Positions 1 to 64,000 of a stretch of 64,000 nucleotides of DNA are shown here, one piece after another. Below the pieces are notes generated by a model. It was not told the DNA's origin. It searched no databases and saw nothing but the letters and a program-made list of their open reading frames with translations. Source of the DNA: an uncultured Ignavibacteria bacterium (lineage in GTDB: Bacteria; Bacteroidota; Ignavibacteria; SZUA-365); the NCBI GenBank assembly GCA_913061095.1, contig CAJXVM010000002.1, forward strand, positions 1 through 64,000, written 5' to 3'. Both the position numbers and the translations under genes were made by a program. Position 1 is the stretch's first letter. Each line of letters starts with the position of its first letter.

Positions 1-543
1 CTGGTTCATCCCGACTACCAGTATACGCCGAAGCTCATTCCTGCGATGGTCTCGATGATCGGGAACGGGCTCTATCCCTGCGTGCTCGCCTCGAGAATTC
101 TCGGGGGATACGCGCTGAAGGGCGGGATGCCGGCATGGAAGTATGTAGCGAACCGGCTGCTGACGCTGTCCGAGAATATTCTCATGGGAGCGAAGCTGTC
201 GGAATACCACACAGGATACCGGGCGTTTTCGCGTGAACTGCTCGCGGATGTGCCATGGGAATCGAACTCCGAGAATTTCGTGTTCGACAACCAGATGCTG
301 GCACAGATCATCTGGCGGGGACACACGATCGCCGAGGTCAGCTGTCCGACTATGTACTTCCCGGAGGCTTCATCCATCAACCTCCGCAACAGCATGACTT
401 ACGGCTTCGGCTGCATGTTCACCGCCATCATGTTCCGCCTGGCGAAGATGCATATTATCAAGTCACGAAAGTGGTTTCCGCGGCGTCCCGGCGCCCATGC
501 TTCCATTGAAGACGTGGCGATAAATCAGAATCCTGCACCATGA
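1..543 (+). CDS. Glycosyltransferase family 2, C-terminal part (5' truncated)
   Basis: The reading frame is open from the first base and stops at 541-543, so only the last 180 residues are present. The fragment starts LVHPDYQYTPKLIPAM and contains LGGYALKGGMPAWKYVANR and HTGYRAFSRELL, a pattern typical of GT2 enzymes related to polyprenyl-phosphate mannosyl/glucosyltransferases, which move a sugar from a nucleotide donor to a lipid carrier at the inner membrane face. The nucleotide-binding N-terminal half lies outside the window. There is a mildly hydrophobic stretch near residues 130-145 but no obvious multi-TM tail. It is convergent with the lipoprotein gene that ends at 596. Donor and acceptor cannot be deduced. 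Confidence 0.8.
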   Translation: MVHPDYQYTPKLIPAMVSMIGNGLYPCVLASRILGGYALKGGMPAWKYVANRLLTLSENILMGAKLSEYHTGYRAFSRELLADVPWESNSENFVFDNQMLAQIIWRGHTIAEVSCPTMYFPEASSINLRNSMTYGFGCMFTAIMFRLAKMHIIKSRKWFPRRPGAHASIEDVAINQNPAP

Positions 544-595
544 CCCGTATCGACACGCTACAGTCTTTCCATGGGATCGGAAACGACAATGATTC

Positions 596-1285
596 TTACC
601 GCGCTTCCCGCGCGATCATCTCCCCGAGCATGAAGCCGGTGTCTTCGGCGGTGAAAAGCACGGCGGACTGCACCTCCTCTTCCTCCATGGCGAAGAGTTC
701 GACGGCGCTGACCACGCCTTCGACTGCCATGACGGTGGGATCCCAGATGCCGGTGGAATGAAATCGCAGCGGCAGCTCCTGGCGCAGGGTGCGCTCCCAG
801 ACGAGTGTGCTGTCGCGGGCGCTGTACATTTCCTCGGTCACCTTCACGCGCAGGAACACGCCGTCGGCGTTCGAATGCACGCCGATGCGGCGCAGGCGCG
901 TGGCGAGAACAAAATCCAGCGCCGGATCGCCCGGATCGGACGGAATGACGCCGCAGCGTTCGACGAGTCCCCGTTTGATGCCGTCGGAAACGACGCGGGC
1001 CGCACCGTCGGTGTCGATGGTGCCATTGAAGGTGGCATCAGCGGCGATGCTTCCGAACAGGGAGAGAAACAGCGACGCGACCGCCGTCCACGGCGAGTCG
1101 TCGTCGGGATCCGGATCATCCACCCACACGCTGCCGGAGAGTTCGTCGCACTCCGCCCGCGAGATGAAGGCGACATTCTTCCCGCGGAGCGGATACTCCC
1201 GCAGACGCGATGTTGACGAGCAGGCGGAAAGGACAAGCAGGAGGATGAAAAGAGAAACGGAAACGGTACGGGATGTCATGTTCAT
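596..1285 (-). CDS. Hypothetical lipoprotein
   Basis: A 229-residue protein with a lipoprotein signal peptide: MNMTSRTVSVSLFILLLVLSAC, lipobox LSAC, then a Ser-rich stretch. The frame extends upstream to 1468, but that extension has no signal character and crosses a palindromic repeat, so the start just before the hydrophobic segment (ATG at 1285, or 1279) is preferred. The mature part has an acidic patch (DDPDPDDD), a mildly hydrophobic GTASLF-like stretch and a C-terminal acidic run EEEE. The family is not recognised. The pattern of resistance to strong domain assignment plus the lipobox suggests an envelope component of unknown role. The upstream M64 peptidase gene is divergent. Confidence 0.65.
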   Translation of the reverse strand: MNMTSRTVSVSLFILLLVLSACSSTSRLREYPLRGKNVAFISRAECDELSGSVWVDDPDPDDDSPWTAVASLFLSLFGSIAADATFNGTIDTDGAARVVSDGIKRGLVERCGVIPSDPGDPALDFVLATRLRRIGVHSNADGVFLRVKVTEEMYSARDSTLVWERTLRQELPLRFHSTGIWDPTVMAVEGVVSAVELFAMEEEEVQSAVLFTAEDTGFMLGEMIAREAR

Positions 1286-1365
1286 GCGTCGGATGTGAAA
1301 CTCATCGGTATATACGAAGGATACGGGAAATGTTCCATGATGTGTAAGCTGGAAGGGGCCGTCAT

Positions 1366-1385
1366 CCCCACGCTCACGCGTGGGG
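1366..1385. repeat. REP-like palindrome, copy 1
   Basis: CCCCACGC-TCAC-GCGTGGGG: an 8-bp perfect stem around a 4-nt loop, in the divergent gap between the lipoprotein and the M64 peptidase. The loop is the complement of the GTGA loop found in the copies at 3951, 4042 and 12246, so this copy lies in the opposite orientation. Confidence 0.75.
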
Positions 1386-1466
1386 CCATCCCCCCCTTGC
1401 TCTGGTTTCCCCAATGATCTATTTTCCACAGTGGACATATTACTCCGAAGCGAACACGAGGCACGC

Positions 1467-2888
1467 ATGCGAATCCGTCATTTCATTATCCTGCTTTTCC
1501 TTCCCCACCTGGCCGCGCAGGCGCAGGTGGATTTCAACCGCTTCTTTTATGACAAAACCATGCGCGTGGATTACCACCACGTCGGCACACGCGGCGAGGA
1601 GCGCGTCACGCTCGACAAGGTGTACCAGGAGGGACCCTGGCCGGGCAGCATGGTCAATCTCGTCGACACGCTGAATCTCGGCGAATTCCTCGTGCGCGTC
1701 TATGACGTGAAGAGCGGCCTGCTGCTTTACTCGCGCGGCTATTCGACGGTGTTCAACGAATGGCAGACCACGGCCGAAGCGGGACGCGGTGTGTGGAAAA
1801 CCTTCCACGAATCCGTCCGCTTCCCCTTCCCGAAACGCACAGTGCAGGTGACGCTCAACCGCCGCAATGAATTCCTCGTCTTCGAGGAGGTGTTCTCCGC
1901 CACCATCGATCCCGCCGATCCGGCCGTCGTCAACGCGGAGTCACAGTATCCCTCCTTCGAGGTGGTCGAGCTGATGGACAACGGGGATATCCACCGCAAG
2001 GTCGACATCCTCATCCTCGGTGACGGCTACACGGCGAATGAAATCGACGAATTCAAGAAGGATGCAAAACATTTCAACGACGTGATGTTCGAAACGAGTC
2101 CGTTCAAAGAGCGGGCGAACGATTTCAACGTGCGTGCGCTCTGCGTTGTCTCCCCCGAATCCGGCATCGACAAGCCCGACATCAATGTGTGGAAGAACAC
2201 GCCGCTCGGCACGATGTACAACACCTTCGGGAGTCCCCGCTACATCCTCACCGAATACAACCGCGACCTGCGCGACATCGCGGCAGCCGCGCCGTACGAT
2301 TTCCTCTGCATCCTGATCAACGACGACCGCTACGGCGGCGGCGGGATTTACCAGCTCTATACCACGACGTATGCGAACGAAACGCATGATGGACAGGAGT
2401 GGCAGCGCGATTACGTATACGTGCACGAGTTCGGCCACTCGTTCGGCGGACTCGGCGACGAATACTACAGCTCCTCGACGGGCTATGAGGAATTCTATCC
2501 CGAGGGCGTGGAGCCCTGGGAGCCCAACATCACGCGCCTGCTCGACCTTCCGCATGTCAAGTGGCAGGAGCAGCTGACCCAAAACGTGGAACTCCCGACC
2601 GAGTGGGGCAAGGCGGAATATGACAGCCTGCGCGCAGAACTCGGCACGCTCGACCGTCTCGCGGATGATTATTACGAGAAGCGCGCACCCATGTTCAAGC
2701 GGATGCAGGAAATCGCGGGAAACAAGGCGCTGCTTGGCGTCGTGGGCGCGTTCGAGGGAGCCGGATACATTTCCGAGGGGATGTATCGTCCCTGCCTGGA
2801 CTGCCGGATGTTTTCGCTGAGCCTGGTGGACTTCTGTCCCGTCTGCCGCGCGGCCATCGAGCGGCAGATTGATTTCTACACAGAGTAG
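1467..2888 (+). CDS. Secreted M64-family zinc metallopeptidase
   Basis: A 473-residue protein with a signal peptide (MRIRHFIILLFLPHLAAQAQ). Residues 320-333 read HEFGHSFGGLGDEY: the HExxH zinc site (H320, E321, H324) followed by the GxxDEY extension typical of peptidase family M64 (IgA peptidase type). The tail has the family's GAFEGAGY...YRP motif and a CxxC...CxxC-like Cys set (CLDCRMF, FCPVC). The N-terminal ~190 residues form a beta-rich domain common in Bacteroidota M64 proteins. ATG 1467 is chosen because an AcGAGG ribosome site sits just upstream and the signal peptide begins there; the frame itself opens at 1380. No type IX sorting domain is visible. The physiological substrate is unknown; cleavage of IgA is only the name-giving activity. 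Confidence 0.85.
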   Translation: MRIRHFIILLFLPHLAAQAQVDFNRFFYDKTMRVDYHHVGTRGEERVTLDKVYQEGPWPGSMVNLVDTLNLGEFLVRVYDVKSGLLLYSRGYSTVFNEWQTTAEAGRGVWKTFHESVRFPFPKRTVQVTLNRRNEFLVFEEVFSATIDPADPAVVNAESQYPSFEVVELMDNGDIHRKVDILILGDGYTANEIDEFKKDAKHFNDVMFETSPFKERANDFNVRALCVVSPESGIDKPDINVWKNTPLGTMYNTFGSPRYILTEYNRDLRDIAAAAPYDFLCILINDDRYGGGGIYQLYTTTYANETHDGQEWQRDYVYVHEFGHSFGGLGDEYYSSSTGYEEFYPEGVEPWEPNITRLLDLPHVKWQEQLTQNVELPTEWGKAEYDSLRAELGTLDRLADDYYEKRAPMFKRMQEIAGNKALLGVVGAFEGAGYISEGMYRPCLDCRMFSLSLVDFCPVCRAAIERQIDFYTE

Positions 2889-2907
2889 TTGGTTTATTGG
2901 AACTCCA

Positions 2908-3882
2908 ATGCCGCATCCCCAATGTCTCGTTAACCGCCTGCGGAGCATTGTCCCTTTGCTGCTTCTCATCGCGGTCATCCTCCCCGTCCGGCTCGGTGCG
3001 CAGGATACGGAGGAGCAGCGTCCCCTCTACGACCTTCGACTGAAGAATAACGAGTACTACCGCGGGTATGTCCTGAAACGGCAGGCGGACTCCCTGCATT
3101 TCCGGACGCTCGGCGGCGTCGCCTTCACGCTGCACGTCTCGCGCATCCGGGAGCTGCGTCCGACGGATGACACCGTCCGGCACGACGGCAGCGGCGGCCG
3201 AGCGGATTCACTCTCCGGCACACCCGGGGCGGAGACGCGGGAGACGACGCGCAGCGATGGACCATCCGTCTACGAGCGAGGACTGTTCGAGCGTCCTGCC
3301 AGCTCCCTCTTTGCCATGCCGACCGCCTACACCCTTCCCGCGGGCGAGGTACATCTCGGGCTCTACGAGCTGTTCTTCGGAGCCGCCTCCGTCGGCATCG
3401 CAGGATACGCGGACCTCAGTCTCGGCACGCTGATGCTGCCGGGCGTGTTCTTCGATCCGTTTTTCCTCGGTGCGAAATTCTCTCCCCTGCATGGCTCCGG
3501 AGGCGCAGTGGCCTTCGGCGGCGGTATGGTGAGCGCCGATGACAACACGTTCTACGTCTACTACGGCGTGGCGACCGTCAATCTCGGCAAATCATGGCTC
3601 AGCATCGGGTATTCGAGCTGGCAGGATGACGGTTCCTTCGGCAGTGATTCCTTCAACATGCTCAATCTCGGCGCGGATCTCCCCGTCAGCCGCCATGTCC
3701 GCCTGATGACAGAGCTGTGGATTCCCGCCCTCGACGACGGCGACGGCGGTGTGCTATTTGGTATCGGCGGTCGCGTCGAAACGGACATCGGGTACATCGA
3801 TATGGGCTTCTTTTTCCCCAGCGATCAGCGCGGACGCTATTTTGTCTTCCTCCCATGGCTGGGAGGCACGTTTGTGCTGTGA
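2908..3882 (+). CDS. Hypothetical secreted beta-rich protein, paralogue A
   Basis: A 324-residue protein with a signal peptide (MPHPQCLVNRLRSIVPLLLLIAVILP...LGAQ). A short N-terminal domain (NNEYYRGYVLKRQADSLHFRT) looks like a small SH3-like beta barrel; a charged low-complexity linker follows (about 95-130); then a Gly/aromatic-rich region of ~190 residues with alternating hydrophobics, ending in FLPWLGGTFVL, an outer-membrane-barrel-like character. The gene at 4247-5185 has the same order of parts and the same ending, so the two are tandem duplicates. The start lies 19 nt after the M64 stop, suggesting co-transcription with the peptidase. Function not recognised. Confidence 0.7.
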   Translation: MPHPQCLVNRLRSIVPLLLLIAVILPVRLGAQDTEEQRPLYDLRLKNNEYYRGYVLKRQADSLHFRTLGGVAFTLHVSRIRELRPTDDTVRHDGSGGRADSLSGTPGAETRETTRSDGPSVYERGLFERPASSLFAMPTAYTLPAGEVHLGLYELFFGAASVGIAGYADLSLGTLMLPGVFFDPFFLGAKFSPLHGSGGAVAFGGGMVSADDNTFYVYYGVATVNLGKSWLSIGYSSWQDDGSFGSDSFNMLNLGADLPVSRHVRLMTELWIPALDDGDGGVLFGIGGRVETDIGYIDMGFFFPSDQRGRYFVFLPWLGGTFVL

Positions 3883-3950
3883 TTTGACGGGATTCGTGGG
3901 GTTTAGGCCATGTTAAAATTTGGGGAAATGGATTTTAGGGTGGGTTAAAA

Positions 3951-3970
3951 CCACACGCGTGAGCGTGTGG
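3951..3970. repeat. REP-like palindrome, copy 2
   Basis: CCACACGC-GTGA-GCGTGTGG: an 8-bp perfect stem with GTGA loop. It differs from copy 1 by compensated stem changes (C:G to A:T at the third position), which keep pairing. Confidence 0.75.
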
Positions 3971-3991
3971 ACGTCGCGCCGCCGTTCACAA

Positions 3992-4011
3992 CCCCACCCT
4001 CACGGGTGTGG
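3992..4011. repeat. REP-like palindrome, copy 3 (one stem mismatch)
   Basis: CCCCACCC-TCAC-GGGTGTGG: same 8-4-8 layout, with a single uncompensated mismatch in the stem. Its TCAC loop places it in inverse orientation to the flanking copies 2 and 4. Confidence 0.65.
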
Positions 4012-4041
4012 CTGCCGCTCGATGCGCATGGCATGCGTTAA

Positions 4042-4061
4042 CCACACGCGTGAACGTGTGG
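4042..4061. repeat. REP-like palindrome, copy 4
   Basis: CCACACGC-GTGA-ACGTGTGG: seven paired stem bases, with the loop-closing pair mismatched. Nearly identical to copy 2, which lies 91 bases upstream. Confidence 0.7.
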
Positions 4062-4246
4062 GAACATGCCCCACAAAAAACACCCACCCCTCTTGCATTC
4101 CTCATATTCAGGGAATATATTCCCTCCATGGGATAATTGATCGCTTGATACCTGCTGACATACCACAAGGGACACACTGACACTGGGGAGCTGCATCCGC
4201 AGACCATGTCATCCGGCCCTCCTGTTCAACAGCCATGGAGTCTTTC

Positions 4247-5185
4247 ATGACCGGACACACGCGCATTTCCGTCATCGCGGCCATCCTTCTGTTCTGGATC
4301 GCCATTCTGCCCGCCCGGGCACAGCAAGGTATCACCGACTCGACACTGTACACGCTGAAAACCGCCCATCACGAGGAATACCGGGGATACGTCCTCCACC
4401 GCGGCAGCGACACACTTCATTTCCGGACGCGGGGAGGCACACGAATCATCCTGCCCGCAACACAGGTCTTTTCACTCAATCCTGTCGATTTCGATGATCG
4501 CGGAGCAGCCGGATCGGGCACCGCGCGCGTCCAGGGCACAGACACCGGCTCGGGAACGGGACACGCCCGGGACATGGACTCCGGTGCGGGCAAGATCACA
4601 CCATCCGGGGTTCTGGGAGCTCCTGCAACCTCACTGTTCGTCTCCCCGACGGCCTACTCCATGCGTGCCGGTGAGGTCCGTCTCGGATTGTATGAATTGG
4701 TGTTCGCGTCAGCGAGCGCCGGCATTGCGGGAATCGCGGATGTCAGCGCCGGCACCATCCTGCTGCCAGGCAATGGGTTCCGTCCGTATTTTGCCGGCTT
4801 CAAAATCGCTCCCCTGCAGGGCGAGGCCGGTGCCCTGGCGGGAGGCGTCGTATACACGGGAGACGGCAGCGAAGATCGCTTCATGTATTATGGCGTGGGA
4901 ACGATGGCGATCGGCGACGGCTGGCTCAGCGCCGGGTATTCGGTGGGAGATCAGCTCGGGGGCGCACTCGCCACGGTCGGACTCGACTATCCCGTCAGCA
5001 GCGTTGCACGGCTCATGTCGGAAGTCTGGTTTCCCACAGACGATGCGGGAGTGCTGTTATGCATTGGTGCCCGATTCGAGCTGGATTTCGTTAATGTTGA
5101 TGTGGGATTCTACCTCCCGCTCACCGGGCAGGAGGGCGACTACCTGACATACCTCCCCTGGCTCGGCGGAACGTTTGTGCTGTAG
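4247..5185 (+). CDS. Hypothetical secreted beta-rich protein, paralogue B
   Basis: A 312-residue protein, signal peptide MTGHTRISVIAAILLFWIAILPARAQ. Same architecture as the gene at 2908: small N-terminal domain (HHEEYRGYVLHRGSDTLHFRT), a Gly/Ala/Asp-rich linker, then ATSLFVSPTAYSMRAGEVRLGLYEL matching paralogue A's SSLFAMPTAYTLPAGEVHLGLYEL in spirit, and an identical WLGGTFVL end. The start at 4247 is favoured over 4235 because GGAG lies 6 nt upstream. Conservation of the ends and divergence of the linker suggest the linker is a spacer. Role unknown; an outer-membrane or surface-associated beta protein is a guess. Confidence 0.7.
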   Translation: MTGHTRISVIAAILLFWIAILPARAQQGITDSTLYTLKTAHHEEYRGYVLHRGSDTLHFRTRGGTRIILPATQVFSLNPVDFDDRGAAGSGTARVQGTDTGSGTGHARDMDSGAGKITPSGVLGAPATSLFVSPTAYSMRAGEVRLGLYELVFASASAGIAGIADVSAGTILLPGNGFRPYFAGFKIAPLQGEAGALAGGVVYTGDGSEDRFMYYGVGTMAIGDGWLSAGYSVGDQLGGALATVGLDYPVSSVARLMSEVWFPTDDAGVLLCIGARFELDFVNVDVGFYLPLTGQEGDYLTYLPWLGGTFVL

Positions 5186-5224
5186 AGAACACGAATAACG
5201 GATTGAATTCTGCAGCAGCTGCGA

Positions 5225-5276
5225 AGGACGGATTGAATCCTCCCGGACTGATGTCCGGGAGGATTCAATCCGTCCT
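5225..5276. repeat. 24-bp perfect inverted repeat between convergent genes
   Basis: Two perfectly complementary 24-base arms (5225-5248 and 5253-5276) separated by the loop TGAT. It sits between convergent stops at 5185 and 5300 and could end transcription from both sides, although no clear T-run follows. Part of the arm (ACGGATTGAAT) is also present as a single direct copy at 5198-5208, which hints at a duplicated or inserted element rather than a simple terminator. Confidence 0.7.
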
Positions 5277-5299
5277 ACAAGTAATCAGCCAACCCCCTT

Positions 5300-6982
5300 T
5301 TACAGCCTCTCCGCGGTGACGTAGCGGGTGTTGAGATCGCGGGGGATACCCTTGAGCGCTTCGATGGCCGCTTCGATTTCGGGATTCATGACTCCGTACC
5401 TGTCGAGAAGGACGCCGGCGGCGGTGTAGCTGCCCTCGATTTCGATGGTCAGCACTTCATGCGCCAGCGCAGTGGCGGCATCCATGAACTTTTCGAAATC
5501 GATGGCGTAGGTACCGTTTTCATTCTGCGTGATGGCCTCGCGCTCGCGGAGCCAGTTCAGCTGCACGAGATTCGCCTGTCCGTGCGCTTCCTCTGCGCCG
5601 AAACGCAGCGAACGGAAGAGTCCCGCCACGTAGGTCACGATAGTGTTCTTCAGATCCGCCTCGGTAATGATTCCTTCTTCGAGCAGCAGACGGTTGTTAT
5701 GCAGGGCGAGGATGTCGGCCTTGGTTTCCTCGATGGCGGAGTAGCGCTCTTTCATCGCGCGGCGCACGCTGAGCTCGTCGTCGCCGAAGACATAGCCGCG
5801 TCCGAGCGTGTGCGAGACCTCGTGCAGGGTCACGAAACTGGTGAATGATTTCCGCTTGACGAATTCCTGCAGTCCGGGCTCGAGGATGCGCCCGGCGATG
5901 GGCACGACGATCTTGTCGAATTTCGCTTCCATCATGTTCTTGTACATCTGCTTCTTGCCGCCCTTCTCCTGCGTGACGCGCGGATCGTTCGGCAGCGAGG
6001 CGGCGATGGTCTTGACTCCCGCCTGATAATCCCCGCCGAAATACACGATGTTCACCACTTCGAGCACATTGCCCGATCCGGCGGTCCCGCGCTTGTATTC
6101 CTCCTTGATCGGCAGCGCCTGCTCGAACGCGTCGATGTGCTCCTTGAACATCTGCAGCTCCGCGGTGGCCTCGGGATCCTTTACCATCACGGCGCATTCG
6201 TGCGCGGTGCGGTAATTGAACAGGCCGTCTTCGTAGTTCTCGATCGGACCGACGACGACATCGATGTCGTTGCCCTCGAGATCCATCCAGGCCATGTCAC
6301 TGGCATAATAATCATCCGTCAAAATGGCCTCCGCCCGGAGCTGCAGGTACTTTTTGAGGCTGGGATTGTCGGCGTATTGCGCGGCTTCCTTCAGCGCCTC
6401 GGCGATGGCGGCGGTCTGCGGATAGTACTCGTGATACGGCACGGCACGAAAGCCCTCTCCGTCGCGCACGACCACGGTGTACTGATTCTCGAGTGCCTCC
6501 TTTTGCTCGGGATGCGCGGCGACGTACTGCTCGAATTCCTCGCGCGTCATGTCGGCGGGGTAAAATGCGGCACCGGCCGGCTTGTGATCCGGGCCCTCAC
6601 CCACGAAACGCTCACCCTCGAAGATGCGGTCGTAGGGAGCATAGTTGATCATGACGTACTTCAGGAAATCCTGCGACACGGCATCCTCCAGCGCCTGGAG
6701 GGAGTCGCGCACGGCAATGGCGTCGTGGGAGGACTGCATCCAGAACACGTCGTTGACCAGTCGTCCCGCTTCGATCAGACGACGGATGAGTTCGATCTGA
6801 TTGTCGTCGAGATGCGTCAGGTCGACGCCGATGTCGGTGTCGGCGAACATTGCCAGGCGTTCCTTGACGAGCGCGTGATCGGGTGTGGTGGTCATATCGC
6901 CCCCTTCCTCCTGCTGCTGTTTCCCGCAGCCGGAAATCACGATGGCCGCGGCGATGATAAAGAGTGTTGCTTTGATGCGCAT
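5300..6982 (-). CDS. M49-like zinc dipeptidyl-peptidase lipoprotein
   Basis: A 560-residue protein with lipoprotein signal MRIKATLFIIAAAIVISGC. H387-E388-V-S-H391 followed by TLGRG is the putative zinc site and E-E-T-K-A-D about 31 residues later supplies the third ligand, the layout of dipeptidyl-peptidase III (M49), which removes dipeptides from peptide N-termini. Classical M49 has a six-residue HExxGH motif; here it is HExxH, as in a bacterial side branch often annotated as Zn-dependent hydrolase. ATG 6982 is chosen because a GAGGAA ribosome site precedes it; the frame also opens at a TTG at 7048. The lipid anchor puts it in the envelope, unlike the cytosolic eukaryotic enzyme. Confidence 0.8.
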   Translation of the reverse strand: MRIKATLFIIAAAIVISGCGKQQQEEGGDMTTTPDHALVKERLAMFADTDIGVDLTHLDDNQIELIRRLIEAGRLVNDVFWMQSSHDAIAVRDSLQALEDAVSQDFLKYVMINYAPYDRIFEGERFVGEGPDHKPAGAAFYPADMTREEFEQYVAAHPEQKEALENQYTVVVRDGEGFRAVPYHEYYPQTAAIAEALKEAAQYADNPSLKKYLQLRAEAILTDDYYASDMAWMDLEGNDIDVVVGPIENYEDGLFNYRTAHECAVMVKDPEATAELQMFKEHIDAFEQALPIKEEYKRGTAGSGNVLEVVNIVYFGGDYQAGVKTIAASLPNDPRVTQEKGGKKQMYKNMMEAKFDKIVVPIAGRILEPGLQEFVKRKSFTSFVTLHEVSHTLGRGYVFGDDELSVRRAMKERYSAIEETKADILALHNNRLLLEEGIITEADLKNTIVTYVAGLFRSLRFGAEEAHGQANLVQLNWLREREAITQNENGTYAIDFEKFMDAATALAHEVLTIEIEGSYTAAGVLLDRYGVMNPEIEAAIEALKGIPRDLNTRYVTAERL

Positions 6983-7199
6983 GGATTCCTCGGTTTCGTT
7001 TCCAATGATCATAAAATGTAGCACGTGGGAGTGGATCGGGCAAACCAAACCGTCCTCCGCGGTGTTCTACAATGAAGCCGCCGCCCGAGCATTCTTTGCT
7101 GTTTATGCAGGATTTTCGGAATTTTGTTGAATACACGATTTCCGGCACGCGGTGTACGCTCACGAGTCCCATCACATCTGATCACAGACGCTCTGCATC

Positions 7200-10100
7200 A
7201 TGGCTGAAAAGATAGACAAATCGCTCGTCTACGGTCCGAACACCTGGCTGATCGACGAGATGTACCGGCAGTTCAAACAGGATCCGCATTCCGTCGGTGA
7301 ACACTGGCGCGAATTCTTCGCGGATTACCATCCCACCTCCGTCCCCTCCCTGGGTGAGGACACGGCAGAGGAAGAAAAAGCGCCGGCCGAGGCGAAGGAA
7401 GGTAACGGCGAAGCCGTGAAGGAGGAGAAAAAAGCTCCTGCGGAGGAGCTTCCCGAGGGAGCCGAAAAACTGCGGGGTCCTTCCGAGATCGTCGTCACCA
7501 ACATGCAGCAGAGTCTCGACATGCCGACGGCAACCTCGTCGCGTGTCATCCCCGTCAAGCTGCTCGAGGAGAACCGCCGGCTGATCAACCGCTACCTCGA
7601 AGACACGGTGAGCGGCAAGGTGAGCTTCACGCATCTTCTGGCGTGGAGCATTCTCAAGGCCCTGAAATCCATGCCCTCGATGACGCATATCTACCGCTAT
7701 CACGAGGGCGAACATTACCGCATCACACCCGAGCACATCAATCTCGGACTGGCGGTGGATGTGCAGAAAAAAGACGGCAGCCGCGGACTGCTCGTGCCGA
7801 ACATCAAGGCGGCCGAGCAGTACGACTTCGGCGGATTCTTCCGGGCATACAACGAACTGCTGCGCCGCGTCAACGGCGGCAACATCTCGCCCGACGACTT
7901 CGTCGGCACCACCGCCACGATCACCAATCCCGGCATGATCGGCACGGTGTTTTCCATCCCGCGGCTGATGCAGGGACAGAGCGCGATTTTCGGCATCGGC
8001 AGCATTTCCTATCCCCCCGAATACCAGGACGCCGATCCCCGCACGCTCGCGACGCTGGGCATCTCGAAGACCATGACCATCACCAGCACCTACGATCACC
8101 GTGTGATCCAAGGTGCCGAAAGCGGGATGTTCCTCGACAAACTGCACAAACTGATGATGGGCGCCGACGGTTTTTACGAGGAGATTTTCGAAAACCTGAA
8201 AATCCCCTATCACCCCGTCAAGCTCATCCGCGACATCAATCCGCAGTTCGACGGTCCGGGCGGCTCCCACGGCATGGTGGAGAAGCAGGCGCGTGTGCTG
8301 CAGCTGATCAACATGTACCGCGTACGCGGCCATCTGCAGGCCTACCTCAATCCCCTGCAGCTCGACATCGAACCACACTCCGAGCTGGATCCGGAGCAGT
8401 ACGACGTTTCGCTCTGGGATTACGACCGCGAGTTCCTCACGCTGGGACTGGCGGGACGCGAGCGCATGAAGCTGCGCGACATCCTGGAAATCCTGCGCGA
8501 GACCTACTGCCGCACCATCGGCATCGAGTACATGCATATCCAGGATCCCGTACAGAAAAAGTGGATCCAGGATCGTGTCGAGGGCAAGGGCCGCAGCACC
8601 TGGCTCGACTCCGCAAAGAAAGTGCGCATCCTCGGGATGCTCAACGCCGCCGAGGCGTTCGAGCGCTTCCTGCATACGAAGTACATCGGTCACAAGCGCT
8701 TCAGCCTCGAAGGCGCGGAGACGTTGATTCCCATGCTCGACGCGCTGCTCAATGAGGCCGTGCGGCACGGCGTGGAGGATGCCGTCATGGGCATGGCGCA
8801 CCGGGGACGCCTGAACGTGCTGGCGAACATTCTCGGAAAGAGCTACGAGCGCATTTTCTCGGAGTTCGACGGCGACCTCGATCCCGATTCCATGCAGGGA
8901 TCCGGCGACGTGAAATATCACATGGGCGCGACTGGCACCTACACAAGCTTCGATGGAAAGGAATTGACCGTGACACTCGCCTCGAATCCCAGTCATCTCG
9001 AGGCGGTGGATCCGGTGGTGGAGGGCATCGTCCGCGCCATGCAGGATATCAAGGACGACGGTGAACGCACGTCCGTGCTTCCCCTGCTCATCCACGGGGA
9101 TGCGGCGTTCGCGGGACAGGGCGTCGTTGCGGAGACGCTGAATCTCAGCGCGCTGAAGGGCTACCGCACCGGCGGTACGATTCACATCGTCGTCAACAAC
9201 GGCATCGGTTTCACCACGTCGCCGGCGGATGCGCGCTCGAGCCAGTACGCCACCGACGTGGCGAAGATGGTTCAGGCGCCGATTTTCCACGTCAACGCCG
9301 AGGACCCCGAGGCGGCCGTGCGCGTGATCGAACTGGCGTTTGCATTCCGGAGTGCATTCAAGAAAGACGTGGTGGTAGACATGATCTGCTACCGCAAGCA
9401 CGGGCACAACGAGGGCGACGATCCGAGCTATACGCAGCCGCTGATGTATTCGAAAATCAAGGAGAAGCGCTCGGTGCGGAAGCTCTACACCGAGGCGCTT
9501 GTCAACCGCGGAGACATGACGCTCGAGGAGGCCGAGGAGGCGCTGAGCTATTTCCACACCTCCATCGAGCGCGCCTTCGACAGCACCAAGGAAGCGGGGC
9601 CGCCGGAAGTCGATATGGAGCACATCTTCCGCGAGATCGAGGAGACCATCGGCCGGCGCATCGAAACGGGTGTTTCGCATGCCGCGTTGCAGGAGGTGAT
9701 GAAAGGACTGACCACCTTCCCCGATGATTTCACCCCGCATCCAAAACTGAAGCGGCTGATCGAGGGACGCATCGGCGTGCTCGACGGCGGCATGCTGGAC
9801 TGGGCGACGGGCGAGGCGCTGGCATTCGGGTCGCTGCTCGTGGAAGGAATTCCCGTGCGTCTCTCCGGACAGGATTCGCGCCGCGGAACATTCAGTCATC
9901 GGCATTCCGTGCTGGTGGACTACGAAACCGGCCAGGAGTACATTCCGCTCAACAACATCCGTGAGAAACAGGCACAGTACACGCCGTACGACAGCCTGCT
10001 CTCGGAGTTCGCCGTGCTGGGCTTCGAATACGGATATTCGGTGATCCGGAAAAACGCACTTGTGATCTGGGAAGCGCAGTTCGGTGATTTTGTCAACGGC

Positions 10101-10814
10101 GCGCAGATCGTCATCGACCAGTTTATCGCGGCCGCTGAGGACAAGTGGGGACAGCAGAGCGGGCTCGTGCTGCTGCTGCCGCACGGGTACGAGGGACAGG
10201 GTCCCGAACACTCCAGCGCGCGGCTCGAACGCTTCCTCACACTGTGCGCGGAAAACAACATGCGCATCACCGCGCCGACAAATGCCGCGCAGTACTTCCA
10301 TCTTCTACGCCGGCAGGCGCTGCTCGAAGACAAGAAGCCGCTCGTGGTGCTCACGCCCAAGAGCCTGCTGCGCGCCGAGGTGGCGAAGAGTCCAGCTGAG
10401 AAATTCAGCGGGGGCGCATTCAACTTCATCCTCGACGACCCGCGTCCCCCGGAGGATCCGAAACGCATCCTGCTCTGCACCGGCAAGGTCGCCTTCGACC
10501 TGCTCAAGCACCGCGACGAAAACGACATCACCGACACCGCCGTTGTGCGGCTTGAGCAGCTCTACCCCTTCCCCCACGAAGATCTCAACGAGATCTTCAA
10601 GAAGTACCCGCATGCGCGGGACATCCGCTGGGTGCAGGAAGAGCCGAAGAACATGGGCGCCTGGAATTTCGTGTACGCGCAGATGGGCGACGCGCTGCAG
10701 ACGCCGTATCATTTTCAATTCGTGGGACGCGTGCTCAGCGGTTCTCCCGCCGCGGGAAGCGCCACGCTGCACGATGCCGAGCAGAAGAAGCTGGTCCGCG
10801 AAGCGTTCGAATAG
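7200..10814 (+). CDS. kgd: Multifunctional 2-oxoglutarate decarboxylase/dehydrogenase E1 fused to succinyltransferase domain (Kgd/OdhA type)
   Basis: A 1204-residue TCA-cycle enzyme. Residues ~1-45 are the short E1 N-terminal segment (NTWLIDEMYRQFKQDPHSV), ~50-100 an acidic/Lys/Ala linker, ~105-345 an E2-type acyltransferase domain with the catalytic segment DHRVIQGAESG (H300), and ~365-1204 the thiamine-diphosphate E1 domain (GDAAFAGQGVVAETLNLS; HGHNEGDDPSYTQPL). No lipoyl domain is present, so a separate lipoylated E2 and an E3 are needed for full dehydrogenase activity. Fusion and length match actinobacterial Kgd/OdhA (about 1230 residues). One oddity is NNGIGFTT where the family normally has NNQIGFTT (G668). 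The next gene starts one base after the stop, suggesting translational coupling. Confidence 0.92.
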   Translation: MAEKIDKSLVYGPNTWLIDEMYRQFKQDPHSVGEHWREFFADYHPTSVPSLGEDTAEEEKAPAEAKEGNGEAVKEEKKAPAEELPEGAEKLRGPSEIVVTNMQQSLDMPTATSSRVIPVKLLEENRRLINRYLEDTVSGKVSFTHLLAWSILKALKSMPSMTHIYRYHEGEHYRITPEHINLGLAVDVQKKDGSRGLLVPNIKAAEQYDFGGFFRAYNELLRRVNGGNISPDDFVGTTATITNPGMIGTVFSIPRLMQGQSAIFGIGSISYPPEYQDADPRTLATLGISKTMTITSTYDHRVIQGAESGMFLDKLHKLMMGADGFYEEIFENLKIPYHPVKLIRDINPQFDGPGGSHGMVEKQARVLQLINMYRVRGHLQAYLNPLQLDIEPHSELDPEQYDVSLWDYDREFLTLGLAGRERMKLRDILEILRETYCRTIGIEYMHIQDPVQKKWIQDRVEGKGRSTWLDSAKKVRILGMLNAAEAFERFLHTKYIGHKRFSLEGAETLIPMLDALLNEAVRHGVEDAVMGMAHRGRLNVLANILGKSYERIFSEFDGDLDPDSMQGSGDVKYHMGATGTYTSFDGKELTVTLASNPSHLEAVDPVVEGIVRAMQDIKDDGERTSVLPLLIHGDAAFAGQGVVAETLNLSALKGYRTGGTIHIVVNNGIGFTTSPADARSSQYATDVAKMVQAPIFHVNAEDPEAAVRVIELAFAFRSAFKKDVVVDMICYRKHGHNEGDDPSYTQPLMYSKIKEKRSVRKLYTEALVNRGDMTLEEAEEALSYFHTSIERAFDSTKEAGPPEVDMEHIFREIEETIGRRIETGVSHAALQEVMKGLTTFPDDFTPHPKLKRLIEGRIGVLDGGMLDWATGEALAFGSLLVEGIPVRLSGQDSRRGTFSHRHSVLVDYETGQEYIPLNNIREKQAQYTPYDSLLSEFAVLGFEYGYSVIRKNALVIWEAQFGDFVNGAQIVIDQFIAAAEDKWGQQSGLVLLLPHGYEGQGPEHSSARLERFLTLCAENNMRITAPTNAAQYFHLLRRQALLEDKKPLVVLTPKSLLRAEVAKSPAEKFSGGAFNFILDDPRPPEDPKRILLCTGKVAFDLLKHRDENDITDTAVVRLEQLYPFPHEDLNEIFKKYPHARDIRWVQEEPKNMGAWNFVYAQMGDALQTPYHFQFVGRVLSGSPAAGSATLHDAEQKKLVREAFE

Positions 10815-10815
10815 T

Positions 10816-12216
10816 GTGACATTTTCTCAGCGCGATATCTACCAGCTTTACCGCCGGGCGCCCGCTCCGCTGAAAGCAGCCGGCGATGCGCTGTACCGCT
10901 TCATCCCGGAGCGTTTCCTGCGGTCACGGCAGACGCGGGAGAAGCTCGCACTGCTCGAGGACATGCAGTGGTGGGACGACGAGCGCCGCGACGTCTGGCG
11001 GCTGGAGAAACTTCGGGATCTGCTCATCCATGCCGGCACGCATGTGCCCTACTACCGCGACCTGTTCCGTGAGCGGGATTTCAGGCCCGAAGAGATTACG
11101 GCCATCCAGGATATTTCCGTCCTCCCCGTGCTCACCATCGACATGGTCAAAACACTCGGTGACCGGCTCCTCCCGGACAACAGCGACCGCAATGACACGT
11201 ACATCTCCGCATCGAGCGGCTCCACCGGACGTTATCTCGAACTGCGGCGAGACAGTTCCTATTATGCCTGGGAGCAGGCCTTCCTGCTTCGCTATATGCG
11301 TTGGCACGGTGTGAAGCTGCACTGGCGCTATGCGATTTTCTACAGCGCGATCATGGACGCGCCCGTCACCGGTGACGACCATCCCCCGTACGAGCGTTTC
11401 CGCAACCGGCTCATCCTCTCGCAGTTTCACACCGACGATCACAGCATCGACTTCTACTGCGACCTGCTCGCTGATTTCCGTCCCGACCATCTTACCGTAT
11501 CGCCGACCATTCTCCTGCTATTCACGCGTAGATGCCGCCGGCGCGGCATCGCGCCGCCCTTCGTTCCGCGATTCTTCCTCTGTTCCGCGGAGAACCTTTA
11601 CGAGGAGCATCGCCGCGAGATGGAGGAATACTGGGGATGTCCCGTCTACAACCGCTACGGTCACAACGAGGGCTGCGTTTCCGCGGCGGAGTGTCCGGCA
11701 AAAGGCTTCCACATCAGCACCGAACTCGGTCATGCGGAATTCCTGCGGAGTGACGATTCCCCCGCCGCTGCGGGCGAGAGTGCACGCATCATCGCCACGG
11801 GCTTTTTTACGCATGCCATGCCGCTGATCCGCTACGACACCCGCGACATCGCGCGCTATGCCGATGCACGCTGCTCCTGCGGACGCGCGCTTCCCCTGCT
11901 CGACGCGATCGACGGCCGTGCCGACGATATGATTCTGAGCCACGACGGCAGGCAGATATCCGCGATGCGCGCCGTATTCTCCCGCACCGAGGGCATCCGG
12001 CTCACGCAGATCGTGCAGGAGGTACCCGGCGAAATCGTCATCCGCATTGTGCCCGACGAACATTACGACGAGCGCGTGAAGGATGTCATCCTTGAAAATC
12101 TTCATCGGGACATCGGCAAAGACGTGTTGGATGTGCGGTTCGAGCTTGTCGATGACGTGGAGCGCGCGCCCTCGGGGAAGATTCGGCTGGTACGTTCGTA
12201 CGTGCAGGATCGGTAG
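10816..12216 (+). CDS. PaaK/CapK-like AMP-forming ligase (phenylacetate-CoA ligase family)
   Basis: A 466-residue member of the adenylate-forming superfamily. SASSGSTGRYLELRRD is the ATP-phosphate loop, YNRYGHNEG matches the PaaK-type A5 motif, and RYDTRDIA and the C-terminal APSGKIRLV complete the pattern. Such enzymes activate a carboxylate as acyl-AMP and usually pass it to CoA; CapK-type members sit in surface-polysaccharide loci and have unknown acids. The start is a GTG at 10816, one base after the kgd stop at 10812-10814. An in-frame extension into kgd (to 10084) is a reading-frame shadow. Cysteines in CSCGR (about residue 353) resemble the zinc-binding knuckle seen in some PaaK relatives. 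Substrate not predictable. Confidence 0.8.
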   Translation: MTFSQRDIYQLYRRAPAPLKAAGDALYRFIPERFLRSRQTREKLALLEDMQWWDDERRDVWRLEKLRDLLIHAGTHVPYYRDLFRERDFRPEEITAIQDISVLPVLTIDMVKTLGDRLLPDNSDRNDTYISASSGSTGRYLELRRDSSYYAWEQAFLLRYMRWHGVKLHWRYAIFYSAIMDAPVTGDDHPPYERFRNRLILSQFHTDDHSIDFYCDLLADFRPDHLTVSPTILLLFTRRCRRRGIAPPFVPRFFLCSAENLYEEHRREMEEYWGCPVYNRYGHNEGCVSAAECPAKGFHISTELGHAEFLRSDDSPAAAGESARIIATGFFTHAMPLIRYDTRDIARYADARCSCGRALPLLDAIDGRADDMILSHDGRQISAMRAVFSRTEGIRLTQIVQEVPGEIVIRIVPDEHYDERVKDVILENLHRDIGKDVLDVRFELVDDVERAPSGKIRLVRSYVQDR

Positions 12217-12245
12217 ACTCGCCGCAGGCGAGATCGGGAGGGTAG

Positions 12246-12265
12246 CCCCAGCCGTGAGGCTGGGG
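12246..12265. repeat. REP-like palindrome, copy 5
   Basis: CCCCAGCC-GTGA-GGCTGGGG: perfect 8-bp stem, GTGA loop, 29 bases after the PaaK-like stop. Paired with copy 6, 19 bases downstream, in opposite orientation. Confidence 0.75.
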
Positions 12266-12284
12266 TTGGGAGCGCCCGCTCATA

Positions 12285-12304
12285 CCCCACGCTTACGCGT
12301 GGGG
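12285..12304. repeat. REP-like palindrome, copy 6
   Basis: CCCCACGC-TTAC-GCGTGGGG: same stem as copy 1 with one loop base changed. Together with copy 5 it forms an inverted pair of the kind called BIME in enterobacteria. It may also help end transcription before typA. Confidence 0.75.
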
Positions 12305-12381
12305 TTACTGTTTTCTGCCGGAATCACGGGAATTATATGTATATTGAGTGATTTTGAATTTTTCGCAATCTGGAATCCGAA

Positions 12382-14223
12382 ATGCATACACCCAAACAAC
12401 GCAACAATCACATCCGCAACATCGCGATCATCGCGCACGTGGATCACGGGAAGACGACGCTGGTGGATCACATGTTCCGGCAGAGCGGACTGTTCCGCGA
12501 GAACCAGGACGTGGAAGACCGCGTGATGGACAGCATGGATCTCGAGCGCGAGCGAGGCATCACGATCGCGGCGAAGAACTGCTCGGTGCGCGTGGGCGAG
12601 ACGAAGATCAACATCCTCGACACACCGGGACACGCCGACTTCGGCGGCGAGGTAGAGCGCGCGCTGATGATGGTCGACGGCGCCATCCTGCTGGTCGATT
12701 CTTCCGAAGGTCCCCTCCCCCAGACGCGCTTCGTCCTGAAGAAGGCGCTGGAATCGCGTAAGCGCATCATCGTCGTCGTGAACAAAATCGACCGCAAGGA
12801 CGCTCGTCCCGACGAGGTTCTCCAGGAGATTTATGACCTCTTCATCGAGCTGGACGCCTCCGATGAGCAGATCGATTTTCCCGTTCTGTACGCCATTGGC
12901 AAGGAGGGCCGCGCGTCCCGCGACCGGGATAATCTCGCTGCGGATCTCGCTCCCCTCTTCCAGACCATCATGGAAACCGTGCCGGGACCGGGCTTCGATC
13001 CCGACGAGCCCTTCCAGATGCTCGTCTCGGACCTCGACTACTCCGACTATGTCGGCCGCCTCGCGATCGGCCGCGTGTTCAACGGCGCGGCGAAGCAGAA
13101 CGACGCGCTCGTGTGCATCGGTCCCGACGGCGAAGCGCGTCCCCTGCGCGTCGCGAAAATCGAAGTATATGACGGACTCGGCCTCCGCGAAACCGAGAGC
13201 GTTGAAGCCGGCGACATCGCCATCATGGCGGGCATCGAGGATGTGCACATCGGCGACACCATCTGCACGGTGGATCGACCCAAGGCCCTGCCGCGCCTCA
13301 GCGTCGACGAGCCCACCATCTCGATGCTCTTTTCCATCAACACCTCTCCCTTCGCCGGGAAGGAAGGAACGCATGTGCAGTCCGGAAAGCTCCGCGAGCG
13401 CCTGATCCGCGAGACGCTCAGCAACGTGGCGCTCGAAGTAGAGGACGGCGACACGGCGGATTCCTTCATCGTCAAGGGACGCGGGGAATTCCAGATGGCC
13501 ATTCTCATCGAGACCATGCGGCGCGAGGGATACGAGCTGAGCGTTGGACGGCCGAAGGTGATCTATCGCGAAAAGGACGGGCAGACACTCGAACCCATCG
13601 AGCATCTCGTCATCAACTGCGAAGAGACCTTCACCGGCATCGTCACCGAGAAGCTGTCGCAGCGAAAAGGACGAATGATGAATCTCGTCAATCACGGCAC
13701 AGGACGCGTGCGCATCGAATTTTCGATTCCCTCTCGTGGACTGATCGGCTACCGCACCGAATTCCTCACCGACACCAAGGGCACGGGCATCATGAATTCC
13801 TATCTCGAGGGATATGAGCCCTATCGCGGGGATTTCCCCACGCGCATGAGCGGTTCGATCGTCGCCGACCGGCAGGGGGATGCAACATCGTATGCGCTGT
13901 ACAATCTCGAGCCGCGGGGCACAATCTATATTGATCCCGGAACGCCTGTGTACGAGGGGATGATCGTCGGCGAGCACAACCGCGACGGCGACATCGACGT
14001 CAATGCCTGCAAGCCGAAGAAGCTCACCAACATGCGCTCATCCACCAAGGAGGACGCGATTGTGCTGACGCCCGTCATCCCCATGACGCTCGAGCATGCC
14101 ATCGAATTCATCCGCGACGACGAATTGGTGGAGGTCACGCCCAAGTCCATCCGCCTGCGCAAGGTCGTGCTCTCGGGCCTCGACCGTCACCGCCAGCGCG
14201 GAGCGAAGGTCGCCGCGGAGTAG
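12382..14223 (+). CDS. typA: Ribosome-associated translational GTPase TypA/BipA
   Basis: A 613-residue translation-factor GTPase. G1 AHVDHGKTT, the switch I region with [15 protein letters not shown]3 [11 protein letters not shown] and G4 [10 protein letters not shown] are all visible in the first 140 residues; domain II, two EF-G-like domains and the BipA-specific C-terminal domain ([26 protein letters not shown]...[23 protein letters not shown]) follow, at the usual family length of about 610. TypA binds the 70S ribosome at the EF-G site and supports ribosome assembly and stress growth. It has its own upstream gap with two palindromes, so it is probably a separate transcription unit from the PaaK-like gene. 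Confidence 0.96.
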
Positions 14224-14294
14224 ACCCCGCTCTGACATTTGCTCCGTGTGAGCTGATGCGCTAGATTTCTGCGATTCCAACATGAAATCGCGGA

Positions 14295-16616
14295 ATGACT
14301 CGAACACTCGTTTGCATATCCCTTTTCATCGCCGCGGCGGCGCTGCCGGCACACGCGCAGGTGGAAATCCACCTGTGGGACCAGATGCGTCCGGAAGCGC
14401 GCAAGGTGCTGGCCGAACGCATCGCGGAATTCGAGCGGCTGCATCCCGACATCCGGGTGATGGAGCTTTTCAAGGAGACCGAAGAGCTGCGTTCCTCCTA
14501 CCAGGCCGCGGCCGCGTTCACCGGCGGGGGACCCGAGCTGGTGTACGGTCCGAGCGACTACGTCGGCGCATTCGAGTCGATGGACATCATCCTCCCCCTC
14601 GACAGTCTTTTCCCGCGGGAATTTCTCGCGCGCTTCGCGGAGAAGGGACTCATTCGCTACAACGGGCATCTCTACCAGCTCGGCGATGAGATCGGCAACC
14701 ACCTCGCGCTGGGATGGAACCGCGCGCTGTTCGCCGAAGCCGGACTCGATCGCGCGCCGGAGACCTTCGAGGAACTTGTATCATTCAGCGAGAAACTAAC
14801 GCGTGACTTCGACGGCGACGGCGTGATCGACCAGTACGGACTGGTGTGGAATTATACCGAGCCGTTTTTCTTCATGCCGTTCTATACCGCCTGGGGCGGC
14901 TGGGTGCTCGACAGTCTCAATCGTCCGACGCTGGACAATCGGGCCGCGGTGAAGGCGTTCACCTTCGTCAAGGATCTCCGCGACCGCTGGCGCATCATTC
15001 CCCGCGAGAGCGATTACGAGGTGGCGGAGTCGATGTTCCTCGACGGACGCGCGGCGATGATCATCAATGGTCCGTGGTCCTGGGGACGCTACGTCGACCT
15101 GCTCGGCGGCGACTTCGCGCTTTCCCTCCTCCCCCTCAACACGGAGACGGGAATGCGCGCGGCCCCGATCGTCACCACGAAGGGCTACTTCGTCAACCGC
15201 TCGGTGTCGGACGAAAAGCTCGAAGCCGTGAAGACCTTCCTGCGCTTCATGCTCTCGAAGGAGACGCAGGTGATATTCTCCGAACGGCTGAAGACCATTC
15301 CTTCTTTACGTGCCGCGCAGGAGGATCCGGCGGTGATGCGCGATCCCTTCATCCGGGTGTCCATGGAGATGGTGCGCGTCGGGAAACCGTCGCCGCTTGT
15401 CCCGGAGATGCGCGCGGTGTGGGACGCCATGCGTCCGCCGTACCAGAACGTTCTGGGCGGCAACATTTCCGCCGAGGCCGCCGCGCGGGAAATGCAGCGC
15501 CTCGCGGAGACGAAAATACGCGAGATGAACGAGGGCGTCGAAGAGCAGGCGGGATCGCCGATCGTCGGCTACCTGTTCAATGCGGCAGCGATGCTGCTGG
15601 CCATCATCGGGGTGTTCTTCCTCATCCGCAACGGCATTCTTCCGCTGATGCGCAATCCCAACAGCATCGAGACCTCGAACGCGCGCTTTGCCATCCTCAT
15701 GATGCTGCCCGCGGCCATTCTCATGTTCGGCGTGGTCGTCTATCCCTTCGTCTACAACCTGGTGATCTCGGTCTCCAACATGAGCATGCGCACGGTCAAT
15801 GACTGGCAGGTCATCGGCTTCGACCAGTACGGGAAGGTGTTCGGCATCGATCGTTTCACCGCGACACTGGGAAGGGACGGTGCCGGGGTGTCCGCCGCCG
15901 CGGGCGCGATGCTGGACGCGGAGTTCTACGGCGTGTTCGTCAAGACGCTGATCTGGACATTCGTGAACGTGTTCTTTCACGTGGTGGTCGGCGTGTTCCT
16001 TGCGGTGCTGCTCAACCGGCGCCTGCCGGGCAAGGCACTGTTCCGCGTGCTGCTGATTCTCCCCTGGGCGGTGCCGCAGTACATCACCGCGCTCACCTGG
16101 CGCGGGATGTTCAACACCGACAGCGGCGCGGTGAACGCGCTGCTCACGGGCGCGTTCGGGATCAGTCCGCTGCCCTGGCTCACAGATGAGACGCTGGCCT
16201 TCGCGGCGGTCATCATCACGAACATCTGGCTGGGCTTCCCTTTCATGATGATCATCGCGCTGGGCGCGCTGCAGTCCATTCCCCGCGAACTCTACGAAGC
16301 CGCGGAAATTGACGGTGCCTCGCCGTGGAAGCAGTTCTGGAACGTGACCGTGCCCTTGCTCAAGCCGGTGATGATTCCCGCCATCACGCTCGGCATCGTG
16401 TGGACGTTCAACAACATCAACATCGTCTGGCTGGTCTCGAACGGCGGACAGCCGGCGGACTCCACGCACATTCTTGTCAGCTACGTGTACCGCGCAGCGT
16501 TCAATCTCTACCGCTACGGATACGCCGCCGCGTTCAGCTTCATCATCTTCCTTCTGCTGGCGGTGTGGAGCATATTTTTTATGCGCAGGACTTCGGCAAC
16601 GGAAACGGTGTATTGA
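14295..16616 (+). CDS. ABC sugar transporter: solute-binding protein fused to MalF-type permease
   Basis: A 773-residue fusion. Signal peptide MTRTLVCISLFIAAAALPAHAQ is followed by a family-1 solute-binding domain (~22-415; ALGWNRALFAEAGLD and LDGRAAMIINGPWSWGRY are characteristic), then a TM at ~420-445 and a MalF-type permease with about six further TMs and the EAA loop LYEAAEIDGASPWKQFWNVTVP that docks on the ATPase. The binding protein is thus tethered to its own channel rather than free or lipid-anchored; it lacks a lipobox Cys. Maltose/maltodextrin or a related oligosaccharide is the likely cargo, judged from family and the neighbouring debranching-type enzyme. The MalG-type partner overlaps its stop by one base. 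Confidence 0.88.
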   Translation: MTRTLVCISLFIAAAALPAHAQVEIHLWDQMRPEARKVLAERIAEFERLHPDIRVMELFKETEELRSSYQAAAAFTGGGPELVYGPSDYVGAFESMDIILPLDSLFPREFLARFAEKGLIRYNGHLYQLGDEIGNHLALGWNRALFAEAGLDRAPETFEELVSFSEKLTRDFDGDGVIDQYGLVWNYTEPFFFMPFYTAWGGWVLDSLNRPTLDNRAAVKAFTFVKDLRDRWRIIPRESDYEVAESMFLDGRAAMIINGPWSWGRYVDLLGGDFALSLLPLNTETGMRAAPIVTTKGYFVNRSVSDEKLEAVKTFLRFMLSKETQVIFSERLKTIPSLRAAQEDPAVMRDPFIRVSMEMVRVGKPSPLVPEMRAVWDAMRPPYQNVLGGNISAEAAAREMQRLAETKIREMNEGVEEQAGSPIVGYLFNAAAMLLAIIGVFFLIRNGILPLMRNPNSIETSNARFAILMMLPAAILMFGVVVYPFVYNLVISVSNMSMRTVNDWQVIGFDQYGKVFGIDRFTATLGRDGAGVSAAAGAMLDAEFYGVFVKTLIWTFVNVFFHVVVGVFLAVLLNRRLPGKALFRVLLILPWAVPQYITALTWRGMFNTDSGAVNALLTGAFGISPLPWLTDETLAFAAVIITNIWLGFPFMMIIALGALQSIPRELYEAAEIDGASPWKQFWNVTVPLLKPVMIPAITLGIVWTFNNINIVWLVSNGGQPADSTHILVSYVYRAAFNLYRYGYAAAFSFIIFLLLAVWSIFFMRRTSATETVY

Positions 16617-17452
16617 TGCGAACAAAAGATTCTCCTCTGTTCCTGGCGTTTGTGTACGCGGTGGTAATATTCTTCGTGATCATCGCGGTGTTCCCCATCC
16701 TGCAGGTGATCAACATTTCCCTGCGTCCCCAGGCCACGCTGCTCAGCAGTTCACTGGCGATCATTCCCGACAACGCCACGCTGGACAACTACGTCGAACT
16801 GCTTACCGAACGTCCGTTTCTCACCTGGGTATGGAATTCATTCTTCGTCACGCTGGTGGTGGTGATCACCGGCGTGGTGCTGGCGTCAACGGCGGGATAT
16901 GCGTTCTCGCGCTACCGCTTCCCGGGCCGGCGGGCAGGACTGCTGAGCCTGCTGGTCACACAGATGTTTCCAGCGACAATGCTGCTGCTTCCGCTGTACA
17001 TCATGATGGCGAAGCTGAACCTGATCAACAATTTCCTCGGGCTCATCATCATTTACAGTTCCACGGCGCTCCCATTCTGCGTCTGGCAGATGAAAGGATA
17101 CTACGACACCATTCCCGTCAGTCTCGAGGAGGCCGCGCGCATTGACGGACTCGGCCGCTTCGGTGCATTCTATCGCATCGTGCTGCCGCTGGCCGCACCG
17201 GCGCTGGTGATCACGGCGCTGTTCTCCTTCATGGCGGCGTGGACGGAATACGTCGTCGCCGCGCAGATCCTGTATTACGAGGACATGTTCACGCTCCCCA
17301 TCGGACTGAAGATGTTCCAGTCGAACATGAGCACCGAATGGGGACTGTATTCCGCCGGTGCCCTGCTGGTGAGCATTCCCGCCGTCCTGCTGTTTCTTTT
17401 CCTCAGCCGCTGGCTGGTGAGCGGACTCACGCTCGGCAGCGTCAAGGGCTGA
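16616..17452 (+). CDS. ABC sugar transporter permease, MalG type
   Basis: A 278-residue permease with six predicted TMs and the EAA motif LEEAARIDGLGRFGAFYRIVLP. ATG at 16616 overlaps the upstream stop (TGATG), which implies translational coupling to the binding-protein/MalF fusion. Together the two form the membrane channel of a CUT1 sugar importer; the likely ATPase is the MalK-type gene at 20561, which is on the same strand but separated by the two MFS genes. The C-terminal LVSGLTLGSVKG matches the usual MalG/MsmG ending. Confidence 0.92.
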   Translation: MRTKDSPLFLAFVYAVVIFFVIIAVFPILQVINISLRPQATLLSSSLAIIPDNATLDNYVELLTERPFLTWVWNSFFVTLVVVITGVVLASTAGYAFSRYRFPGRRAGLLSLLVTQMFPATMLLLPLYIMMAKLNLINNFLGLIIIYSSTALPFCVWQMKGYYDTIPVSLEEAARIDGLGRFGAFYRIVLPLAAPALVITALFSFMAAWTEYVVAAQILYYEDMFTLPIGLKMFQSNMSTEWGLYSAGALLVSIPAVLLFLFLSRWLVSGLTLGSVKG

Positions 17453-17468
17453 TCAACGCGAGGCACGC

Positions 17469-18878
17469 ATGCTGGATATTCAAAAACGTCTGACGAATTC
17501 ATTTTACGCCCTGCTCAGCCTGCCGGCCACGGCGATGGGCTTCGCGCTGGCGATTCAGATCGCCGCGCTGAGCTGGATACTCAGCACGCAGTACGGGCTC
17601 GACATCCACGAAATCGGTATCGTCTGGGCCGCGGGTCCTCTCGCGGGCATCTTCGGCCAGGTCATCATCGGCGTCATCAGCGACCGCGTCTGGTTCTGGG
17701 GCGGACGGCGGCGACCGTTCATCCTCATCGGCGGCGTGCTCGCGGCGCTGATGCTCATCGCCCTGCCCAACATCCATCACATCAGCGACGCGCTGGGATT
17801 CGAGGGCATCCTCGGGGTGGCCATCGTCGTCGCACTCACGCTGGATCTCGCCATCAACATCAGCTTCAATCCCACCCGCTCGATCATCGCCGATGTCACG
17901 CCCGAAGGCAATCCCCGCACGAAGGGCTACACCTGGATGCAGACCATTTCGGGTTTCTTCGGCGTCGCCGCGTACGCCGTTGGCGCGACCCTGGGCAATT
18001 ACGTACTGATCTACTTCGGCGCCGGGATCGTGCTGCTGTTCTCGCTCATCCCACCCCTGCTGGTGGAGGAAGAGCGGGAGATGGCGGACAAGGACGAGGA
18101 CGAAACAGACCCGTCATCCCGAGTAGGCCCCGCCGAAGGCGGGGACGTATCGAGGGACAGCAAACGCGAAGACGAAACCAATTCGTCATCCCGAGTAGCC
18201 GCGCCGAAGCCGGACGCCGAAGGCGGCCAGGCGGAGGCGGGCGTATCGAGGGACCTCCCCCACGAAGGCACACACACGACCAACTGGCCGCAGCTGCTGC
18301 GAATCTATTTCGCGCACGCGTTTTCGTGGCTTGGCATTCAGACGATGTTCGTGTACATCATCGCCTATATCCAGCAGAAGCTCGCACCGGGCACGGATTT
18401 CGAGACGGGACAGATCATCAGCATCTCCTTCCTGATCCTGAACACCGTGGGATTCATCTTGCCCGTGCTCGTACTGGAGCCGCTGTGCGAGCGTGTGGGA
18501 CGCGTGCGCGTGCACATGACCGCGGTGGCTGTGATGGCGCTCAGCTACGCCGCGATCGTCTTCGTGGGCAAGACCGTCTTCATGCTCTACGTGCTTATGG
18601 CCTTCGCCGGCGTGGGATGGGCGGCCGTGGTGAGCCTCCCCTTCGCCATCATGTCGGAGCACGTTGCGAAGGGACGCATGGGATTTTTCATGGGGATTTT
18701 CAATCTCTCCGTGGTTCTCCCCCAGCTCGTCGTCAGCCTCGGACTCGGCGTCATCATCCGGGACGCCGCTGACAAGAATATCATCTTCATCATAGCCGCC
18801 GTAGCGCTGGGGATCAGTGCAGTGCTGTGGTTGTGGGTAAAGGACGATAGGCGTGAGACGATAGGCGTGAGACGATAG
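17469..18878 (+). CDS. SLC45-like sugar MFS transporter with repeat-derived insert in the central loop
   Basis: A 469-residue major facilitator with twelve predicted TMs. The first half has VISDRVWFWGGRRRPFILIGG, the loop 2-3 signature with RRRPFI typical of SLC45/sucrose-maltose carriers. Between TM6 and TM7 lies a ~60-residue hydrophilic segment (about 200-262) encoded by two copies of a dispersed-type DNA repeat; the minus-strand paralogue at 18952-20268 lacks it. The C-terminus (KDDRRETIGVRR) runs into a 14-bp tandem repeat that supplies the stop codon. It lies 16 bases after malG and is probably in the same operon, offering proton-driven uptake of the same kind of sugar. Confidence 0.85.
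   Translation: MLDIQKRLTNSFYALLSLPATAMGFALAIQIAALSWILSTQYGLDIHEIGIVWAAGPLAGIFGQVIIGVISDRVWFWGGRRRPFILIGGVLAALMLIALPNIHHISDALGFEGILGVAIVVALTLDLAINISFNPTRSIIADVTPEGNPRTKGYTWMQTISGFFGVAAYAVGATLGNYVLIYFGAGIVLLFSLIPPLLVEEEREMADKDEDETDPSSRVGPAEGGDVSRDSKREDETNSSSRVAAPKPDAEGGQAEAGVSRDLPHEGTHTTNWPQLLRIYFAHAFSWLGIQTMFVYIIAYIQQKLAPGTDFETGQIISISFLILNTVGFILPVLVLEPLCERVGRVRVHMTAVAVMALSYAAIVFVGKTVFMLYVLMAFAGVGWAAVVSLPFAIMSEHVAKGRMGFFMGIFNLSVVLPQLVVSLGLGVIIRDAADKNIIFIIAAVALGISAVLWLWVKDDRRETIGVRR
18096..18254 (+). repeat. Two in-frame copies of a 72-bp-spaced repeat inside the MFS gene
   Basis: Unit 1 begins at 18096 with GAGGACGAAAC and unit 2 at 18168 with GAAGACGAAAC, exactly 72 bases (24 codons) later. 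Each continues with CGTCATCCCGAGTAG, an imperfect GCCGAAGGC-type palindrome and a (G)CGTATCGAGGGAC end; unit 2 has a longer palindrome part. Translated they give EDETDPSSRV...VSRD and EDETNSSSRV...VSRD. The stretch has the look of a mobile intergenic repeat that landed in a cytoplasmic loop where it does no harm, then duplicated. Confidence 0.75.
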
Positions 18879-18892
18879 GCGTGAGACGATAG
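18844..18892 (+). repeat. 14-bp tandem repeat (3.5 copies) containing the MFS stop codon
   Basis: ACGATAGGCGTGAG is repeated at 18844, 18858 and 18872 with a 7-base partial copy at 18886. As 14 is not a multiple of three, each copy is read in another frame, and the TAG stop at 18876-18878 falls in the third. Slippage here would alter the protein's C-terminal residues. Confidence 0.85.
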
Positions 18893-18951
18893 CGCGAAGG
18901 ATCGGAGTCGCGCCTCAGGCGAGCACTTTACGCTTTGCACTTTGCGCGTTG

Positions 18952-20268
18952 TTATCTGCTCTCGTCTTTGTCTTCGACGAAGTACACCAGCGCTCCGGCC
19001 AGCATCATCGCGACACCGCCGGTGACGAGCGCGAAGATGGCTTCCCCTGCGAAGAGGTGGCGGACCATCAGTCCGAGTATCGAGGCGGCCACGATCTGAG
19101 GAAGGACGATGAAAAAATTGAATATCCCCATATACACGCCCATTTTTTCCGGCGGAAGGGATCCCGCGAGTATGGCGTAAGGCATCGAGAGAATGGACGC
19201 CCAGGCAAGTCCGATCCCCAGTTCGCTGATCAGCAGCAGGTTCGGATCGGAGATCACATAGAAGGATGCCAGTCCGAGTCCTCCGACGACGAGGCAGATG
19301 CCGTGAATGCTTTTCCGGCTGATCCGCTTCCCCAGCCAGATGATGACAAAGGCCATCACGGCGGCGAAGCCGTTGTACACGGCCATGAGCACGCCCACCC
19401 AGTCTGCTCCCTCATTGTACAGCGCCGTTGTGGGATCCGACGTGCCGTAAATGTGCTGCGTGACGGCGGCGGTGGAATAGATCCACATGGCGAACAGCGC
19501 GAACCAGGAGAAAAACTGCACGACGGCAAGCTGCAGCATGGTCTTCGGCATGGTGGCGATGGAGCCGAAAATATCCTTCACCGCGAACCAGACGCCCCTG
19601 CTCTCCCGCTTCATCTCTTCGAACGCCGCGAGATCCTCCGGCGGATACTCGCGCGTGCGGAAGACGGTCCACCCCACGGCAGCGATGAATGCGGCGGCGC
19701 CGACGTAAAATGCAAAGCGAACGGAGTCCGGAATCTCTCCCTCGGGAGCGGTGTTGCTGACGCCGAGCCAGTTGGTCAGCACCCACGGCAGCGCCGAGGC
19801 CACAATGGCCCCCGTGCCGATGAAAAAGCTCTGCACGGCAAACCCTGTCGTGCGCTGCTCCGACGGCAGCAGATCCGCCACGAGCGCGCGGAAAGGCTCC
19901 ATGGATATATTCATCGACGCATCCATGATCCACAGCATACCCGCCGCCACCCAGAGCACCGGTGAATTCGGCATGATGATCAGCGCGAGTGAGGCCAGAA
20001 TCGCTCCCGCCAGGAAATACGGCCGCCGCCGTCCGAGTCGTCCCCAGGTGCGGTCGCTCATATAGCCGATGATGGGCTGGACGAGGAGTCCTGTCGTCGG
20101 CGCTGCGATCCAGAGAATCGGTATGGCGTCAATACTCGCACCGAGCGTTTCGAAAATGCGGCTGACGTTGGCATTCTGTAGGGCGAAGCCGAACTGAATG
20201 CCGAGAAAGCCGAAGCTCATGTTCCATATCTGCCAGAAGCCAAGACGCGGTTTTTCCGTCGATTCCAT
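18952..20268 (-). CDS. SLC45-like sugar MFS transporter
   Basis: A 438-residue, twelve-TM major facilitator. PIIGYMSDRTWGRLGRRRPYFLAG is the SLC45/GPH-like loop signature, and WIMDASMNISMEPFRALVADLLP matches the TM4-5 region of proteobacterial and Bacteroidota sugar symporters. It is a distant paralogue of the convergent gene at 17469. Its central loop (TREYPPEDLAAFEEMKRESRG) is short, which shows that the insert in the other gene is extra. It is divergent from the small-protein/MalK operon starting at 20344, with a 75-bp shared promoter region. Proton-coupled uptake of maltose or a related disaccharide is likely from family and context. Confidence 0.85.
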   Translation of the reverse strand: MESTEKPRLGFWQIWNMSFGFLGIQFGFALQNANVSRIFETLGASIDAIPILWIAAPTTGLLVQPIIGYMSDRTWGRLGRRRPYFLAGAILASLALIIMPNSPVLWVAAGMLWIMDASMNISMEPFRALVADLLPSEQRTTGFAVQSFFIGTGAIVASALPWVLTNWLGVSNTAPEGEIPDSVRFAFYVGAAAFIAAVGWTVFRTREYPPEDLAAFEEMKRESRGVWFAVKDIFGSIATMPKTMLQLAVVQFFSWFALFAMWIYSTAAVTQHIYGTSDPTTALYNEGADWVGVLMAVYNGFAAVMAFVIIWLGKRISRKSIHGICLVVGGLGLASFYVISDPNLLLISELGIGLAWASILSMPYAILAGSLPPEKMGVYMGIFNFFIVLPQIVAASILGLMVRHLFAGEAIFALVTGGVAMMLAGALVYFVEDKDESR

Positions 20269-20343
20269 GTTTACCCGGTTTCAAATTGGATGCGCGGGCA
20301 GTAAATTATTGTATTTTCACCGCATTTCCTCGGATTCGCGCTC

Positions 20344-20568
20344 ATGACTGATCGACATTTCAATCTCCTGATCTACACACTCACACCGATAACGCTCGTG
20401 GCGGGACTCCTCGTGATGTACCTGCTCATTGGCGATCACCGGTGGTTTGGATACATGGCCGCCGGATATACCGTCCTGGTCGTGATCCTCTTCTTTGTCA
20501 AGCTAAGCCTCTTCAAACGACTGACGCGGCTGCAGCAGCGAACGCAATCGGAGAAAGACGATGGCTGA
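20344..20568 (+). CDS. Small two-TM membrane protein
   Basis: A 74-residue protein with two hydrophobic helices (about 9-27 and 34-53) and a charged C-terminal tail (KLSLFKRLTRLQQRTQSEKDDG) probably facing the cytoplasm by the positive-inside rule. It overlaps the MalK-type ATPase start by 8 bases, so the two are translationally linked. No family recognised. Its position suggests an accessory subunit or anchor for the ABC importer, but nothing in the sequence proves this. Confidence 0.65.
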   Translation: MTDRHFNLLIYTLTPITLVAGLLVMYLLIGDHRWFGYMAAGYTVLVVILFFVKLSLFKRLTRLQQRTQSEKDDG

Positions 20569-21661
20569 CGTCCTCTTCGAGGCCGTGGAGAAATCCTACG
20601 GCAGCAATCCCCCGACCATCAGCGGACTTGATCTGCACATCCGGGACGGCGAGTTCATGGTGCTCGTGGGTCCGTCGGGCTGCGGAAAGTCGACCACGCT
20701 GCGCATGGTGGCCGGACTCGAGGAGGTCAGCCGCGGACACATCTCCATCGGTGGACGCGTCGTCAACGAAGTCGCGCCCAAGGATCGCGACATCGCAATG
20801 GTGTTCCAGAATTACGCGCTGTACCCGCACATGAATGTGCGCGAGAACATGGCCTTCGGTCTGAAACTGCGCAAGTTCAGCCGGGAGGAAATCGACAAAC
20901 GCGTGAACGAAGCCGCCGCCCTGCTGGAAATCACCGCGTACCTTGATCGTAAACCGAAGGAGCTGTCCGGCGGACAGCGGCAGCGCGTCGCGCTCGGACG
21001 CGCGATCGTGCGCAAGCCGACGGTATTTCTTTTCGACGAGCCGCTTTCCAATCTCGACGCCAAGTTGCGCGTGCAGATGCGCACGGAAATCAAGCAGTTG
21101 CACCGCCGCCTCGGCACCACGATGATTTACGTCACGCATGACCAGGTGGAAGCCATGACGATGGGCGACCGCATCACCGTGATGAAAGACGGCGTCATTC
21201 ACCAGGTGGATTCACCCATCGAGCTGTACCATCGTCCCGCCGACACGTTCGTTGCAGGTTTCATCGGCAGTCCGGGAATGAACTTCCTCACCGTGACCGT
21301 CAACGCATCATCGCCCGTACTGGAAGAGGGATCATTCACCATCCCCCTGCACGGGGACCATGCCTCCATGCTGCAGGAGTATCGCGGAAAGGCCGTTACG
21401 CTCGGCCTGCGTCCCGAGCACATCCTCACGTCCGCTGATCACTGCGAGCGACCGGTAAAAATGACGCTGCGGCACGAGGTCTCGGAAATTCTCGGAAACG
21501 AGATGTATCTCTTCCTCAACAGCGGTGCCCATCGCATCACCGGCCGGTCGAGCAGCGTGACGCATTACGACCTCGGTCAGCAGATCGACGTATTTGCCGA
21601 CATGGCGAAAGCACATTTTTTTGCTGCGGACAGCGGAATGAGAATACAAATGAATGAGTGA
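20561..21661 (+). CDS. ABC sugar importer ATPase, MalK/UgpC type
   Basis: A 366-residue ATPase. Walker A GPSGCGKST, Q-loop, signature LSGGQRQRVALGRAI, Walker B FLFDEPLSNLD and switch His in THDQ are complete. The Asp-box LSNLDAKLR is characteristic of CUT1 importers. The C-terminal ~130 residues carry the OB-fold regulatory domain (GLRPEHILT). It is the obvious energy subunit for the MalEF fusion/MalG pair encoded 3 kb upstream, though on a separate transcript; such MalK proteins commonly serve several transporters. Confidence 0.93.
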   Translation: MADVLFEAVEKSYGSNPPTISGLDLHIRDGEFMVLVGPSGCGKSTTLRMVAGLEEVSRGHISIGGRVVNEVAPKDRDIAMVFQNYALYPHMNVRENMAFGLKLRKFSREEIDKRVNEAAALLEITAYLDRKPKELSGGQRQRVALGRAIVRKPTVFLFDEPLSNLDAKLRVQMRTEIKQLHRRLGTTMIYVTHDQVEAMTMGDRITVMKDGVIHQVDSPIELYHRPADTFVAGFIGSPGMNFLTVTVNASSPVLEEGSFTIPLHGDHASMLQEYRGKAVTLGLRPEHILTSADHCERPVKMTLRHEVSEILGNEMYLFLNSGAHRITGRSSSVTHYDLGQQIDVFADMAKAHFFAADSGMRIQMNE

Positions 21662-21903
21662 TGACGATTGTCATTGATCGGCACATTCAACTGACGTAAC
21701 ATAAAATACTGATTGCTTCATTCTCGCCGTTATCACTCTCGCATCACCACATGCCCTTTCTTACACCAAAATTACAAGTTGATTAAATCGATGCGCGGGT
21801 CTTGTATTGCGGATGGGCGGGGAATAGATTGTCCGTTGCACAGCCCGGGAAGTCGCTGTTTGATTTTCTCCTGTTCCACCTCGTTCCACAAGTCCGATCT
21901 CGT

Positions 21904-24900
21904 ATGAAACGCATCGCCGCCATTCTCATCCTCAGCCTGTTTTTCCTTTCCATCATGCATGCCGCTCCCGTTGACCGTGAAACAGCCGTCAGGGCGGCTG
22001 AACACTGGATGCTTCAACACAGTGATGAATATGCATCCTCCTTCCTCGCGGATGAGGTGTTCGCATTCACGCACGAAGGCATCACCACGCATTACATCGT
22101 AAATCTCGCACCCGACGGCTTCGTGATCGTGTCGGGTGACGACATCGCAGTGCCGGTGTGGATGTACGGCGTGCGCGGTGGCTACGACGGCGGCACCCTG
22201 CCTCCCGCACTGGCAGGGATGCTCGATGGTGCAGCGGAGGATCTCGCGCGTGCAATCGAGGAGCGGTCGCAACAGCAGGCCCATGTCGCGGACATGTGGA
22301 GTGTGCTCCTTGCAGGCACACCGGATGCAATGCTTGGCGGTGGCATGGGTGTAATGGCGGTTTCACCCCTGGTATCCACGACATGGAATCAGACCTATCC
22401 GTACAACAAGTACTGTCCGCCGACATCTACCGGCGGCAGCGGCGGTTACGTGTACGTCGGCTGCGTGGCCACGGCCATGGCGCAGGTCATGCGCTATCAC
22501 AACTGGCCGGCCTCGGGCGTCGGATCCAATTCCTATGTCCATCCCACGTATGGAACACAGTCCGCGAATTTCGCGAACACGACATACGACTACGCGAACA
22601 TGCCGACGAGTGTAAGCAGTTCGAGTCCGACGGCGAAGCAGAACGCGGTCGCCACACTGAGCTACCACTGCGGTGTGGCGGTGGAAATGGATTATGGTCC
22701 CACCGGCTCCGCCTCGTCGATTTACTACGCGGAGCAGGCGCTGCGGATCTTCTTCCGCTACAAGTCGTCCTCCTCCTACATCGCCCGCAGCAGTTATTCG
22801 AATGCGGCATGGCTTTCGCTGCTCACCGGCGAACTCAACAGCGGGCGTCCCGTCCTGTACCGCGGGTCGAAGCAGAACGGCAGCGGCGGACACGCGTTTA
22901 TCGTCGACGGATATACCGGCACGGATTATTTCCACATGAATTTCGGCTGGGGCGGCTATCTGGACGGATATTTCTACCTGAGCAGTATCACGCCGGGATC
23001 AAACACTTTCACGTACTGGCAGAAGATGGTCATGGGGATTGAGCCCGACCAGAGCGCGCCGCCCACGCTCGTCTCCCCCATCACGCAGAGTACGAACCTG
23101 TGCACGTCCCCGACGTTCACCTGGAATGCCGCTTCGGGTGCGACGAGCTACCGACTGCAGATCGCCACCGACGCGGGATTCAATTCCATCGTGCACGATG
23201 ATGCGACACTCACCGGCACGTCGGTGCAGGTCACTGGTCTGAACCGCAACACGCAGTATTACTGGCGGATGAACGCGAGCGGCAGCGCCGGCACGTCGGC
23301 ATGGACGACGCCGTGGACGTTCACGACCATGCAGGTGTCGATCTCCGCGAACGGGCCGACGTCATTCTGTGATGGCGGCGATGTGACGCTGAGCACGACG
23401 CCCGTCACGGGCGGCAGCTGCCAGTGGTACCGGAACAGCATTCTGATTCCCGGCGCGACGCAGCCCTGGTACACTGCTTCACAGAGTGGCAGCTACACGG
23501 TGACAGTGACACTCGGTGGTTGCGGCACGTCGTCGGATCCCGTTTCCGTGGCGGCTCACCCTCTGCCGACGGCGACAATCCTGCCGCCGCAGAGCACGCA
23601 GATCTGCCAGGGCGGCAGCACATTGCTCGTCGCGTCACAGTCGCCCGGGTACTCCTACCAGTGGGTGCTCGACGGACAGAGCATCCCCGGCGCGACGACG
23701 CCGGTACTGAGCGTGACCGCTTCCGGCGTGTATACCTTGACCGTTTCCGCGAACGGCTGCAGCGATACGTCAGACACCCTGCGCGTCGTTGTGCATCCCG
23801 CGGATCCCACGGACCTCACGTGGACGGGCGCCGTGGATACGGACTGGAACACGCCGGGCAACTGGGATAATCCCTGCGCCGTACCATCGACGGGCGACAA
23901 TGTCGTGATACCGCCGAACTGCACACCGCCGGCGTCGATTCCCACATGTTCCCTCGGCGACCTGACCATCGATAACAGTACCGGTATCACGCTGAGCGGC
24001 AACGTGATCATCAGCGGCGCGCTGGCGCTGCTCGACGGACACCTTACGCTCGGTGGCAGCGATCTGACAATCACGGGTACGGGTTCGATTTCCGGCGGCA
24101 GTGACGGCAGCCATGTCATCGCCGACGGTGCAGGACAGCTGTACCAGCTGGATATCGGTACGAGCGGACGATATCGTCCGGTCACATTCCCCGTCGGTCA
24201 CGGATCGGGCGGCTACGTGCCCCTGACCCTGAAGAACACCGCGGCGACGAATGATTTCGGCGTGCGACTGCTTCCCGAGGTGCGCGATGGCGGTCTCGTC
24301 GGCAGCACACTCAGCAGCGGGACGGTGGCAAACACATGGATTCTCACTTCGGGCACCGGCAGCACGGACCTTGCGCTTGATTTCTTCTGGCCAGCATCAC
24401 TGGAAGACGCCGGCTTCGATCGTCAGAACTGCTTTGTTTCGAAAAACGCATCCGGTCAGTCATGGAAGGCGATCGGAAATCCCACTGCGGCACCTGGAAG
24501 CGATCCGTATACTCTCACGGTATCAGGCGTGAATTCCCTTTCCGCCATCGGGGTACCGTTCAGTGTCGGCAGCGCTTCAACGCTCTTCCCCGTCGAGCTG
24601 CTCTCCTTCGCTGCGGCGGAAAACGCCAATGGGATTCTGCTCGAATGGCGCACGCGCAACGAGACTGGTAATTACGGTTTCGAGCTGCAGCATCACACTG
24701 ACGCTTCACGCTGGCAGGCGGTTGGTTTCGTGCCCGCCGCCGATGACGATCGCGAGGAGCATACGTACCGCTTCATGCATGCGAACCGTAAGGTGGGCGT
24801 ACAGCGCTATCGCCTGCGACAGATCGATACGGACGGCAGCAGCACGCTGTCACCCGTGGTCACGGTCACTCGCACGTCGGCACCTGCGACGGTGACACTC

Positions 24901-25155
24901 GATGCGTGGCCGAATCCCGTTCAGCGCGGAACCGAGGCGATGCTGCGTCTGCGAAGCGGCCGAGATGGCGTGATGCGTGTTGTTCTTTTTGATGCGCTCG
25001 GACGTAACATCCGAACACTGTTCGAAGGGATGTCCACTGCGGGAAGCGAACACGTCCTAACGCTGAGAACGCATGGATTCCCCGCCGGGATGTACTTCCT
25101 GCGGATGGATGATGCGAGCGGCAGCCTGATCCGGCGCCTTCACATCCGACCCTGA
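21904..25155 (+). CDS. Secreted C10 (streptopain-like) cysteine peptidase with C-terminal sorting domain
   Basis: A 1083-residue multidomain exoprotein. Signal peptide 1-20; a Spi-type inhibitory propeptide (~22-150); C10 catalytic domain (~155-385) with C187 in GCVATAMAQVMRYH and H330 in GGHAFIVDGY, plus the NFGWGG segment with W349; an FN3-like domain (~390-480); two Ig-like domains with CDGGD and CQGGS openings (~485-640); a WTGAVDTDWNTPGNWDNP beta-helical unit (~645-790); and a tail with VELLSFAA...LLEWRTRNE...YGFELQ then AWPNPV...GMYFLR that looks like a type IX secretion type-A sorting domain. It is likely exported to the cell surface or medium to digest protein. ATG 21904 begins the signal peptide. 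Confidence 0.88.
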   Translation: MKRIAAILILSLFFLSIMHAAPVDRETAVRAAEHWMLQHSDEYASSFLADEVFAFTHEGITTHYIVNLAPDGFVIVSGDDIAVPVWMYGVRGGYDGGTLPPALAGMLDGAAEDLARAIEERSQQQAHVADMWSVLLAGTPDAMLGGGMGVMAVSPLVSTTWNQTYPYNKYCPPTSTGGSGGYVYVGCVATAMAQVMRYHNWPASGVGSNSYVHPTYGTQSANFANTTYDYANMPTSVSSSSPTAKQNAVATLSYHCGVAVEMDYGPTGSASSIYYAEQALRIFFRYKSSSSYIARSSYSNAAWLSLLTGELNSGRPVLYRGSKQNGSGGHAFIVDGYTGTDYFHMNFGWGGYLDGYFYLSSITPGSNTFTYWQKMVMGIEPDQSAPPTLVSPITQSTNLCTSPTFTWNAASGATSYRLQIATDAGFNSIVHDDATLTGTSVQVTGLNRNTQYYWRMNASGSAGTSAWTTPWTFTTMQVSISANGPTSFCDGGDVTLSTTPVTGGSCQWYRNSILIPGATQPWYTASQSGSYTVTVTLGGCGTSSDPVSVAAHPLPTATILPPQSTQICQGGSTLLVASQSPGYSYQWVLDGQSIPGATTPVLSVTASGVYTLTVSANGCSDTSDTLRVVVHPADPTDLTWTGAVDTDWNTPGNWDNPCAVPSTGDNVVIPPNCTPPASIPTCSLGDLTIDNSTGITLSGNVIISGALALLDGHLTLGGSDLTITGTGSISGGSDGSHVIADGAGQLYQLDIGTSGRYRPVTFPVGHGSGGYVPLTLKNTAATNDFGVRLLPEVRDGGLVGSTLSSGTVANTWILTSGTGSTDLALDFFWPASLEDAGFDRQNCFVSKNASGQSWKAIGNPTAAPGSDPYTLTVSGVNSLSAIGVPFSVGSASTLFPVELLSFAAAENANGILLEWRTRNETGNYGFELQHHTDASRWQAVGFVPAADDDREEHTYRFMHANRKVGVQRYRLRQIDTDGSSTLSPVVTVTRTSAPATVTLDAWPNPVQRGTEAMLRLRSGRDGVMRVVLFDALGRNIRTLFEGMSTAGSEHVLTLRTHGFPAGMYFLRMDDASGSLIRRLHIRP

Positions 25156-25162
25156 ATGGCCT

Positions 25163-26290
25163 TCACGCCATCCCGAGTTCAACGATCCTCACAAACAACT
25201 CCACCGCGGGCTCGATCAGACCGTCAGGGAAGTCGTAATATCCGCTGTGCAGGTGCGGCTGATCGCGTCCCGATCCGAGTCCGAACAGCGCCCCCGGAAA
25301 GTGCTGGGTGAAATGCGCGAAATCCTCGGACCATGGGAACGGCTGTTCCAGCTCCTGCAGCGTGAGGCCGCTGTCGCTCACGGCCTGTGAAACAAGTGCC
25401 GCGGCACGCGGATCGTTTACCGCCGCGGGAAATTCCTCTTTCCATGCCAGTTCCGTTTCAAGTCGGTAGCGTTCACCCTGCAGCGCGAGCGCGCGGCTCA
25501 TCTGCTCCTTCATCACCGCCATGAAACTGTTGCTGTCCGTTCGGAGCGTTGCAAGCAAACGCGCGTCGCCCGGCGTCGTGCCGAAGGCCTCGCTGCCTGC
25601 AAGCATATGTATGACTGTCGTGATGGCCCGGGCGTCGTGTGATGATGCCGCTTCGGGCAGCCGCATGACAGTCTGTGCAAGATCGATCAGCGCGGGCACC
25701 GGGGAGTTTCCCAGCTCCGGCTCGGCCGCATGACTGGTGTGCCCGGTGAGCACTGCGTCCATTCCCACCGATGCCATGGCAAAGCTGCCTTCACGCAGCA
25801 GCACTGCACCTTCGTCGTATCCGGGCACGTTGTGCAGAGCGAAGACGAGATCGAAACCCCGCTCGTGGAACACAGGATCGGCAAGGCAGGCGGCCGCACC
25901 TTGACCGGTTTCCTCCGCGGGCTGGAACAGCACGCTGACCGAACCGGGGAGATCCTCCTGCCGCCGGGCGATGCGTTCGGCCGCGCCGAAGAGAATGGTC
26001 ATGTGTCCGTCATGTCCGCAGAGATGTGCGGTACCCGGAACGGCACTGGCATGGGGGATGTCACTGAGTTCGCGAATCGGTAGAGCGTCGAGTTCGGCCC
26101 GCAGCAGGATTGACGGACCATCCCCGCTGCCGTAGCGCGCAAGGATACCGTGTCCGGCGATACCGGTGAGCAGTTCGCGAGGAGTCGTCTGTTCGAGCAG
26201 CTGCGTGATACGCGCAGCTGTTTGTTCCTCGGCACCCGATCGTTCCGGGTACTGATGCAGTGTCTGTCGCAATGTGATCAGGTCAGTCAT
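25163..26290 (-). CDS. M20D-family amidohydrolase/peptidase
   Basis: A 375-residue enzyme of the hippurate-hydrolase/IAA-amino-acid hydrolase branch of M20. HLCGHDGHM carries the bridging metal Cys and His, PAEETGQGA the catalytic Glu pair, HNVPG a further metal His, and GHTSHAAEPELG the dimerisation-domain His; a late H-x-G segment HLHSGYYDFPD follows. Such enzymes split N-acyl amino acids or small peptides in the cytoplasm; no signal peptide is evident at the chosen start. The frame continues to 26368; ATG 26290 is picked because the conserved region starts directly after it, but 26317 is possible. Its stop lies 7 bases from that of the convergent C10 peptidase. Confidence 0.85.
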   Translation of the reverse strand: MTDLITLRQTLHQYPERSGAEEQTAARITQLLEQTTPRELLTGIAGHGILARYGSGDGPSILLRAELDALPIRELSDIPHASAVPGTAHLCGHDGHMTILFGAAERIARRQEDLPGSVSVLFQPAEETGQGAAACLADPVFHERGFDLVFALHNVPGYDEGAVLLREGSFAMASVGMDAVLTGHTSHAAEPELGNSPVPALIDLAQTVMRLPEAASSHDARAITTVIHMLAGSEAFGTTPGDARLLATLRTDSNSFMAVMKEQMSRALALQGERYRLETELAWKEEFPAAVNDPRAAALVSQAVSDSGLTLQELEQPFPWSEDFAHFTQHFPGALFGLGSGRDQPHLHSGYYDFPDGLIEPAVELFVRIVELGMA

Positions 26291-26455
26291 ACGGTAAGGT
26301 CGGGATATTCCGTTCATTGCGCAATTCGCGCCGCACGCGGAATCACAATGGACGGCGATCGGGTACACGTCGTCCTCACTGTGCGTCTGTACTCCTGCAT
26401 TGTTTTTCGTCCCTTCCCGCCTAACTTACGGTGAAGCTCAATCGTCCGGAATCCC

Positions 26456-29400
26456 ATGAAATTCTTTCTCTCTTCACTCCTGCTGATTTCCATGCTGTCA
26501 CCGATCGTAAGCGCGCAGCTGCGCACCGTCGATCTCCCGTCGTATTATCTGTCACGGGGAGATGCGCCGCGGCTTTTCGCATACACCAACAAGCAGAGTG
26601 CATTCTACTGCGGCGTACTCAACGGCACAAACACGAGCGGATTCCACGGCATCACGCGCGCGAAGCGCAAACTGTTCGAGCAGTACTGGATCCGTCTCGG
26701 CGATACCCTGCTCGATCCCGCAGCGGCGGAGATTTCGGTCACACCCGCCGGATTCACGCGGCGGTATCCCCTCCATAACACGGTAGAGCATGTATTTTTC
26801 GCGGATTCAATCGCACTGCTCGCCGTTTCGATCAGCACGGACTATCGCGGGGATGCGAAGGTTTACCCCGGGTGGTCCGCTGGATGGCGAAACCCCGTGG
26901 AGTCGATCGGCGGCGGGATGTACCGCCTGCGCGAGGATGCCTCGAAAGACGGTGCGCTGCAGGGTGCCGCAGTCGTGCAGGGACTCGACGGCGACTGGGA
27001 GGTGGCGCGTGAAAGTGACGTCGCCGGCTTCCCCAATCCGTCTCCGCTGCACATGCCTGTGATGTTCTGGGGACACTGCGGCGGACAGCTGCACCTGACT
27101 ATTGAAATCGCTCCCGCGGAAGACCGACTCGGACGACGTCCGCCCCCGGCGCTGTTCACGCTGCGGAAACAGCGCGAACTGCGAATGACCGACTACCTGA
27201 CTTCGCTCGGCTTCGCCTGCAGCGACAGCGCGACGACGGATGCGTTTCAATGGATCGCCGCGTCGATGGATGCGCTGGTCATGCATCAGACCGGGGCGGG
27301 CATTTATGCCGGACTGCCGTGGTTCGATGACTACTGGGGCCGCGATACATTCATTTCCTTCCCCGGTGCCCTTCTGGTCACGGGACAGTTCGGCGAGGCG
27401 AAACGCGTGCTTCGATCCTTTATCCAGTTCATGGACCGCGATACCGCGAGCGCCACATACGGACGCATCCCCAATCGCGTACAGCCGGACGACATCATCT
27501 ACAATACCGTGGACGGCACACCGTGGATGGTCATTCAGGCTTGGGAGTATTTCCGGTACACGGGAGATTCGACATTCATGCAGGATATCTATCCCGACAT
27601 TGCGCGCACTGTCGAGGGGGCCATGCGACACACCGACAGTCTCGGTTTCCTCACACATGCCGACGCGGAGACGTGGATGGATGCCGTCGGTCCAGAGGGC
27701 CCCTGGTCCCCGCGCGGTAATCGTGCGGTGGACATTCAGGCGCTGTGGATCGGTCAGCTGCGCGCAGCGGCCTCGATGGCTGCGCTTGTCGACGATACGC
27801 CGCAGGTGAAAGACTGGCGTGCGCTGGCGGACAGCCTCACGGCGCGTCTCGTGCGGCATTTCAGCTTCACGCGTCACTCACAGCGGGTTGTTCTCAATCC
27901 CGGAATGCCCGGCACGCATGGTTCCGAGGCAGGCGCGTCCCTCCTCCTGCTCGCCGATCATCTCAACACCGGCGGTTCGAAAGACACGCGCGATCGTCCA
28001 AACGTGCTGTTCCCTCTGACGCTGCTCGGTATTGATACAATCGAGAGATACGCACCGGGCCTGTCGCATGACGTCATTCGCAATACCTTCGCATCCTGCA
28101 TTTACCGCTGGGGTGTCGCGTCGCTTGGACAGAGCGAGACGGATTTTCATCCTTTCCATGAAGCACCGCGCTTATATCCCAAAGACGCCGCCTACCACAA
28201 CGGGACAATATGGACATGGCTGACCGGCGTCGCGGTGAGCGCGCTGTGTGAAGTGGGACTGCAGGATTCCGCGTGGGTGCTGATGCGCACACTCGAGCGC
28301 CTCGCGATGGAAACGGGCGCTGTCGGGACCATTCCCGAGAATTCCGATGCCCTGCCGCGTGCCGCTGCAGCGCATCCGCGCTGGTCGGGCACATTCTCCC
28401 AGGCCTGGAGCAATGCGGAATACCTGCGCGTCATGTACCGCGATATTCTCGGGATCACGCCCGATGCCGCATCCGCGACGCTCACCATCGCGCCGGCGCT
28501 TCCGCAAGTGCTGCCATGGGCGGAGGCCGTGGTGCATGTGGGCGGACAAAGGTTGCGGGTTCATGTGAAACGGGCGGCTTCGGGCGCACACGAATGCACG
28601 GTGACGCATTTGCACGGCGATGCATCCATTCATCTGATCACGGCGGGATCGAATTCACCACATCATCTCACACCGGGTGCGGAAGAAACGATATTTGTTC
28701 CGGCGCGGGATCTTTCAGAGCACGATCGTGCGCTGGGGTCCCGTTTCGGCTTCTGTCGTCCCCGCTCTCTCGACGGCATTGCGGCAATTGCCCCGCCGCC
28801 ATGGCCTCACATTGACGGCGCGACGGCGACCGCGAGCAACAACGACGCTGAAGACCTGTGCAGTGCCTTCGATTCGGAGGGCGACGACCACGGACCTAAC
28901 GGCAGGTACACGTATCCTCAGAGCGGGCTGTTCCGGCCTGGCAGCTTCGACCTGCGGCATTTCCGGGTCAGTGCCGACGAACACAACGTGTACTTCAGCA
29001 TTCAGATGCGCGCACTTTCACAGCCGGGATGGCATCCGGAATACGGGTTCCAGCTCACCATGCTCGCCATTGCCATTGATCAGTCTCACGATCCTTCACA
29101 GCAGTCGTGGGACATCGGTCACAATTCAGGCTACCGCCTCCCGGAGAACCGCGGTTACGATCGGCTCATCCTCGTCGGCGGAGGCGTGCAGGTGCGGGAT
29201 ACGGAGGGAAACATTCTTGCGGAGTTCATCCCGGAAACGCGGGCAGATGCATTCGGCAATGCGGACAGTGGCATCATCAGCTTCGCCATCCCGCGTATCC
29301 ATCTCGGAGGCGGTTTCGACCACTGGCAATACACGATTGTTGCCGGCGCACAGGACGATCACGGTGGTGCTGGTATCGGGGAATTTCGCACCGTCATGGA

Positions 29401-29491
29401 AGAAGCAGGTGAATGGCATGGCGGTGGCGCAGACAGTGAGCGGTCCGAAAACCGCGGTGCACACTGGTATGATGTGATGCACTGCCCCTGA
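26456..29491 (+). CDS. Secreted debranching-type glycosidase with glucodextranase-like C-terminal domain
   Basis: A 1011-residue protein with signal peptide MKFFLSSLLLISMLSPIVSAQ. Residues ~25-235 resemble the N-terminal domain of bacterial glycogen debranching enzymes; ~255-680 form an (alpha/alpha)6 amylo-1,6-glucosidase-like domain with GLPWFDDYWGRDTFISFPG, HADAETWMDA and PRGNRAVDIQALWIGQL. The last ~240 residues (LCSAFDSEGDDHGPNGRYTYPQ... to FDHWQYTIVAGAQDD) match the beta-sandwich found at the C-terminus of glucodextranase and some amylopullulanases. Export plus the neighbouring maltodextrin-type importers suggest hydrolysis of alpha-1,6 branches outside the cytoplasm. No T9SS domain is apparent. 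Confidence 0.82.
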   Translation: MKFFLSSLLLISMLSPIVSAQLRTVDLPSYYLSRGDAPRLFAYTNKQSAFYCGVLNGTNTSGFHGITRAKRKLFEQYWIRLGDTLLDPAAAEISVTPAGFTRRYPLHNTVEHVFFADSIALLAVSISTDYRGDAKVYPGWSAGWRNPVESIGGGMYRLREDASKDGALQGAAVVQGLDGDWEVARESDVAGFPNPSPLHMPVMFWGHCGGQLHLTIEIAPAEDRLGRRPPPALFTLRKQRELRMTDYLTSLGFACSDSATTDAFQWIAASMDALVMHQTGAGIYAGLPWFDDYWGRDTFISFPGALLVTGQFGEAKRVLRSFIQFMDRDTASATYGRIPNRVQPDDIIYNTVDGTPWMVIQAWEYFRYTGDSTFMQDIYPDIARTVEGAMRHTDSLGFLTHADAETWMDAVGPEGPWSPRGNRAVDIQALWIGQLRAAASMAALVDDTPQVKDWRALADSLTARLVRHFSFTRHSQRVVLNPGMPGTHGSEAGASLLLLADHLNTGGSKDTRDRPNVLFPLTLLGIDTIERYAPGLSHDVIRNTFASCIYRWGVASLGQSETDFHPFHEAPRLYPKDAAYHNGTIWTWLTGVAVSALCEVGLQDSAWVLMRTLERLAMETGAVGTIPENSDALPRAAAAHPRWSGTFSQAWSNAEYLRVMYRDILGITPDAASATLTIAPALPQVLPWAEAVVHVGGQRLRVHVKRAASGAHECTVTHLHGDASIHLITAGSNSPHHLTPGAEETIFVPARDLSEHDRALGSRFGFCRPRSLDGIAAIAPPPWPHIDGATATASNNDAEDLCSAFDSEGDDHGPNGRYTYPQSGLFRPGSFDLRHFRVSADEHNVYFSIQMRALSQPGWHPEYGFQLTMLAIAIDQSHDPSQQSWDIGHNSGYRLPENRGYDRLILVGGGVQVRDTEGNILAEFIPETRADAFGNADSGIISFAIPRIHLGGGFDHWQYTIVAGAQDDHGGAGIGEFRTVMEEAGEWHGGGADSERSENRGAHWYDVMHCP

Positions 29492-29562
29492 TCCGGCTGA
29501 CCTCCTTGCAACAGTGAATGTCCCGTGTACCAACGTGCGTACGGACGAACCGGACGGGGGAA

Positions 29563-29590
29563 TTGACAACGCATTTCCACCTGCTATATT
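29563..29590 (+). promoter_or_regulatory. Sigma-70-type promoter for the UspA gene
   Basis: TTGACA at 29563 and TATATT at 29585 are separated by 16 bases, 31 bases ahead of the ATG at 29621. An AAGGAG ribosome site at 29609-29614 precedes the start. Confidence 0.65.
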
Positions 29591-29620
29591 ACAGGTATGT
29601 GAACCATCAAGGAGAAGTGC

Positions 29621-30085
29621 ATGCCTCAGATAACCCGCATTGTCGTCCCTATCGACTTTTCCGAGTATTCCAAAAAAGCATTCCGATATGCGATTGATTT
29701 CGCGCGGTCGTTCCACGCGGAGATGGTGCTCGTCTATGTCGTGGAGCCCATTGTCTATCCGGCGGATTTCAGTTTTGGCCAGGTGGCGCTGCCGTCGATG
29801 GAGCGCGAGCTGCTCCAGCGTGGCGAGGAGCAGCTGAAAAATCTGATCGACAAGGAAGTGCCGGATGGTATCGCCGCGCGCAGCATCGTGCGTTCCGGCA
29901 AGCCCTTCGTGGAAATCATCCAGGTCGCCAAGGAGGAGAATGCCGAGCTGATCATCATCGCCACGCACGGACATTCAGGCATCGAACATGTGCTCTTCGG
30001 GAGCACTGCGGAAAAAGTTGTCCGGAAAGCGCCCTGCCCCGTGCTTTCGATCCGCAGTCCCGAACGTGATTTCGTCATGCCCTGA
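29621..30085 (+). CDS. Universal stress protein, UspA family
   Basis: A 154-residue single Usp domain. IVVPIDFSEYSKKAFRYAI at the N-terminus and the ATP-binding loop THGHSGIEHVLFGSTAEKVVRKAPCPVL near 115-142 contain the G-x2-G-x9-G-(S/T) motif of ATP-binding Usp proteins. It has a strong ribosome site and its own promoter. The stop abuts that of the convergent membrane-protein gene (CCTGATCAGG spans both). Role in stress endurance is by family. Confidence 0.92.
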   Translation: MPQITRIVVPIDFSEYSKKAFRYAIDFARSFHAEMVLVYVVEPIVYPADFSFGQVALPSMERELLQRGEEQLKNLIDKEVPDGIAARSIVRSGKPFVEIIQVAKEENAELIIIATHGHSGIEHVLFGSTAEKVVRKAPCPVLSIRSPERDFVMP

Positions 30086-30451
30086 TCAGGCGTGCTCCTT
30101 TGTTTCCCGCTTCGCCACGATGATGTAATAGATCAGGAAGGCGAGTCCGCCGGCGAGGAAAATCATTCCGGTGATCAGCTCCCCTTCGTGATCGTCCGCC
30201 CACTGGAACTGCTGCAGCGGAATGGTGATCAGCAGGGCCGCACCGATGAGCAGGGCCGCGAGTCCCCACTTCAGCGCGCCGTAGCGATTCGGGCGAGCGG
30301 AATAGCTGCCCATAAGGTATTTCAGATTTTCATCGACGAGGCCGCGTTCCAGCGCAGCGAGCCGCACTTTCTGCTTGGAGTCCCAGTATTTCCACAGCAC
30401 CACGGCGATGGCGGCAAACATTGAAATTGGAATGAGTACTTCTGATAACAT
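30086..30451 (-). CDS. DUF6249-like membrane protein
   Basis: A 121-residue protein with three predicted TMs (about 4-20, 62-80, 93-112) and a short cytoplasmic segment (KQKVRLAALERGLVDENL) after the first. This order and the KxxxLxxGL-like motif resemble DUF6249 proteins, frequent next to ECF sigma/anti-sigma genes in Bacteroidota. Start supported by GGAG seven bases upstream. Divergent from the ECF sigma gene at 30592, whose control region it shares. Function unknown. Confidence 0.7.
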   Translation of the reverse strand: MLSEVLIPISMFAAIAVVLWKYWDSKQKVRLAALERGLVDENLKYLMGSYSARPNRYGALKWGLAALLIGAALLITIPLQQFQWADDHEGELITGMIFLAGGLAFLIYYIIVAKRETKEHA

Positions 30452-30513
30452 GATCTGCTCCGATCAAAAATGGGTGTTGCGGTTTCTCTACCCCTTTTGA
30501 CCGAAGAAATGGC

Positions 30514-30546
30514 CGCAGGGTTTCAGGATAATGTTGAAACCCTGCG
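30514..30546. promoter_or_regulatory. 12-bp perfect inverted repeat in the divergent ECF control region
   Basis: CGCAGGGTTTCA (30514-30525) and TGAAACCCTGCG (30535-30546) with a 9-base spacer. It overlaps the proposed -35 element of the ECF sigma gene and could be an operator acting on both divergent genes, or a hairpin in the leader of the minus-strand gene. Confidence 0.5.
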
Positions 30547-30564
30547 CAGGTCGCGGCGGTCTAA
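30536..30564 (+). promoter_or_regulatory. Candidate ECF-type promoter of the sigma gene
   Basis: GAAAC at 30536 and GGTCTAA at 30558 are spaced by 17 bases, resembling GGAAC...GTC boxes of ECF promoters, and lie 28 bases before the ATG at 30592. Autoregulation is usual for this class. Only weakly supported. Confidence 0.35.
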
Positions 30565-30591
30565 TATTCATGGAACGCATTCTGCCGGCCG

Positions 30592-31155
30592 ATGAAAGAG
30601 ACTGACAGTGACATCATCGAGGAAATCCTCCGCGGTGGAGAACATGGGTACTCCGTCCTGCTCCAGCGGTACCGGGCGCGCGTTCTCGCGCTGACCACGC
30701 GTATGATCCGCAGTCGTGAAGATGCCGAGGAGGCTGCGCAGGACGCTTTTATCCGCGCCTTTCGTGCACTCCCGGCTTTTCGCCGACAGTCCCGGTTTTC
30801 CACCTGGTTGTATCGCATCACGTATAACACGGCACTGAATTACGTGAACAGGAAATCCTGGAATGTGGAACTGCCAGAGGATGAAATCCATGAGAGCGCC
30901 GATGAGGATCTGCTGTCTGCGGATGCCAGACTGGAACATGAAGAAATTGCAGCGCAGGTACAGCGCGCGCTCTCCCATCTGCGGCCCGAATATGCCATGG
31001 TGCTGACACTGTTCTATCTCCAGGAGCAGAGCTATGAAGAAATCGCCGAAATCACTCGGCTGCCGCTGGGCACCGTCAAGAACCGCCTTCACCGGGCACG
31101 CCGGGAAATGCGATCATACGTCCTCAGAAATTATGCGTACCTTGCATCGACATGA
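30592..31155 (+). CDS. ECF sigma factor
   Basis: A 187-residue sigma-70 family protein with region 2 (YRARVLALTTRMIRSREDAEEAAQDAFIRAFRALPAFRRQSRFSTWLYRITYNTALN) and region 4 (LSHLRPEYAMVLTLFYLQEQSYEEIAEITRLPLGTVKNRLHRARREMR), without regions 1 and 3. The stop overlaps the anti-sigma start (ATGA), typical for coupled expression. Close to the RpoE/SigW-type group. Targets unknown. Confidence 0.92.
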   Translation: MKETDSDIIEEILRGGEHGYSVLLQRYRARVLALTTRMIRSREDAEEAAQDAFIRAFRALPAFRRQSRFSTWLYRITYNTALNYVNRKSWNVELPEDEIHESADEDLLSADARLEHEEIAAQVQRALSHLRPEYAMVLTLFYLQEQSYEEIAEITRLPLGTVKNRLHRARREMRSYVLRNYAYLAST

Positions 31156-31706
31156 CTGACGACATGCAACACCCCGACCCGAAGCTGTTACTGGATTTCG
31201 TCGATGAGCAGCTCACGCGCACGGAATCCGATGCGATCAGAGCGCACCTCACCACCTGCGAACGCTGCCGGAACGAAGTATCCCTCCAGCGGAGCATTGT
31301 TCAGTCCCTCCGCGAAACATCTCTGCCCGAACCTTCCCCGGAATTCGACTCCGCCGTATTGCGCGCCGTAGGCAAGAATGGTTCGAAAGCTGACTCGCGG
31401 ATGCCGTGGACGAAAGTCGTCGCGGTCGCCGCACTGATCTCCGTGACGCTGATCATTGTTGTCGTGGCCGGCAGTACCACCGAAGAGCAATCCCGAACAA
31501 TCCTCTCCCCGTTGTTCGACCAGGTGACGGGATGGCTGCAGCCAGTGACCGCCATCTTTTCGAAAACGGCTGATGACCTTCGACCGGCGATGGACGACGG
31601 GAACGGTGACGTCCTCCGTGTATTCCTCCTCGCATCGGCGGCACTGCTGATCGTCGGAGGCCTCGAGCGCTTCCTCCTCCCGCGCATCCGAAGTCTGGAT
31701 CACTAG
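31152..31706 (+). CDS. Membrane anti-sigma factor with zinc-finger (ZAS-like) domain
   Basis: A 184-residue protein. The N-terminal cytoplasmic domain has HLTTCERC (H-x3-C-x2-C), the zinc-binding anti-sigma motif; one TM lies at ~82-102 and a second at ~158-175, leaving a ~50-residue periplasmic loop. It overlaps the ECF sigma gene by 4 bases and presumably holds it inactive at the membrane until an envelope or redox signal is received. Confidence 0.85.
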   Translation: MTDDMQHPDPKLLLDFVDEQLTRTESDAIRAHLTTCERCRNEVSLQRSIVQSLRETSLPEPSPEFDSAVLRAVGKNGSKADSRMPWTKVVAVAALISVTLIIVVVAGSTTEEQSRTILSPLFDQVTGWLQPVTAIFSKTADDLRPAMDDGNGDVLRVFLLASAALLIVGGLERFLLPRIRSLDH

Positions 31707-31846
31707 GCCCCGCCTCGTTTCCCTTTCCGACACACCGTATTTCGAATAGCCGTCGCGCCTTTCCACTCCCGTCCTTCTGATTGTGTTTTCCCCTCCTGTC
31801 CCCTAAGTTGCTGTATTGTGATCACATGCAGGAAAGACAGGAGCGC

Positions 31847-33832
31847 ATGACAAAGGAAATCCGGCAGCTTGCCGCCATCATGTTCGCTGACATGGTGGGA
31901 TACACCGCAATGATGCAGGAAAATGAGCAACGGGCGAAGGGTCTTCGCGACCGCTACCGTTCCGCGCTCGATGCGGCCATCCTCGACTATCACGGTATTG
32001 TCCTGCAGCATTACGGTGACGGAACGCTGGTGATGTTCGGCAGCGCGGTCGACGCGGTGCGCAGTGCAGAACAGCTTCAATCCACGCTCATTGAGGATCC
32101 TGCCGTCCCGCTGCGTCTCGGCATTCACGTCGGCGACATCGCCTATGACGAGGACGGGATTTACGGCGACAGCGTGAACGTGGCATCGCGCATCGAGTCA
32201 CTGTCCGTTTCCGGTGCCGTGCTGTTCTCCGACAAGGTCTTCGATGAGATTCGAAACCAGCCGGATCTTTCCGCGCGCAGCCTGGGAAGCTTTCAGCTCA
32301 AAAACGTCGAAAAGCCGGTTGAGATATTCGCTCTGACGAGCGAACGGCTGACCGTGCCGGATCCCGCGGACCTCTATTCCCCCAAGGCATCACCCGCACG
32401 CAGTGTCGCCGTCCTGCCATTTGTGAACATGAGTACCGATCCGGAAAACGAATACTTCAGCGACGGCATCACGGAGGAACTGATCAATGCACTGGTGCGC
32501 GTTGACGGACTGCGAGTTACCTCACGTACTTCTTCATTCGCGTTCAAGGGACGCAACGAAGATATCCGCGATATCGGCAAGCGGCTCGGCGTGACAACGG
32601 TGCTGGAGGGCAGTGTGCGCAAAGCCGGAAAACGCGTGCGCGTCACGGCACAGCTGATCAATACCGTCGACGGATACCATATTTTTTCCGAGGTCTACGA
32701 CCGCGATCTCGAGGATATTTTCGCCGTGCAGGATGAGCTGTCGCGGAAAATCGCAAATCTGCTGCGCGAACGCTTTCTTGGCGAAGACCAGCCTCTGGTG
32801 CGTCCGCGGACAACGAATCTCGAGGCGTACACACTCTATCTGAAAGGGATGCATTACTGGAATCAGTGGACGCCGCGTTCCATGGACGATGCACTCCGGC
32901 TCTTCGATCGTGCACTGGAACTGGAACCCGAGTTTGCCCTTGCCCAAAGCGGCCGCGCAGCGACGTATCTCTATCTGGGTGCGATCGGACAGGTCCGGCC
33001 CGAGATTGCCTATCCCAAAGCCCGCGAAGCCGCCGAGAAAGCGATGGCGTCCGATCCTGATCTCGCGGAGTCGCATACCTCGATCGCCACAGTGCGCATG
33101 TTTCATGACTGGGACTGGGACGGCGCCCGTACCGCACTCGATCGTGCACTGGAAATCAGTCCGGGAAGCGCGATGGTACATCACACCGATTCAATGTATT
33201 ACATGGCCATGGGCAATGCATCGGAAGCCAGGCGTGCACTGGAGCGCGCCGCGGAGCTGGATCCGCTTTCTCCCTCGGTCATCAACGCCCTTGGCTTCGC
33301 GTACATCATCAACGGTGAGGCGGAGCGCGCCCGGGGGCTCTACTGGAAGCTGCTGGAGTTCGATCCGAAATACCGTGGCGCCTACAGTGCTCTTGGATGG
33401 GCGGCTCTCCTGCAAGGAGACGTTGAACAGGCGATTCGTCATTTCGAAAAATTCCAGTCCATGACGTCCGACAGGACACACGGCCGTGCGGGACTGGGCT
33501 ATGCACTTGCCATGGCGGGACGGAGAGAGGAGGCCGAGGAGTGCCTCCAGCTGCTCAAGGAGCGTGAACAGCGCGAACCGGACATCGCACTTGATATCGA
33601 CTTTGTGGCGATATATGCTGGCCTGGGCGACATCGACACGGCGTTCATCTACCTGGAGAAGGCGGTGGACTCCAGGCTCGCGAGCCTGATTTTCCTGCGC
33701 GCAAATCCCGCATGGAGCCGCCTGCACGCCGATCCGCGCTTCAACGCGCTGCTCGGGCGCATGGGGCTGCCTCCCATGACGAAAGAAGAACGCGAACGCG
33801 TCTGCATCTGCGATGAACACAATCGTCAGTAG
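31847..33832 (+). CDS. Class III nucleotidyl cyclase-like domain + FlgO/TolB-N-like domain + TPR protein
   Basis: A 661-residue protein. Residues 8-165 form a class III cyclase domain with metal Asp D15 (FADMVGYT) and D58 (YGDGTLVMF) and the transition-state pair N111/R115 (VNVASRIE). The base-selecting Lys is Q54 instead. Residues ~185-315 are the FlgO-like domain (SVAVLPFVNMSTDPENEYFSDGITEELI), and ~325-620 are TPR-type repeats (LDRALEISPGSA, LERAAELDPLSP). No TM is visible. ATG 31847 is preferred over 31826 since AGGAG precedes it and the family starts there. Its stop overlaps the convergent pbpC stop by 7 bases. Cyclase activity is unproven. Confidence 0.82.
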   Translation: MTKEIRQLAAIMFADMVGYTAMMQENEQRAKGLRDRYRSALDAAILDYHGIVLQHYGDGTLVMFGSAVDAVRSAEQLQSTLIEDPAVPLRLGIHVGDIAYDEDGIYGDSVNVASRIESLSVSGAVLFSDKVFDEIRNQPDLSARSLGSFQLKNVEKPVEIFALTSERLTVPDPADLYSPKASPARSVAVLPFVNMSTDPENEYFSDGITEELINALVRVDGLRVTSRTSSFAFKGRNEDIRDIGKRLGVTTVLEGSVRKAGKRVRVTAQLINTVDGYHIFSEVYDRDLEDIFAVQDELSRKIANLLRERFLGEDQPLVRPRTTNLEAYTLYLKGMHYWNQWTPRSMDDALRLFDRALELEPEFALAQSGRAATYLYLGAIGQVRPEIAYPKAREAAEKAMASDPDLAESHTSIATVRMFHDWDWDGARTALDRALEISPGSAMVHHTDSMYYMAMGNASEARRALERAAELDPLSPSVINALGFAYIINGEAERARGLYWKLLEFDPKYRGAYSALGWAALLQGDVEQAIRHFEKFQSMTSDRTHGRAGLGYALAMAGRREEAEECLQLLKEREQREPDIALDIDFVAIYAGLGDIDTAFIYLEKAVDSRLASLIFLRANPAWSRLHADPRFNALLGRMGLPPMTKEERERVCICDEHNRQ

Positions 33833-36132
33833 TATACGACTTCGATGCGCACGCGAGACATGCGTCCGGCATCGTCCATGCACCGAATGCGATGCGATTT
33901 TAGCGTCGGTTTGAAAAACACTTTTGCCCCCGCCTCCACCTCCCGGTGAAGATCCCCATCGACATACCAGTAGAGCTTTTTCACTCCCGCCTGCGCTGCC
34001 GCCTGCAGCAGGATTTCCTGCCCGGCTCCTCGCTCGAGGTAATACGTATAGTCAGGTGAGGGAGAAAGGATCTGCGGGCCTTCTCCGGGACGTCGAGCGG
34101 TACAGACGGGATTATGCGGCGGAGGCCTCGGGATGCCAACGTTGTTGCGGTCAAACCACAGTGCAAGCTCTGGCGGATAGGCAGGATACCAGCGTTGGAT
34201 CGCTCCGGTATCGGGAAGGCAGTCCATGCAGTAGTGCATGCTCTCCGCGGCATCCACATGGTATCTGCGCATCAGGTCACAGCGGGCACTGGAGGAGCGG
34301 CCCTCGATGTAAACGTCAGATTCGGTGGATGAGCACTGCGGGGACGGGAGAAGACCGGTGCGCGTGCAGACATGGCGCGTCCTGATTTTCTCCGGTTTCG
34401 GAATATCCATGCCCTTCCCTTCCGTGTCGATGGCGTTGAAGAGATCGACGAGAAGTGGCACTGCCATGACGGCACCAGACAGATGCGGAGCGCCCTTTCC
34501 GCTGAAGTTTCCCATCCACACGCCGATGACATAGCGTCCGTTCCAGCCGATCGCCCAGGCGTCACGCTTCCCGTAGCTGGTCCCGGTTTTCCATGCAATT
34601 TTGGGCAGACGGGACTGCTCGAGCAGCTCCGCCGGTATGTCTGGCCGTTCATGCCGGGACAGAATATCACTCACCATCCACGCAGCTTCGGGAGTGAGCA
34701 TTTCCCGTCCTTCGGAAAAGACATCATCGCGTTCAATGCGCAGAGGCGACAGCATCCCCGCACGTGCGAATACGCTGAATGCATGGGTCAGCTCGCGCAG
34801 CGTCGCGCCGCAACCACCGAGAATGAGTGACAGTCCGAGTTTTTCGCGACGCTCGGAAATATCACGGAAACCGAGAGCCGACAGCCAGGAGACGAAGCTT
34901 CCTGTTCCCTGCCGGGCGAGCTCGCGCACAGCGGGAACGTTGAGCGACTGCAGCAGCGCTTCCGATACTGTAACCTCGCCATGGAATTCAGCATCGAAAT
35001 TCTCCGGGGCATAACCGTGAAAATCCGTCGGGATATCCACCATCCGCCGTTTCGGTGTGAGCGTCCCGTCATCGAATGCGCGCGCGTACAGAAATGGTTT
35101 GAGTGTGGAACCCGGTGACCGAAGAGCCGTCACGCCGTCCACCTGTCCCCTGTTCACGTCATCGTAGAAATCCGCTGATCCGCAGTATGCCAGAGTTTCC
35201 ATGCTGTCACAGCCAAGTACGAGCACCGCTCCGTTTGTCACACCGTCCGCGATCACGCGTCCCACGTGATTCGCGAGCAACCGTTCTGACGCGTCCTGAA
35301 CGCCGGGGTCGAGCGTGGTGATTCGGATGTCGCCGCCTGGCCGGGCACGAACCGTATGACAGAACTGCGGAGCACGGAGCGGAGGTGCGCTGCGTGACAC
35401 GGTGAACGACTCCGCCAGCGCCGCCTCGATCGCATCACGCGGAAAGACGTTCATTGCATCGAAACGCCGAAGCCACCGCCGCGTGCGGCGCTGAAGGGGT
35501 GCAACGTCACGGTCGAGACGGAGAGCATTCGGATCGTTCGGAAGCAGCGTACAGGCGACACTCTGCGCGAGACTGAGCCGCTCCGGCGGACGGTTGAAAT
35601 AGATCCACGACGCCGATGCGACTCCTTCGATGTTGCCGCCCATTGGCAGCAGACTCACATACAGCTCGAGTATCTCACGCTTCGAGTACCGCAGTTCGAG
35701 CTGCAGTGCGCGCAGCATTTCGCGAAACTTGACGAGGTATCGACGCTCATCGGGTTCCAGCATGCGAGCCACCTGCATCGTGATTGTCGAAGCCCCGGAG
35801 ATCCGTTTCCCGCTGGTCACATTGGTATAGAGTGCGCGCATGACGGCAAAGACATTCACACCGGGATGCAGGAAAAACCAGCGATCCTCCTTCGTCAGCA
35901 CTGCCGTGTGCATTTCGCGAGGAAGATCCTCCAGGCGCGTGCGCAGCCGCCACTTGTCATCCGGTGTCAGAAAAGCGCCGAGCAGTTCGCCGTCGCGGTC
36001 ACAGATCTGGTCGGAAAACGGCGGCGGATCAGGAGGCGGAAAGAGGCGGTCGAGCGTAAGCAGTATGAGAACACACGTCGCCATGCCGACGAGCACACGC
36101 CGCGGGACCATTTCAATGGCTGATAATCTCAC
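33826..36132 (-). CDS. pbpC: Penicillin-binding protein 1C, bifunctional peptidoglycan synthase
   Basis: A 768-residue class A PBP. A single N-terminal TM (~14-30) leads to the GT51 domain with catalytic E82 in KEDRWFFLHPGVN and SGASTITMQVARM. The transpeptidase domain carries S342-T-L-K345, the SLN-type triad and KTGTSYGKRDAW, and the last ~95 residues are the PBP1C-specific C-terminal beta domain. It polymerises and cross-links glycan strands in the periplasm. It follows the alpha-2-macroglobulin gene by 30 bases on the same strand, a pairing well known from E. coli yfhM-pbpC. The start is a GTG (36132); ATG at 36111 is an alternative. Confidence 0.93.
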   Translation of the reverse strand: MRLSAIEMVPRRVLVGMATCVLILLTLDRLFPPPDPPPFSDQICDRDGELLGAFLTPDDKWRLRTRLEDLPREMHTAVLTKEDRWFFLHPGVNVFAVMRALYTNVTSGKRISGASTITMQVARMLEPDERRYLVKFREMLRALQLELRYSKREILELYVSLLPMGGNIEGVASASWIYFNRPPERLSLAQSVACTLLPNDPNALRLDRDVAPLQRRTRRWLRRFDAMNVFPRDAIEAALAESFTVSRSAPPLRAPQFCHTVRARPGGDIRITTLDPGVQDASERLLANHVGRVIADGVTNGAVLVLGCDSMETLAYCGSADFYDDVNRGQVDGVTALRSPGSTLKPFLYARAFDDGTLTPKRRMVDIPTDFHGYAPENFDAEFHGEVTVSEALLQSLNVPAVRELARQGTGSFVSWLSALGFRDISERREKLGLSLILGGCGATLRELTHAFSVFARAGMLSPLRIERDDVFSEGREMLTPEAAWMVSDILSRHERPDIPAELLEQSRLPKIAWKTGTSYGKRDAWAIGWNGRYVIGVWMGNFSGKGAPHLSGAVMAVPLLVDLFNAIDTEGKGMDIPKPEKIRTRHVCTRTGLLPSPQCSSTESDVYIEGRSSSARCDLMRRYHVDAAESMHYCMDCLPDTGAIQRWYPAYPPELALWFDRNNVGIPRPPPHNPVCTARRPGEGPQILSPSPDYTYYLERGAGQEILLQAAAQAGVKKLYWYVDGDLHREVEAGAKVFFKPTLKSHRIRCMDDAGRMSRVRIEVVYY

Positions 36133-36162
36133 GAGAACACCGCGATTCTGCTTTCAGGAACA

Positions 36163-39100
36163 TCAGCGAATGCGCATCGGCCTAACATTCACAACACCTG
36201 CACCGTGATAGGAACGAAACGCCGGGTCGTACATCGCTTCGGCAGCAACCGGAGGCAGGATAAAGCGACCGGCGTTGACAACGCGAAGCAGATAGGCGAA
36301 TTCACCTGTCTTCCCTCCGTCAAGCGATGTAAACAGAATCAGGCGATCGTCACGGACATCCGTATATTCGATCTTCATCGGATTCGAGAGGCTCCATCCG
36401 AGTGCCGTGGAGGGACGCAGCCGCGGGTTCTCGATTTCGAAGCCCGCGGGGACGACATCCGTGAGTGCGACATTGTCGATCGAGCGACCCTCGCCCGCAA
36501 GTGACAGCTTGCAGACGATGAGTTGCCCCTGTCGAAATTCATTTCCGCTCACTGGCTGTCCGCTGCGATAATCGTAGTATCGGCGTCGCACGCGCATATT
36601 CGCATCGATCTCCTCAACGTCGCCTCGAAGTTTGACACCCTCGGCATACCAGAAGTAATACGCCTCTCCGCCACCCGACGCCCTGAGTTTCACCGTCCCT
36701 GTCCCGATTTCCTTTTCCCCGAGTACGAGGCTTTTCCCGCTGAACGTGGCACGCTTCTTTCCGTCGACCAGGACGCTGACACTGATGTTCGCATCGGCGC
36801 TTCGGCGCGCCGCCTTCCCGAGTGCCAGCATGACAAACGCAGTTTCCTGGGTGGAGTACATGTTTTCCGCGCGTCCCGCGATCCAGCGCAGGATGTCGGG
36901 AATCTGCCTGTTCGACGGATCGACCTCCAGCAGGACATTGAGCATGACGGCATTGGCGCGCAGTTCGGAGTCAAAGGAACGGCCAGTCTCACGCTCGGGG
37001 AGCGCGGCCCGAAAGATTTCGGGGATCGTCTGATGATACGAACTCCACTTGCCTGCGAGTGCATAGGCGCCGGCAAGCAGGTACCGCGTGTCGCGTGTAA
37101 GCAAATGAGGGCGGCTCTTGTAATAATTCATCGTCGAAAGATCCTGCTTGCCCGCGAGCGCAAGTACATAAAGCGAATACAGGATTTCTTTCCGCGCCTT
37201 CAGTTCGATCGTGCGGCCCGTACCGCGGCGATGGACGTAGTCATACGTTTCACGTTTCTTTGCCTGCTTCCCGATATGGCGGAGCAGCCGCTGCAATACC
37301 TTCTCGTTGATACGGTACTGTGCCTTGCGCGCCTCGATGAGGAAATGCGCGGCGTACACACTGCCCCACCAGCTCGGTTCACTGCCGCCCGGCCAGTAGC
37401 TCATCGCTCCGTCATAGCGCTGCATGGACTCCACACGCCTGATGGCCTCGTTGACGTAATACACGGGGTTGTGCTGCCGGTAGTGCTCCGGTGCGGCAAA
37501 TTTGAGCACCTCCTCGAGGTACAGCTGCGGAAAAGCCCGGGAGACCGTCTGCTCAATGCAACCGTGGGGATACCCGACAAGACGGCGCAGCTTGTCGGCA
37601 AAGCGGATGGCGGGAAATGGACTGACCGTCAGCCGCACATCCCGTGTGCCCCGAATATAGCCATCCGCACGCGGCAGGGTTACGGATTTTCTGTCACGCA
37701 GAACACCGGACCGGTGTTCCACCGAAAAAGGGACCCGGGGACGCACGGCCAGGTCGATGGTCTCTCGAACATCATCGATTCCGGAGGCAGTCAGGCGGAT
37801 CGAAGCGGCGCCCGGCATCTCGCCGGCGCGGACACTGAACAGCGCCTGCACCGTGCCATTGGCCGGGACGGTGACAGATGCGCGCGCATCCGAACACAGC
37901 GTCAGAGGACCATCCGTTTCCAGCGAAACACGCACCTTCCCCCTGCGGTCCGTCGTGTTGATAACCGTCACCGGCATCAGTAGCGAATCCCCGGCTGTCA
38001 GCAGCCGCGGCACCTGCGGTTCGAGGATGATATCGTCGGCGACCTTCATGCTATGTTCTGCGGCGCCGAATCGATCACCCGTGTAGGCGACCGCCATCAG
38101 GCGTGCCTCGCCATTGAACTGCGGGAGATTGAGTGAGACACGCACCTTTCCGCTGGCATCGCTTTTGCGAATGCCGCTCCAGTAGGAAAAGAGTTTGAAG
38201 CGCCGGGTCGTGATGGGATTCGTGCGCTTGCGTGCCTGCTCGAGCATATCGCCGCCCCCCGTGGAGGAGGAGCCGCTCACGATTTCGGGCAGGAGGAATT
38301 TATAGATGTCATGTGCCGATACCTGCAGCGCGCGACGCGCGTACATCATATCGTAGGGATCAGGCGATTGATAATCAGTGATCTGGAGAATACCCTCATC
38401 GACCGCGGCGAGTGTCACATACACATCGCGCTGCGATGCGGTGTTGATCGTGATGGTCTGCCTCGTGCCGGGTTTGACGCGGCGCGGAGCACTGATCGAA
38501 AGCGGAAGACGGTTCTCCTTCCGCTCCACGGTCATGGACGCGAACCCGTGCCCGACGAGGAACGGTGTTTCCCGATCGCCGTTGTGCGGACGGAAAAGCG
38601 TAGCCGTCACATATGCGTTGGGCAGGTAGTCTGCCCTGACCGGCAGCGTGATCTCCACCGAACGTTGATCCACATCGACGTACTGATGATGATACACCCC
38701 GCTGCGCTCGACGGTAATAAGCAGACGGCCGCCGAAAGGACACATGAACAGTACTTTCGCATTCTCGCCCGGCCGATAGCTGTCCTTATCGAAGATGATG
38801 TCCACGCGTCCCTCACGGTCCACTTCAAATGACGACGCCGTTGCCGTCGCCCATCCGTAGGCATAAAAGGTCGTCTTCTGATAGGTATTTATGCCCGCCT
38901 TCGCAATGCGCAGCTCGTACTTTCCGGATCGGCGTACTGCAACGCTGTAGGGCGTCTCACCGTTGAGCGTGACACGTTTCTCCCATTCCAGAATTTCCTT
39001 TTCCTCCGACGCGTAGTAATAGCGTCCGGAGGGTTTCTTCTTCAACACGGTCTGCCATTCGAGGCGCACGAGACGGACGTCCGCTTTGAAGTTCCGCTGC

Positions 39101-41613
39101 GCCTGATCGTTTTGATCCACCGCGACGAAACGGAAATCAAGCTGCCGGTTGACGCCGAAATACCTTCCGGGTGATTTGATACCGATCATGGTGCTGTTGG
39201 GATACACGGTAAACGGCTGCACGCGATTGACCGTGCGGCCCGTGAGATCGAAGACGCTCACGTACATCGCTCCCTCGAGGATCCCGCCGGCGCGGATGTC
39301 CGCGGGGATGGTATACCGCAGTTCGGTTCGCCCTTCACTGTCGAGTGTTCCCTCGAGTGTCGTCCGTTCGATGCGGCTGTTTTTCACCGAATGCTCACTG
39401 AAATCATAGTCTGGAAAGGATTCGCTGCGGAACGGCCGGTGACGCAGCTGCACATCCGCTTCATAGCGAAGGTTCGCCGCGCGCGCGCCGAAGAGGTATT
39501 CCGCATCGACCGAGACGACGACTTCCTGGCCGGGACGATACTGCCGTTCCGGAGCGGAGAGCTGCACACGCACCTTGTCGGGAACGAATTCCTCCACGCT
39601 GAACGAGGAACTGCCGATCAGGCGGTCGCCTCCCGTGTAAAGCTCGACATTGTACACGCCAGTAAGCGCGTAGTCAGGGATGTCCACCGCCTGTTCGAAA
39701 GATCCCTCAGCGTTGAGAACCAGCTTGTACTCCCGGAATGTTCTTCCGCGCGGTGAGAGAATTTTCAGAATGACCGGCACATCAGCCACGGTGCGAATAT
39801 CCTCGGTGCGCACGATCGCGGAAATGTTCAGTGTTTCCCCCGGGCGGTAAAGGTCACGCTCTCCATACAGGAAGGTTACGAATTCACGAGAAGGCTGTGT
39901 GAGTCCCCCGACATCGAATCGTGACGTTTCGACACGCGTATCGTCGAGATCCAGAAAGTTGAAATCATCGTGTGTTTCAGCGGTCACGAGCCGGGGTGTA
40001 AAGGCCTCGCTCCGAGCGCGCACATCATCGAATCGCACCATCCCCTGCGCGTCAGTCCTGCCCTCGAACAGCGTCTGGTTGTTCGAGGAGATGACGCTGA
40101 TGTCAACGCCCTCGACCGGACGCGCATCGGCGATGCCGTTGACGAAGACGGTGATCTGATCATCCGCCACGCGGGCGATGAGGGCCAGATCGCTGATTGC
40201 GACGATCTTGGAATCCTGTATCCATCGATCCTCGCTCGAACTCACGCGGATTACGTAAATCCCCTTGTGCCTGGATTCCAGTACGCGATCCACACTGATG
40301 ACATGACGTCCGAGCCAGTTGCGGCTGCTGCTCAGCGGAATGGTTTCCCGGAAGAGCTCCCGGCCGAAATCCCCGACATGGTAATTGGGATTGTAGCCAT
40401 AATCATAGCTGTACCAGCGGTTCTGACTGAGAAAATGCAGGATGTTGTTGGCAAAAACCTCGTGCGCTTCGACTTCGAGTTCGTCGATATTGACGGCGTG
40501 CACTTCCAGGTTTTCCGCACCGCCGCGCAACAGATAGCGCCCGCGCCTGTCGGCAAAGTTCACTGCCGGCTGAATGTCAACAAAGGATACCTGCTGACGG
40601 TACTCCTGCTCGAGCACACCGCCGAAAAGCCCGGGCAGTCCCTTCTCAATGATCAGATCCACGGTCTGCTCGTTTTCGAAATCCCCCTCGATGCGGAAGA
40701 TATTGTCGCTGACGAAAAACTGCAGCGGACGCTCCGGATCCACACGCACATACTGCGGCAGTGCTTCCTCGTCAACCATCTGTGTGGTGGCGACTTCGAT
40801 CCATCCCGTATTGCCGTCATAACCGGAGGCGACGCCGGTGACCGCGAGCTGCGTGATCGGCGGAAGCGCCGTTCTGAACTCCCGCGTATCCTGCAGCGGT
40901 TTCTTTCCGACAACCGACATCAATCCCTCTTCGACGCGAATGGTAAACACCTGCTCGGCGTCTTTCTGTTTCATCTCGCCGAAGGCGACGGCGATCACCT
41001 CGGCAGGTTGATCGGAAACAATCTGGATATCACCGATCGGTTCATCGTCACACAGTACCGCAAGGTGCTCGCGCAGTTTCCCGGGCTGCACGGGATAATT
41101 GAAGTAAAGATTCGCCTGCACCGTGACCGTGTAATACTCATGCGGGACGTGCGTCCAGAACACCTCCGCTCTGACGGCGTCGAAGTCGGGCGTATGGAAA
41201 CTGAAGGCATCGAAATCAGCACTGAGATCCGCACCAAACAGCACCGCATCGGTCACCTCGGCAGTGTATTCCTGAATCGCCTCGAGCGGTGTCTCCGGAG
41301 AGAAGATCATCCGCCTGCCGGAGGTCCACTTGAAGCGGCCGGGAATCGCGGGCTCGAATTCCAAATATGTCTCCGTGAGCCAGACGTTCTGTTTGTCCGA
41401 CGGAGCGAGGTCGCGCGAAAATTCCACCTCGATCGTTGTGAGCAGCGGTGTTTCGCCCTGCGGGGAAAAAGACACCACCTCGACATCGCTGGAGGAACCG
41501 CAGCCGTGAAGCCAGGCGGTGGACAGGACGGCGATGAACAGAAATATGAAGCCGGAGAACCGGCTGCTGCGTTTGCGCATGCGGCCGTGCTGTTCGATAC
41601 GGTGGAAAGACAT
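36163..41613 (-). CDS. Bacterial alpha-2-macroglobulin lipoprotein with intact thioester
   Basis: An 1816-residue periplasmic lipoprotein (FLFIAVLSTAWLHGC lipobox at about residue 34-38). It has repeated MG domains, the A2M bait-type mid-region and, near the C-terminal end, the thioester site YPHGCIEQTVSRAFP with Cys1352, followed by a six-hairpin toroid domain and the receptor-binding-like end. Such proteins trap proteases by bait cleavage and covalent capture. The start at 41613 has a strong AGAGGAG ribosome site; the frame opens at 41745. It is in one operon with a transglutaminase-fold protein upstream and pbpC downstream, fitting the idea that PbpC repairs peptidoglycan after attack while the A2M guards against proteases. 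Confidence 0.93.
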   Translation of the reverse strand: MSFHRIEQHGRMRKRSSRFSGFIFLFIAVLSTAWLHGCGSSSDVEVVSFSPQGETPLLTTIEVEFSRDLAPSDKQNVWLTETYLEFEPAIPGRFKWTSGRRMIFSPETPLEAIQEYTAEVTDAVLFGADLSADFDAFSFHTPDFDAVRAEVFWTHVPHEYYTVTVQANLYFNYPVQPGKLREHLAVLCDDEPIGDIQIVSDQPAEVIAVAFGEMKQKDAEQVFTIRVEEGLMSVVGKKPLQDTREFRTALPPITQLAVTGVASGYDGNTGWIEVATTQMVDEEALPQYVRVDPERPLQFFVSDNIFRIEGDFENEQTVDLIIEKGLPGLFGGVLEQEYRQQVSFVDIQPAVNFADRRGRYLLRGGAENLEVHAVNIDELEVEAHEVFANNILHFLSQNRWYSYDYGYNPNYHVGDFGRELFRETIPLSSSRNWLGRHVISVDRVLESRHKGIYVIRVSSSEDRWIQDSKIVAISDLALIARVADDQITVFVNGIADARPVEGVDISVISSNNQTLFEGRTDAQGMVRFDDVRARSEAFTPRLVTAETHDDFNFLDLDDTRVETSRFDVGGLTQPSREFVTFLYGERDLYRPGETLNISAIVRTEDIRTVADVPVILKILSPRGRTFREYKLVLNAEGSFEQAVDIPDYALTGVYNVELYTGGDRLIGSSSFSVEEFVPDKVRVQLSAPERQYRPGQEVVVSVDAEYLFGARAANLRYEADVQLRHRPFRSESFPDYDFSEHSVKNSRIERTTLEGTLDSEGRTELRYTIPADIRAGGILEGAMYVSVFDLTGRTVNRVQPFTVYPNSTMIGIKSPGRYFGVNRQLDFRFVAVDQNDQAQRNFKADVRLVRLEWQTVLKKKPSGRYYYASEEKEILEWEKRVTLNGETPYSVAVRRSGKYELRIAKAGINTYQKTTFYAYGWATATASSFEVDREGRVDIIFDKDSYRPGENAKVLFMCPFGGRLLITVERSGVYHHQYVDVDQRSVEITLPVRADYLPNAYVTATLFRPHNGDRETPFLVGHGFASMTVERKENRLPLSISAPRRVKPGTRQTITINTASQRDVYVTLAAVDEGILQITDYQSPDPYDMMYARRALQVSAHDIYKFLLPEIVSGSSSTGGGDMLEQARKRTNPITTRRFKLFSYWSGIRKSDASGKVRVSLNLPQFNGEARLMAVAYTGDRFGAAEHSMKVADDIILEPQVPRLLTAGDSLLMPVTVINTTDRRGKVRVSLETDGPLTLCSDARASVTVPANGTVQALFSVRAGEMPGAASIRLTASGIDDVRETIDLAVRPRVPFSVEHRSGVLRDRKSVTLPRADGYIRGTRDVRLTVSPFPAIRFADKLRRLVGYPHGCIEQTVSRAFPQLYLEEVLKFAAPEHYRQHNPVYYVNEAIRRVESMQRYDGAMSYWPGGSEPSWWGSVYAAHFLIEARKAQYRINEKVLQRLLRHIGKQAKKRETYDYVHRRGTGRTIELKARKEILYSLYVLALAGKQDLSTMNYYKSRPHLLTRDTRYLLAGAYALAGKWSSYHQTIPEIFRAALPERETGRSFDSELRANAVMLNVLLEVDPSNRQIPDILRWIAGRAENMYSTQETAFVMLALGKAARRSADANISVSVLVDGKKRATFSGKSLVLGEKEIGTGTVKLRASGGGEAYYFWYAEGVKLRGDVEEIDANMRVRRRYYDYRSGQPVSGNEFRQGQLIVCKLSLAGEGRSIDNVALTDVVPAGFEIENPRLRPSTALGWSLSNPMKIEYTDVRDDRLILFTSLDGGKTGEFAYLLRVVNAGRFILPPVAAEAMYDPAFRSYHGAGVVNVRPMRIR

Positions 41614-41751
41614 CCGCACTCCTCTTCGATAATGATGGGCAGGATGGAAAAAGCTAGTGAAAAAGACGGAGATTTGGTAGGAAGGCAGCGAATGACGCAG
41701 CGGTACGGATCCCTTCTGTAGGGGACTCGGCATGGATGAGAGCATGAAATC

Positions 41752-43638
41752 TCAGTCGTGGAGACGCAGACTGCGCAGAATGTTCTGTAGGTCGTCCTGG
41801 TAAACGTCAAAGAGGTCGGCAGGCGCCGAGAAGCGCAGAAGGTATCCGCGCGTTTCGATGCTGAATATGCAGTCAGCCGTGCGAATCCGCTGAGAAAAGC
41901 CCTCGGCATTCACTCCATCGTAACTGTAGACGACATAAGGTGCACGGCGCTCGCCGAAATTCAGTTCGCCTTTCTCTTCCACCGCGAGTCCTTCGAGGAC
42001 ACCACGCAATGAACGCTCGCGGGTTTCGAAGAGTCTCTGCGTGTGCAGGCGGTATGGATTGTGAATCAGATGCAGCTCGAAACGCGCATTGGATCCAAGC
42101 TCCGGCACCGCAGTGACGACGATCTCCGTACCAAGCTCCCGTTCCTCAAGTATCCAGTCCTCCGGGGCATCGATGGAACAGCGAAATCTGCGATTCGTGT
42201 ATGTTCCGTTCATGATTCCCGTCGACAGTTCACCCGTCAGCGAAGGATCGATCGGCTTGACATCCTGGAGTTCGATGCGCAGCACTGACTGCAGACGCCC
42301 GGCCTGCGCACCCAAGCCGGCAACATCTGCCGTGTGAAGCAGTTTGATGTGGAGCGCATCCTCGAGGATGTCACCACGCAGAGGATCGACCGGAATCCAT
42401 GTACCGGACCATGCCTCCGCCCAGACGGTGCTGCGCCAGCGGCCGTCCCGCGGGACAACACCGAGTACGAACCGGGCAGGGACGCCAGCCTTGCGCGCGA
42501 GTGCGACAAAGAGCATCGCCGCGTGGAGCGCCGTGCCACGCGGTTCGCGCACGAGCCGGTGGACGGGAACAACAGGGATGAACGGGTCTTCGGTGAATTC
42601 CTCTCCACACCAGCGAACAATGGAACGCGCGACATTCGCCGCATTGCGGTCCCAGTCCCGCAGCGCCGCCGCCCGCTCGCGCAGGAGATCACTGTCCAAA
42701 GGCAGCAGTGAAGTGGGACGCAGATAGGGAAGCAGTTCGGCGTCCCGAAGCGGAAGGTTACTTTCCTCAAAACGCCCGCGTATACGCTCGATCGTGAGCG
42801 CGATCCCATTCTCCCCGGCAGCAGCCCCCGTCCGGACCTTCTGTCGCGGATCAAAAAGCTCAAGCCGTGCACCGACCTCCTCCGAGAGGCGAAGCACCAC
42901 CTGCATTCGGTCAACGTTGCTCTCGCCTGTCGGCAGCAGTGCTTGCCCGAGATCCCAGAACACACCGCAGTCGAGATCGCAAGCGGATGATGCTCCGGAC
43001 ATCTGCGCAGCCGGGATCCATGCGAGCCCGTGGTCGCTGTGATTCCATTCCGAAAGGAATCCGTCCGCATCGACGTCGTAGGTGCTGACCCGGTCGAGGG
43101 TGATGCTGTATCCGCCGCCCTCACTCCGTGCGATCGAGATTGCCGCGTGACGATCTTCAAGATCCCGCGTGTCGAAAATCTTCTCCGGCAGTGAACTGAA
43201 GCCCCTGCGAATCAGTTCGGGCAGCATGATATCCGGCACGGCCGCGCAATCGCTTCGCCATCGCATCACCTGTCCGGATGCACTGTGCCGGGAAAGATGC
43301 AGGGTTCCTCGAACGCAGCTGCCGTCGATCTTCCATTCCCTGCTGCCTGAGTGTTCGATGCCGTCGAGGGAAACGATGCGCAGCGCCGTATCGGCGAGAA
43401 TGGTCAGCGTGCGAAGACGCTGTTCGCGTTGGTCGGCAATTGTCGTGACATTGCGTTCCTCGCGAAACCGGTACTGCACATAGCCGTTCTGCAGACGTTC
43501 GACAGTGAGATCAACTGTTCCGCATGCACTCCCGTCGCGCAGCAGTGTGAAACTCCGTGTCTGCGCGTGCGCATTCACCGCTGCAAGCAGTGTAAACAGA
43601 GAGAGGAATATGTAATGGTGCGTTTTTATGCCGGACAT
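41752..43638 (-). CDS. Secreted transglutaminase-fold protein lacking catalytic residues
   Basis: A 628-residue protein with signal peptide MSGIKTHHYIFLSLFTLLAAVNAHAQ. A C-terminal half domain (~370-460) reads RGTALHAAMLFVALARKAGVPARFVLGVV...TVWAEAWSGTWIPVDPL, which follows the transglutaminase-like pattern RGDCxEHAxLFVALARAxGIPARxV...HAWxEVWxxxWxxVDPT. The catalytic Cys is Ala and the His of HAW is Val; only the Asp remains. The rest is beta-rich. The gene heads the operon with the A2M lipoprotein and PbpC, 138 bases apart from A2M. It may act as a binding or structural protein rather than an enzyme; that is inference. Confidence 0.75.
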   Translation of the reverse strand: MSGIKTHHYIFLSLFTLLAAVNAHAQTRSFTLLRDGSACGTVDLTVERLQNGYVQYRFREERNVTTIADQREQRLRTLTILADTALRIVSLDGIEHSGSREWKIDGSCVRGTLHLSRHSASGQVMRWRSDCAAVPDIMLPELIRRGFSSLPEKIFDTRDLEDRHAAISIARSEGGGYSITLDRVSTYDVDADGFLSEWNHSDHGLAWIPAAQMSGASSACDLDCGVFWDLGQALLPTGESNVDRMQVVLRLSEEVGARLELFDPRQKVRTGAAAGENGIALTIERIRGRFEESNLPLRDAELLPYLRPTSLLPLDSDLLRERAAALRDWDRNAANVARSIVRWCGEEFTEDPFIPVVPVHRLVREPRGTALHAAMLFVALARKAGVPARFVLGVVPRDGRWRSTVWAEAWSGTWIPVDPLRGDILEDALHIKLLHTADVAGLGAQAGRLQSVLRIELQDVKPIDPSLTGELSTGIMNGTYTNRRFRCSIDAPEDWILEERELGTEIVVTAVPELGSNARFELHLIHNPYRLHTQRLFETRERSLRGVLEGLAVEEKGELNFGERRAPYVVYSYDGVNAEGFSQRIRTADCIFSIETRGYLLRFSAPADLFDVYQDDLQNILRSLRLHD

Positions 43639-43708
43639 TTGCGTTCAATCATTCCGCCGGGTAGCGAACAAACTCCCAAATGTACGCAAATACGTCATTT
43701 CGCGGTAG

Positions 43709-43951
43709 TCAACCTGTCGGTATCCCGCTGAAGGCGTTGCGCGAGGGATCCGTATCGTCGGGCATGGACTCATCAGACAGGGCTGCCTCCTGTTCCGCAT
43801 GCAGTCGCGCTTCGCGGCGCAGCCGCATGCGATTGCGGAACCACGGAATGCCCCAGCTCAGCAACGCCAGAATCGCGAGTCCGGCAATCAGCGTCAGGAG
43901 AAACAGCTCGAAGTCATATCCTTCGCCAGTCCCTGCATGATATGTTGGCAT
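43709..43951 (-). CDS. Small single-TM membrane protein
   Basis: An 80-residue protein: MPTYHAGTGEGYDFELFLLTLIAGLAILALLSWGIPWFRNRMRLRREARLHA and an acidic tail. One TM (~17-37) followed by an Arg-rich segment places the C-terminus in the cytoplasm. ATG 43951 is chosen because AGGAGG sits seven bases upstream; an upstream extension to 43987 lacks such a site. It lies 70 bases before the transglutaminase-fold gene on the same strand and could be its first operon member. Family not recognised. Confidence 0.65.
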   Translation of the reverse strand: MPTYHAGTGEGYDFELFLLTLIAGLAILALLSWGIPWFRNRMRLRREARLHAEQEAALSDESMPDDTDPSRNAFSGIPTG

Positions 43952-44133
43952 CGGGACCTCCTGCAAATGTGGAATACACCAGCACATTACGGAGGATCCG
44001 AGACAGTGTCAAGACCATGGTACGAGACTGCCGCCACCCGGCAGTTTCCTGTGACTCTGTCGGACGACGGCAGTCGTAACTCGCGATTCAATGTGCAGCG
44101 TCACACGGCAGAGCGCACTCGGCTGCACTGTGT

Positions 44134-47100
44134 CTACTTCAGCTCAGGGATTCGTCCCGGTGTCCAGGGCGCACGAAGCTGCTCGAGTTCAATCTCCAGC
44201 GGACGCAGTTCCTCTTCACTGAGCTGACGCAGTTCTTCGAGCACGGGCATCAACTCCGTCACGGTCCGGTCCGCCTCGCGCAGATGCTGCATCGCGGGCG
44301 CCGAAGTAGATCGCCAGATGAAGTACATCAGGTACTGAATGCGGCCGACGATTGACGGCAGCTGGTTGCCATTATGCTTGCTGATGGTGTTATCACCATT
44401 CAGCCTGCGATTGATCGAAAGCATGCGGTCGCGCATCTGCAGCCAGCGCTTCCGAAGGTCCGGTTCGGCTTCCGGAGTAATCGCGATCGCCTTGTCGATC
44501 AGTTGCATGCGCTCCCAGATCTCATTGGCGAAACGCCGGGTACCGAGCACAGTGCGCTGAATCTCGGCGACACGTTTGTGGAACGCCACGAGTGCCTCCC
44601 GGTCGGGGGCGGGAAGCGTCGTATTCATCAGCACGCGGGCGGTAAACGGCACCGGATCCACGAGCGGAGTTTCGACACCGTCCACGACTTTCGACATTTC
44701 GACGGCATAGTTGCCCGGCATGGCCAGCAATGCATCCGCCTCGTTGACCTTCGTATTCTTGCCGACGGGTGTCCGGCTCGGAAAGCGCAGGTCCCATGTC
44801 AGGCGGTGCACACCCTTTTTCGCAGGAGCCTTCAGCTTGCGAACGATGAGCCCCTCCGCATCCCTGATCGTAAACTGGAGATACGGCTCGATCTCATCGT
44901 CCTCCGCACGCAGTGTTTCCCAGTCGGGATACGGCGGGGTCTTTCCCTCTTTACGCAGTTTTTTCTCCTCGGCTTTGCGCTGCTGCTTTTTCGTCTTGAT
45001 GCTTTCGTTCAGGTAATACGTGAAGGTGGCGCCGACGGGAGGATTCGGAGCGGCATAAAACGTTTCGCCCTGTGACCCGATGCGACGATGCTGTGCCTCG
45101 ATATACATCAGGGCGTCTTTCACCGGGAAGATGTGCGCATCCTGCGTGAGGAGGTCGCCGTCAATCGACCTCAGGGGCGAATAATCATCGAGGATGTAGA
45201 ATCCGCGTCCGAATGTTCCGAGCACGAGGTCATTCTCCCGCTGCTGGATGGCGATGTCGCGCACCGCTATCGTCGGAACACCCGCCTTGAGCTGCACCCA
45301 GTGCGCCCCGCCATCCGTGCTGGTGAACACACCGTATTCCGTGCCCGCGAACAGAAGCTGCGAATCCTCATGATCCTCGGTGATATGGTACACCGGGAAA
45401 TCATCGGGCAGGTCGCTGCTGATTGACGTCCAGCTGTTCCCGCGATCCGTACTTTTGAGAATGTACGGTTTGAAATCCCCCATTTTGTGATTGTCGAAAG
45501 ATGCATACACGGTGTTCGCGTCATGTACGGAGGCATGGACGAAGCTGACGTACGTGCGTTCGGGAACGCCCGGGAAGGAAGTGATCCTGCGCCATTCCTC
45601 CCCGCCATTCTCCGTCACCTGGATGAGCCCGTCATCGGTGCCGACGTACAAGAGGCTTTCCTGCAGCGGGGATTCATCCAGGGAAACGATGTTTCCGTAG
45701 AGCGATGTCGATGCGTTTTTCGCAACCGCCTCGGGAGGCCAGATCTTTCCCATCACCGGGAGGCTGTTCCGATCGAGCTGGCGGGTGAGATCGGAACTGA
45801 TCACCGTCCAGCTGTCGCCGCGGTCATCACTGCGGAACACGACGTTGGCGGCGAAGTAGAGACGTGTAGGGGAATGCGGACTGAGCAGCAGCGGGGAATC
45901 CCAGTTCCAGCGGTAGGGATCCTCGCTCGGAGCGGGCTGCGGTTGAATACCAAGTGATTCACCGCTGCGGCGGTCGAAGCGCACGAGCCCGCCGTACTGC
46001 GACTGCGCGTAAATGATGTTCGGATCGTTCGGATCGACCTGCGTCTCGTACCCGTCGCCGCCTTTTGTATAGAACCAGTCCTCACTGAAAATACCGTCGC
46101 TGTTTATGGTGCGTGACGGACCGCCGAGACTCTGGTTATCCTGCGTGCCACCGTACACATTGTAGAACGGCACGGCATTGTCGACGGAGACGCGGTAAAA
46201 CTGCATCACGGGCAGGTTCGGCTTGAAGCGCCATGTCTTCCCTCCATCGTAGCTGTCATAGACACCGCCGTCACCGCCGATAAGCAGGTGCCGCGGATCG
46301 TCGGGATTGATCCACAGCGCGTGATCATCGACATGACGATGCCTGTTCCCGAGACGCCGGTTCGTTTTGAATCCGTCCTCACTTATGCGCGTGTAGGTAT
46401 CGAGAGAGTACACCTTGTCCACATCGACAGGATCACAGACCAGCTCATTGTAGTACTGACCGCTGACGGTCTGATAACCGCTTCGCTTTTCCCAGCTTCC
46501 GCCGCGATTGGTCGTGCGATACACGCCGCCTTTCTCTCCTTCCGCTTCAATGATGGCATAGATGTAATCGGGATCTGCCGGTGAGATTGCGAGTCCGATT
46601 CGGCCGAGGTCTCCGGAAGGAAGCCCCGTCCGCAGCGTGTCCCAGCTGGCGCCCGCGTCGGTGCTTTTGAAGATGCGGCTTTCGGGACCGCCGTTGATCA
46701 GTGTCCACACATGCCGGCGGCGCTGATAGGAGGCCGCGTAGAGCACCTGCGAATCACGCGGATCCATTACCACGTCGGTCACACCGGTGTGTTCGCTGAT
46801 GGTCAGCACGGGTGTCCATGTGGCACCGGCGTCCGTGGATTTGTACAGACCGCGGTCACCGCCCGCCGCCCAGAGAGGACCCTGCGCGGCGACATACATG
46901 ATGCGGGAGTCATTTGGATCAATGAGAATCTTTGCGATGTGTTCGGATCGCTTCAGTCCCATGTTCTTCCATGACTTCCCTCCGTCGATGGAGCGGTAAA
47001 TGCCGTCACCCCAGGAGACACTGCGCTGACTGTTGTTCTCACCGGTTCCGACCCACACTGTGTGCGGATTATTCGGATCCAGCGTCACGCAGCCGATGGA

Positions 47101-47403
47101 ATACGACGCCTGCGAATCAAAAATCGGTTCGAAGGTAATGCCGTCATTGGTGGTTTTCCAGACGCCGCCCGATGCGACAGCGACGTAGTACTCCGCGTGA
47201 TTCCGTGGATTGACCGCGAAATCGGTAATGCGTCCGGATGCCAGTGCCGGACCGATCGTGCGGAATTTCAGTCCTCCAAGGAGTGAGGATGTCAGCCCGG
47301 TCTCTTTTCCTTCGTTGTCGTCTTCATTATCCTGCGCGATCGCCGGAGCGGTCACGATCACGAACACAGTCAGGAGAGCGGCAAGTCGCAGCAATTCTCT
47401 CAT
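44134..47403 (-). CDS. Secreted sortilin/BNR-repeat beta-propeller protein
   Basis: A 1089-residue protein, signal peptide MRELLRLAALLTVFVIVTAPAIAQ. From ~45 to ~760 it has repeated S-x-D-x-G-x-x-W units (KTTNDGITFEP, RSIDGGKSWKN, KSTDAGATWTP, KSTDRGNSWTS), the Asp-box/BNR pattern of VPS10/sortilin-like propellers commonly annotated as glycosyl hydrolase. The last ~300 residues include a Lys/Arg-rich segment (ESIKTKKQQRKAEEKKLRKEGK) and a beta domain. No catalytic residues of sialidases are recognisable. It is abundant as a family in FCB and Acidobacteria genomes, with function unknown; export to the periplasm or surface is likely. It is 730 bases from the methyltransferase gene, which runs divergently. 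Confidence 0.8.
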   Translation of the reverse strand: MRELLRLAALLTVFVIVTAPAIAQDNEDDNEGKETGLTSSLLGGLKFRTIGPALASGRITDFAVNPRNHAEYYVAVASGGVWKTTNDGITFEPIFDSQASYSIGCVTLDPNNPHTVWVGTGENNSQRSVSWGDGIYRSIDGGKSWKNMGLKRSEHIAKILIDPNDSRIMYVAAQGPLWAAGGDRGLYKSTDAGATWTPVLTISEHTGVTDVVMDPRDSQVLYAASYQRRRHVWTLINGGPESRIFKSTDAGASWDTLRTGLPSGDLGRIGLAISPADPDYIYAIIEAEGEKGGVYRTTNRGGSWEKRSGYQTVSGQYYNELVCDPVDVDKVYSLDTYTRISEDGFKTNRRLGNRHRHVDDHALWINPDDPRHLLIGGDGGVYDSYDGGKTWRFKPNLPVMQFYRVSVDNAVPFYNVYGGTQDNQSLGGPSRTINSDGIFSEDWFYTKGGDGYETQVDPNDPNIIYAQSQYGGLVRFDRRSGESLGIQPQPAPSEDPYRWNWDSPLLLSPHSPTRLYFAANVVFRSDDRGDSWTVISSDLTRQLDRNSLPVMGKIWPPEAVAKNASTSLYGNIVSLDESPLQESLLYVGTDDGLIQVTENGGEEWRRITSFPGVPERTYVSFVHASVHDANTVYASFDNHKMGDFKPYILKSTDRGNSWTSISSDLPDDFPVYHITEDHEDSQLLFAGTEYGVFTSTDGGAHWVQLKAGVPTIAVRDIAIQQRENDLVLGTFGRGFYILDDYSPLRSIDGDLLTQDAHIFPVKDALMYIEAQHRRIGSQGETFYAAPNPPVGATFTYYLNESIKTKKQQRKAEEKKLRKEGKTPPYPDWETLRAEDDEIEPYLQFTIRDAEGLIVRKLKAPAKKGVHRLTWDLRFPSRTPVGKNTKVNEADALLAMPGNYAVEMSKVVDGVETPLVDPVPFTARVLMNTTLPAPDREALVAFHKRVAEIQRTVLGTRRFANEIWERMQLIDKAIAITPEAEPDLRKRWLQMRDRMLSINRRLNGDNTISKHNGNQLPSIVGRIQYLMYFIWRSTSAPAMQHLREADRTVTELMPVLEELRQLSEEELRPLEIELEQLRAPWTPGRIPELK

Positions 47404-47545
47404 AATGGGTATCCCGGGGATGGTGAACGAAACTCCCTGCTCTTTCGACAGGAGAGGCAGGTAAGGAAAGATACGACTTCCCGCCCGAATTCACGGAACT
47501 CGCAATCGCTTTCGCAATCGCATTCGATTAACGTATTTTGCGTCA

Positions 47546-48226
47546 ATGGAACAGACCCCGCAGCAAATCATCGACTACTACGACACCTTCTATGCCGGAG
47601 AGGGCTTCACCTACTATCCCCCGGACTTCACCCGCCGCGTCCTCGCTTCCATCTGTGCAAGAGCCGGTGTGCGTCCCGGAGCGCGCGTGCTCGACGTGGG
47701 CTGCGCAACCGGCTATTACAGTGCGATATTCGCCTCGCTCGGTTATGACGTGGTGGGAATTGATATCAGCGAAACGGGGATACGCAAGGCTCGTGAGATG
47801 TATCCCGACATTCGTTTCGAGGTGCAGGACGCCACCGCTCTTCCCTACGGGGAGGGCATGTTCGATCTGGTGTTCGCACTCGGCGTCAGCGTGGCGAATA
47901 CGCAGGATATGCAGAAACTGCATCACTGGCTACGCCATCTACTGCATGTTACTACGGCCGGAGGAAGCGTCGCCTTTCTCGGCGGCAGCGACCTGAGCGG
48001 CAGAGACTCCGCGACATCGACCTGGTACAATCACACCTGGGAGGAAATCCGGCACTTCGCGCCACCGGACAGCGGGGCGGACTTTCTCGGTCCGTGGCTG
48101 ACACATTTTCGGCTTATGAAATCCCTCCCGGCCGTATTCGCAATGAATGGAGTCACGACATCCCTGCTCCGCATCCTCCCCGTTCATTTTCAGCGCCGCA
48201 TCGTGCTCCTGCTGAAAAACCGCTGA
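47546..48226 (+). CDS. SAM-dependent class I methyltransferase
   Basis: A 226-residue protein. ARVLDVGCATGYYSAIFASLGYDVVGIDIS is motif I with the post-I acidic residue, and DATALPYGEGMFDLVFALG is the motif II/III region of UbiE-like (Methyltransf_11) enzymes. Acceptor not predictable. It stands alone between divergent BNR and convergent YfcC genes. Start ATG 47546 fits family length; no strong ribosome site is seen. Confidence 0.85.
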   Translation: MEQTPQQIIDYYDTFYAGEGFTYYPPDFTRRVLASICARAGVRPGARVLDVGCATGYYSAIFASLGYDVVGIDISETGIRKAREMYPDIRFEVQDATALPYGEGMFDLVFALGVSVANTQDMQKLHHWLRHLLHVTTAGGSVAFLGGSDLSGRDSATSTWYNHTWEEIRHFAPPDSGADFLGPWLTHFRLMKSLPAVFAMNGVTTSLLRILPVHFQRRIVLLLKNR

Positions 48227-48323
48227 TCCCCGGATGAACTTCCGGCGGTGGTGCGGGCACTGAACAGCGCATGGCCTGACATCCCTCCTCCGCGGCGGTG
48301 GAACGCTGCGACTCGATACCACA

Positions 48324-49718
48324 TTACTGCCAGTGTGTCACAACGGGCCAGATCAGCAGCAGCAGCGAAAGAATGAAAAAGAAAATCTGCATGGGGAAAT
48401 TCCAGCGGAACCAGCGCTCATACGGAATCTTGGCCATGGTCAGCGTCCCTATGGTGACGCCGGAGGTGGGAATGATCATGTTGGTGAAGCCGTCCCCGAG
48501 CTGATAAGCCAGAACCGCCGTCTGACGTGTGAAACCCGAAAGATCCGCGAGCGGACCCATCAGGGGCATGGTGAGTGCTGCCTTGGTGCTGCCGGAGGGG
48601 ATGAAGAAGTTGAGTCCGACCTGCATCACATACATCGCATCGGCGGAAAGGATGCGCGGCATGTTCGCTGTCAGCTGTGCCATACTATATAGTATGGTGT
48701 CCATGATATTCCCGTCTTCGAGAATCACGATGATTCCGCCAGCGAAGCCCACGATCATGGCGGCGGACGCCATGTCCTTTACGCCCAGGATGAAATTCTT
48801 TGCGAGCGTGTTCGGGCTCTGCCCGGAAACAATGCCTGCCGTGACACCCATGCCGAGGAACAGCGCTCCGAGTTCAGTGATATACCAGCCGAAGACGGTC
48901 ACGCCGACGATCATGCCGATCACCCCGATGAGCAGCACGAGCAGTGCGAGTGCGTGACGGATGGAAAAATCTGCCTCGGCCGTCTGCTGACGCCTGATTT
49001 CCTCCCGCCGCTGCTGATCCAGGTCGTACATCGTGCTTCGATGCGGATCCTTCTTTATCCGTGCAGCATAGATCATCACCCATGCGATGGTCGAGGCGGT
49101 GACGATCACCCAGACGATGACGCGATATTCCCAGCCAGAAACCAGGGGAACGCCGGCGAGTCCCTGCGCGATCTGCAGTGTGAAGGGATTCAGAAATGCG
49201 CCGGCGAATCCAACCCCCGCCGCGAGAAAGGTCAGCGATACGCCGACGAAGGAATCATAGCCGAGCGACAGGGCGAGGGGCACGAAAATAAGGACAAAGG
49301 GCATGGCTTCCTCGCACATGCCGAAGACGGCACCAAACAGCGAGAAGAATGTCATGACGATCGGGATGACGAGGATTTCCCTGCCCTTGAGTTTTCGCAC
49401 GAGCTGTCCCGTACCTGCCGCAATCGCGCCCGTCTCGTTCATGATAGAGAACGCTCCCCCGACGAGAAAGATGAAGCCGATGATTTCCGCGAGCCGCAGG
49501 AAACCGTCCATAGGCGCGGTAAAGATCTGCAGCACCTGGGGACGGGCATCCTCGAAGCTGAATGATCCGACGACAAGCACTTCGCGCAGCACGCCGCCGA
49601 CTTCCTCCTCGACGCGTTCATAACTCCCGCCCGGCACGATCCACGTCGCGATCGCCGCGAGGATGATGAGACTGAAAACGATGACAAAAACGTTGGGGAC
49701 TTTTCTGATCAGCGACAT
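48324..49718 (-). CDS. YfcC-family (DcuC/AbgT-like) membrane carrier
   Basis: A 464-residue, 12-13-TM carrier. IPNVFVIVFSLIILAAIATWIVPGGSY-like opening and internal GGAFSIMNETGAI, FSLFGAVFGMCEEAMPFV and FFIPSGSTKAALTMPLMGPLADLSG are hallmarks of YfcC/C4-dicarboxylate anaerobic carriers, whose members transport arginine/ornithine, dicarboxylates or basic amino acids. It lies 22 bases after the NtrC-like regulator gene on the same strand, so the regulator may be part of the same transcript. Substrate unknown. Confidence 0.85.
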   Translation of the reverse strand: MSLIRKVPNVFVIVFSLIILAAIATWIVPGGSYERVEEEVGGVLREVLVVGSFSFEDARPQVLQIFTAPMDGFLRLAEIIGFIFLVGGAFSIMNETGAIAAGTGQLVRKLKGREILVIPIVMTFFSLFGAVFGMCEEAMPFVLIFVPLALSLGYDSFVGVSLTFLAAGVGFAGAFLNPFTLQIAQGLAGVPLVSGWEYRVIVWVIVTASTIAWVMIYAARIKKDPHRSTMYDLDQQRREEIRRQQTAEADFSIRHALALLVLLIGVIGMIVGVTVFGWYITELGALFLGMGVTAGIVSGQSPNTLAKNFILGVKDMASAAMIVGFAGGIIVILEDGNIMDTILYSMAQLTANMPRILSADAMYVMQVGLNFFIPSGSTKAALTMPLMGPLADLSGFTRQTAVLAYQLGDGFTNMIIPTSGVTIGTLTMAKIPYERWFRWNFPMQIFFFILSLLLLIWPVVTHWQ

Positions 49719-49740
49719 GCCCTGCTCTGCCTGCCCTGCA

Positions 49741-51171
49741 TTATCCGTTCGGATCCTGCAGTTTGTATTCCTTGACCTTCGTCTGCATGGTCTTGTAATC
49801 GATCTGCAGCAGCCGGGCCGCCTTGGCCTTGTTCCAGCCGGTGCGTTTGAGGGTTTCGAGCAGAATCTGCCGTTCGATCTGGGCGGTATGCTTCCGCATG
49901 TGGTCTTTCAGTGCAATGCCCTGTTCGATGGTGCTTTCATCGATATCCGCAGCGGCCATGACGGCCCGAACGCGGCGTTCGGCGTCCATTTCGAGGTCCA
50001 GCTGTTCGGCACTGATGTACTCCTCCGCGAAAAGCACGGATCGGCGCACGACAGCTTTCAGCTGCGCGACGTTGCCCGGCCAGTTATAGGCGAGCATTTT
50101 TTCGAGCGCCTTCGGCGTGAACCCGCCGATGTTTTTATTGAGTTCCTTGTTGCTGAACTGGAGAAAGCGGCTGGCGAGGTATGGAATATCCGTCTTGCGC
50201 TCTCGCAGTGACGGTACATGCAGACTGTACTCGTTGAGACGGTAGAACAGATCCGGACGAAACCGTTTCTGTTCGATCTGTTCGTGGAGATCCTTGCTTG
50301 TGGACGCGATGATGCGGACATCCGCCGGGATCGGTGTTTCATTTCCGAGGCGAACGACCGACTTGGTCTGCAGGACATGCAGGAGGCGACTCTGCAGTGC
50401 AACCGGGAAGGCCGAGATTTCATCGAGAAACAGCGTCCCGCCGTGTGCAGATTCGAACTTGCCCGGTTTACTGCGTTCCGCGTCAGGGAACGCTCCGCGC
50501 TCATATCCGAACAGTTCCTGCTCGAGGACGTCCTCGGCAAGTGCATCACAGGCGATGGTCACGAACGGCTTTTTGTGCCGGTCGCTTTCGTCATGAAGAT
50601 TCTGGGCCACCAGTGCCTTGCCGGTACCGGGTTCACCGATAAGCAGCACATCGAACGGTGCTTTCGCAATCTGCTTCAGGGAGTTCGTCAGTTCCACGAT
50701 CACATCGCTGGCTCCCATCAGCTGCAGCAGTTCGTCCTTCTGTCCGACATGGTCTGCCTGAAAACTCTGAAATTTCCGGCGCATGAGACGCTCATCCAGG
50801 GCCCGGCCGAGAACCTCGAGAATTTCTCCGGTCTCGAACGGTTTCGCAACGTAATCAAACGCCCCGGCCTTCATGGCATCCACGGCACCCGGCACCCCCG
50901 CGAGCGCAGTCATGAATATCACGGGGATTTCCGGATTGATGCGCCGCATCCTGAGCATGACTTCCCGCCCGTCCATACCCGGCATGAGAATATCGAGTAC
51001 GACGGCGTCCGGTTCCTCCTTGCGAAACTGGTCAAGCGCCGATTCGCCATCGAACGCCATCATGGCTGCAAGTCCCTGCCGTTCGAACAGCCGTTTGAGG
51101 AGCACGCACATGTCTTCCTCATCGTCCACGATCAGGATTTTCATGCCGCGATACTTGTCAAGGCCTTCCAT
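49741..51171 (-). CDS. NtrC-like response regulator with degenerate GAFTGA loop
   Basis: A 476-residue protein: receiver domain (~10-125, phospho-acceptor D60), AAA+ domain (~150-385; Walker A GEPGTGKA at 179-186, Walker B GGTLFLDEI) and Fis-type HTH (RTGWNKAKAARLLQIDYKTMQTKVKEYKL). The loop that contacts sigma-54 should read GAFTGA but is GAFPDA (226-231), and Lys-Glu after the P-loop is Lys-Ala. Both are conserved in the second regulator at 57015. It may therefore not open sigma-54 promoters and could act as a binding partner or repressor. Start ATG 51171 follows AGGAG by 8 bases. Divergent from the redox operon at 51653. Confidence 0.88.
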   Translation of the reverse strand: MEGLDKYRGMKILIVDDEEDMCVLLKRLFERQGLAAMMAFDGESALDQFRKEEPDAVVLDILMPGMDGREVMLRMRRINPEIPVIFMTALAGVPGAVDAMKAGAFDYVAKPFETGEILEVLGRALDERLMRRKFQSFQADHVGQKDELLQLMGASDVIVELTNSLKQIAKAPFDVLLIGEPGTGKALVAQNLHDESDRHKKPFVTIACDALAEDVLEQELFGYERGAFPDAERSKPGKFESAHGGTLFLDEISAFPVALQSRLLHVLQTKSVVRLGNETPIPADVRIIASTSKDLHEQIEQKRFRPDLFYRLNEYSLHVPSLRERKTDIPYLASRFLQFSNKELNKNIGGFTPKALEKMLAYNWPGNVAQLKAVVRRSVLFAEEYISAEQLDLEMDAERRVRAVMAAADIDESTIEQGIALKDHMRKHTAQIERQILLETLKRTGWNKAKAARLLQIDYKTMQTKVKEYKLQDPNG

Positions 51172-51275
51172 GCCGTCATCTCCTTCTGTCACGGATGCAA
51201 CAAAATACGGGATAAACGGACCGGATTCAATCATGGCAGGGAAAAAATTCCATAGATTTCACTCCACATATCGGA

Positions 51276-51310
51276 GCATCACATTTGCAGGGGGCATCAC
51301 ATTTGCAGGG
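51276..51310. repeat. Tandem 18-bp direct repeat upstream of the regulator gene
   Basis: GCATCACATTTGCAGGG occurs at 51276-51292 and again, identically, at 51294-51310. It is ~105 bases before the regulator start on the minus strand and ~260 bases before the sigma-54 promoter, and might be a binding site for a dimeric regulator. Confidence 0.7.
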
Positions 51311-51570
51311 AGAAGGTATGTCGTGCTGACTGCCCTGCCGACAATGGTGAATTCCGCCACAATGCACTGTTGGTTTTCTCTACAGCTGTTAAGAGTTTGA
51401 AATGAATGGTCTTACCGCGACATGTCTCGTGAAGATCAAAAAACACCGTAGATTTTTTCAACAATGGGAAAAATCCATCACGCAGGAGCAAGAGGAGGTC
51501 TGATACCGTAACGCACTGTCGGAATAGAAGTTACGGGAATTCAACGGCAGATCGAGAAATAGATCTCTTT

Positions 51571-51587
51571 TTGGTACGATTGTTGAT
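51571..51587 (+). promoter_or_regulatory. Sigma-54-type promoter for the GcvH/ferredoxin/NrfD operon
   Basis: TTGGTACG-N4-TTGAT compared with consensus TTGGCACG-N4-TTGCW: 12 of 13 defined positions fit apart from C-to-T in the -24 box and C-to-A in the -12 box. A start near 51598 gives a ~55-base leader to ATG 51653 with GGAG at 51642-51645. Consistent with two NtrC-like regulators nearby; unverified. Confidence 0.45.
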
Positions 51588-51652
51588 GCATTTCTCAACA
51601 GTTGAATGTTGAAACTCGCAACACCCATCCCACTAAAGCACTGGAGTTCATC

Positions 51653-52327
51653 ATGGTCGCATTATTTGTCATCCTCTTTGTCGCGCTCCTGCTCGGCATC
51701 GATCTGTTCATTCAGGCACGCAGCCGCAGATATCCCATCATGGCTGCCGCGCCGAGAACAGCAATTGCGCCACAGGCGCGAGAATCGGTTCGCATCCCGA
51801 AAAGTGTATTCTTCCATCCCGGTCATACCTGGGCACGCATGCAGGATGGTGAGCATCTGGAAATCGGCGTCGACGATTTCATCCAGAAAGCTCTCGGCGG
51901 AATTGACGGTATCGAGCTTCCCGCCGCCGGCGAGTTCGTGCGGCAGGGAGATCCTGTCATCACGCTCAATCATGAAGGACGGAAAGTCCGTCTCGTCGCA
52001 CCGGTCAGCGGGTATGTTCGCTCGGTGAATGCCGACGCGGTGGAAAACCCCGGTCTGGTCTCAGAGAATCCCTATCGAGAAGGCTGGCTGATGATGATCG
52101 AGCCGGCGGAGCTGGCAGCGAATCTTTCAATTCTCCGCGTCGCCGAAAGCGCCGTTTCATGGGTCAAGGAAGAGATCAAGCGCTTCCGCGATTTCCTCGG
52201 CGCAAGCATGCCACAGCCCGCAGCCGTGGGCGAGGCGATGTTCGAGGGCGGCGCACCGGTCGCCGGAGCACTGGAACATCTCGATGAAACGCATCTGCAG
52301 GATTTCGAACAGCAGTTCCTGCGCTGA
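51653..52327 (+). CDS. Membrane-anchored GcvH-like protein without the lipoyl lysine
   Basis: A 224-residue protein. One N-terminal TM (MVALFVILFVALLLGIDLFI) and a short basic stretch precede a GcvH-fold domain (~60-150): HPGHTWARMQDGEHLEIGVDDF and RQGDPVITLNHEGRKVRLVAPVSG. Against E. coli GcvH this aligns without gaps, and the lipoyl-lysine position is Gly (Lys lies two residues further on). A C-terminal helix-rich tail follows. It therefore probably does not carry lipoate. The start at 51653 has a GGAG site, whereas the frame opens at 51602. First gene of the redox operon. Confidence 0.8.
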   Translation: MVALFVILFVALLLGIDLFIQARSRRYPIMAAAPRTAIAPQARESVRIPKSVFFHPGHTWARMQDGEHLEIGVDDFIQKALGGIDGIELPAAGEFVRQGDPVITLNHEGRKVRLVAPVSGYVRSVNADAVENPGLVSENPYREGWLMMIEPAELAANLSILRVAESAVSWVKEEIKRFRDFLGASMPQPAAVGEAMFEGGAPVAGALEHLDETHLQDFEQQFLR

Positions 52328-52377
52328 GTCCTGTTTCCATCGACTGACTGTTCCATTGCCATCAAAGGAGATTCACC

Positions 52378-53283
52378 ATGTCACATGCCATTCTCGTCGA
52401 TTTGACGGAATGCGTCGGCTGCGGCGCCTGCAGGGATGCCTGCCAGCAGATCCATCATTTCCCGCAGGTTGAAGCCACGAGCCTCGACGCACAGAATTTC
52501 ACGACCCTCCGGCTGTATGAAAATCCCGAGAGCGGGACGGAAACATACATCCGCCAGATGTGCCAGCACTGCAAGGAACCGGCCTGCGCTTCCGCATGCC
52601 TTGTCGGCGCGCTGGAAAAGACCAAAGACGGCGCGGTCACCTGGGACGCCAACAAGTGCATCGGCTGCCGCTACTGCATGCTCGCCTGCCCGTTCGATAT
52701 CCCGAAATACGAATGGGGCAGCAATAATCCGAAAGTGCGCAAGTGCACCATGTGCTACCAGGAACGGCATGTGCGCGAAGACTACGAGGTCGACGACGCC
52801 GGATATGTCATTGACCGCAAGGGCAAACGGGTCACGGTCGACGGCCGCGAAATTACCGCCGAGGAGCGCGATACCATCCTGGAAATGACCACAAATTACG
52901 AGGGCAATCGCGCCTCCGCCTGCAGCGTGGCCTGTCCGATGGAAGCCACGATCTTCGGCGAGCGCAGCGAATTGGTCGCCGAAGCGCAGCGACGCATCCG
53001 CGAAAACCCCGATAGCTATGTCCACAAGGTGTACGGCCTCAAGGAGGTCGGTGGCACTTCGGTGTTCTACCTCTCGAACGTCTCGTTCGAAAGTCTCGGC
53101 TTCCGCACGAAACTCGAGGAAACCCCGCTGCCGGAGAAGACCTGGCGCGTGCTCGAGAAGATCCCCGATATCGTCGTTACGGCCGGTGTCGCACTCGGCG
53201 CTGTCTACTGGATCACCAATCGCCGTGAAGAAGTCAGGCGCTTCGAAGACGAGAAAAAGAATCGCATCAAAACGAAATCCTGA
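52378..53283 (+). CDS. Four-cluster [4Fe-4S] ferredoxin subunit, HybA/NrfC-like, with C-terminal TM
   Basis: A 301-residue iron-sulfur protein. Sixteen Cys fall into four groups: C12/C15/C18/C22, C62/C65/C70/C74, C94/C97/C100/C104 and C123/C126/C182/C186, the layout of HybA/NrfC/PsrB electron-transfer subunits. It has no Tat signal, so it should face the cytoplasm, and a C-terminal hydrophobic segment (IPDIVVTAGVALGAVYWI, ~260-278) that anchors it, as in HybA. It passes electrons between the NrfD-type membrane subunit encoded 10 bases downstream and an unknown partner. Starts 50 bases after the GcvH-like gene. Confidence 0.9.
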   Translation: MSHAILVDLTECVGCGACRDACQQIHHFPQVEATSLDAQNFTTLRLYENPESGTETYIRQMCQHCKEPACASACLVGALEKTKDGAVTWDANKCIGCRYCMLACPFDIPKYEWGSNNPKVRKCTMCYQERHVREDYEVDDAGYVIDRKGKRVTVDGREITAEERDTILEMTTNYEGNRASACSVACPMEATIFGERSELVAEAQRRIRENPDSYVHKVYGLKEVGGTSVFYLSNVSFESLGFRTKLEETPLPEKTWRVLEKIPDIVVTAGVALGAVYWITNRREEVRRFEDEKKNRIKTKS

Positions 53284-53293
53284 GGAGAACACC

Positions 53294-54511
53294 ATGAAAA
53301 ACGCATTGCAGAACATCACATTCTGGAAAGTGGTTGCCGCGGTATTCCTCCTCGGAGGACTCACCGCCGCGATCGTGCGATTCGGCTGGGGCCTCGGCGC
53401 CGCCACGAATCTCTCTGATATCACACCCTGGGGACTCTGGATCGGATTCGACGTCGTTACGGGCGTCGGTCTCGCCGCGGGCGGATTCACCCTTGCGGGA
53501 ATCGTCTACATATTCAACCTCAAACGTTTCAAACCCATTGTGCGGCCGGCGATTCTGACGGCCTTCATGGGCTACTGTCTCGTGATCGTCGGACTCCTGT
53601 TCGATCTCGGCCGCCCGTGGTCGATCTGGCATGCTCTCATCTATCAGAATCCGCATTCCGTCCTCTTCGAGGTCGCCATGTGCGTCATGCTGTATACGAC
53701 CGTACTGGCACTGGAATTCTCCCCGGTCGTCCTGGAACGGTTCCGCATGAAGCGCGCGCTGAAAATCGTCAAGGCCATCACGATCCCGCTTATCGTGCTG
53801 GGCATCCTGCTGTCGATGCTGCATCAGTCTTCCCTTGGCTCGCTGTATCTCATCGTCCCGCAGAAAATGCATCCCTTCTGGTATTCTCCCATGCTTCCGG
53901 TGTTCTTCTTCGTGAGCGCCGTGGCGGTCGGACTTGGCATGACCATCCTCGAATCCTATCTCAGCGCCAGGGCCTTCCAGAAGACACTGGAAACACCGCT
54001 GCTGCGCGATCTCGCACGCATCATGATCGGCATCCTGCTGGTGTATTTCACTGCCCGTTTCATCGACCTGCTCCGCCGCGACGTCCTTCACCTCGTGTTC
54101 GAGAGCTCCTTCGAGACGGCCATGCTCTGGCTTGAAGTCGCCCTGATGCTGTTCATTCCCCTGCTGCTCTTCAACATCAAGAACTGGGGGCGCACACGCC
54201 AGGGTCTGTTTTTCACCGCGTTCTCCATGGTGCTCGGATTTATCACGAACCGGCTAAATGTCACCATGACATCCCTGGAACGCTACTACCAGCAGAATTT
54301 CGGCGTAACGTACTTCCCGTCCATCGGAGAGCTTGCCGTGACGATCGCCATCGTCACCGCGGGATTCGTGCTGTTTGCCCTGGCTGTCAAGTACCTGCCC
54401 ATCTTCCCTCATCATGAGGAGGAGACCGTGCTGCGTTTCGATAACGCTGCGGAGCGATCACCGTCGCCGCAGATCTCCGGAAAGCCCGCGGCAGAACTTC
54501 AGCGGCACTGA
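53294..54511 (+). CDS. NrfD/HybB-type quinone-reactive membrane subunit
   Basis: A 405-residue integral protein with nine to ten predicted TMs. LVIVGLLFDLGRPWSIWHALIYQNPHSVLFEVAMCVMLYTTVLALEFSP and SMLHQSSLGSLYLIVP are signature stretches of HybB. Such subunits exchange electrons with (mena)quinol and have no haem. GAGGAG precedes the ATG by 6 bases. With the ferredoxin it forms a HybA-HybB pair, but no [NiFe] or molybdopterin catalytic subunit lies in the window. A charged C-terminal tail (~365-405) is in the cytoplasm. Confidence 0.92.
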   Translation: MKNALQNITFWKVVAAVFLLGGLTAAIVRFGWGLGAATNLSDITPWGLWIGFDVVTGVGLAAGGFTLAGIVYIFNLKRFKPIVRPAILTAFMGYCLVIVGLLFDLGRPWSIWHALIYQNPHSVLFEVAMCVMLYTTVLALEFSPVVLERFRMKRALKIVKAITIPLIVLGILLSMLHQSSLGSLYLIVPQKMHPFWYSPMLPVFFFVSAVAVGLGMTILESYLSARAFQKTLETPLLRDLARIMIGILLVYFTARFIDLLRRDVLHLVFESSFETAMLWLEVALMLFIPLLLFNIKNWGRTRQGLFFTAFSMVLGFITNRLNVTMTSLERYYQQNFGVTYFPSIGELAVTIAIVTAGFVLFALAVKYLPIFPHHEEETVLRFDNAAERSPSPQISGKPAAELQRH

Positions 54512-54537
54512 TCACGCACCAATTCACCTGAAAGGAA

Positions 54538-55332
54538 ATGGTCAGCAGCATGAGCATCATCATTGAAAAACAGCAGAACGTATGCATCTGGACAGAAGCG
54601 GGTGTGCTGAACAACAAGCTCTGCGACCGGGACTTCCATTGTGAACAATGCCCGCTCGATGCCGCGCTGCGAGACCATTCAGATACATGCCGGGAGGAGG
54701 AACCCGATCTTGAATATGTCGACCTGCCACTGATCATGGACGAAGAGCTGCCGGAACACGTCAAACCGCTCCTGGCCCCCTTCCGCTCCCTGACGATCTG
54801 TACCGACCTGCGGTACTCGAGTCGACATGTCTGGATACGGCTCCTCCCGACCGGCATGGTCCGCTGCGGTCTGGATGCCTTCGCGGCAGCCCTGCTGCCC
54901 GACGACAGCCAGATCGTCGTACTTGCCAACAGATCCTTCGTGCGGGAAGGGGAAGAATTCGGATGGGTCTATGGTGGGAACAATGCCATTCCCCTTTCCG
55001 CACCCGTGTCCGGAACCGTCGTGTGCAGGAACATGGATCTCCTGTACGCGACGGATTCCGTGCGCACCAGGCCCTACGAAAAAGGCTGCATTGTCACCCT
55101 CGCCCCTGAAGTCGGCGCACTCGCCACCGCCCGGCTCTCTTCCCCACGGAATCACATCCGCCGAATCCGCCGGCGCGGTCGCGACCTCAACGACCGGCTC
55201 AGAAAGCTCATGACTTCCCCGGAACTCGGTCTCTGCCTCAACGACGGCGGTGAACCCGTCTCCTCGATCGAAGAACTGTTCGGCGAACAGCGCTACTGGG
55301 AGCTGCTCAGGAAATTCGTTGGCGGAGAATAA
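54538..55332 (+). CDS. GcvH-like protein with Cys-rich N-terminus, lacking the lipoyl lysine
   Basis: A 264-residue soluble protein. The N-terminal ~45 residues contain KLCDRDFHCEQCPLDAAL (C-x5-C-x2-C plus an earlier VCIW Cys), probably a metal or Fe-S site; a GcvH-fold domain follows at ~85-185 (YSSRHVWIRLLPTGMVRCGLDAF; VREGEEFGWVYGGNNAIPLSAPVSGTVV). Aligned with GcvH, the lipoyl-lysine position is Asn. A charged helical tail follows (RRIRRRGRDLNDRLRKL). AAAGGAA precedes the ATG at 54538; ATG 54550 is an alternative. Similar proteins occur next to NrfD/ferredoxin pairs in anaerobes; their role is not established. Confidence 0.78.
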   Translation: MVSSMSIIIEKQQNVCIWTEAGVLNNKLCDRDFHCEQCPLDAALRDHSDTCREEEPDLEYVDLPLIMDEELPEHVKPLLAPFRSLTICTDLRYSSRHVWIRLLPTGMVRCGLDAFAAALLPDDSQIVVLANRSFVREGEEFGWVYGGNNAIPLSAPVSGTVVCRNMDLLYATDSVRTRPYEKGCIVTLAPEVGALATARLSSPRNHIRRIRRRGRDLNDRLRKLMTSPELGLCLNDGGEPVSSIEELFGEQRYWELLRKFVGGE

Positions 55333-55343
55333 GGTCCGGAACC

Positions 55344-55372
55344 TTGATGGTTGATGCGGACTTTCCTAGTTT
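55344..55372 (+). promoter_or_regulatory. Possible sigma-70 promoter before the histidine kinase gene
   Basis: TTGATG (55344) and TAGTTT (55367) with a 17-base spacer, 38 bases before ATG 55411. Either box has two mismatches to consensus, so the kinase and regulator could have a weak independent promoter or simply be transcribed with the upstream genes. Confidence 0.3.
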
Positions 55373-55410
55373 AGCAGACAGGCTCCCTGTACTGCCCGGT
55401 GGACATTCCC

Positions 55411-57018
55411 ATGAGCTTCTTTCACTCACTCAGTTTCAAGATCATCGCGATCATCTTCATCGCGCTGCTGGCCATCATGATCGGCGTGAACTATCTGCAC
55501 GTGGAGATGCAGAGCACCTTTTTCGAGCACACGATTTACAACTGTGCCGAACGGGCAAGCGCCTTCTCGAAACTGGCGCTCATGGACGGGATGCAGGAGA
55601 ACGACCGGGAGCAGATCGCGAGTACCATCGAGGAGATGAGCAAAACGCCCTCCATCGACGTCATTCGCATTTACGACAAGAAGGGCATGATTCGTTACTC
55701 ATCAGCCCGGGAAGAAACAGGAAAGATCGTCGACATGCGCGCGGATGCATGTACCATGTGCCACGGTGAATCGACGGAGTTCACCGAGACAAGCAGTGAT
55801 CAATATGTGCGCATTTATGATTCCCCGCGCGGACACCGTACGCTGGGGCTGATCACCCCGATCAGCAACCGGCAAAGCTGCTACAACGCCGACTGCCATG
55901 CGCACAATGCCTCCCAGACTGTACTCGGCGTGCTCGACGTGCAGATGTCACTCGAGGAAATCGACAGCCAGGTCGAGAAGCTCCAGGGGATCGTGCTGAT
56001 CACCTCCCTTCTCACGTTTCTGGTGCTTGCCGGTGCCTCAGGCGTTTTCATCTATTTTTACGTCCATCGACCGGTATCATCCCTGATCAGAGGCACGCGC
56101 GCCCTGGCGTCGGGCGACCTGTCGCATACCATCGAACTTGATCGGAAAGACGAGCTCGGCCAGCTCGTCAAGGCCTTCAATTCCATGTCGGATGAGCTGC
56201 GGGAGGCCAAGTCGGAGCTGGTCAAATGGTCGAACACGCTCGAAGACAAAGTAGCCGAGAAAACGCAGCAGCTCAACAAGGTCCAGGTGCAGATTCTGCA
56301 CATGGAGAAGATGGCGTCACTCGGAAAGCTCAGTTCTGTCATCGCGCATGAGCTCAACAACCCGCTCGCCGGCATCCTGACCTACGCCCGCCTCATACAG
56401 AAGCGCCTTTCGAAGGGCGAGACCGATCCGGACCGCTGTGAGACAATGGTAAACGAAATCACGCTTATTGCTGACGAAGCACGGCGCTGCGGCGATATCG
56501 TGAAGAATCTTCTGTTTTTCGCACGCGGGCGGGAAGGCGAATACCGGCAGGCGGATCTCAACGATGTCATCGAGAAGTCCATCAAGCTGGTCCAGCACAA
56601 GATCGATCTCTACGAGATCAACCTCGAAGTGCAGCTCCCGCCGGATCCCACAGTTGCCACCTGCGACCAGAACCAGATGCAGCAGGCCGTGCTCGCCATG
56701 ATCATCAACGCCATCGAGGCCATGCCGGATGGCGGGCGGCTCTCGATTTCACTCGCACGCGAGAATCAGACAGCATCGATCCACGTCAGTGACACCGGTG
56801 TCGGCATCTCACGGGAAGATCAGCAGAGAATCTTCGAGCCGTTTTTCACAACCAAGGAAGAAGGGCACGGAACGGGCCTCGGACTTTCGGTTGCATACGG
56901 CATCATTCAGAGTCATTCGGGAAAAATCACCGTCGACAGTGCGCTCGGCAAGGGAACGACATTCGTAATCACGATTCCGCTTCACGGTCCTGATCAACAC
57001 GCGCAGGAGAAGGCATGA
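55411..57018 (+). CDS. Sensor histidine kinase with two haem-type motifs in the periplasmic domain
   Basis: A 535-residue kinase. TM1 ~10-28; periplasmic sensor ~30-190 with C114-T-M-C117-H118 (CxxCH, covalent haem c) and C157-x4-C162-H163 (a CX4CH variant, also used in multihaem cytochromes); TM2 ~193-217; HAMP ~218-270; coiled coil; HisKA with H313 in IAHELNNPLAGIL; HATPase with N, G1 (DTGVGIS) and G2 (GHGTGLGL) boxes. Two haems would let it sense redox potential, oxygen or NO, or the quinone pool. ATG 55411 fits the ribosome site GGTGG; a GTG at 55399 is the frame limit. Its stop overlaps the regulator start (ATGA). Confidence 0.87.
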   Translation: MSFFHSLSFKIIAIIFIALLAIMIGVNYLHVEMQSTFFEHTIYNCAERASAFSKLALMDGMQENDREQIASTIEEMSKTPSIDVIRIYDKKGMIRYSSAREETGKIVDMRADACTMCHGESTEFTETSSDQYVRIYDSPRGHRTLGLITPISNRQSCYNADCHAHNASQTVLGVLDVQMSLEEIDSQVEKLQGIVLITSLLTFLVLAGASGVFIYFYVHRPVSSLIRGTRALASGDLSHTIELDRKDELGQLVKAFNSMSDELREAKSELVKWSNTLEDKVAEKTQQLNKVQVQILHMEKMASLGKLSSVIAHELNNPLAGILTYARLIQKRLSKGETDPDRCETMVNEITLIADEARRCGDIVKNLLFFARGREGEYRQADLNDVIEKSIKLVQHKIDLYEINLEVQLPPDPTVATCDQNQMQQAVLAMIINAIEAMPDGGRLSISLARENQTASIHVSDTGVGISREDQQRIFEPFFTTKEEGHGTGLGLSVAYGIIQSHSGKITVDSALGKGTTFVITIPLHGPDQHAQEKA

Positions 57019-58382
57019 CAGCATTCGATCCATCGGACATTACCATCATGATCGTCGACGATGAGCTGAGCGTCCGACAGTCGCTCGAGGCATGGTTCCA
57101 GGATGACGGCTATTCCATGCTGACCGCGGAGAACGCGGCGGAAGCACTCAAAAAACTGCAGGAGCATCAGATCGATATCATCCTGCTCGACATCAAAATG
57201 CCAGGCATGGATGGACTCGCCCTGCAGGATCGTATCCGGGAATTCAACAAGGATGTCATCATCATTATCATCACGGCGTTCGCCACGGTCGACACCGCGG
57301 TCCGCGCTCTGAAAGCCGGTGCGTTCGATTACACGACCAAACCGGTGGATCCCGACGAGCTCTCACATCTCGTCCGCAATGCCGTCGACCGCATCCGCCT
57401 CGAGCGCGAGAACACTGCCCTGCGCGAAAGCATTGACTCTCTGCAGTTCGTCGACAACATCATCGGTGATAGTCCGGAGATGCAGCGCGTCCTGGAGATG
57501 GTCAGGACCGTCGCTCCGACCGATTCGACCGTGCTCATCCTCGGAGAGAGCGGCACCGGGAAGGAGCTGATCGCGCGGGCGATTCACATGAACAGCCCCC
57601 GGAAATATTTCCCCATCATTCCCGTCAATTGCGGCGCCATTCCAGAGTCACTGATGGAAAGTGAACTTTTCGGTCATGAAAAGGGCGCGTTCACCGGCGC
57701 GCAGTATCGGCGCAAAGGGAAATTTGAAATGGCTCGCGGCGGATCGCTTTTCCTTGACGAAATCGGGACGCTGGGAATGAAATCCCAGGTCGATCTCCTG
57801 CGTGTGCTCGAGGATCGCGAATTCCACCGCGTCGGTGGTGAACGCTCGGTCAAGGCCGACTTCCGTCTGATCTGCGCGACCAACACTGATCTTGAAGAAG
57901 CGGTCAAGAAGGCAATGTTCCGTGAAGACCTGTACTACCGCATCAACGTCTTTACCATCCATCTCCCCCCGCTGCGCGATCGGCGGACCGACATCCCCCT
58001 GCTCGCGAGACATTTCCTGCAGGAACATGCCACCGCGATGAACCGTGACATCAACAGCATCTCCGATGAGGCCATGGACGTACTTCGTGCATATGAATGG
58101 CCCGGGAATGTACGCGAACTGGAGAACGCGATCGAGCGCGCGGTTGTCATCAACAAAAGCGGCACCATCACTCCCGATGATCTTCCCCTGCAGATGTCCG
58201 GCACACCCGCACCGCAGGATGCGGACGGCGACGGTTCACTCGCCGATGTCGAGCGCCGGCATATCAAGCGCATGCTCGACGAGAACAACTGGAATATTTC
58301 CCGTACGGCCGAGTTGCTGCACATCGACCGGGCCACCCTGTACAACAAGATTGAGAAATACGGGCTGAAGCGTCCGGAGTAA
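57015..58382 (+). CDS. Sigma-54-dependent NtrC-family response regulator
   Basis: A 455-residue regulator, partner of the kinase just upstream. Receiver ~10-125 with phospho-acceptor D59; AAA+ ~150-390 with Walker A GESGTGKE (177-184), canonical GAFTGA (224-229) and GGSLFLDEI; C-terminal Fis-type HTH (NNWNISRTAELLHIDRATLYNKIEKYGLKRPE). Everything for sigma-54 activation is intact, unlike in the divergent regulator at 49741. A likely target is the sigma-54-type promoter at 51571, which would make the whole operon self-regulated; unproven. Confidence 0.93.
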   Translation: MTAFDPSDITIMIVDDELSVRQSLEAWFQDDGYSMLTAENAAEALKKLQEHQIDIILLDIKMPGMDGLALQDRIREFNKDVIIIIITAFATVDTAVRALKAGAFDYTTKPVDPDELSHLVRNAVDRIRLERENTALRESIDSLQFVDNIIGDSPEMQRVLEMVRTVAPTDSTVLILGESGTGKELIARAIHMNSPRKYFPIIPVNCGAIPESLMESELFGHEKGAFTGAQYRRKGKFEMARGGSLFLDEIGTLGMKSQVDLLRVLEDREFHRVGGERSVKADFRLICATNTDLEEAVKKAMFREDLYYRINVFTIHLPPLRDRRTDIPLLARHFLQEHATAMNRDINSISDEAMDVLRAYEWPGNVRELENAIERAVVINKSGTITPDDLPLQMSGTPAPQDADGDGSLADVERRHIKRMLDENNWNISRTAELLHIDRATLYNKIEKYGLKRPE

Positions 58383-58392
58383 CCGCTGCGGT

Positions 58393-58926
58393 ATGACGGA
58401 GATCTGTTTCATACCGATGGGTGCGCATCCGCGGGATATCTCGCTCGACATGCTCTGCGAAGAAGTCGAGCGAATCTTGCCCGTGCGCACGCAGCTTCGC
58501 ACGCGTCCCATGGACATCGACTTCGCCCTCGACCCCTCCCGCAAGCAGTACCATTCAACTGAACTCCTCGGCGCACTGCTGGAGCAGAACAGCACGACGG
58601 ATTACAAACTGCTCGGTATCACGCCGTACGATCTTTTCGTCCCCGTCCTCACCTTCGTCTTCGGGCAGGCGCAGGTCAACAATCGCGCAGCGGTGTTCTC
58701 CACCTTCCGCCTGCATAACGAGTTCTACGGTCTGCCCCATGCACAGGACGTCCTGGCCAATCGCTGCCTGAAAGAAGCGCTGCACGAACTGGGACACACC
58801 TTCGGTCTCCGTCACTGTTCGATTCTGCCCTGTGTCATGAATTCCTCCACCTATGTCGAAGACATTGATCTCAAACCTGCGGATTTCTGTTTGCATTGCC
58901 GCGAACATCTGCAGTCCGTAAGTTGA
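58393..58926 (+). CDS. amzA: Archaemetzincin, cytoplasmic zinc metallopeptidase
   Basis: A 177-residue protein carrying the archaemetzincin signature: H131-E-L-G-H135-T-F-G-L-R-H141-C142, C147, M149 (Met-turn) and C166/C169, i.e. HExxHxxGxxHCx4CxM...CxxC. The first zinc is catalytic, the second is bound by the four cysteines. No signal peptide. It is placed 10 bases after the regulator stop and is probably in the same transcript, an unusual neighbour for a redox-sensing operon. Substrates of prokaryotic archaemetzincins are not known. Confidence 0.92.
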   Translation: MTEICFIPMGAHPRDISLDMLCEEVERILPVRTQLRTRPMDIDFALDPSRKQYHSTELLGALLEQNSTTDYKLLGITPYDLFVPVLTFVFGQAQVNNRAAVFSTFRLHNEFYGLPHAQDVLANRCLKEALHELGHTFGLRHCSILPCVMNSSTYVEDIDLKPADFCLHCREHLQSVS

Positions 58927-58983
58927 CGGCGGACCAGGGAGAGTCCGCTCGAACGATCTGTCAATACTCCAGGGAGAACTGTC

Positions 58984-60342
58984 ATGACACGCATCCAATT
59001 GCCGTGCGCTCTCGGCATCACTTTATTCATCATTCCAGTCTTTCTTCACGCCCAGCCCTGGCACTGGGATTTCGGTACGGCGGTCGACAGCTGTACGCAG
59101 GGAATCAGTACTACCCTGCTGCCAGCGGCGCCGTCAGGAAGCGCGCGCGTCCGCATCGGCTCGCAGGGCGGCAGCGTTGCGCTGCGGAATCCCGGCCAGC
59201 CGCAGCTTGGAAGCGCCAGCGAAGTCTGTCTCCGCGCACCAACCGGGGGTTCACTGAACAAGCTCCAGCTCAATGGTTTTCTGCCCGGCACTGCCTTTAC
59301 GTTCCGCTGCAGCATGCAGTTCGATGCCGGACCGGCCACGTATTATTTTTTCACCGGAAACGGCAGTTGCTTCAGTGATAACGGTGGATTCACAACTGCC
59401 GAGATTTTCACAGGAATCCGATGGGAGATTGACTCCACGGGAACTATTGTAACTTCGCTGCGGGATGCCTCGTCCTGGCATGCCCTTTCCGGACTGAGCC
59501 TGCAGACCGGAGTGACCTACGATCTCGAACTGTACTGCAACAACAGCGGGAATGCCCGCGGATACGCACACGATTCATCCTGTACGGTCACCAGCCGCCG
59601 TTTGGACCTGTGGATAAACGGCAGTCGAGTAGCCACGGGGATCTCCAAATCCGGGCTGCCGGATACGACTTCCATCAATGCATTCATGTTTTACGGTGCG
59701 GGCAGCCCTTCAAATGCCTCAACACTCTCGCTCGACGATGTCCATTACGAAAACGATATCGCCTCGCAGCCGCTCCCGGTGGAACTCCGGGGCTTTCGCG
59801 GTCGATATGACCGCGGAAGCGTCCATCTGCGCTGGATGACCGTGACTGAACTGAATAATCACGGATTCACGGTGGAGCGCCGCACCGAAGACTCGGGAAC
59901 CTGGGAATCGCTGGGCTTCGTCGCAGGACAGGGCAGCAGTACCGTCCCGTCGACGTACCGTTTTCGAGACAGCAGCCTCTCTGCGCCGGGCAGGTACATC
60001 TACCGGCTGCGGCAGACAGACCGAGACGGAACGGTGACATTTTCTCCGGTCGTTCACGTGATGGTTCCGTCGCCGATGCAGGGATTTGATCTGCATCGCC
60101 CCTACCCGCTGCCCGCGCACGACCAGATTGTCCTGCCTCTGACGACAACGATTGCCGCCGATGTTGAAATCCGTGTGTACACGCTGTCAGGGGAGGCTGT
60201 TGCTGCACTGCCTCCGCGGCGCCTCCTCCCCGCTGCGGAGCATCTGCTCGCCCTCCCCTGCGCAGCGTGGCCGCGTGGACCACTGCTCTGTGACGTGCGC
60301 TGCGGAACGGAACGTCGTACGCAGCTCATCCTCCTTCACTGA
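58984..60342 (+). CDS. Secreted protein with C-terminal sorting-type domain
   Basis: A 452-residue protein, signal peptide MTRIQLPCALGITLFIIPVFLHAQ; a ribosome site GGGAGAA precedes the start. Residues ~30-255 form a beta-rich, Cys-containing sandwich of unknown family. From ~260 comes PVELRGFRGRYDRGSVHLRWMTVTELNNHGFTVERR followed by YRLRQTDRDGTVTFSPVVHV, the same FN3-like unit seen before sorting domains, and a degenerate type-IX-like tail (PYPLPAHDQIVLPLTTTIAADVEIRVYTLSGEAV). Probably exported over the outer membrane. A rho-independent terminator at 60392 closes this unit. Confidence 0.7.
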   Translation: MTRIQLPCALGITLFIIPVFLHAQPWHWDFGTAVDSCTQGISTTLLPAAPSGSARVRIGSQGGSVALRNPGQPQLGSASEVCLRAPTGGSLNKLQLNGFLPGTAFTFRCSMQFDAGPATYYFFTGNGSCFSDNGGFTTAEIFTGIRWEIDSTGTIVTSLRDASSWHALSGLSLQTGVTYDLELYCNNSGNARGYAHDSSCTVTSRRLDLWINGSRVATGISKSGLPDTTSINAFMFYGAGSPSNASTLSLDDVHYENDIASQPLPVELRGFRGRYDRGSVHLRWMTVTELNNHGFTVERRTEDSGTWESLGFVAGQGSSTVPSTYRFRDSSLSAPGRYIYRLRQTDRDGTVTFSPVVHVMVPSPMQGFDLHRPYPLPAHDQIVLPLTTTIAADVEIRVYTLSGEAVAALPPRRLLPAAEHLLALPCAAWPRGPLLCDVRCGTERRTQLILLH

Positions 60343-60391
60343 ACGGCAATACCTCAGCCTCCGGATGCACGGTATCGTGCAGCCGGCATCG

Positions 60392-60426
60392 GCGGAATGC
60401 ACGACAGGTGCATTCCGCATTTTTTT
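60392..60426 (+). terminator. Rho-independent terminator
   Basis: Perfect 11-bp stem GCGGAATGCAC / GTGCATTCCGC, loop GACAG, followed by CATTTTTTT. It lies 50 bases after the secreted-protein stop and just ahead of the TetR promoter. Confidence 0.9.
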
Positions 60427-60427
60427 C

Positions 60428-60456
60428 TTGACATCTGCCGCGAGATGTTGTATGTT
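60428..60456 (+). promoter_or_regulatory. Sigma-70 promoter of the TetR efflux operon
   Basis: TTGACA (60428-60433), 17-base spacer, TATGTT (60451-60456). Near-ideal -35, good -10, start expected close to 60463. Confidence 0.75.
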
Positions 60457-60467
60457 TTGATCGTATA

Positions 60468-60487
60468 GTTTAACTATTTAGTTAAAC
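60468..60487. promoter_or_regulatory. Probable TetR operator
   Basis: GTTTAAC-TATTTA-GTTAAAC: a 20-base palindrome with 7-base arms, lying just after the start point of the promoter at 60428 and 15 bases before the TetR gene. It is the natural autoregulatory operator. Confidence 0.65.
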
Positions 60488-60502
60488 CAATAAGTCAACA
60501 AC

Positions 60503-61147
60503 ATGCCAGACACCGCCGCATATTCTGAAACCGAAGAAAAAATTTTCCTTGCCGCCCTCGAGGAATTCAGTCGCAATGGCCGACAGGGCGCACGTCTGCA
60601 GGACATCGCCGACCGCGCGGGCATCAACAAGGCGCTCATTCACTATTACTTCCGCAGCAAGGACCGACTCTACAACGACGTCTTTACGTTCGTGATCAGG
60701 CGCTACTTTCTGCAGATGGGTGAGACCATTCGTCCCGGTGACAGCTTCGAGACGACACTGCGCGATTTTGTTGACCGGTATATCGATCTGCTGGACGAAA
60801 ACCCCGCGCTTCCATTCTTCATCCTTCGCGATATCGCCGAAGGAGCGCCGATGATGTCGGAGAAAGTCGGTGAAGTGCTCCTCCCGCACGCGGGAAACAT
60901 CCCACACCGCTTCACCGAGAGTTGCGAGCGTGCAGCTAGGGATGGGGAAATCCGTCCCATTGATTCCGTGCAGACGCTGATCACCGTGATGGGGGCGTGC
61001 ATCTATTTTTTCGCTGGCTACCCCGTACTCTCCGCGGCCATTCCGCGGTTGAAGCGCCAGCGCCGCCGTTTCCTCAGGGAGCGCAAGCAGCACATCGTTG
61101 ATATTGTCTATTACGGACTCAAACCCCGACCGGAGGAATCCGAATGA
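60503..61147 (+). CDS. TetR/AcrR-family repressor
   Basis: A 214-residue regulator. The N-terminal HTH reads KIFLAALEEFSRNGRQGARLQDIADRAGINKALIHYYFRSKDRLYNDVF, the canonical TetR DNA-binding domain; the remaining ~150 residues are an all-helical ligand-binding domain resembling the CecR/YbiH type (C-terminal TetR_C, DUF1956-like). Its stop overlaps the next gene (ATGA). It should repress the efflux operon it starts, through the palindrome at 60468. Confidence 0.92.
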   Translation: MPDTAAYSETEEKIFLAALEEFSRNGRQGARLQDIADRAGINKALIHYYFRSKDRLYNDVFTFVIRRYFLQMGETIRPGDSFETTLRDFVDRYIDLLDENPALPFFILRDIAEGAPMMSEKVGEVLLPHAGNIPHRFTESCERAARDGEIRPIDSVQTLITVMGACIYFFAGYPVLSAAIPRLKRQRRRFLRERKQHIVDIVYYGLKPRPEESE

Positions 61148-62445
61148 AACGCATGATCGTTCTCCTGCTCGTTCTCGCGACAGGAGCACACGCACAGAAC
61201 GTATACACACTCGAAGAAGCCCGGCGCGATGCGCTTGAACGGTCCCGCGATGTACGCATCGCCTCCATCGATGTCGCCGGGGCCGAGGAAGGGATCACTG
61301 CTGCGCGCGCCCGACGGCTGCCCAGCGTGGACGTCAGCGCAGGATACACGCACGTCAGTGAAACAGGCGGTATCGATTTTCAACTGCCCGGCTTGCCGCC
61401 GCGCAGCATCCGCTTTGGCGACGGCAATATCTGGGAAACGGCCATCACTGCGCACGTGCCACTGTTTACCGGCTTCCGCCTCTCCGCGATGCAGGACCTA
61501 TCGGAATTGAACAGGGAGGTCGCGGAAGAGTCGCTCGCAGGTACACGCACCGCAGTGCGGCATCGCGTCGCATTCATCTATCGCCGTGCCCAACTCGCCG
61601 AACGCAGCCGGCGCATATACGACGAACAGCTGTCCTGGCTACAGGTTCAGTTCGGCATGCTTCGTTCGATGCTCGCTGAAGGACAGGTGCTGCCCTACGA
61701 CACCCTTCTGCTGTCTTCACGGATGAGTGCGCTGCGTGTCGAGCGGCGAAATGCCCGTACCGAATACGAGAACGCGATCGAGGATCTCCGTGAGATTACC
61801 AGGCAGGACCTCGTCGGTATTACACTCAGCGACGATATCGAAGTCGATCCGGGAATCCCCGCCCAGCGCGAAACCGCGTCTCTGCTCGAAACGGCGGAAC
61901 AAAACCGCAGCGACCTGCAGATTCTGTCACATCAGCGCGAAATGGCACAGCTCCGCATCCGCTCCGAACAGGGATCGATGTACCCAACTGTCGCCGCCTT
62001 CGCCTCCTATCGCTACGGGAAACCGGGGGTTGACCAGGTCGCCAATGAATGGATGGATTATTACACCGCCGGCATATCACTCGAATGGAACCTCTGGTCC
62101 TGGGGAGGCGACGCCTCGAAGGTGCAGCAGCAGCGCTATGGATTGCAGAGGATTGAGGAAGAATACGCCCGGCGCAGGGACGCCGTGCGTGCATCCATCA
62201 ACCGCATACGCAATGAAATGGACGTTCTCGACGACACCCGACGCATGCTGGACGATCAGATCCGGCAGGAACGCACCAAGCAGCGTCTGCTGCAGGCACG
62301 CTTTCGTGAAGGCGTCGCAACCGCGACCGAAGTCGTGGATGCCGAAACCGCCCTGACCACAGCCCGTCTGCGTCGAGAGCAGGCCGACATCCAGTACGCC
62401 ATGAAAATCACCGAACTCGCGGCCGCCATCGGCTGGAATGAATAA
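61144..62445 (+). CDS. TolC-family outer-membrane efflux protein
   Basis: A 433-residue protein with signal peptide MKRMIVLLLVLATGAHAQ and two OEP repeats: a Tyr/Ser-rich first half (YTLEEARRDALERSRDVRIASIDVAGAEEGI) and a second repeat with long amphipathic helices (EEYARRRDAVRASINRIRNEMDVLDDTRRMLDDQIRQERTKQRLLQARFREGVATATEVVDAETALTTARL). It forms the outer-membrane duct for the efflux pump of this operon. Overlaps the TetR stop by 4 bases. Confidence 0.92.
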   Translation: MKRMIVLLLVLATGAHAQNVYTLEEARRDALERSRDVRIASIDVAGAEEGITAARARRLPSVDVSAGYTHVSETGGIDFQLPGLPPRSIRFGDGNIWETAITAHVPLFTGFRLSAMQDLSELNREVAEESLAGTRTAVRHRVAFIYRRAQLAERSRRIYDEQLSWLQVQFGMLRSMLAEGQVLPYDTLLLSSRMSALRVERRNARTEYENAIEDLREITRQDLVGITLSDDIEVDPGIPAQRETASLLETAEQNRSDLQILSHQREMAQLRIRSEQGSMYPTVAAFASYRYGKPGVDQVANEWMDYYTAGISLEWNLWSWGGDASKVQQQRYGLQRIEEEYARRRDAVRASINRIRNEMDVLDDTRRMLDDQIRQERTKQRLLQARFREGVATATEVVDAETALTTARLRREQADIQYAMKITELAAAIGWNE

Positions 62446-62458
62446 AGGAGAACTTCGC

Positions 62459-63352
62459 ATGACCGTGCGCAATCTCATCCTCATCCTGATCGTCCTCGCG
62501 GCAGCGCGCTGCGGAGACGGCAACAGCAACCACATGGAATTCACCGGCATCATCGATGCAAACACCGTGCGCATCAGTGCGGAGACACCGGGACGCATTC
62601 TTTCACTGCAAACCGACGAAGGCAGCGACGTCACGCGCGGCGACGTCCTTGCACGCCTGGAAACCGAGCGCATCGGGTACCAGCTCGAGCAGACAGACGC
62701 ACAGAAAACCGAACTCGCGCATCAGATCGCATCCGCACGTTCGCGCATTGCAGCGGCGCGTGTGCAGCGCGACAATCTCGCCCGGCGCGTCGATCGCTTC
62801 CGCGCATTGCGTGAGCAGGAAGCCGTCACCCGGCAGGCACTCGATGACCTCGAGGCGCAGCTCAGCGCTGCCGAGGCCGACATTGACGCCGCCGAATCCT
62901 CCCTCGCCGCACTGCGAAGCAAGCAGAGCCAATTGAGTGCCGGTGAGAGCATCGTTCGCAAGCAGCTGCGCGACGCGGAGATCACCGCTCCTCTCGACGG
63001 CCGCGTGCTCGTCCGCTATGCCGACGAGGGCGAACTGCTCGGCACCGGATCACCCGTCTTCGAGATCGCCGACCTGACATCGCTCTGGACACGTATCTAC
63101 GTCGCCGAGGAACAGCTGCCGCATATCCGCCTCGGACAGGAGGTGCGCGTTGCCGTTGACGGTGTCGAGCAGACGCTCACCGGCCGGATTTCATGGATCT
63201 CCGAAACGGCGGAATTCACTCCGAAGACCATCCTCACCGAGGAAACACGCACATCGCTGGTGTACCCGGTGAAAGTGCAGGTCGGCAACAAAGACGGTGT
63301 GCTGAAAATCGGCATGCCCGTCACCGTCATCGTGGAGAGAACCGCAGCATGA
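62459..63352 (+). CDS. HlyD/YbhG-type periplasmic adaptor lipoprotein
   Basis: A 297-residue membrane-fusion protein. Lipoprotein signal with Cys18 in LAAARC, a lipoyl-like/barrel-sandwich half (ISAETPGRILSLQTDEGSDVTRGDVLARLE), a long coiled-coil hairpin (~60-170), the second sandwich half with PLDGRVLVRYADEGELLGTGSPVFEIADLTSLWTRIYVAE, and a beta-barrel. The ATG at 62459 has GGAG 8 bases upstream; the frame opens at 62438. It bridges the inner-membrane ABC transporter and the TolC-like duct. Its stop overlaps the ABC gene (ATGA). Confidence 0.9.
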   Translation: MTVRNLILILIVLAAARCGDGNSNHMEFTGIIDANTVRISAETPGRILSLQTDEGSDVTRGDVLARLETERIGYQLEQTDAQKTELAHQIASARSRIAAARVQRDNLARRVDRFRALREQEAVTRQALDDLEAQLSAAEADIDAAESSLAALRSKQSQLSAGESIVRKQLRDAEITAPLDGRVLVRYADEGELLGTGSPVFEIADLTSLWTRIYVAEEQLPHIRLGQEVRVAVDGVEQTLTGRISWISETAEFTPKTILTEETRTSLVYPVKVQVGNKDGVLKIGMPVTVIVERTAA

Positions 63353-64000
63353 AACCACTCGTCTCGGTGGAGCATTTCTCGAAGTCCTACGGCGAGATCC
63401 GCGCGGTGCGGGACCTCAGCTTCAGCGTCCGGCGTGGCGAACTGTTCGGTCTGATCGGTCCTGACGGTGCCGGTAAAACCACGACGATGCGCACACTGGT
63501 CACTCTGCTGCGCCCGGATGAAGGCACGGTCACTGTCGACGGGATGGATGTTCGCAAACAGCTCAAGGCCATCCGCGCGATCACCGGATACATGCCGCAG
63601 CGATTTTCGCTCTACCCCGACCTCTCGGTGGAGCAGAACCTGCGATTTTTTGCGGAGCTCTTTTCCGTGCCGCGCAATGAGCTGACGGATCGCATGCAGC
63701 GTCTGTATCGATTCAGCCGTCTCGAAGAATTCTCCACGCGCCTCGCGGGACGACTGTCCGGAGGCATGAAGCAAAAGCTCGCACTCTCCTGCACGCTCAT
63801 CCACGATCCAGTCCTGCTCGTGCTCGATGAGCCGACGACCGGTGTGGATCCCGTCTCTCGCAGCGAGTTCTGGGAGATCCTCCGTGAACTGCGCGAGCAG
63901 GGTGTCACCATTGTCGTCTCCACCCCGTACATGGACGAGGCGATGAAATGCGATCGCATCGTGATCATGCACAGTGGCGTAGCCCTCGCCCACGGCACAC
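63349..64000 (+). CDS. ABC-type drug exporter ATPase, YbhF/CcmA-like (3' truncated by the window)
   Basis: The first ~217 residues of an ATPase: Walker A GPDGAGKTTT, Q-loop MPQRFSLYPDLSVEQNL, signature RLSGGMKQKLALSC, Walker B VLLVLDEPTTGVDPVSR and the switch region with STPYMDEA, where the usual His is Pro-Tyr. The Asp in GPDGAGK is characteristic of YbhF-like exporters, which often are two fused ATPases, so a second ATPase half and permeases (YbhS/YbhR type) probably follow outside the window. The order TetR, TolC-like, adaptor, ATPase matches ybiH-ybhGFSR-type efflux loci. Confidence 0.88.
   Translation, partial: MKPLVSVEHFSKSYGEIRAVRDLSFSVRRGELFGLIGPDGAGKTTTMRTLVTLLRPDEGTVTVDGMDVRKQLKAIRAITGYMPQRFSLYPDLSVEQNLRFFAELFSVPRNELTDRMQRLYRFSRLEEFSTRLAGRLSGGMKQKLALSCTLIHDPVLLVLDEPTTGVDPVSRSEFWEILRELREQGVTIVVSTPYMDEAMKCDRIVIMHSGVALAHGT

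Follow-up and report, generated by a model that had tools for sequence, protein, structure and literature searches.

Two GcvH-like proteins with a replaced lipoyl lysine in a conserved redox and signalling operon of an uncultured Ignavibacteria bacterium

Genes and features of the operon

The window analysed is a stretch of 64,000 nucleotides from an uncultured Ignavibacteria bacterium. An earlier note on this DNA had described two GcvH-fold genes in one operon, and both were found to be members of a conserved seven-gene redox/signalling operon, which that note had missed. The order of the genes is GLP1, a HybA-type 4x[4Fe-4S] protein, a HybB/NrfD protein, GLP2, a heme-c kinase, a sigma-54 regulator and an archaemetzincin.

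GLP1 (GcvH-like protein 1, 224 aa; 51653..52327, + strand) and GLP2 (GcvH-like protein 2, 264 aa; 54538..55332, + strand) were found as open reading frames at the coordinates first reported, with an alternative start at 54550 suggested by orthologues of GLP2. Both exceeded the Pfam GCV_H cut-off of 22.2 (67.9 and 41.8 bits, respectively), therefore databases would label the GLP genes gcvH. Against the TIGR00527 equivalog cut-off of 115.85 they scored below (64.9 and 39.1 bits), and with the NCBIfam GcvH models (TIGR00527/NF002270) they reached 72 and 49 bits, far below the cut-off of 117. GLP1 consists of an N-terminal membrane helix (residues 1-24), in agreement with the anchor proposed earlier, a complete GcvH domain and a C-terminal tail of the DGG type. 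In the latter, the family consensus DGG is replaced by EGG (52244..52252, +), located by sequence and predicted model in a low-confidence loop that is followed by a well-predicted last helix. GLP2 carries an N-terminal four-cysteine motif, a GcvH domain devoid of the lipoyl lysine and then the DGG tail (55243..55251, +; alignment of GLP2-type proteins and sequence). The CX5CX2C N-terminus previously noticed in GLP2 was confirmed as far as it went, the motif being in fact C-x12-C-x5-C-x2-C (CIWxxAGVLxxKLCDRxFxCExC; 54583..54651, +), of which C16, C29, C35 and C38 were nearly invariant in an alignment of 37 GLP2-type proteins. The C-terminal tail, also overlooked before, is an extra feature common to GLP1 and GLP2.

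The HybA/HmcB-like protein (52378..53283, +; Pfam/NCBIfam profiles and sequence) contains 16 cysteines for four [4Fe-4S] clusters and a hydrophobic segment near residues 257-280, and no Tat signal was detected in it. Its scores remained below the NCBIfam cut-offs (HmcB 233.7/420, HybA 184.5/263). The adjoining HybB/HmcC-like integral membrane protein (53294..54511, +) belongs to the NrfD family (90.6 bits), and its best NCBIfam matches, HmcC (335.7/550) and HybB (313.8/450), were likewise below cut-off. A 16-Cys ferredoxin-type protein beside an NrfD-family membrane protein is the arrangement of HybA/HybB and HmcB/HmcC, which are NrfD-type quinone modules (review PMC8076601). The operon in the window differs from these systems by the missing Tat signal of HybA, by the presence of the GLPs and by its partners, since no hydrogenase, Hmc partner, molybdopterin enzyme or cytochrome gene was found among the operon genes (51653-58926).

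The sensor histidine kinase (55399..57018, +; Pfam and sequence) displays two CxnCH motifs of the heme-c type in its periplasmic domain, CTMCH and CYNADCH. This domain reached 17.2 bits (E 0.0067) with PF21563, the Mcp40H-20-like heme-c sensor domain, for which the cut-off is 27. When 108 kinases located next to GLP or archaemetzincin genes were compared, CxxCH was present in 102, and 100 possessed the second CxnCH too. The kinase gene is followed by that of a sigma-54-dependent response regulator with receiver, AAA+ (GAFTGA) and Fis-type HTH domains (57015..58382, +; Pfam and sequence). A second sigma-54 response regulator (49741..51234, - strand; Pfam and locus comparison) is transcribed divergently and occupies the same place in most loci of the GLP family. 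The last gene of the operon codes for an archaemetzincin of peptidase family M54 (58393..58926, +; NCBIfam 153.9 bits vs cut-off 145). As in known archaemetzincins (PMC3427221), the zinc and Cys4 motif is intact (HELGHTFGLRHC...C..C, at residue 131) and the pattern HExxHxxGxxHCx4CxM...CxxC was matched. No substrates of these enzymes are known from the literature; the window gene is distinguished by its position at the end of a two-component/redox operon.

About 80 bp upstream of the GLP1 gene lies a putative sigma-54-type promoter element, TGGTACGATTGTTGAT (51572..51587, +). Taken alone, it was not significant within the window, being below chance counts. An element of this type was observed at -79 to -84 in 9/9 family members compared, and when 62 homologous operons from different phyla were examined, 26 contained a match of at least 10/12, as evaluated against mononucleotide shuffles. 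The support for a sigma-54 promoter thus comes only from the cross-species footprint and not from the window alone.

The fold and the lipoyl-lysine site

The AlphaFold2 model of GLP1 (pLDDT 84) matched the pea H-protein with a Z of 19.2 over 131 residues (rmsd 1.4), and its structure match reached a TM of 0.93. For GLP2, TM-scores of 0.84-0.87 were obtained with the best H-proteins. According to these predicted models the complete GcvH fold is present in both proteins, with HxW and APVSG-type motifs, as it was expected from the fold-defining residues listed in the earlier note.

Profile alignment, predicted models and sequence placed Gly109 of GLP1 (codon 51977..51979, +) and Asn148 of GLP2 (codon 54979..54981, +) at the position of the lipoyl lysine, the same residues that had been proposed from an ungapped alignment. 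In the AlphaFold2 models each lies exactly at a two-residue hairpin turn, flanked by strands 101-107/110-115 in GLP1 and 140-146/149-154 in GLP2. A better structural alignment might have revealed a conserved lysine at the hairpin tip of both proteins; it is Gly109 and Asn148 that the models place there. The lysine two residues on in GLP1, Lys111, falls within the second hairpin strand and not at the tip, and residues 86 to 181 of GLP2 contain no lysine, so none is available anywhere in its hairpin.

The lysine count across homologues, suggested previously, was carried out on 168 distinct relatives, aligned with a profile HMM of true GcvHs. The site was occupied by G in 68, N in 24, D in 19, K in 18, S in 14 and E in 11 relatives, vs Lys in 22/22 true GcvHs (21 from related genomes and that of E. 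coli). A count by eye, according to which none of ~80 relatives had Lys, was wrong. The lysine-bearing relatives (~11%) are scattered across the tree, which is a sporadic gain; the loss of Lys is not absolute for the family. At the following position (+1), Lys was found in ~35% and Arg in 18% of the relatives. Outside the non-conserved lipoyl site, the relatives showed strong long-range conservation. Pseudogene decay was ruled out, with the frames intact and operon and tail conserved across phyla. A re-purposed GcvH fold, as the note had suggested, is supported because the fold is retained, the lipoyl site is variable and the rest is strongly conserved.

The genome holds an intact, Lys-bearing gcvH separate from the operon, on contig C1. 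GcvT homologues were located on contigs C35 and C12, outside the operon contig, and lipoate-ligase homologues (two proteins) only on C22 and C9. By Pfam annotation, no ligase, GcvT, GcvP or Hdr gene occurs among the operon genes, which bears out the reported absence of such genes nearby. The GLPs thus resemble GcvH (PF01597) in the complete fold and its motifs and differ from it by the replaced lysine, the added membrane helix or four-Cys N-terminus, the DGG tail and the lack of glycine-cleavage genes nearby. A comparable case is LbpA, the group of lipoate-binding proteins that serve Hdr-like sulfur oxidation: there, too, paralogues with the GcvH fold have entered a redox operon, frequently as a pair. 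In contrast to the GLPs, these proteins have a strictly conserved Lys and dedicated ligases (PMC6067878), whereas the GLP operon includes neither a ligase nor an Hdr gene.

Distribution and sister forms

Versions of the operon were found in Bacteroidota, Acidobacteriota, Gemmatimonadota, Planctomycetota, Desulfobacterota and others, and the order GLP-HybA-HybB-(GLP)-kinase-regulator-archaemetzincin is conserved in relatives and across phyla. The cross-phylum loci were collected with archaemetzincin as bait because nowhere in the class-wide GLP alignment was conservation sufficient to scan the collection with it; therefore, the sample is biased toward loci carrying archaemetzincin. For 57 archaemetzincin loci, 7 kb or more of upstream sequence was available; kinase and regulator were present in 56 of these, a GLP in 47 and HybA plus HybB in 44. 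In three loci (L091, L126, L153) archaemetzincin, HybA/HybB, kinase and regulator were present and no GLP was detected, while two genomes (L043, L045) have twin GLP genes to which the module is not adjacent, so the association of GLP and module has exceptions. Archaemetzincin-like genes with much weaker scores exist elsewhere in the phylum in the absence of GLPs; thus, the GLP-archaemetzincin link is not universal.

One sister form has the GLP domain joined to a receiver domain in a single protein; in Bacteroidales the fusion partner is a PBP-like periplasmic binding domain plus a TM helix. These fusions indicate that the GLP domain has been attached to signalling parts repeatedly. Sister operons surround the same HybA/HybB/GLP core with multiheme cytochrome or molybdopterin subunits. 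A HybA Tat signal is present in the Bacteroidales and receiver-fused forms and absent in the window form, which makes the membrane side uncertain. The DGG tail co-occurs with the archaemetzincin and is missing from the receiver-fused form; this makes the tail a candidate substrate or partner of the peptidase.

Possible role and rival explanations

Our preferred reading, in which we have moderate confidence, is that the GLPs do not carry lipoate but use the GcvH fold as adaptors or regulatory subunits, within a membrane redox module that is linked to quinones and has its own two-component system. The module would consist of HybB/NrfD in the membrane and the HybA iron-sulfur protein, and would be coupled to redox sensing through the heme-c kinase and the sigma-54 regulator, which probably activates its own operon. 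GLP1 would be anchored in the membrane, its GcvH domain probably facing the cytoplasm, while GLP2 would be soluble with a probably metal-binding four-Cys site. Freed from the swinging arm, the pre-formed hairpin surface may serve for docking between module, kinase/regulator and archaemetzincin. Gene neighbourhood is no proof of physical interaction, and such a complex and the direction of signalling are what we infer.

It could be argued that the GLPs still carry lipoyl or other acyl groups on a shifted lysine, for example Lys111 in GLP1 or, in some relatives, the Lys at +1, the more so as +1 is often basic and the genome encodes two lipoate-ligase-type proteins. Arg cannot be lipoylated, and the K/R interchange at +1 together with the Lys-free hairpin of GLP2 ruled this out for practical purposes; with Lys111 inside a strand and no ligase, GcvT or GcvP gene in the operon, it is very improbable. 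A purely structural or electron-transferring role in a respiratory complex, the two-component system controlling only expression with no physical link, is rather unlikely and yet the strongest competitor. The HybA/HybB core, the cytochrome and molybdopterin partners of the sister operons and the sigma-54 promoter-like element would fit it. Barrel-sandwich domains of NqrA and RnfC are lipoyl-like folds inside respiratory complexes that lack the attachment lysine; they form a separate family, to which one GLP relative showed weak NQRA_N profile similarity. However, a closer connection is suggested by the fusion of the GLP itself with receiver domains and by the neighbouring kinase, and GLP1 has no redox motif. 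Poor odds are also given to HybA/HybB/GLP acting chiefly as a sensor, in which the quinone redox state would be relayed by the GLPs to the kinase rather than used for energy conservation. The window operon, with only HybA/HybB, GLPs and regulatory genes and no catalytic subunit, and the periplasmic binding domain of the Bacteroidales GLPs are consistent with this, but the sister operons with multiheme cytochromes or a molybdopterin subunit look catalytic and the kinase already owns a heme-c sensor domain.

A more speculative reading, which we regard as unlikely, is that the DGG tail is a substrate or docking signal of the archaemetzincin, so that redox signalling via the heme kinase would result in the controlled proteolysis of a subunit of the membrane redox module. 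In the sister form, equivalent control might be exerted through the receiver-domain fusion in place of proteolysis.

No paper describing the operon was found in openly searchable full text, most subscription literature being outside reach; as far as could be found, this conserved cluster of a membrane iron-sulfur module, a heme-sensing two-component system and an archaemetzincin is undescribed. It provides a probable case of the GcvH fold working independently of lipoate, in an operon for redox signalling that is widely distributed, and a warning that genes labelled gcvH on Pfam alone can be something else. For archaemetzincins, it supplies a defined genomic setting and a candidate partner that can be tested. 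If proteolysis of the DGG tail were true, it would be the first bacterial pathway for these peptidases, which have had no known physiological substrate so far.

Lipoyl site and fold of the two proteins

The two reading frames named in the earlier note, GcvH-like protein 1 (GLP1, 51653-52327, forward strand) and GcvH-like protein 2 (GLP2, 54538-55332, forward strand), were both present. In the profile search, they exceeded the curated cut-off of Pfam GCV_H and fell far below the NCBIfam GcvH equivalog cut-offs. Counting back from the APVSG motif, the lipoyl-lysine position was found to be Gly109 in GLP1 and Asn148 in GLP2. In the AlphaFold2 models (52 homologues for GLP1 and 37 for GLP2; mean pLDDT 84 and 86, respectively) these residues are located exactly at the two-residue hairpin turn. 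Searches of solved structures with the models gave high scores for H-proteins only: GLP1 was aligned to the pea H-protein over all 131 residues (Z 19.2, rmsd 1.4), and GLP2 reached TM-scores of 0.84-0.87 with the best H-proteins. Lys111 of GLP1, two residues on, whose exposure the earlier note had proposed to check, lies inside the second hairpin strand. No lysine occurs in residues 86 to 181 of GLP2, so this protein has no alternative tip lysine. The claim that both proteins lost the lipoyl lysine was thus confirmed, also against a better structural alignment that might have placed a lysine at the tip.

A search of the genome's contigs revealed a separate lysine-bearing GcvH (contig 1) together with genes of the GcvT family (contigs 35 and 12) and of the lipoate-ligase family (contigs 22 and 9). 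None of these was found on the window's contig.

The site was then counted across homologues, as the earlier note had proposed. A search of 60 relatives, 40 fetched stretches and 80 further loci yielded 168 distinct GcvH-fold domains, true GcvHs apart, which were aligned to a profile built from true GcvHs only. The residues were G (68), N (24), D (19), K (18), S (14), E (11) and rare others, a set that would be expected of a beta-turn. Lysine was thus present in only 18 of 168 relatives, against every true GcvH (21 from the same genome group and that of E. coli). In a FastTree tree the family separates from GcvH (support 0.82) and the lysine state changes 11 times; these lysines are therefore sporadic. 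One position further, Lys (35%) and Arg (18%) interchange among the relatives. Conserved instead are HxW, GxD, the P and G of APVSG, two Trp and a C-terminal tail with DGG, which reads EGG in the window's GLP1 and precedes a last helix. A four-cysteine N-terminal motif is an extra of GLP2-type proteins.

The operon, its variants and its regulation

Between and downstream of the two GLP genes, the operon encodes a HybA-like protein whose 16 cysteines would serve four [4Fe-4S] clusters, a membrane protein resembling NrfD/HybB, a histidine kinase whose periplasmic part carries two heme-c-type motifs, a sigma-54-dependent response regulator and an archaemetzincin whose zinc motif is intact. This order (type A) recurs throughout the family and, with variation, in the class. 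With archaemetzincin as bait and one genome per species, 7 kb or more of upstream sequence was available at 57 loci. Kinase and regulator were found in 56, a GLP in 47, HybA and HybB in 44 and the complete set in 41, fractions that describe the archaemetzincin neighbourhood and not an unbiased sample, since the bait itself belongs to the operon and the hits were listed in order of their similarity to it. By record titles, the loci belong to Bacteroidota, Ignavibacteria, Acidobacteriota, Gemmatimonadota, Planctomycetota, Desulfobacterota and several candidate phyla. One locus (L120:9884-14006) holds two archaemetzincin genes a short distance apart, with a second kinase and a second regulator; in another (L076:4823-5422) an AhpC/TSA-type thioredoxin-fold protein sits between two GLP genes. 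Twin GcvH-like genes with DGG tails (L043:12103-13491, L045:8433-9816) had no redox module or kinase nearby.

In type B (L064, L066) a multiheme cytochrome, a molybdopterin subunit, HybA and HybB stand, in this order, between two GLPs, and the genes for kinase, archaemetzincin and regulator run divergently; this operon resembles in parts Qrc or alternative complex III. Cysteine-rich GLPs of about 315 residues (L064:14445-15386, L070:12575-13528) bear two copies of a CPFLxExxVxxC motif ahead of their degenerate GcvH domain. Type C (L059, L061-L063) comprises a HybA with a Tat signal, HybB, a 13-heme cytochrome, the kinase and two GcvH-like proteins, both fused to receiver domains without DNA-binding output (L059:9400-10791; L061:8846-10048; L062:8477-10451; L063:7835-9837). 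One of the two is membrane anchored, and it retains receiver-type motifs. In Bacteroidales the first GLP (L152:330-2012; L087:2058-3752) has about 560 residues, with a PBP-like periplasmic domain (at the Pfam cut-off in one of two proteins tested), a single TM helix and the GcvH domain, an architecture that argues for a cytoplasmic GcvH domain in GLP1. HybA carries a Tat signal in Bacteroidales and in the receiver-fused form (L062:3310-4215, L087:3795-4652), and none in the window's family (window 52378-53283) or Acidobacteriota; this possibly reflects a difference of membrane side within the same system.

In each of the nine family members compared, a sigma-54-type element was detected about 80 bp upstream of GLP1. 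Of 62 homologous operons, 26 matched it at 10 or more of the 12 positions, each match being individually rare in mononucleotide shuffles; in the window the element deviates at two positions and, taken by itself, would be inconspicuous. The simplest reading is that the operon is activated by the regulator it encodes. The activator could possibly be a second sigma-54 response regulator, divergent upstream (49741-51234) and kept in most loci of the family; no kinase was seen beside it within the window.

DGG tail and archaemetzincin

DGG occurs within the last 75 residues in 132 of 139 GLPs flanking HybA/HybB or the kinase, and lies in a low-confidence loop in both models. Of 13 type C proteins from relatives in the class and the phylum, all receiver-fused or resembling the receiver-fused form, none had it; it was present in 7/7 type A GLPs of the same search. 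About 60 near-complete genomes from the class were compared: 19 had archaemetzincin with a non-fused GLP, one archaemetzincin alone, none a non-fused GLP alone, and 13 type C only, without archaemetzincin (Fisher p about 1e-14 for the co-occurrence, kinship among genomes ignored). For most of these genomes the tail sequence itself was read; the rest were classed by frame length and a match reaching the tail end. In the first 61 relatives, GLP and archaemetzincin presence was concordant in 53. Archaemetzincins have no known substrate, and those examined were inactive on standard substrates (PMC3427221); the DGG tail is therefore a concrete candidate substrate or partner, no more.

Assignment of the GcvH-like proteins

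GLP1 and GLP2 were filed neither as GcvH nor as LbpA because the test for the defining lysine showed it to be absent, whereas LbpAs strictly retain it (PMC6067878). Any physical interaction, the membrane side of HybA, the electron path and the regulator's targets other than the operon itself are at the level of inference. The two proteins are classed as adaptor or regulatory subunits, with a GcvH fold and independent of lipoate, of a HybA/HybB redox module, which would be wired to a heme-sensing two-component system.
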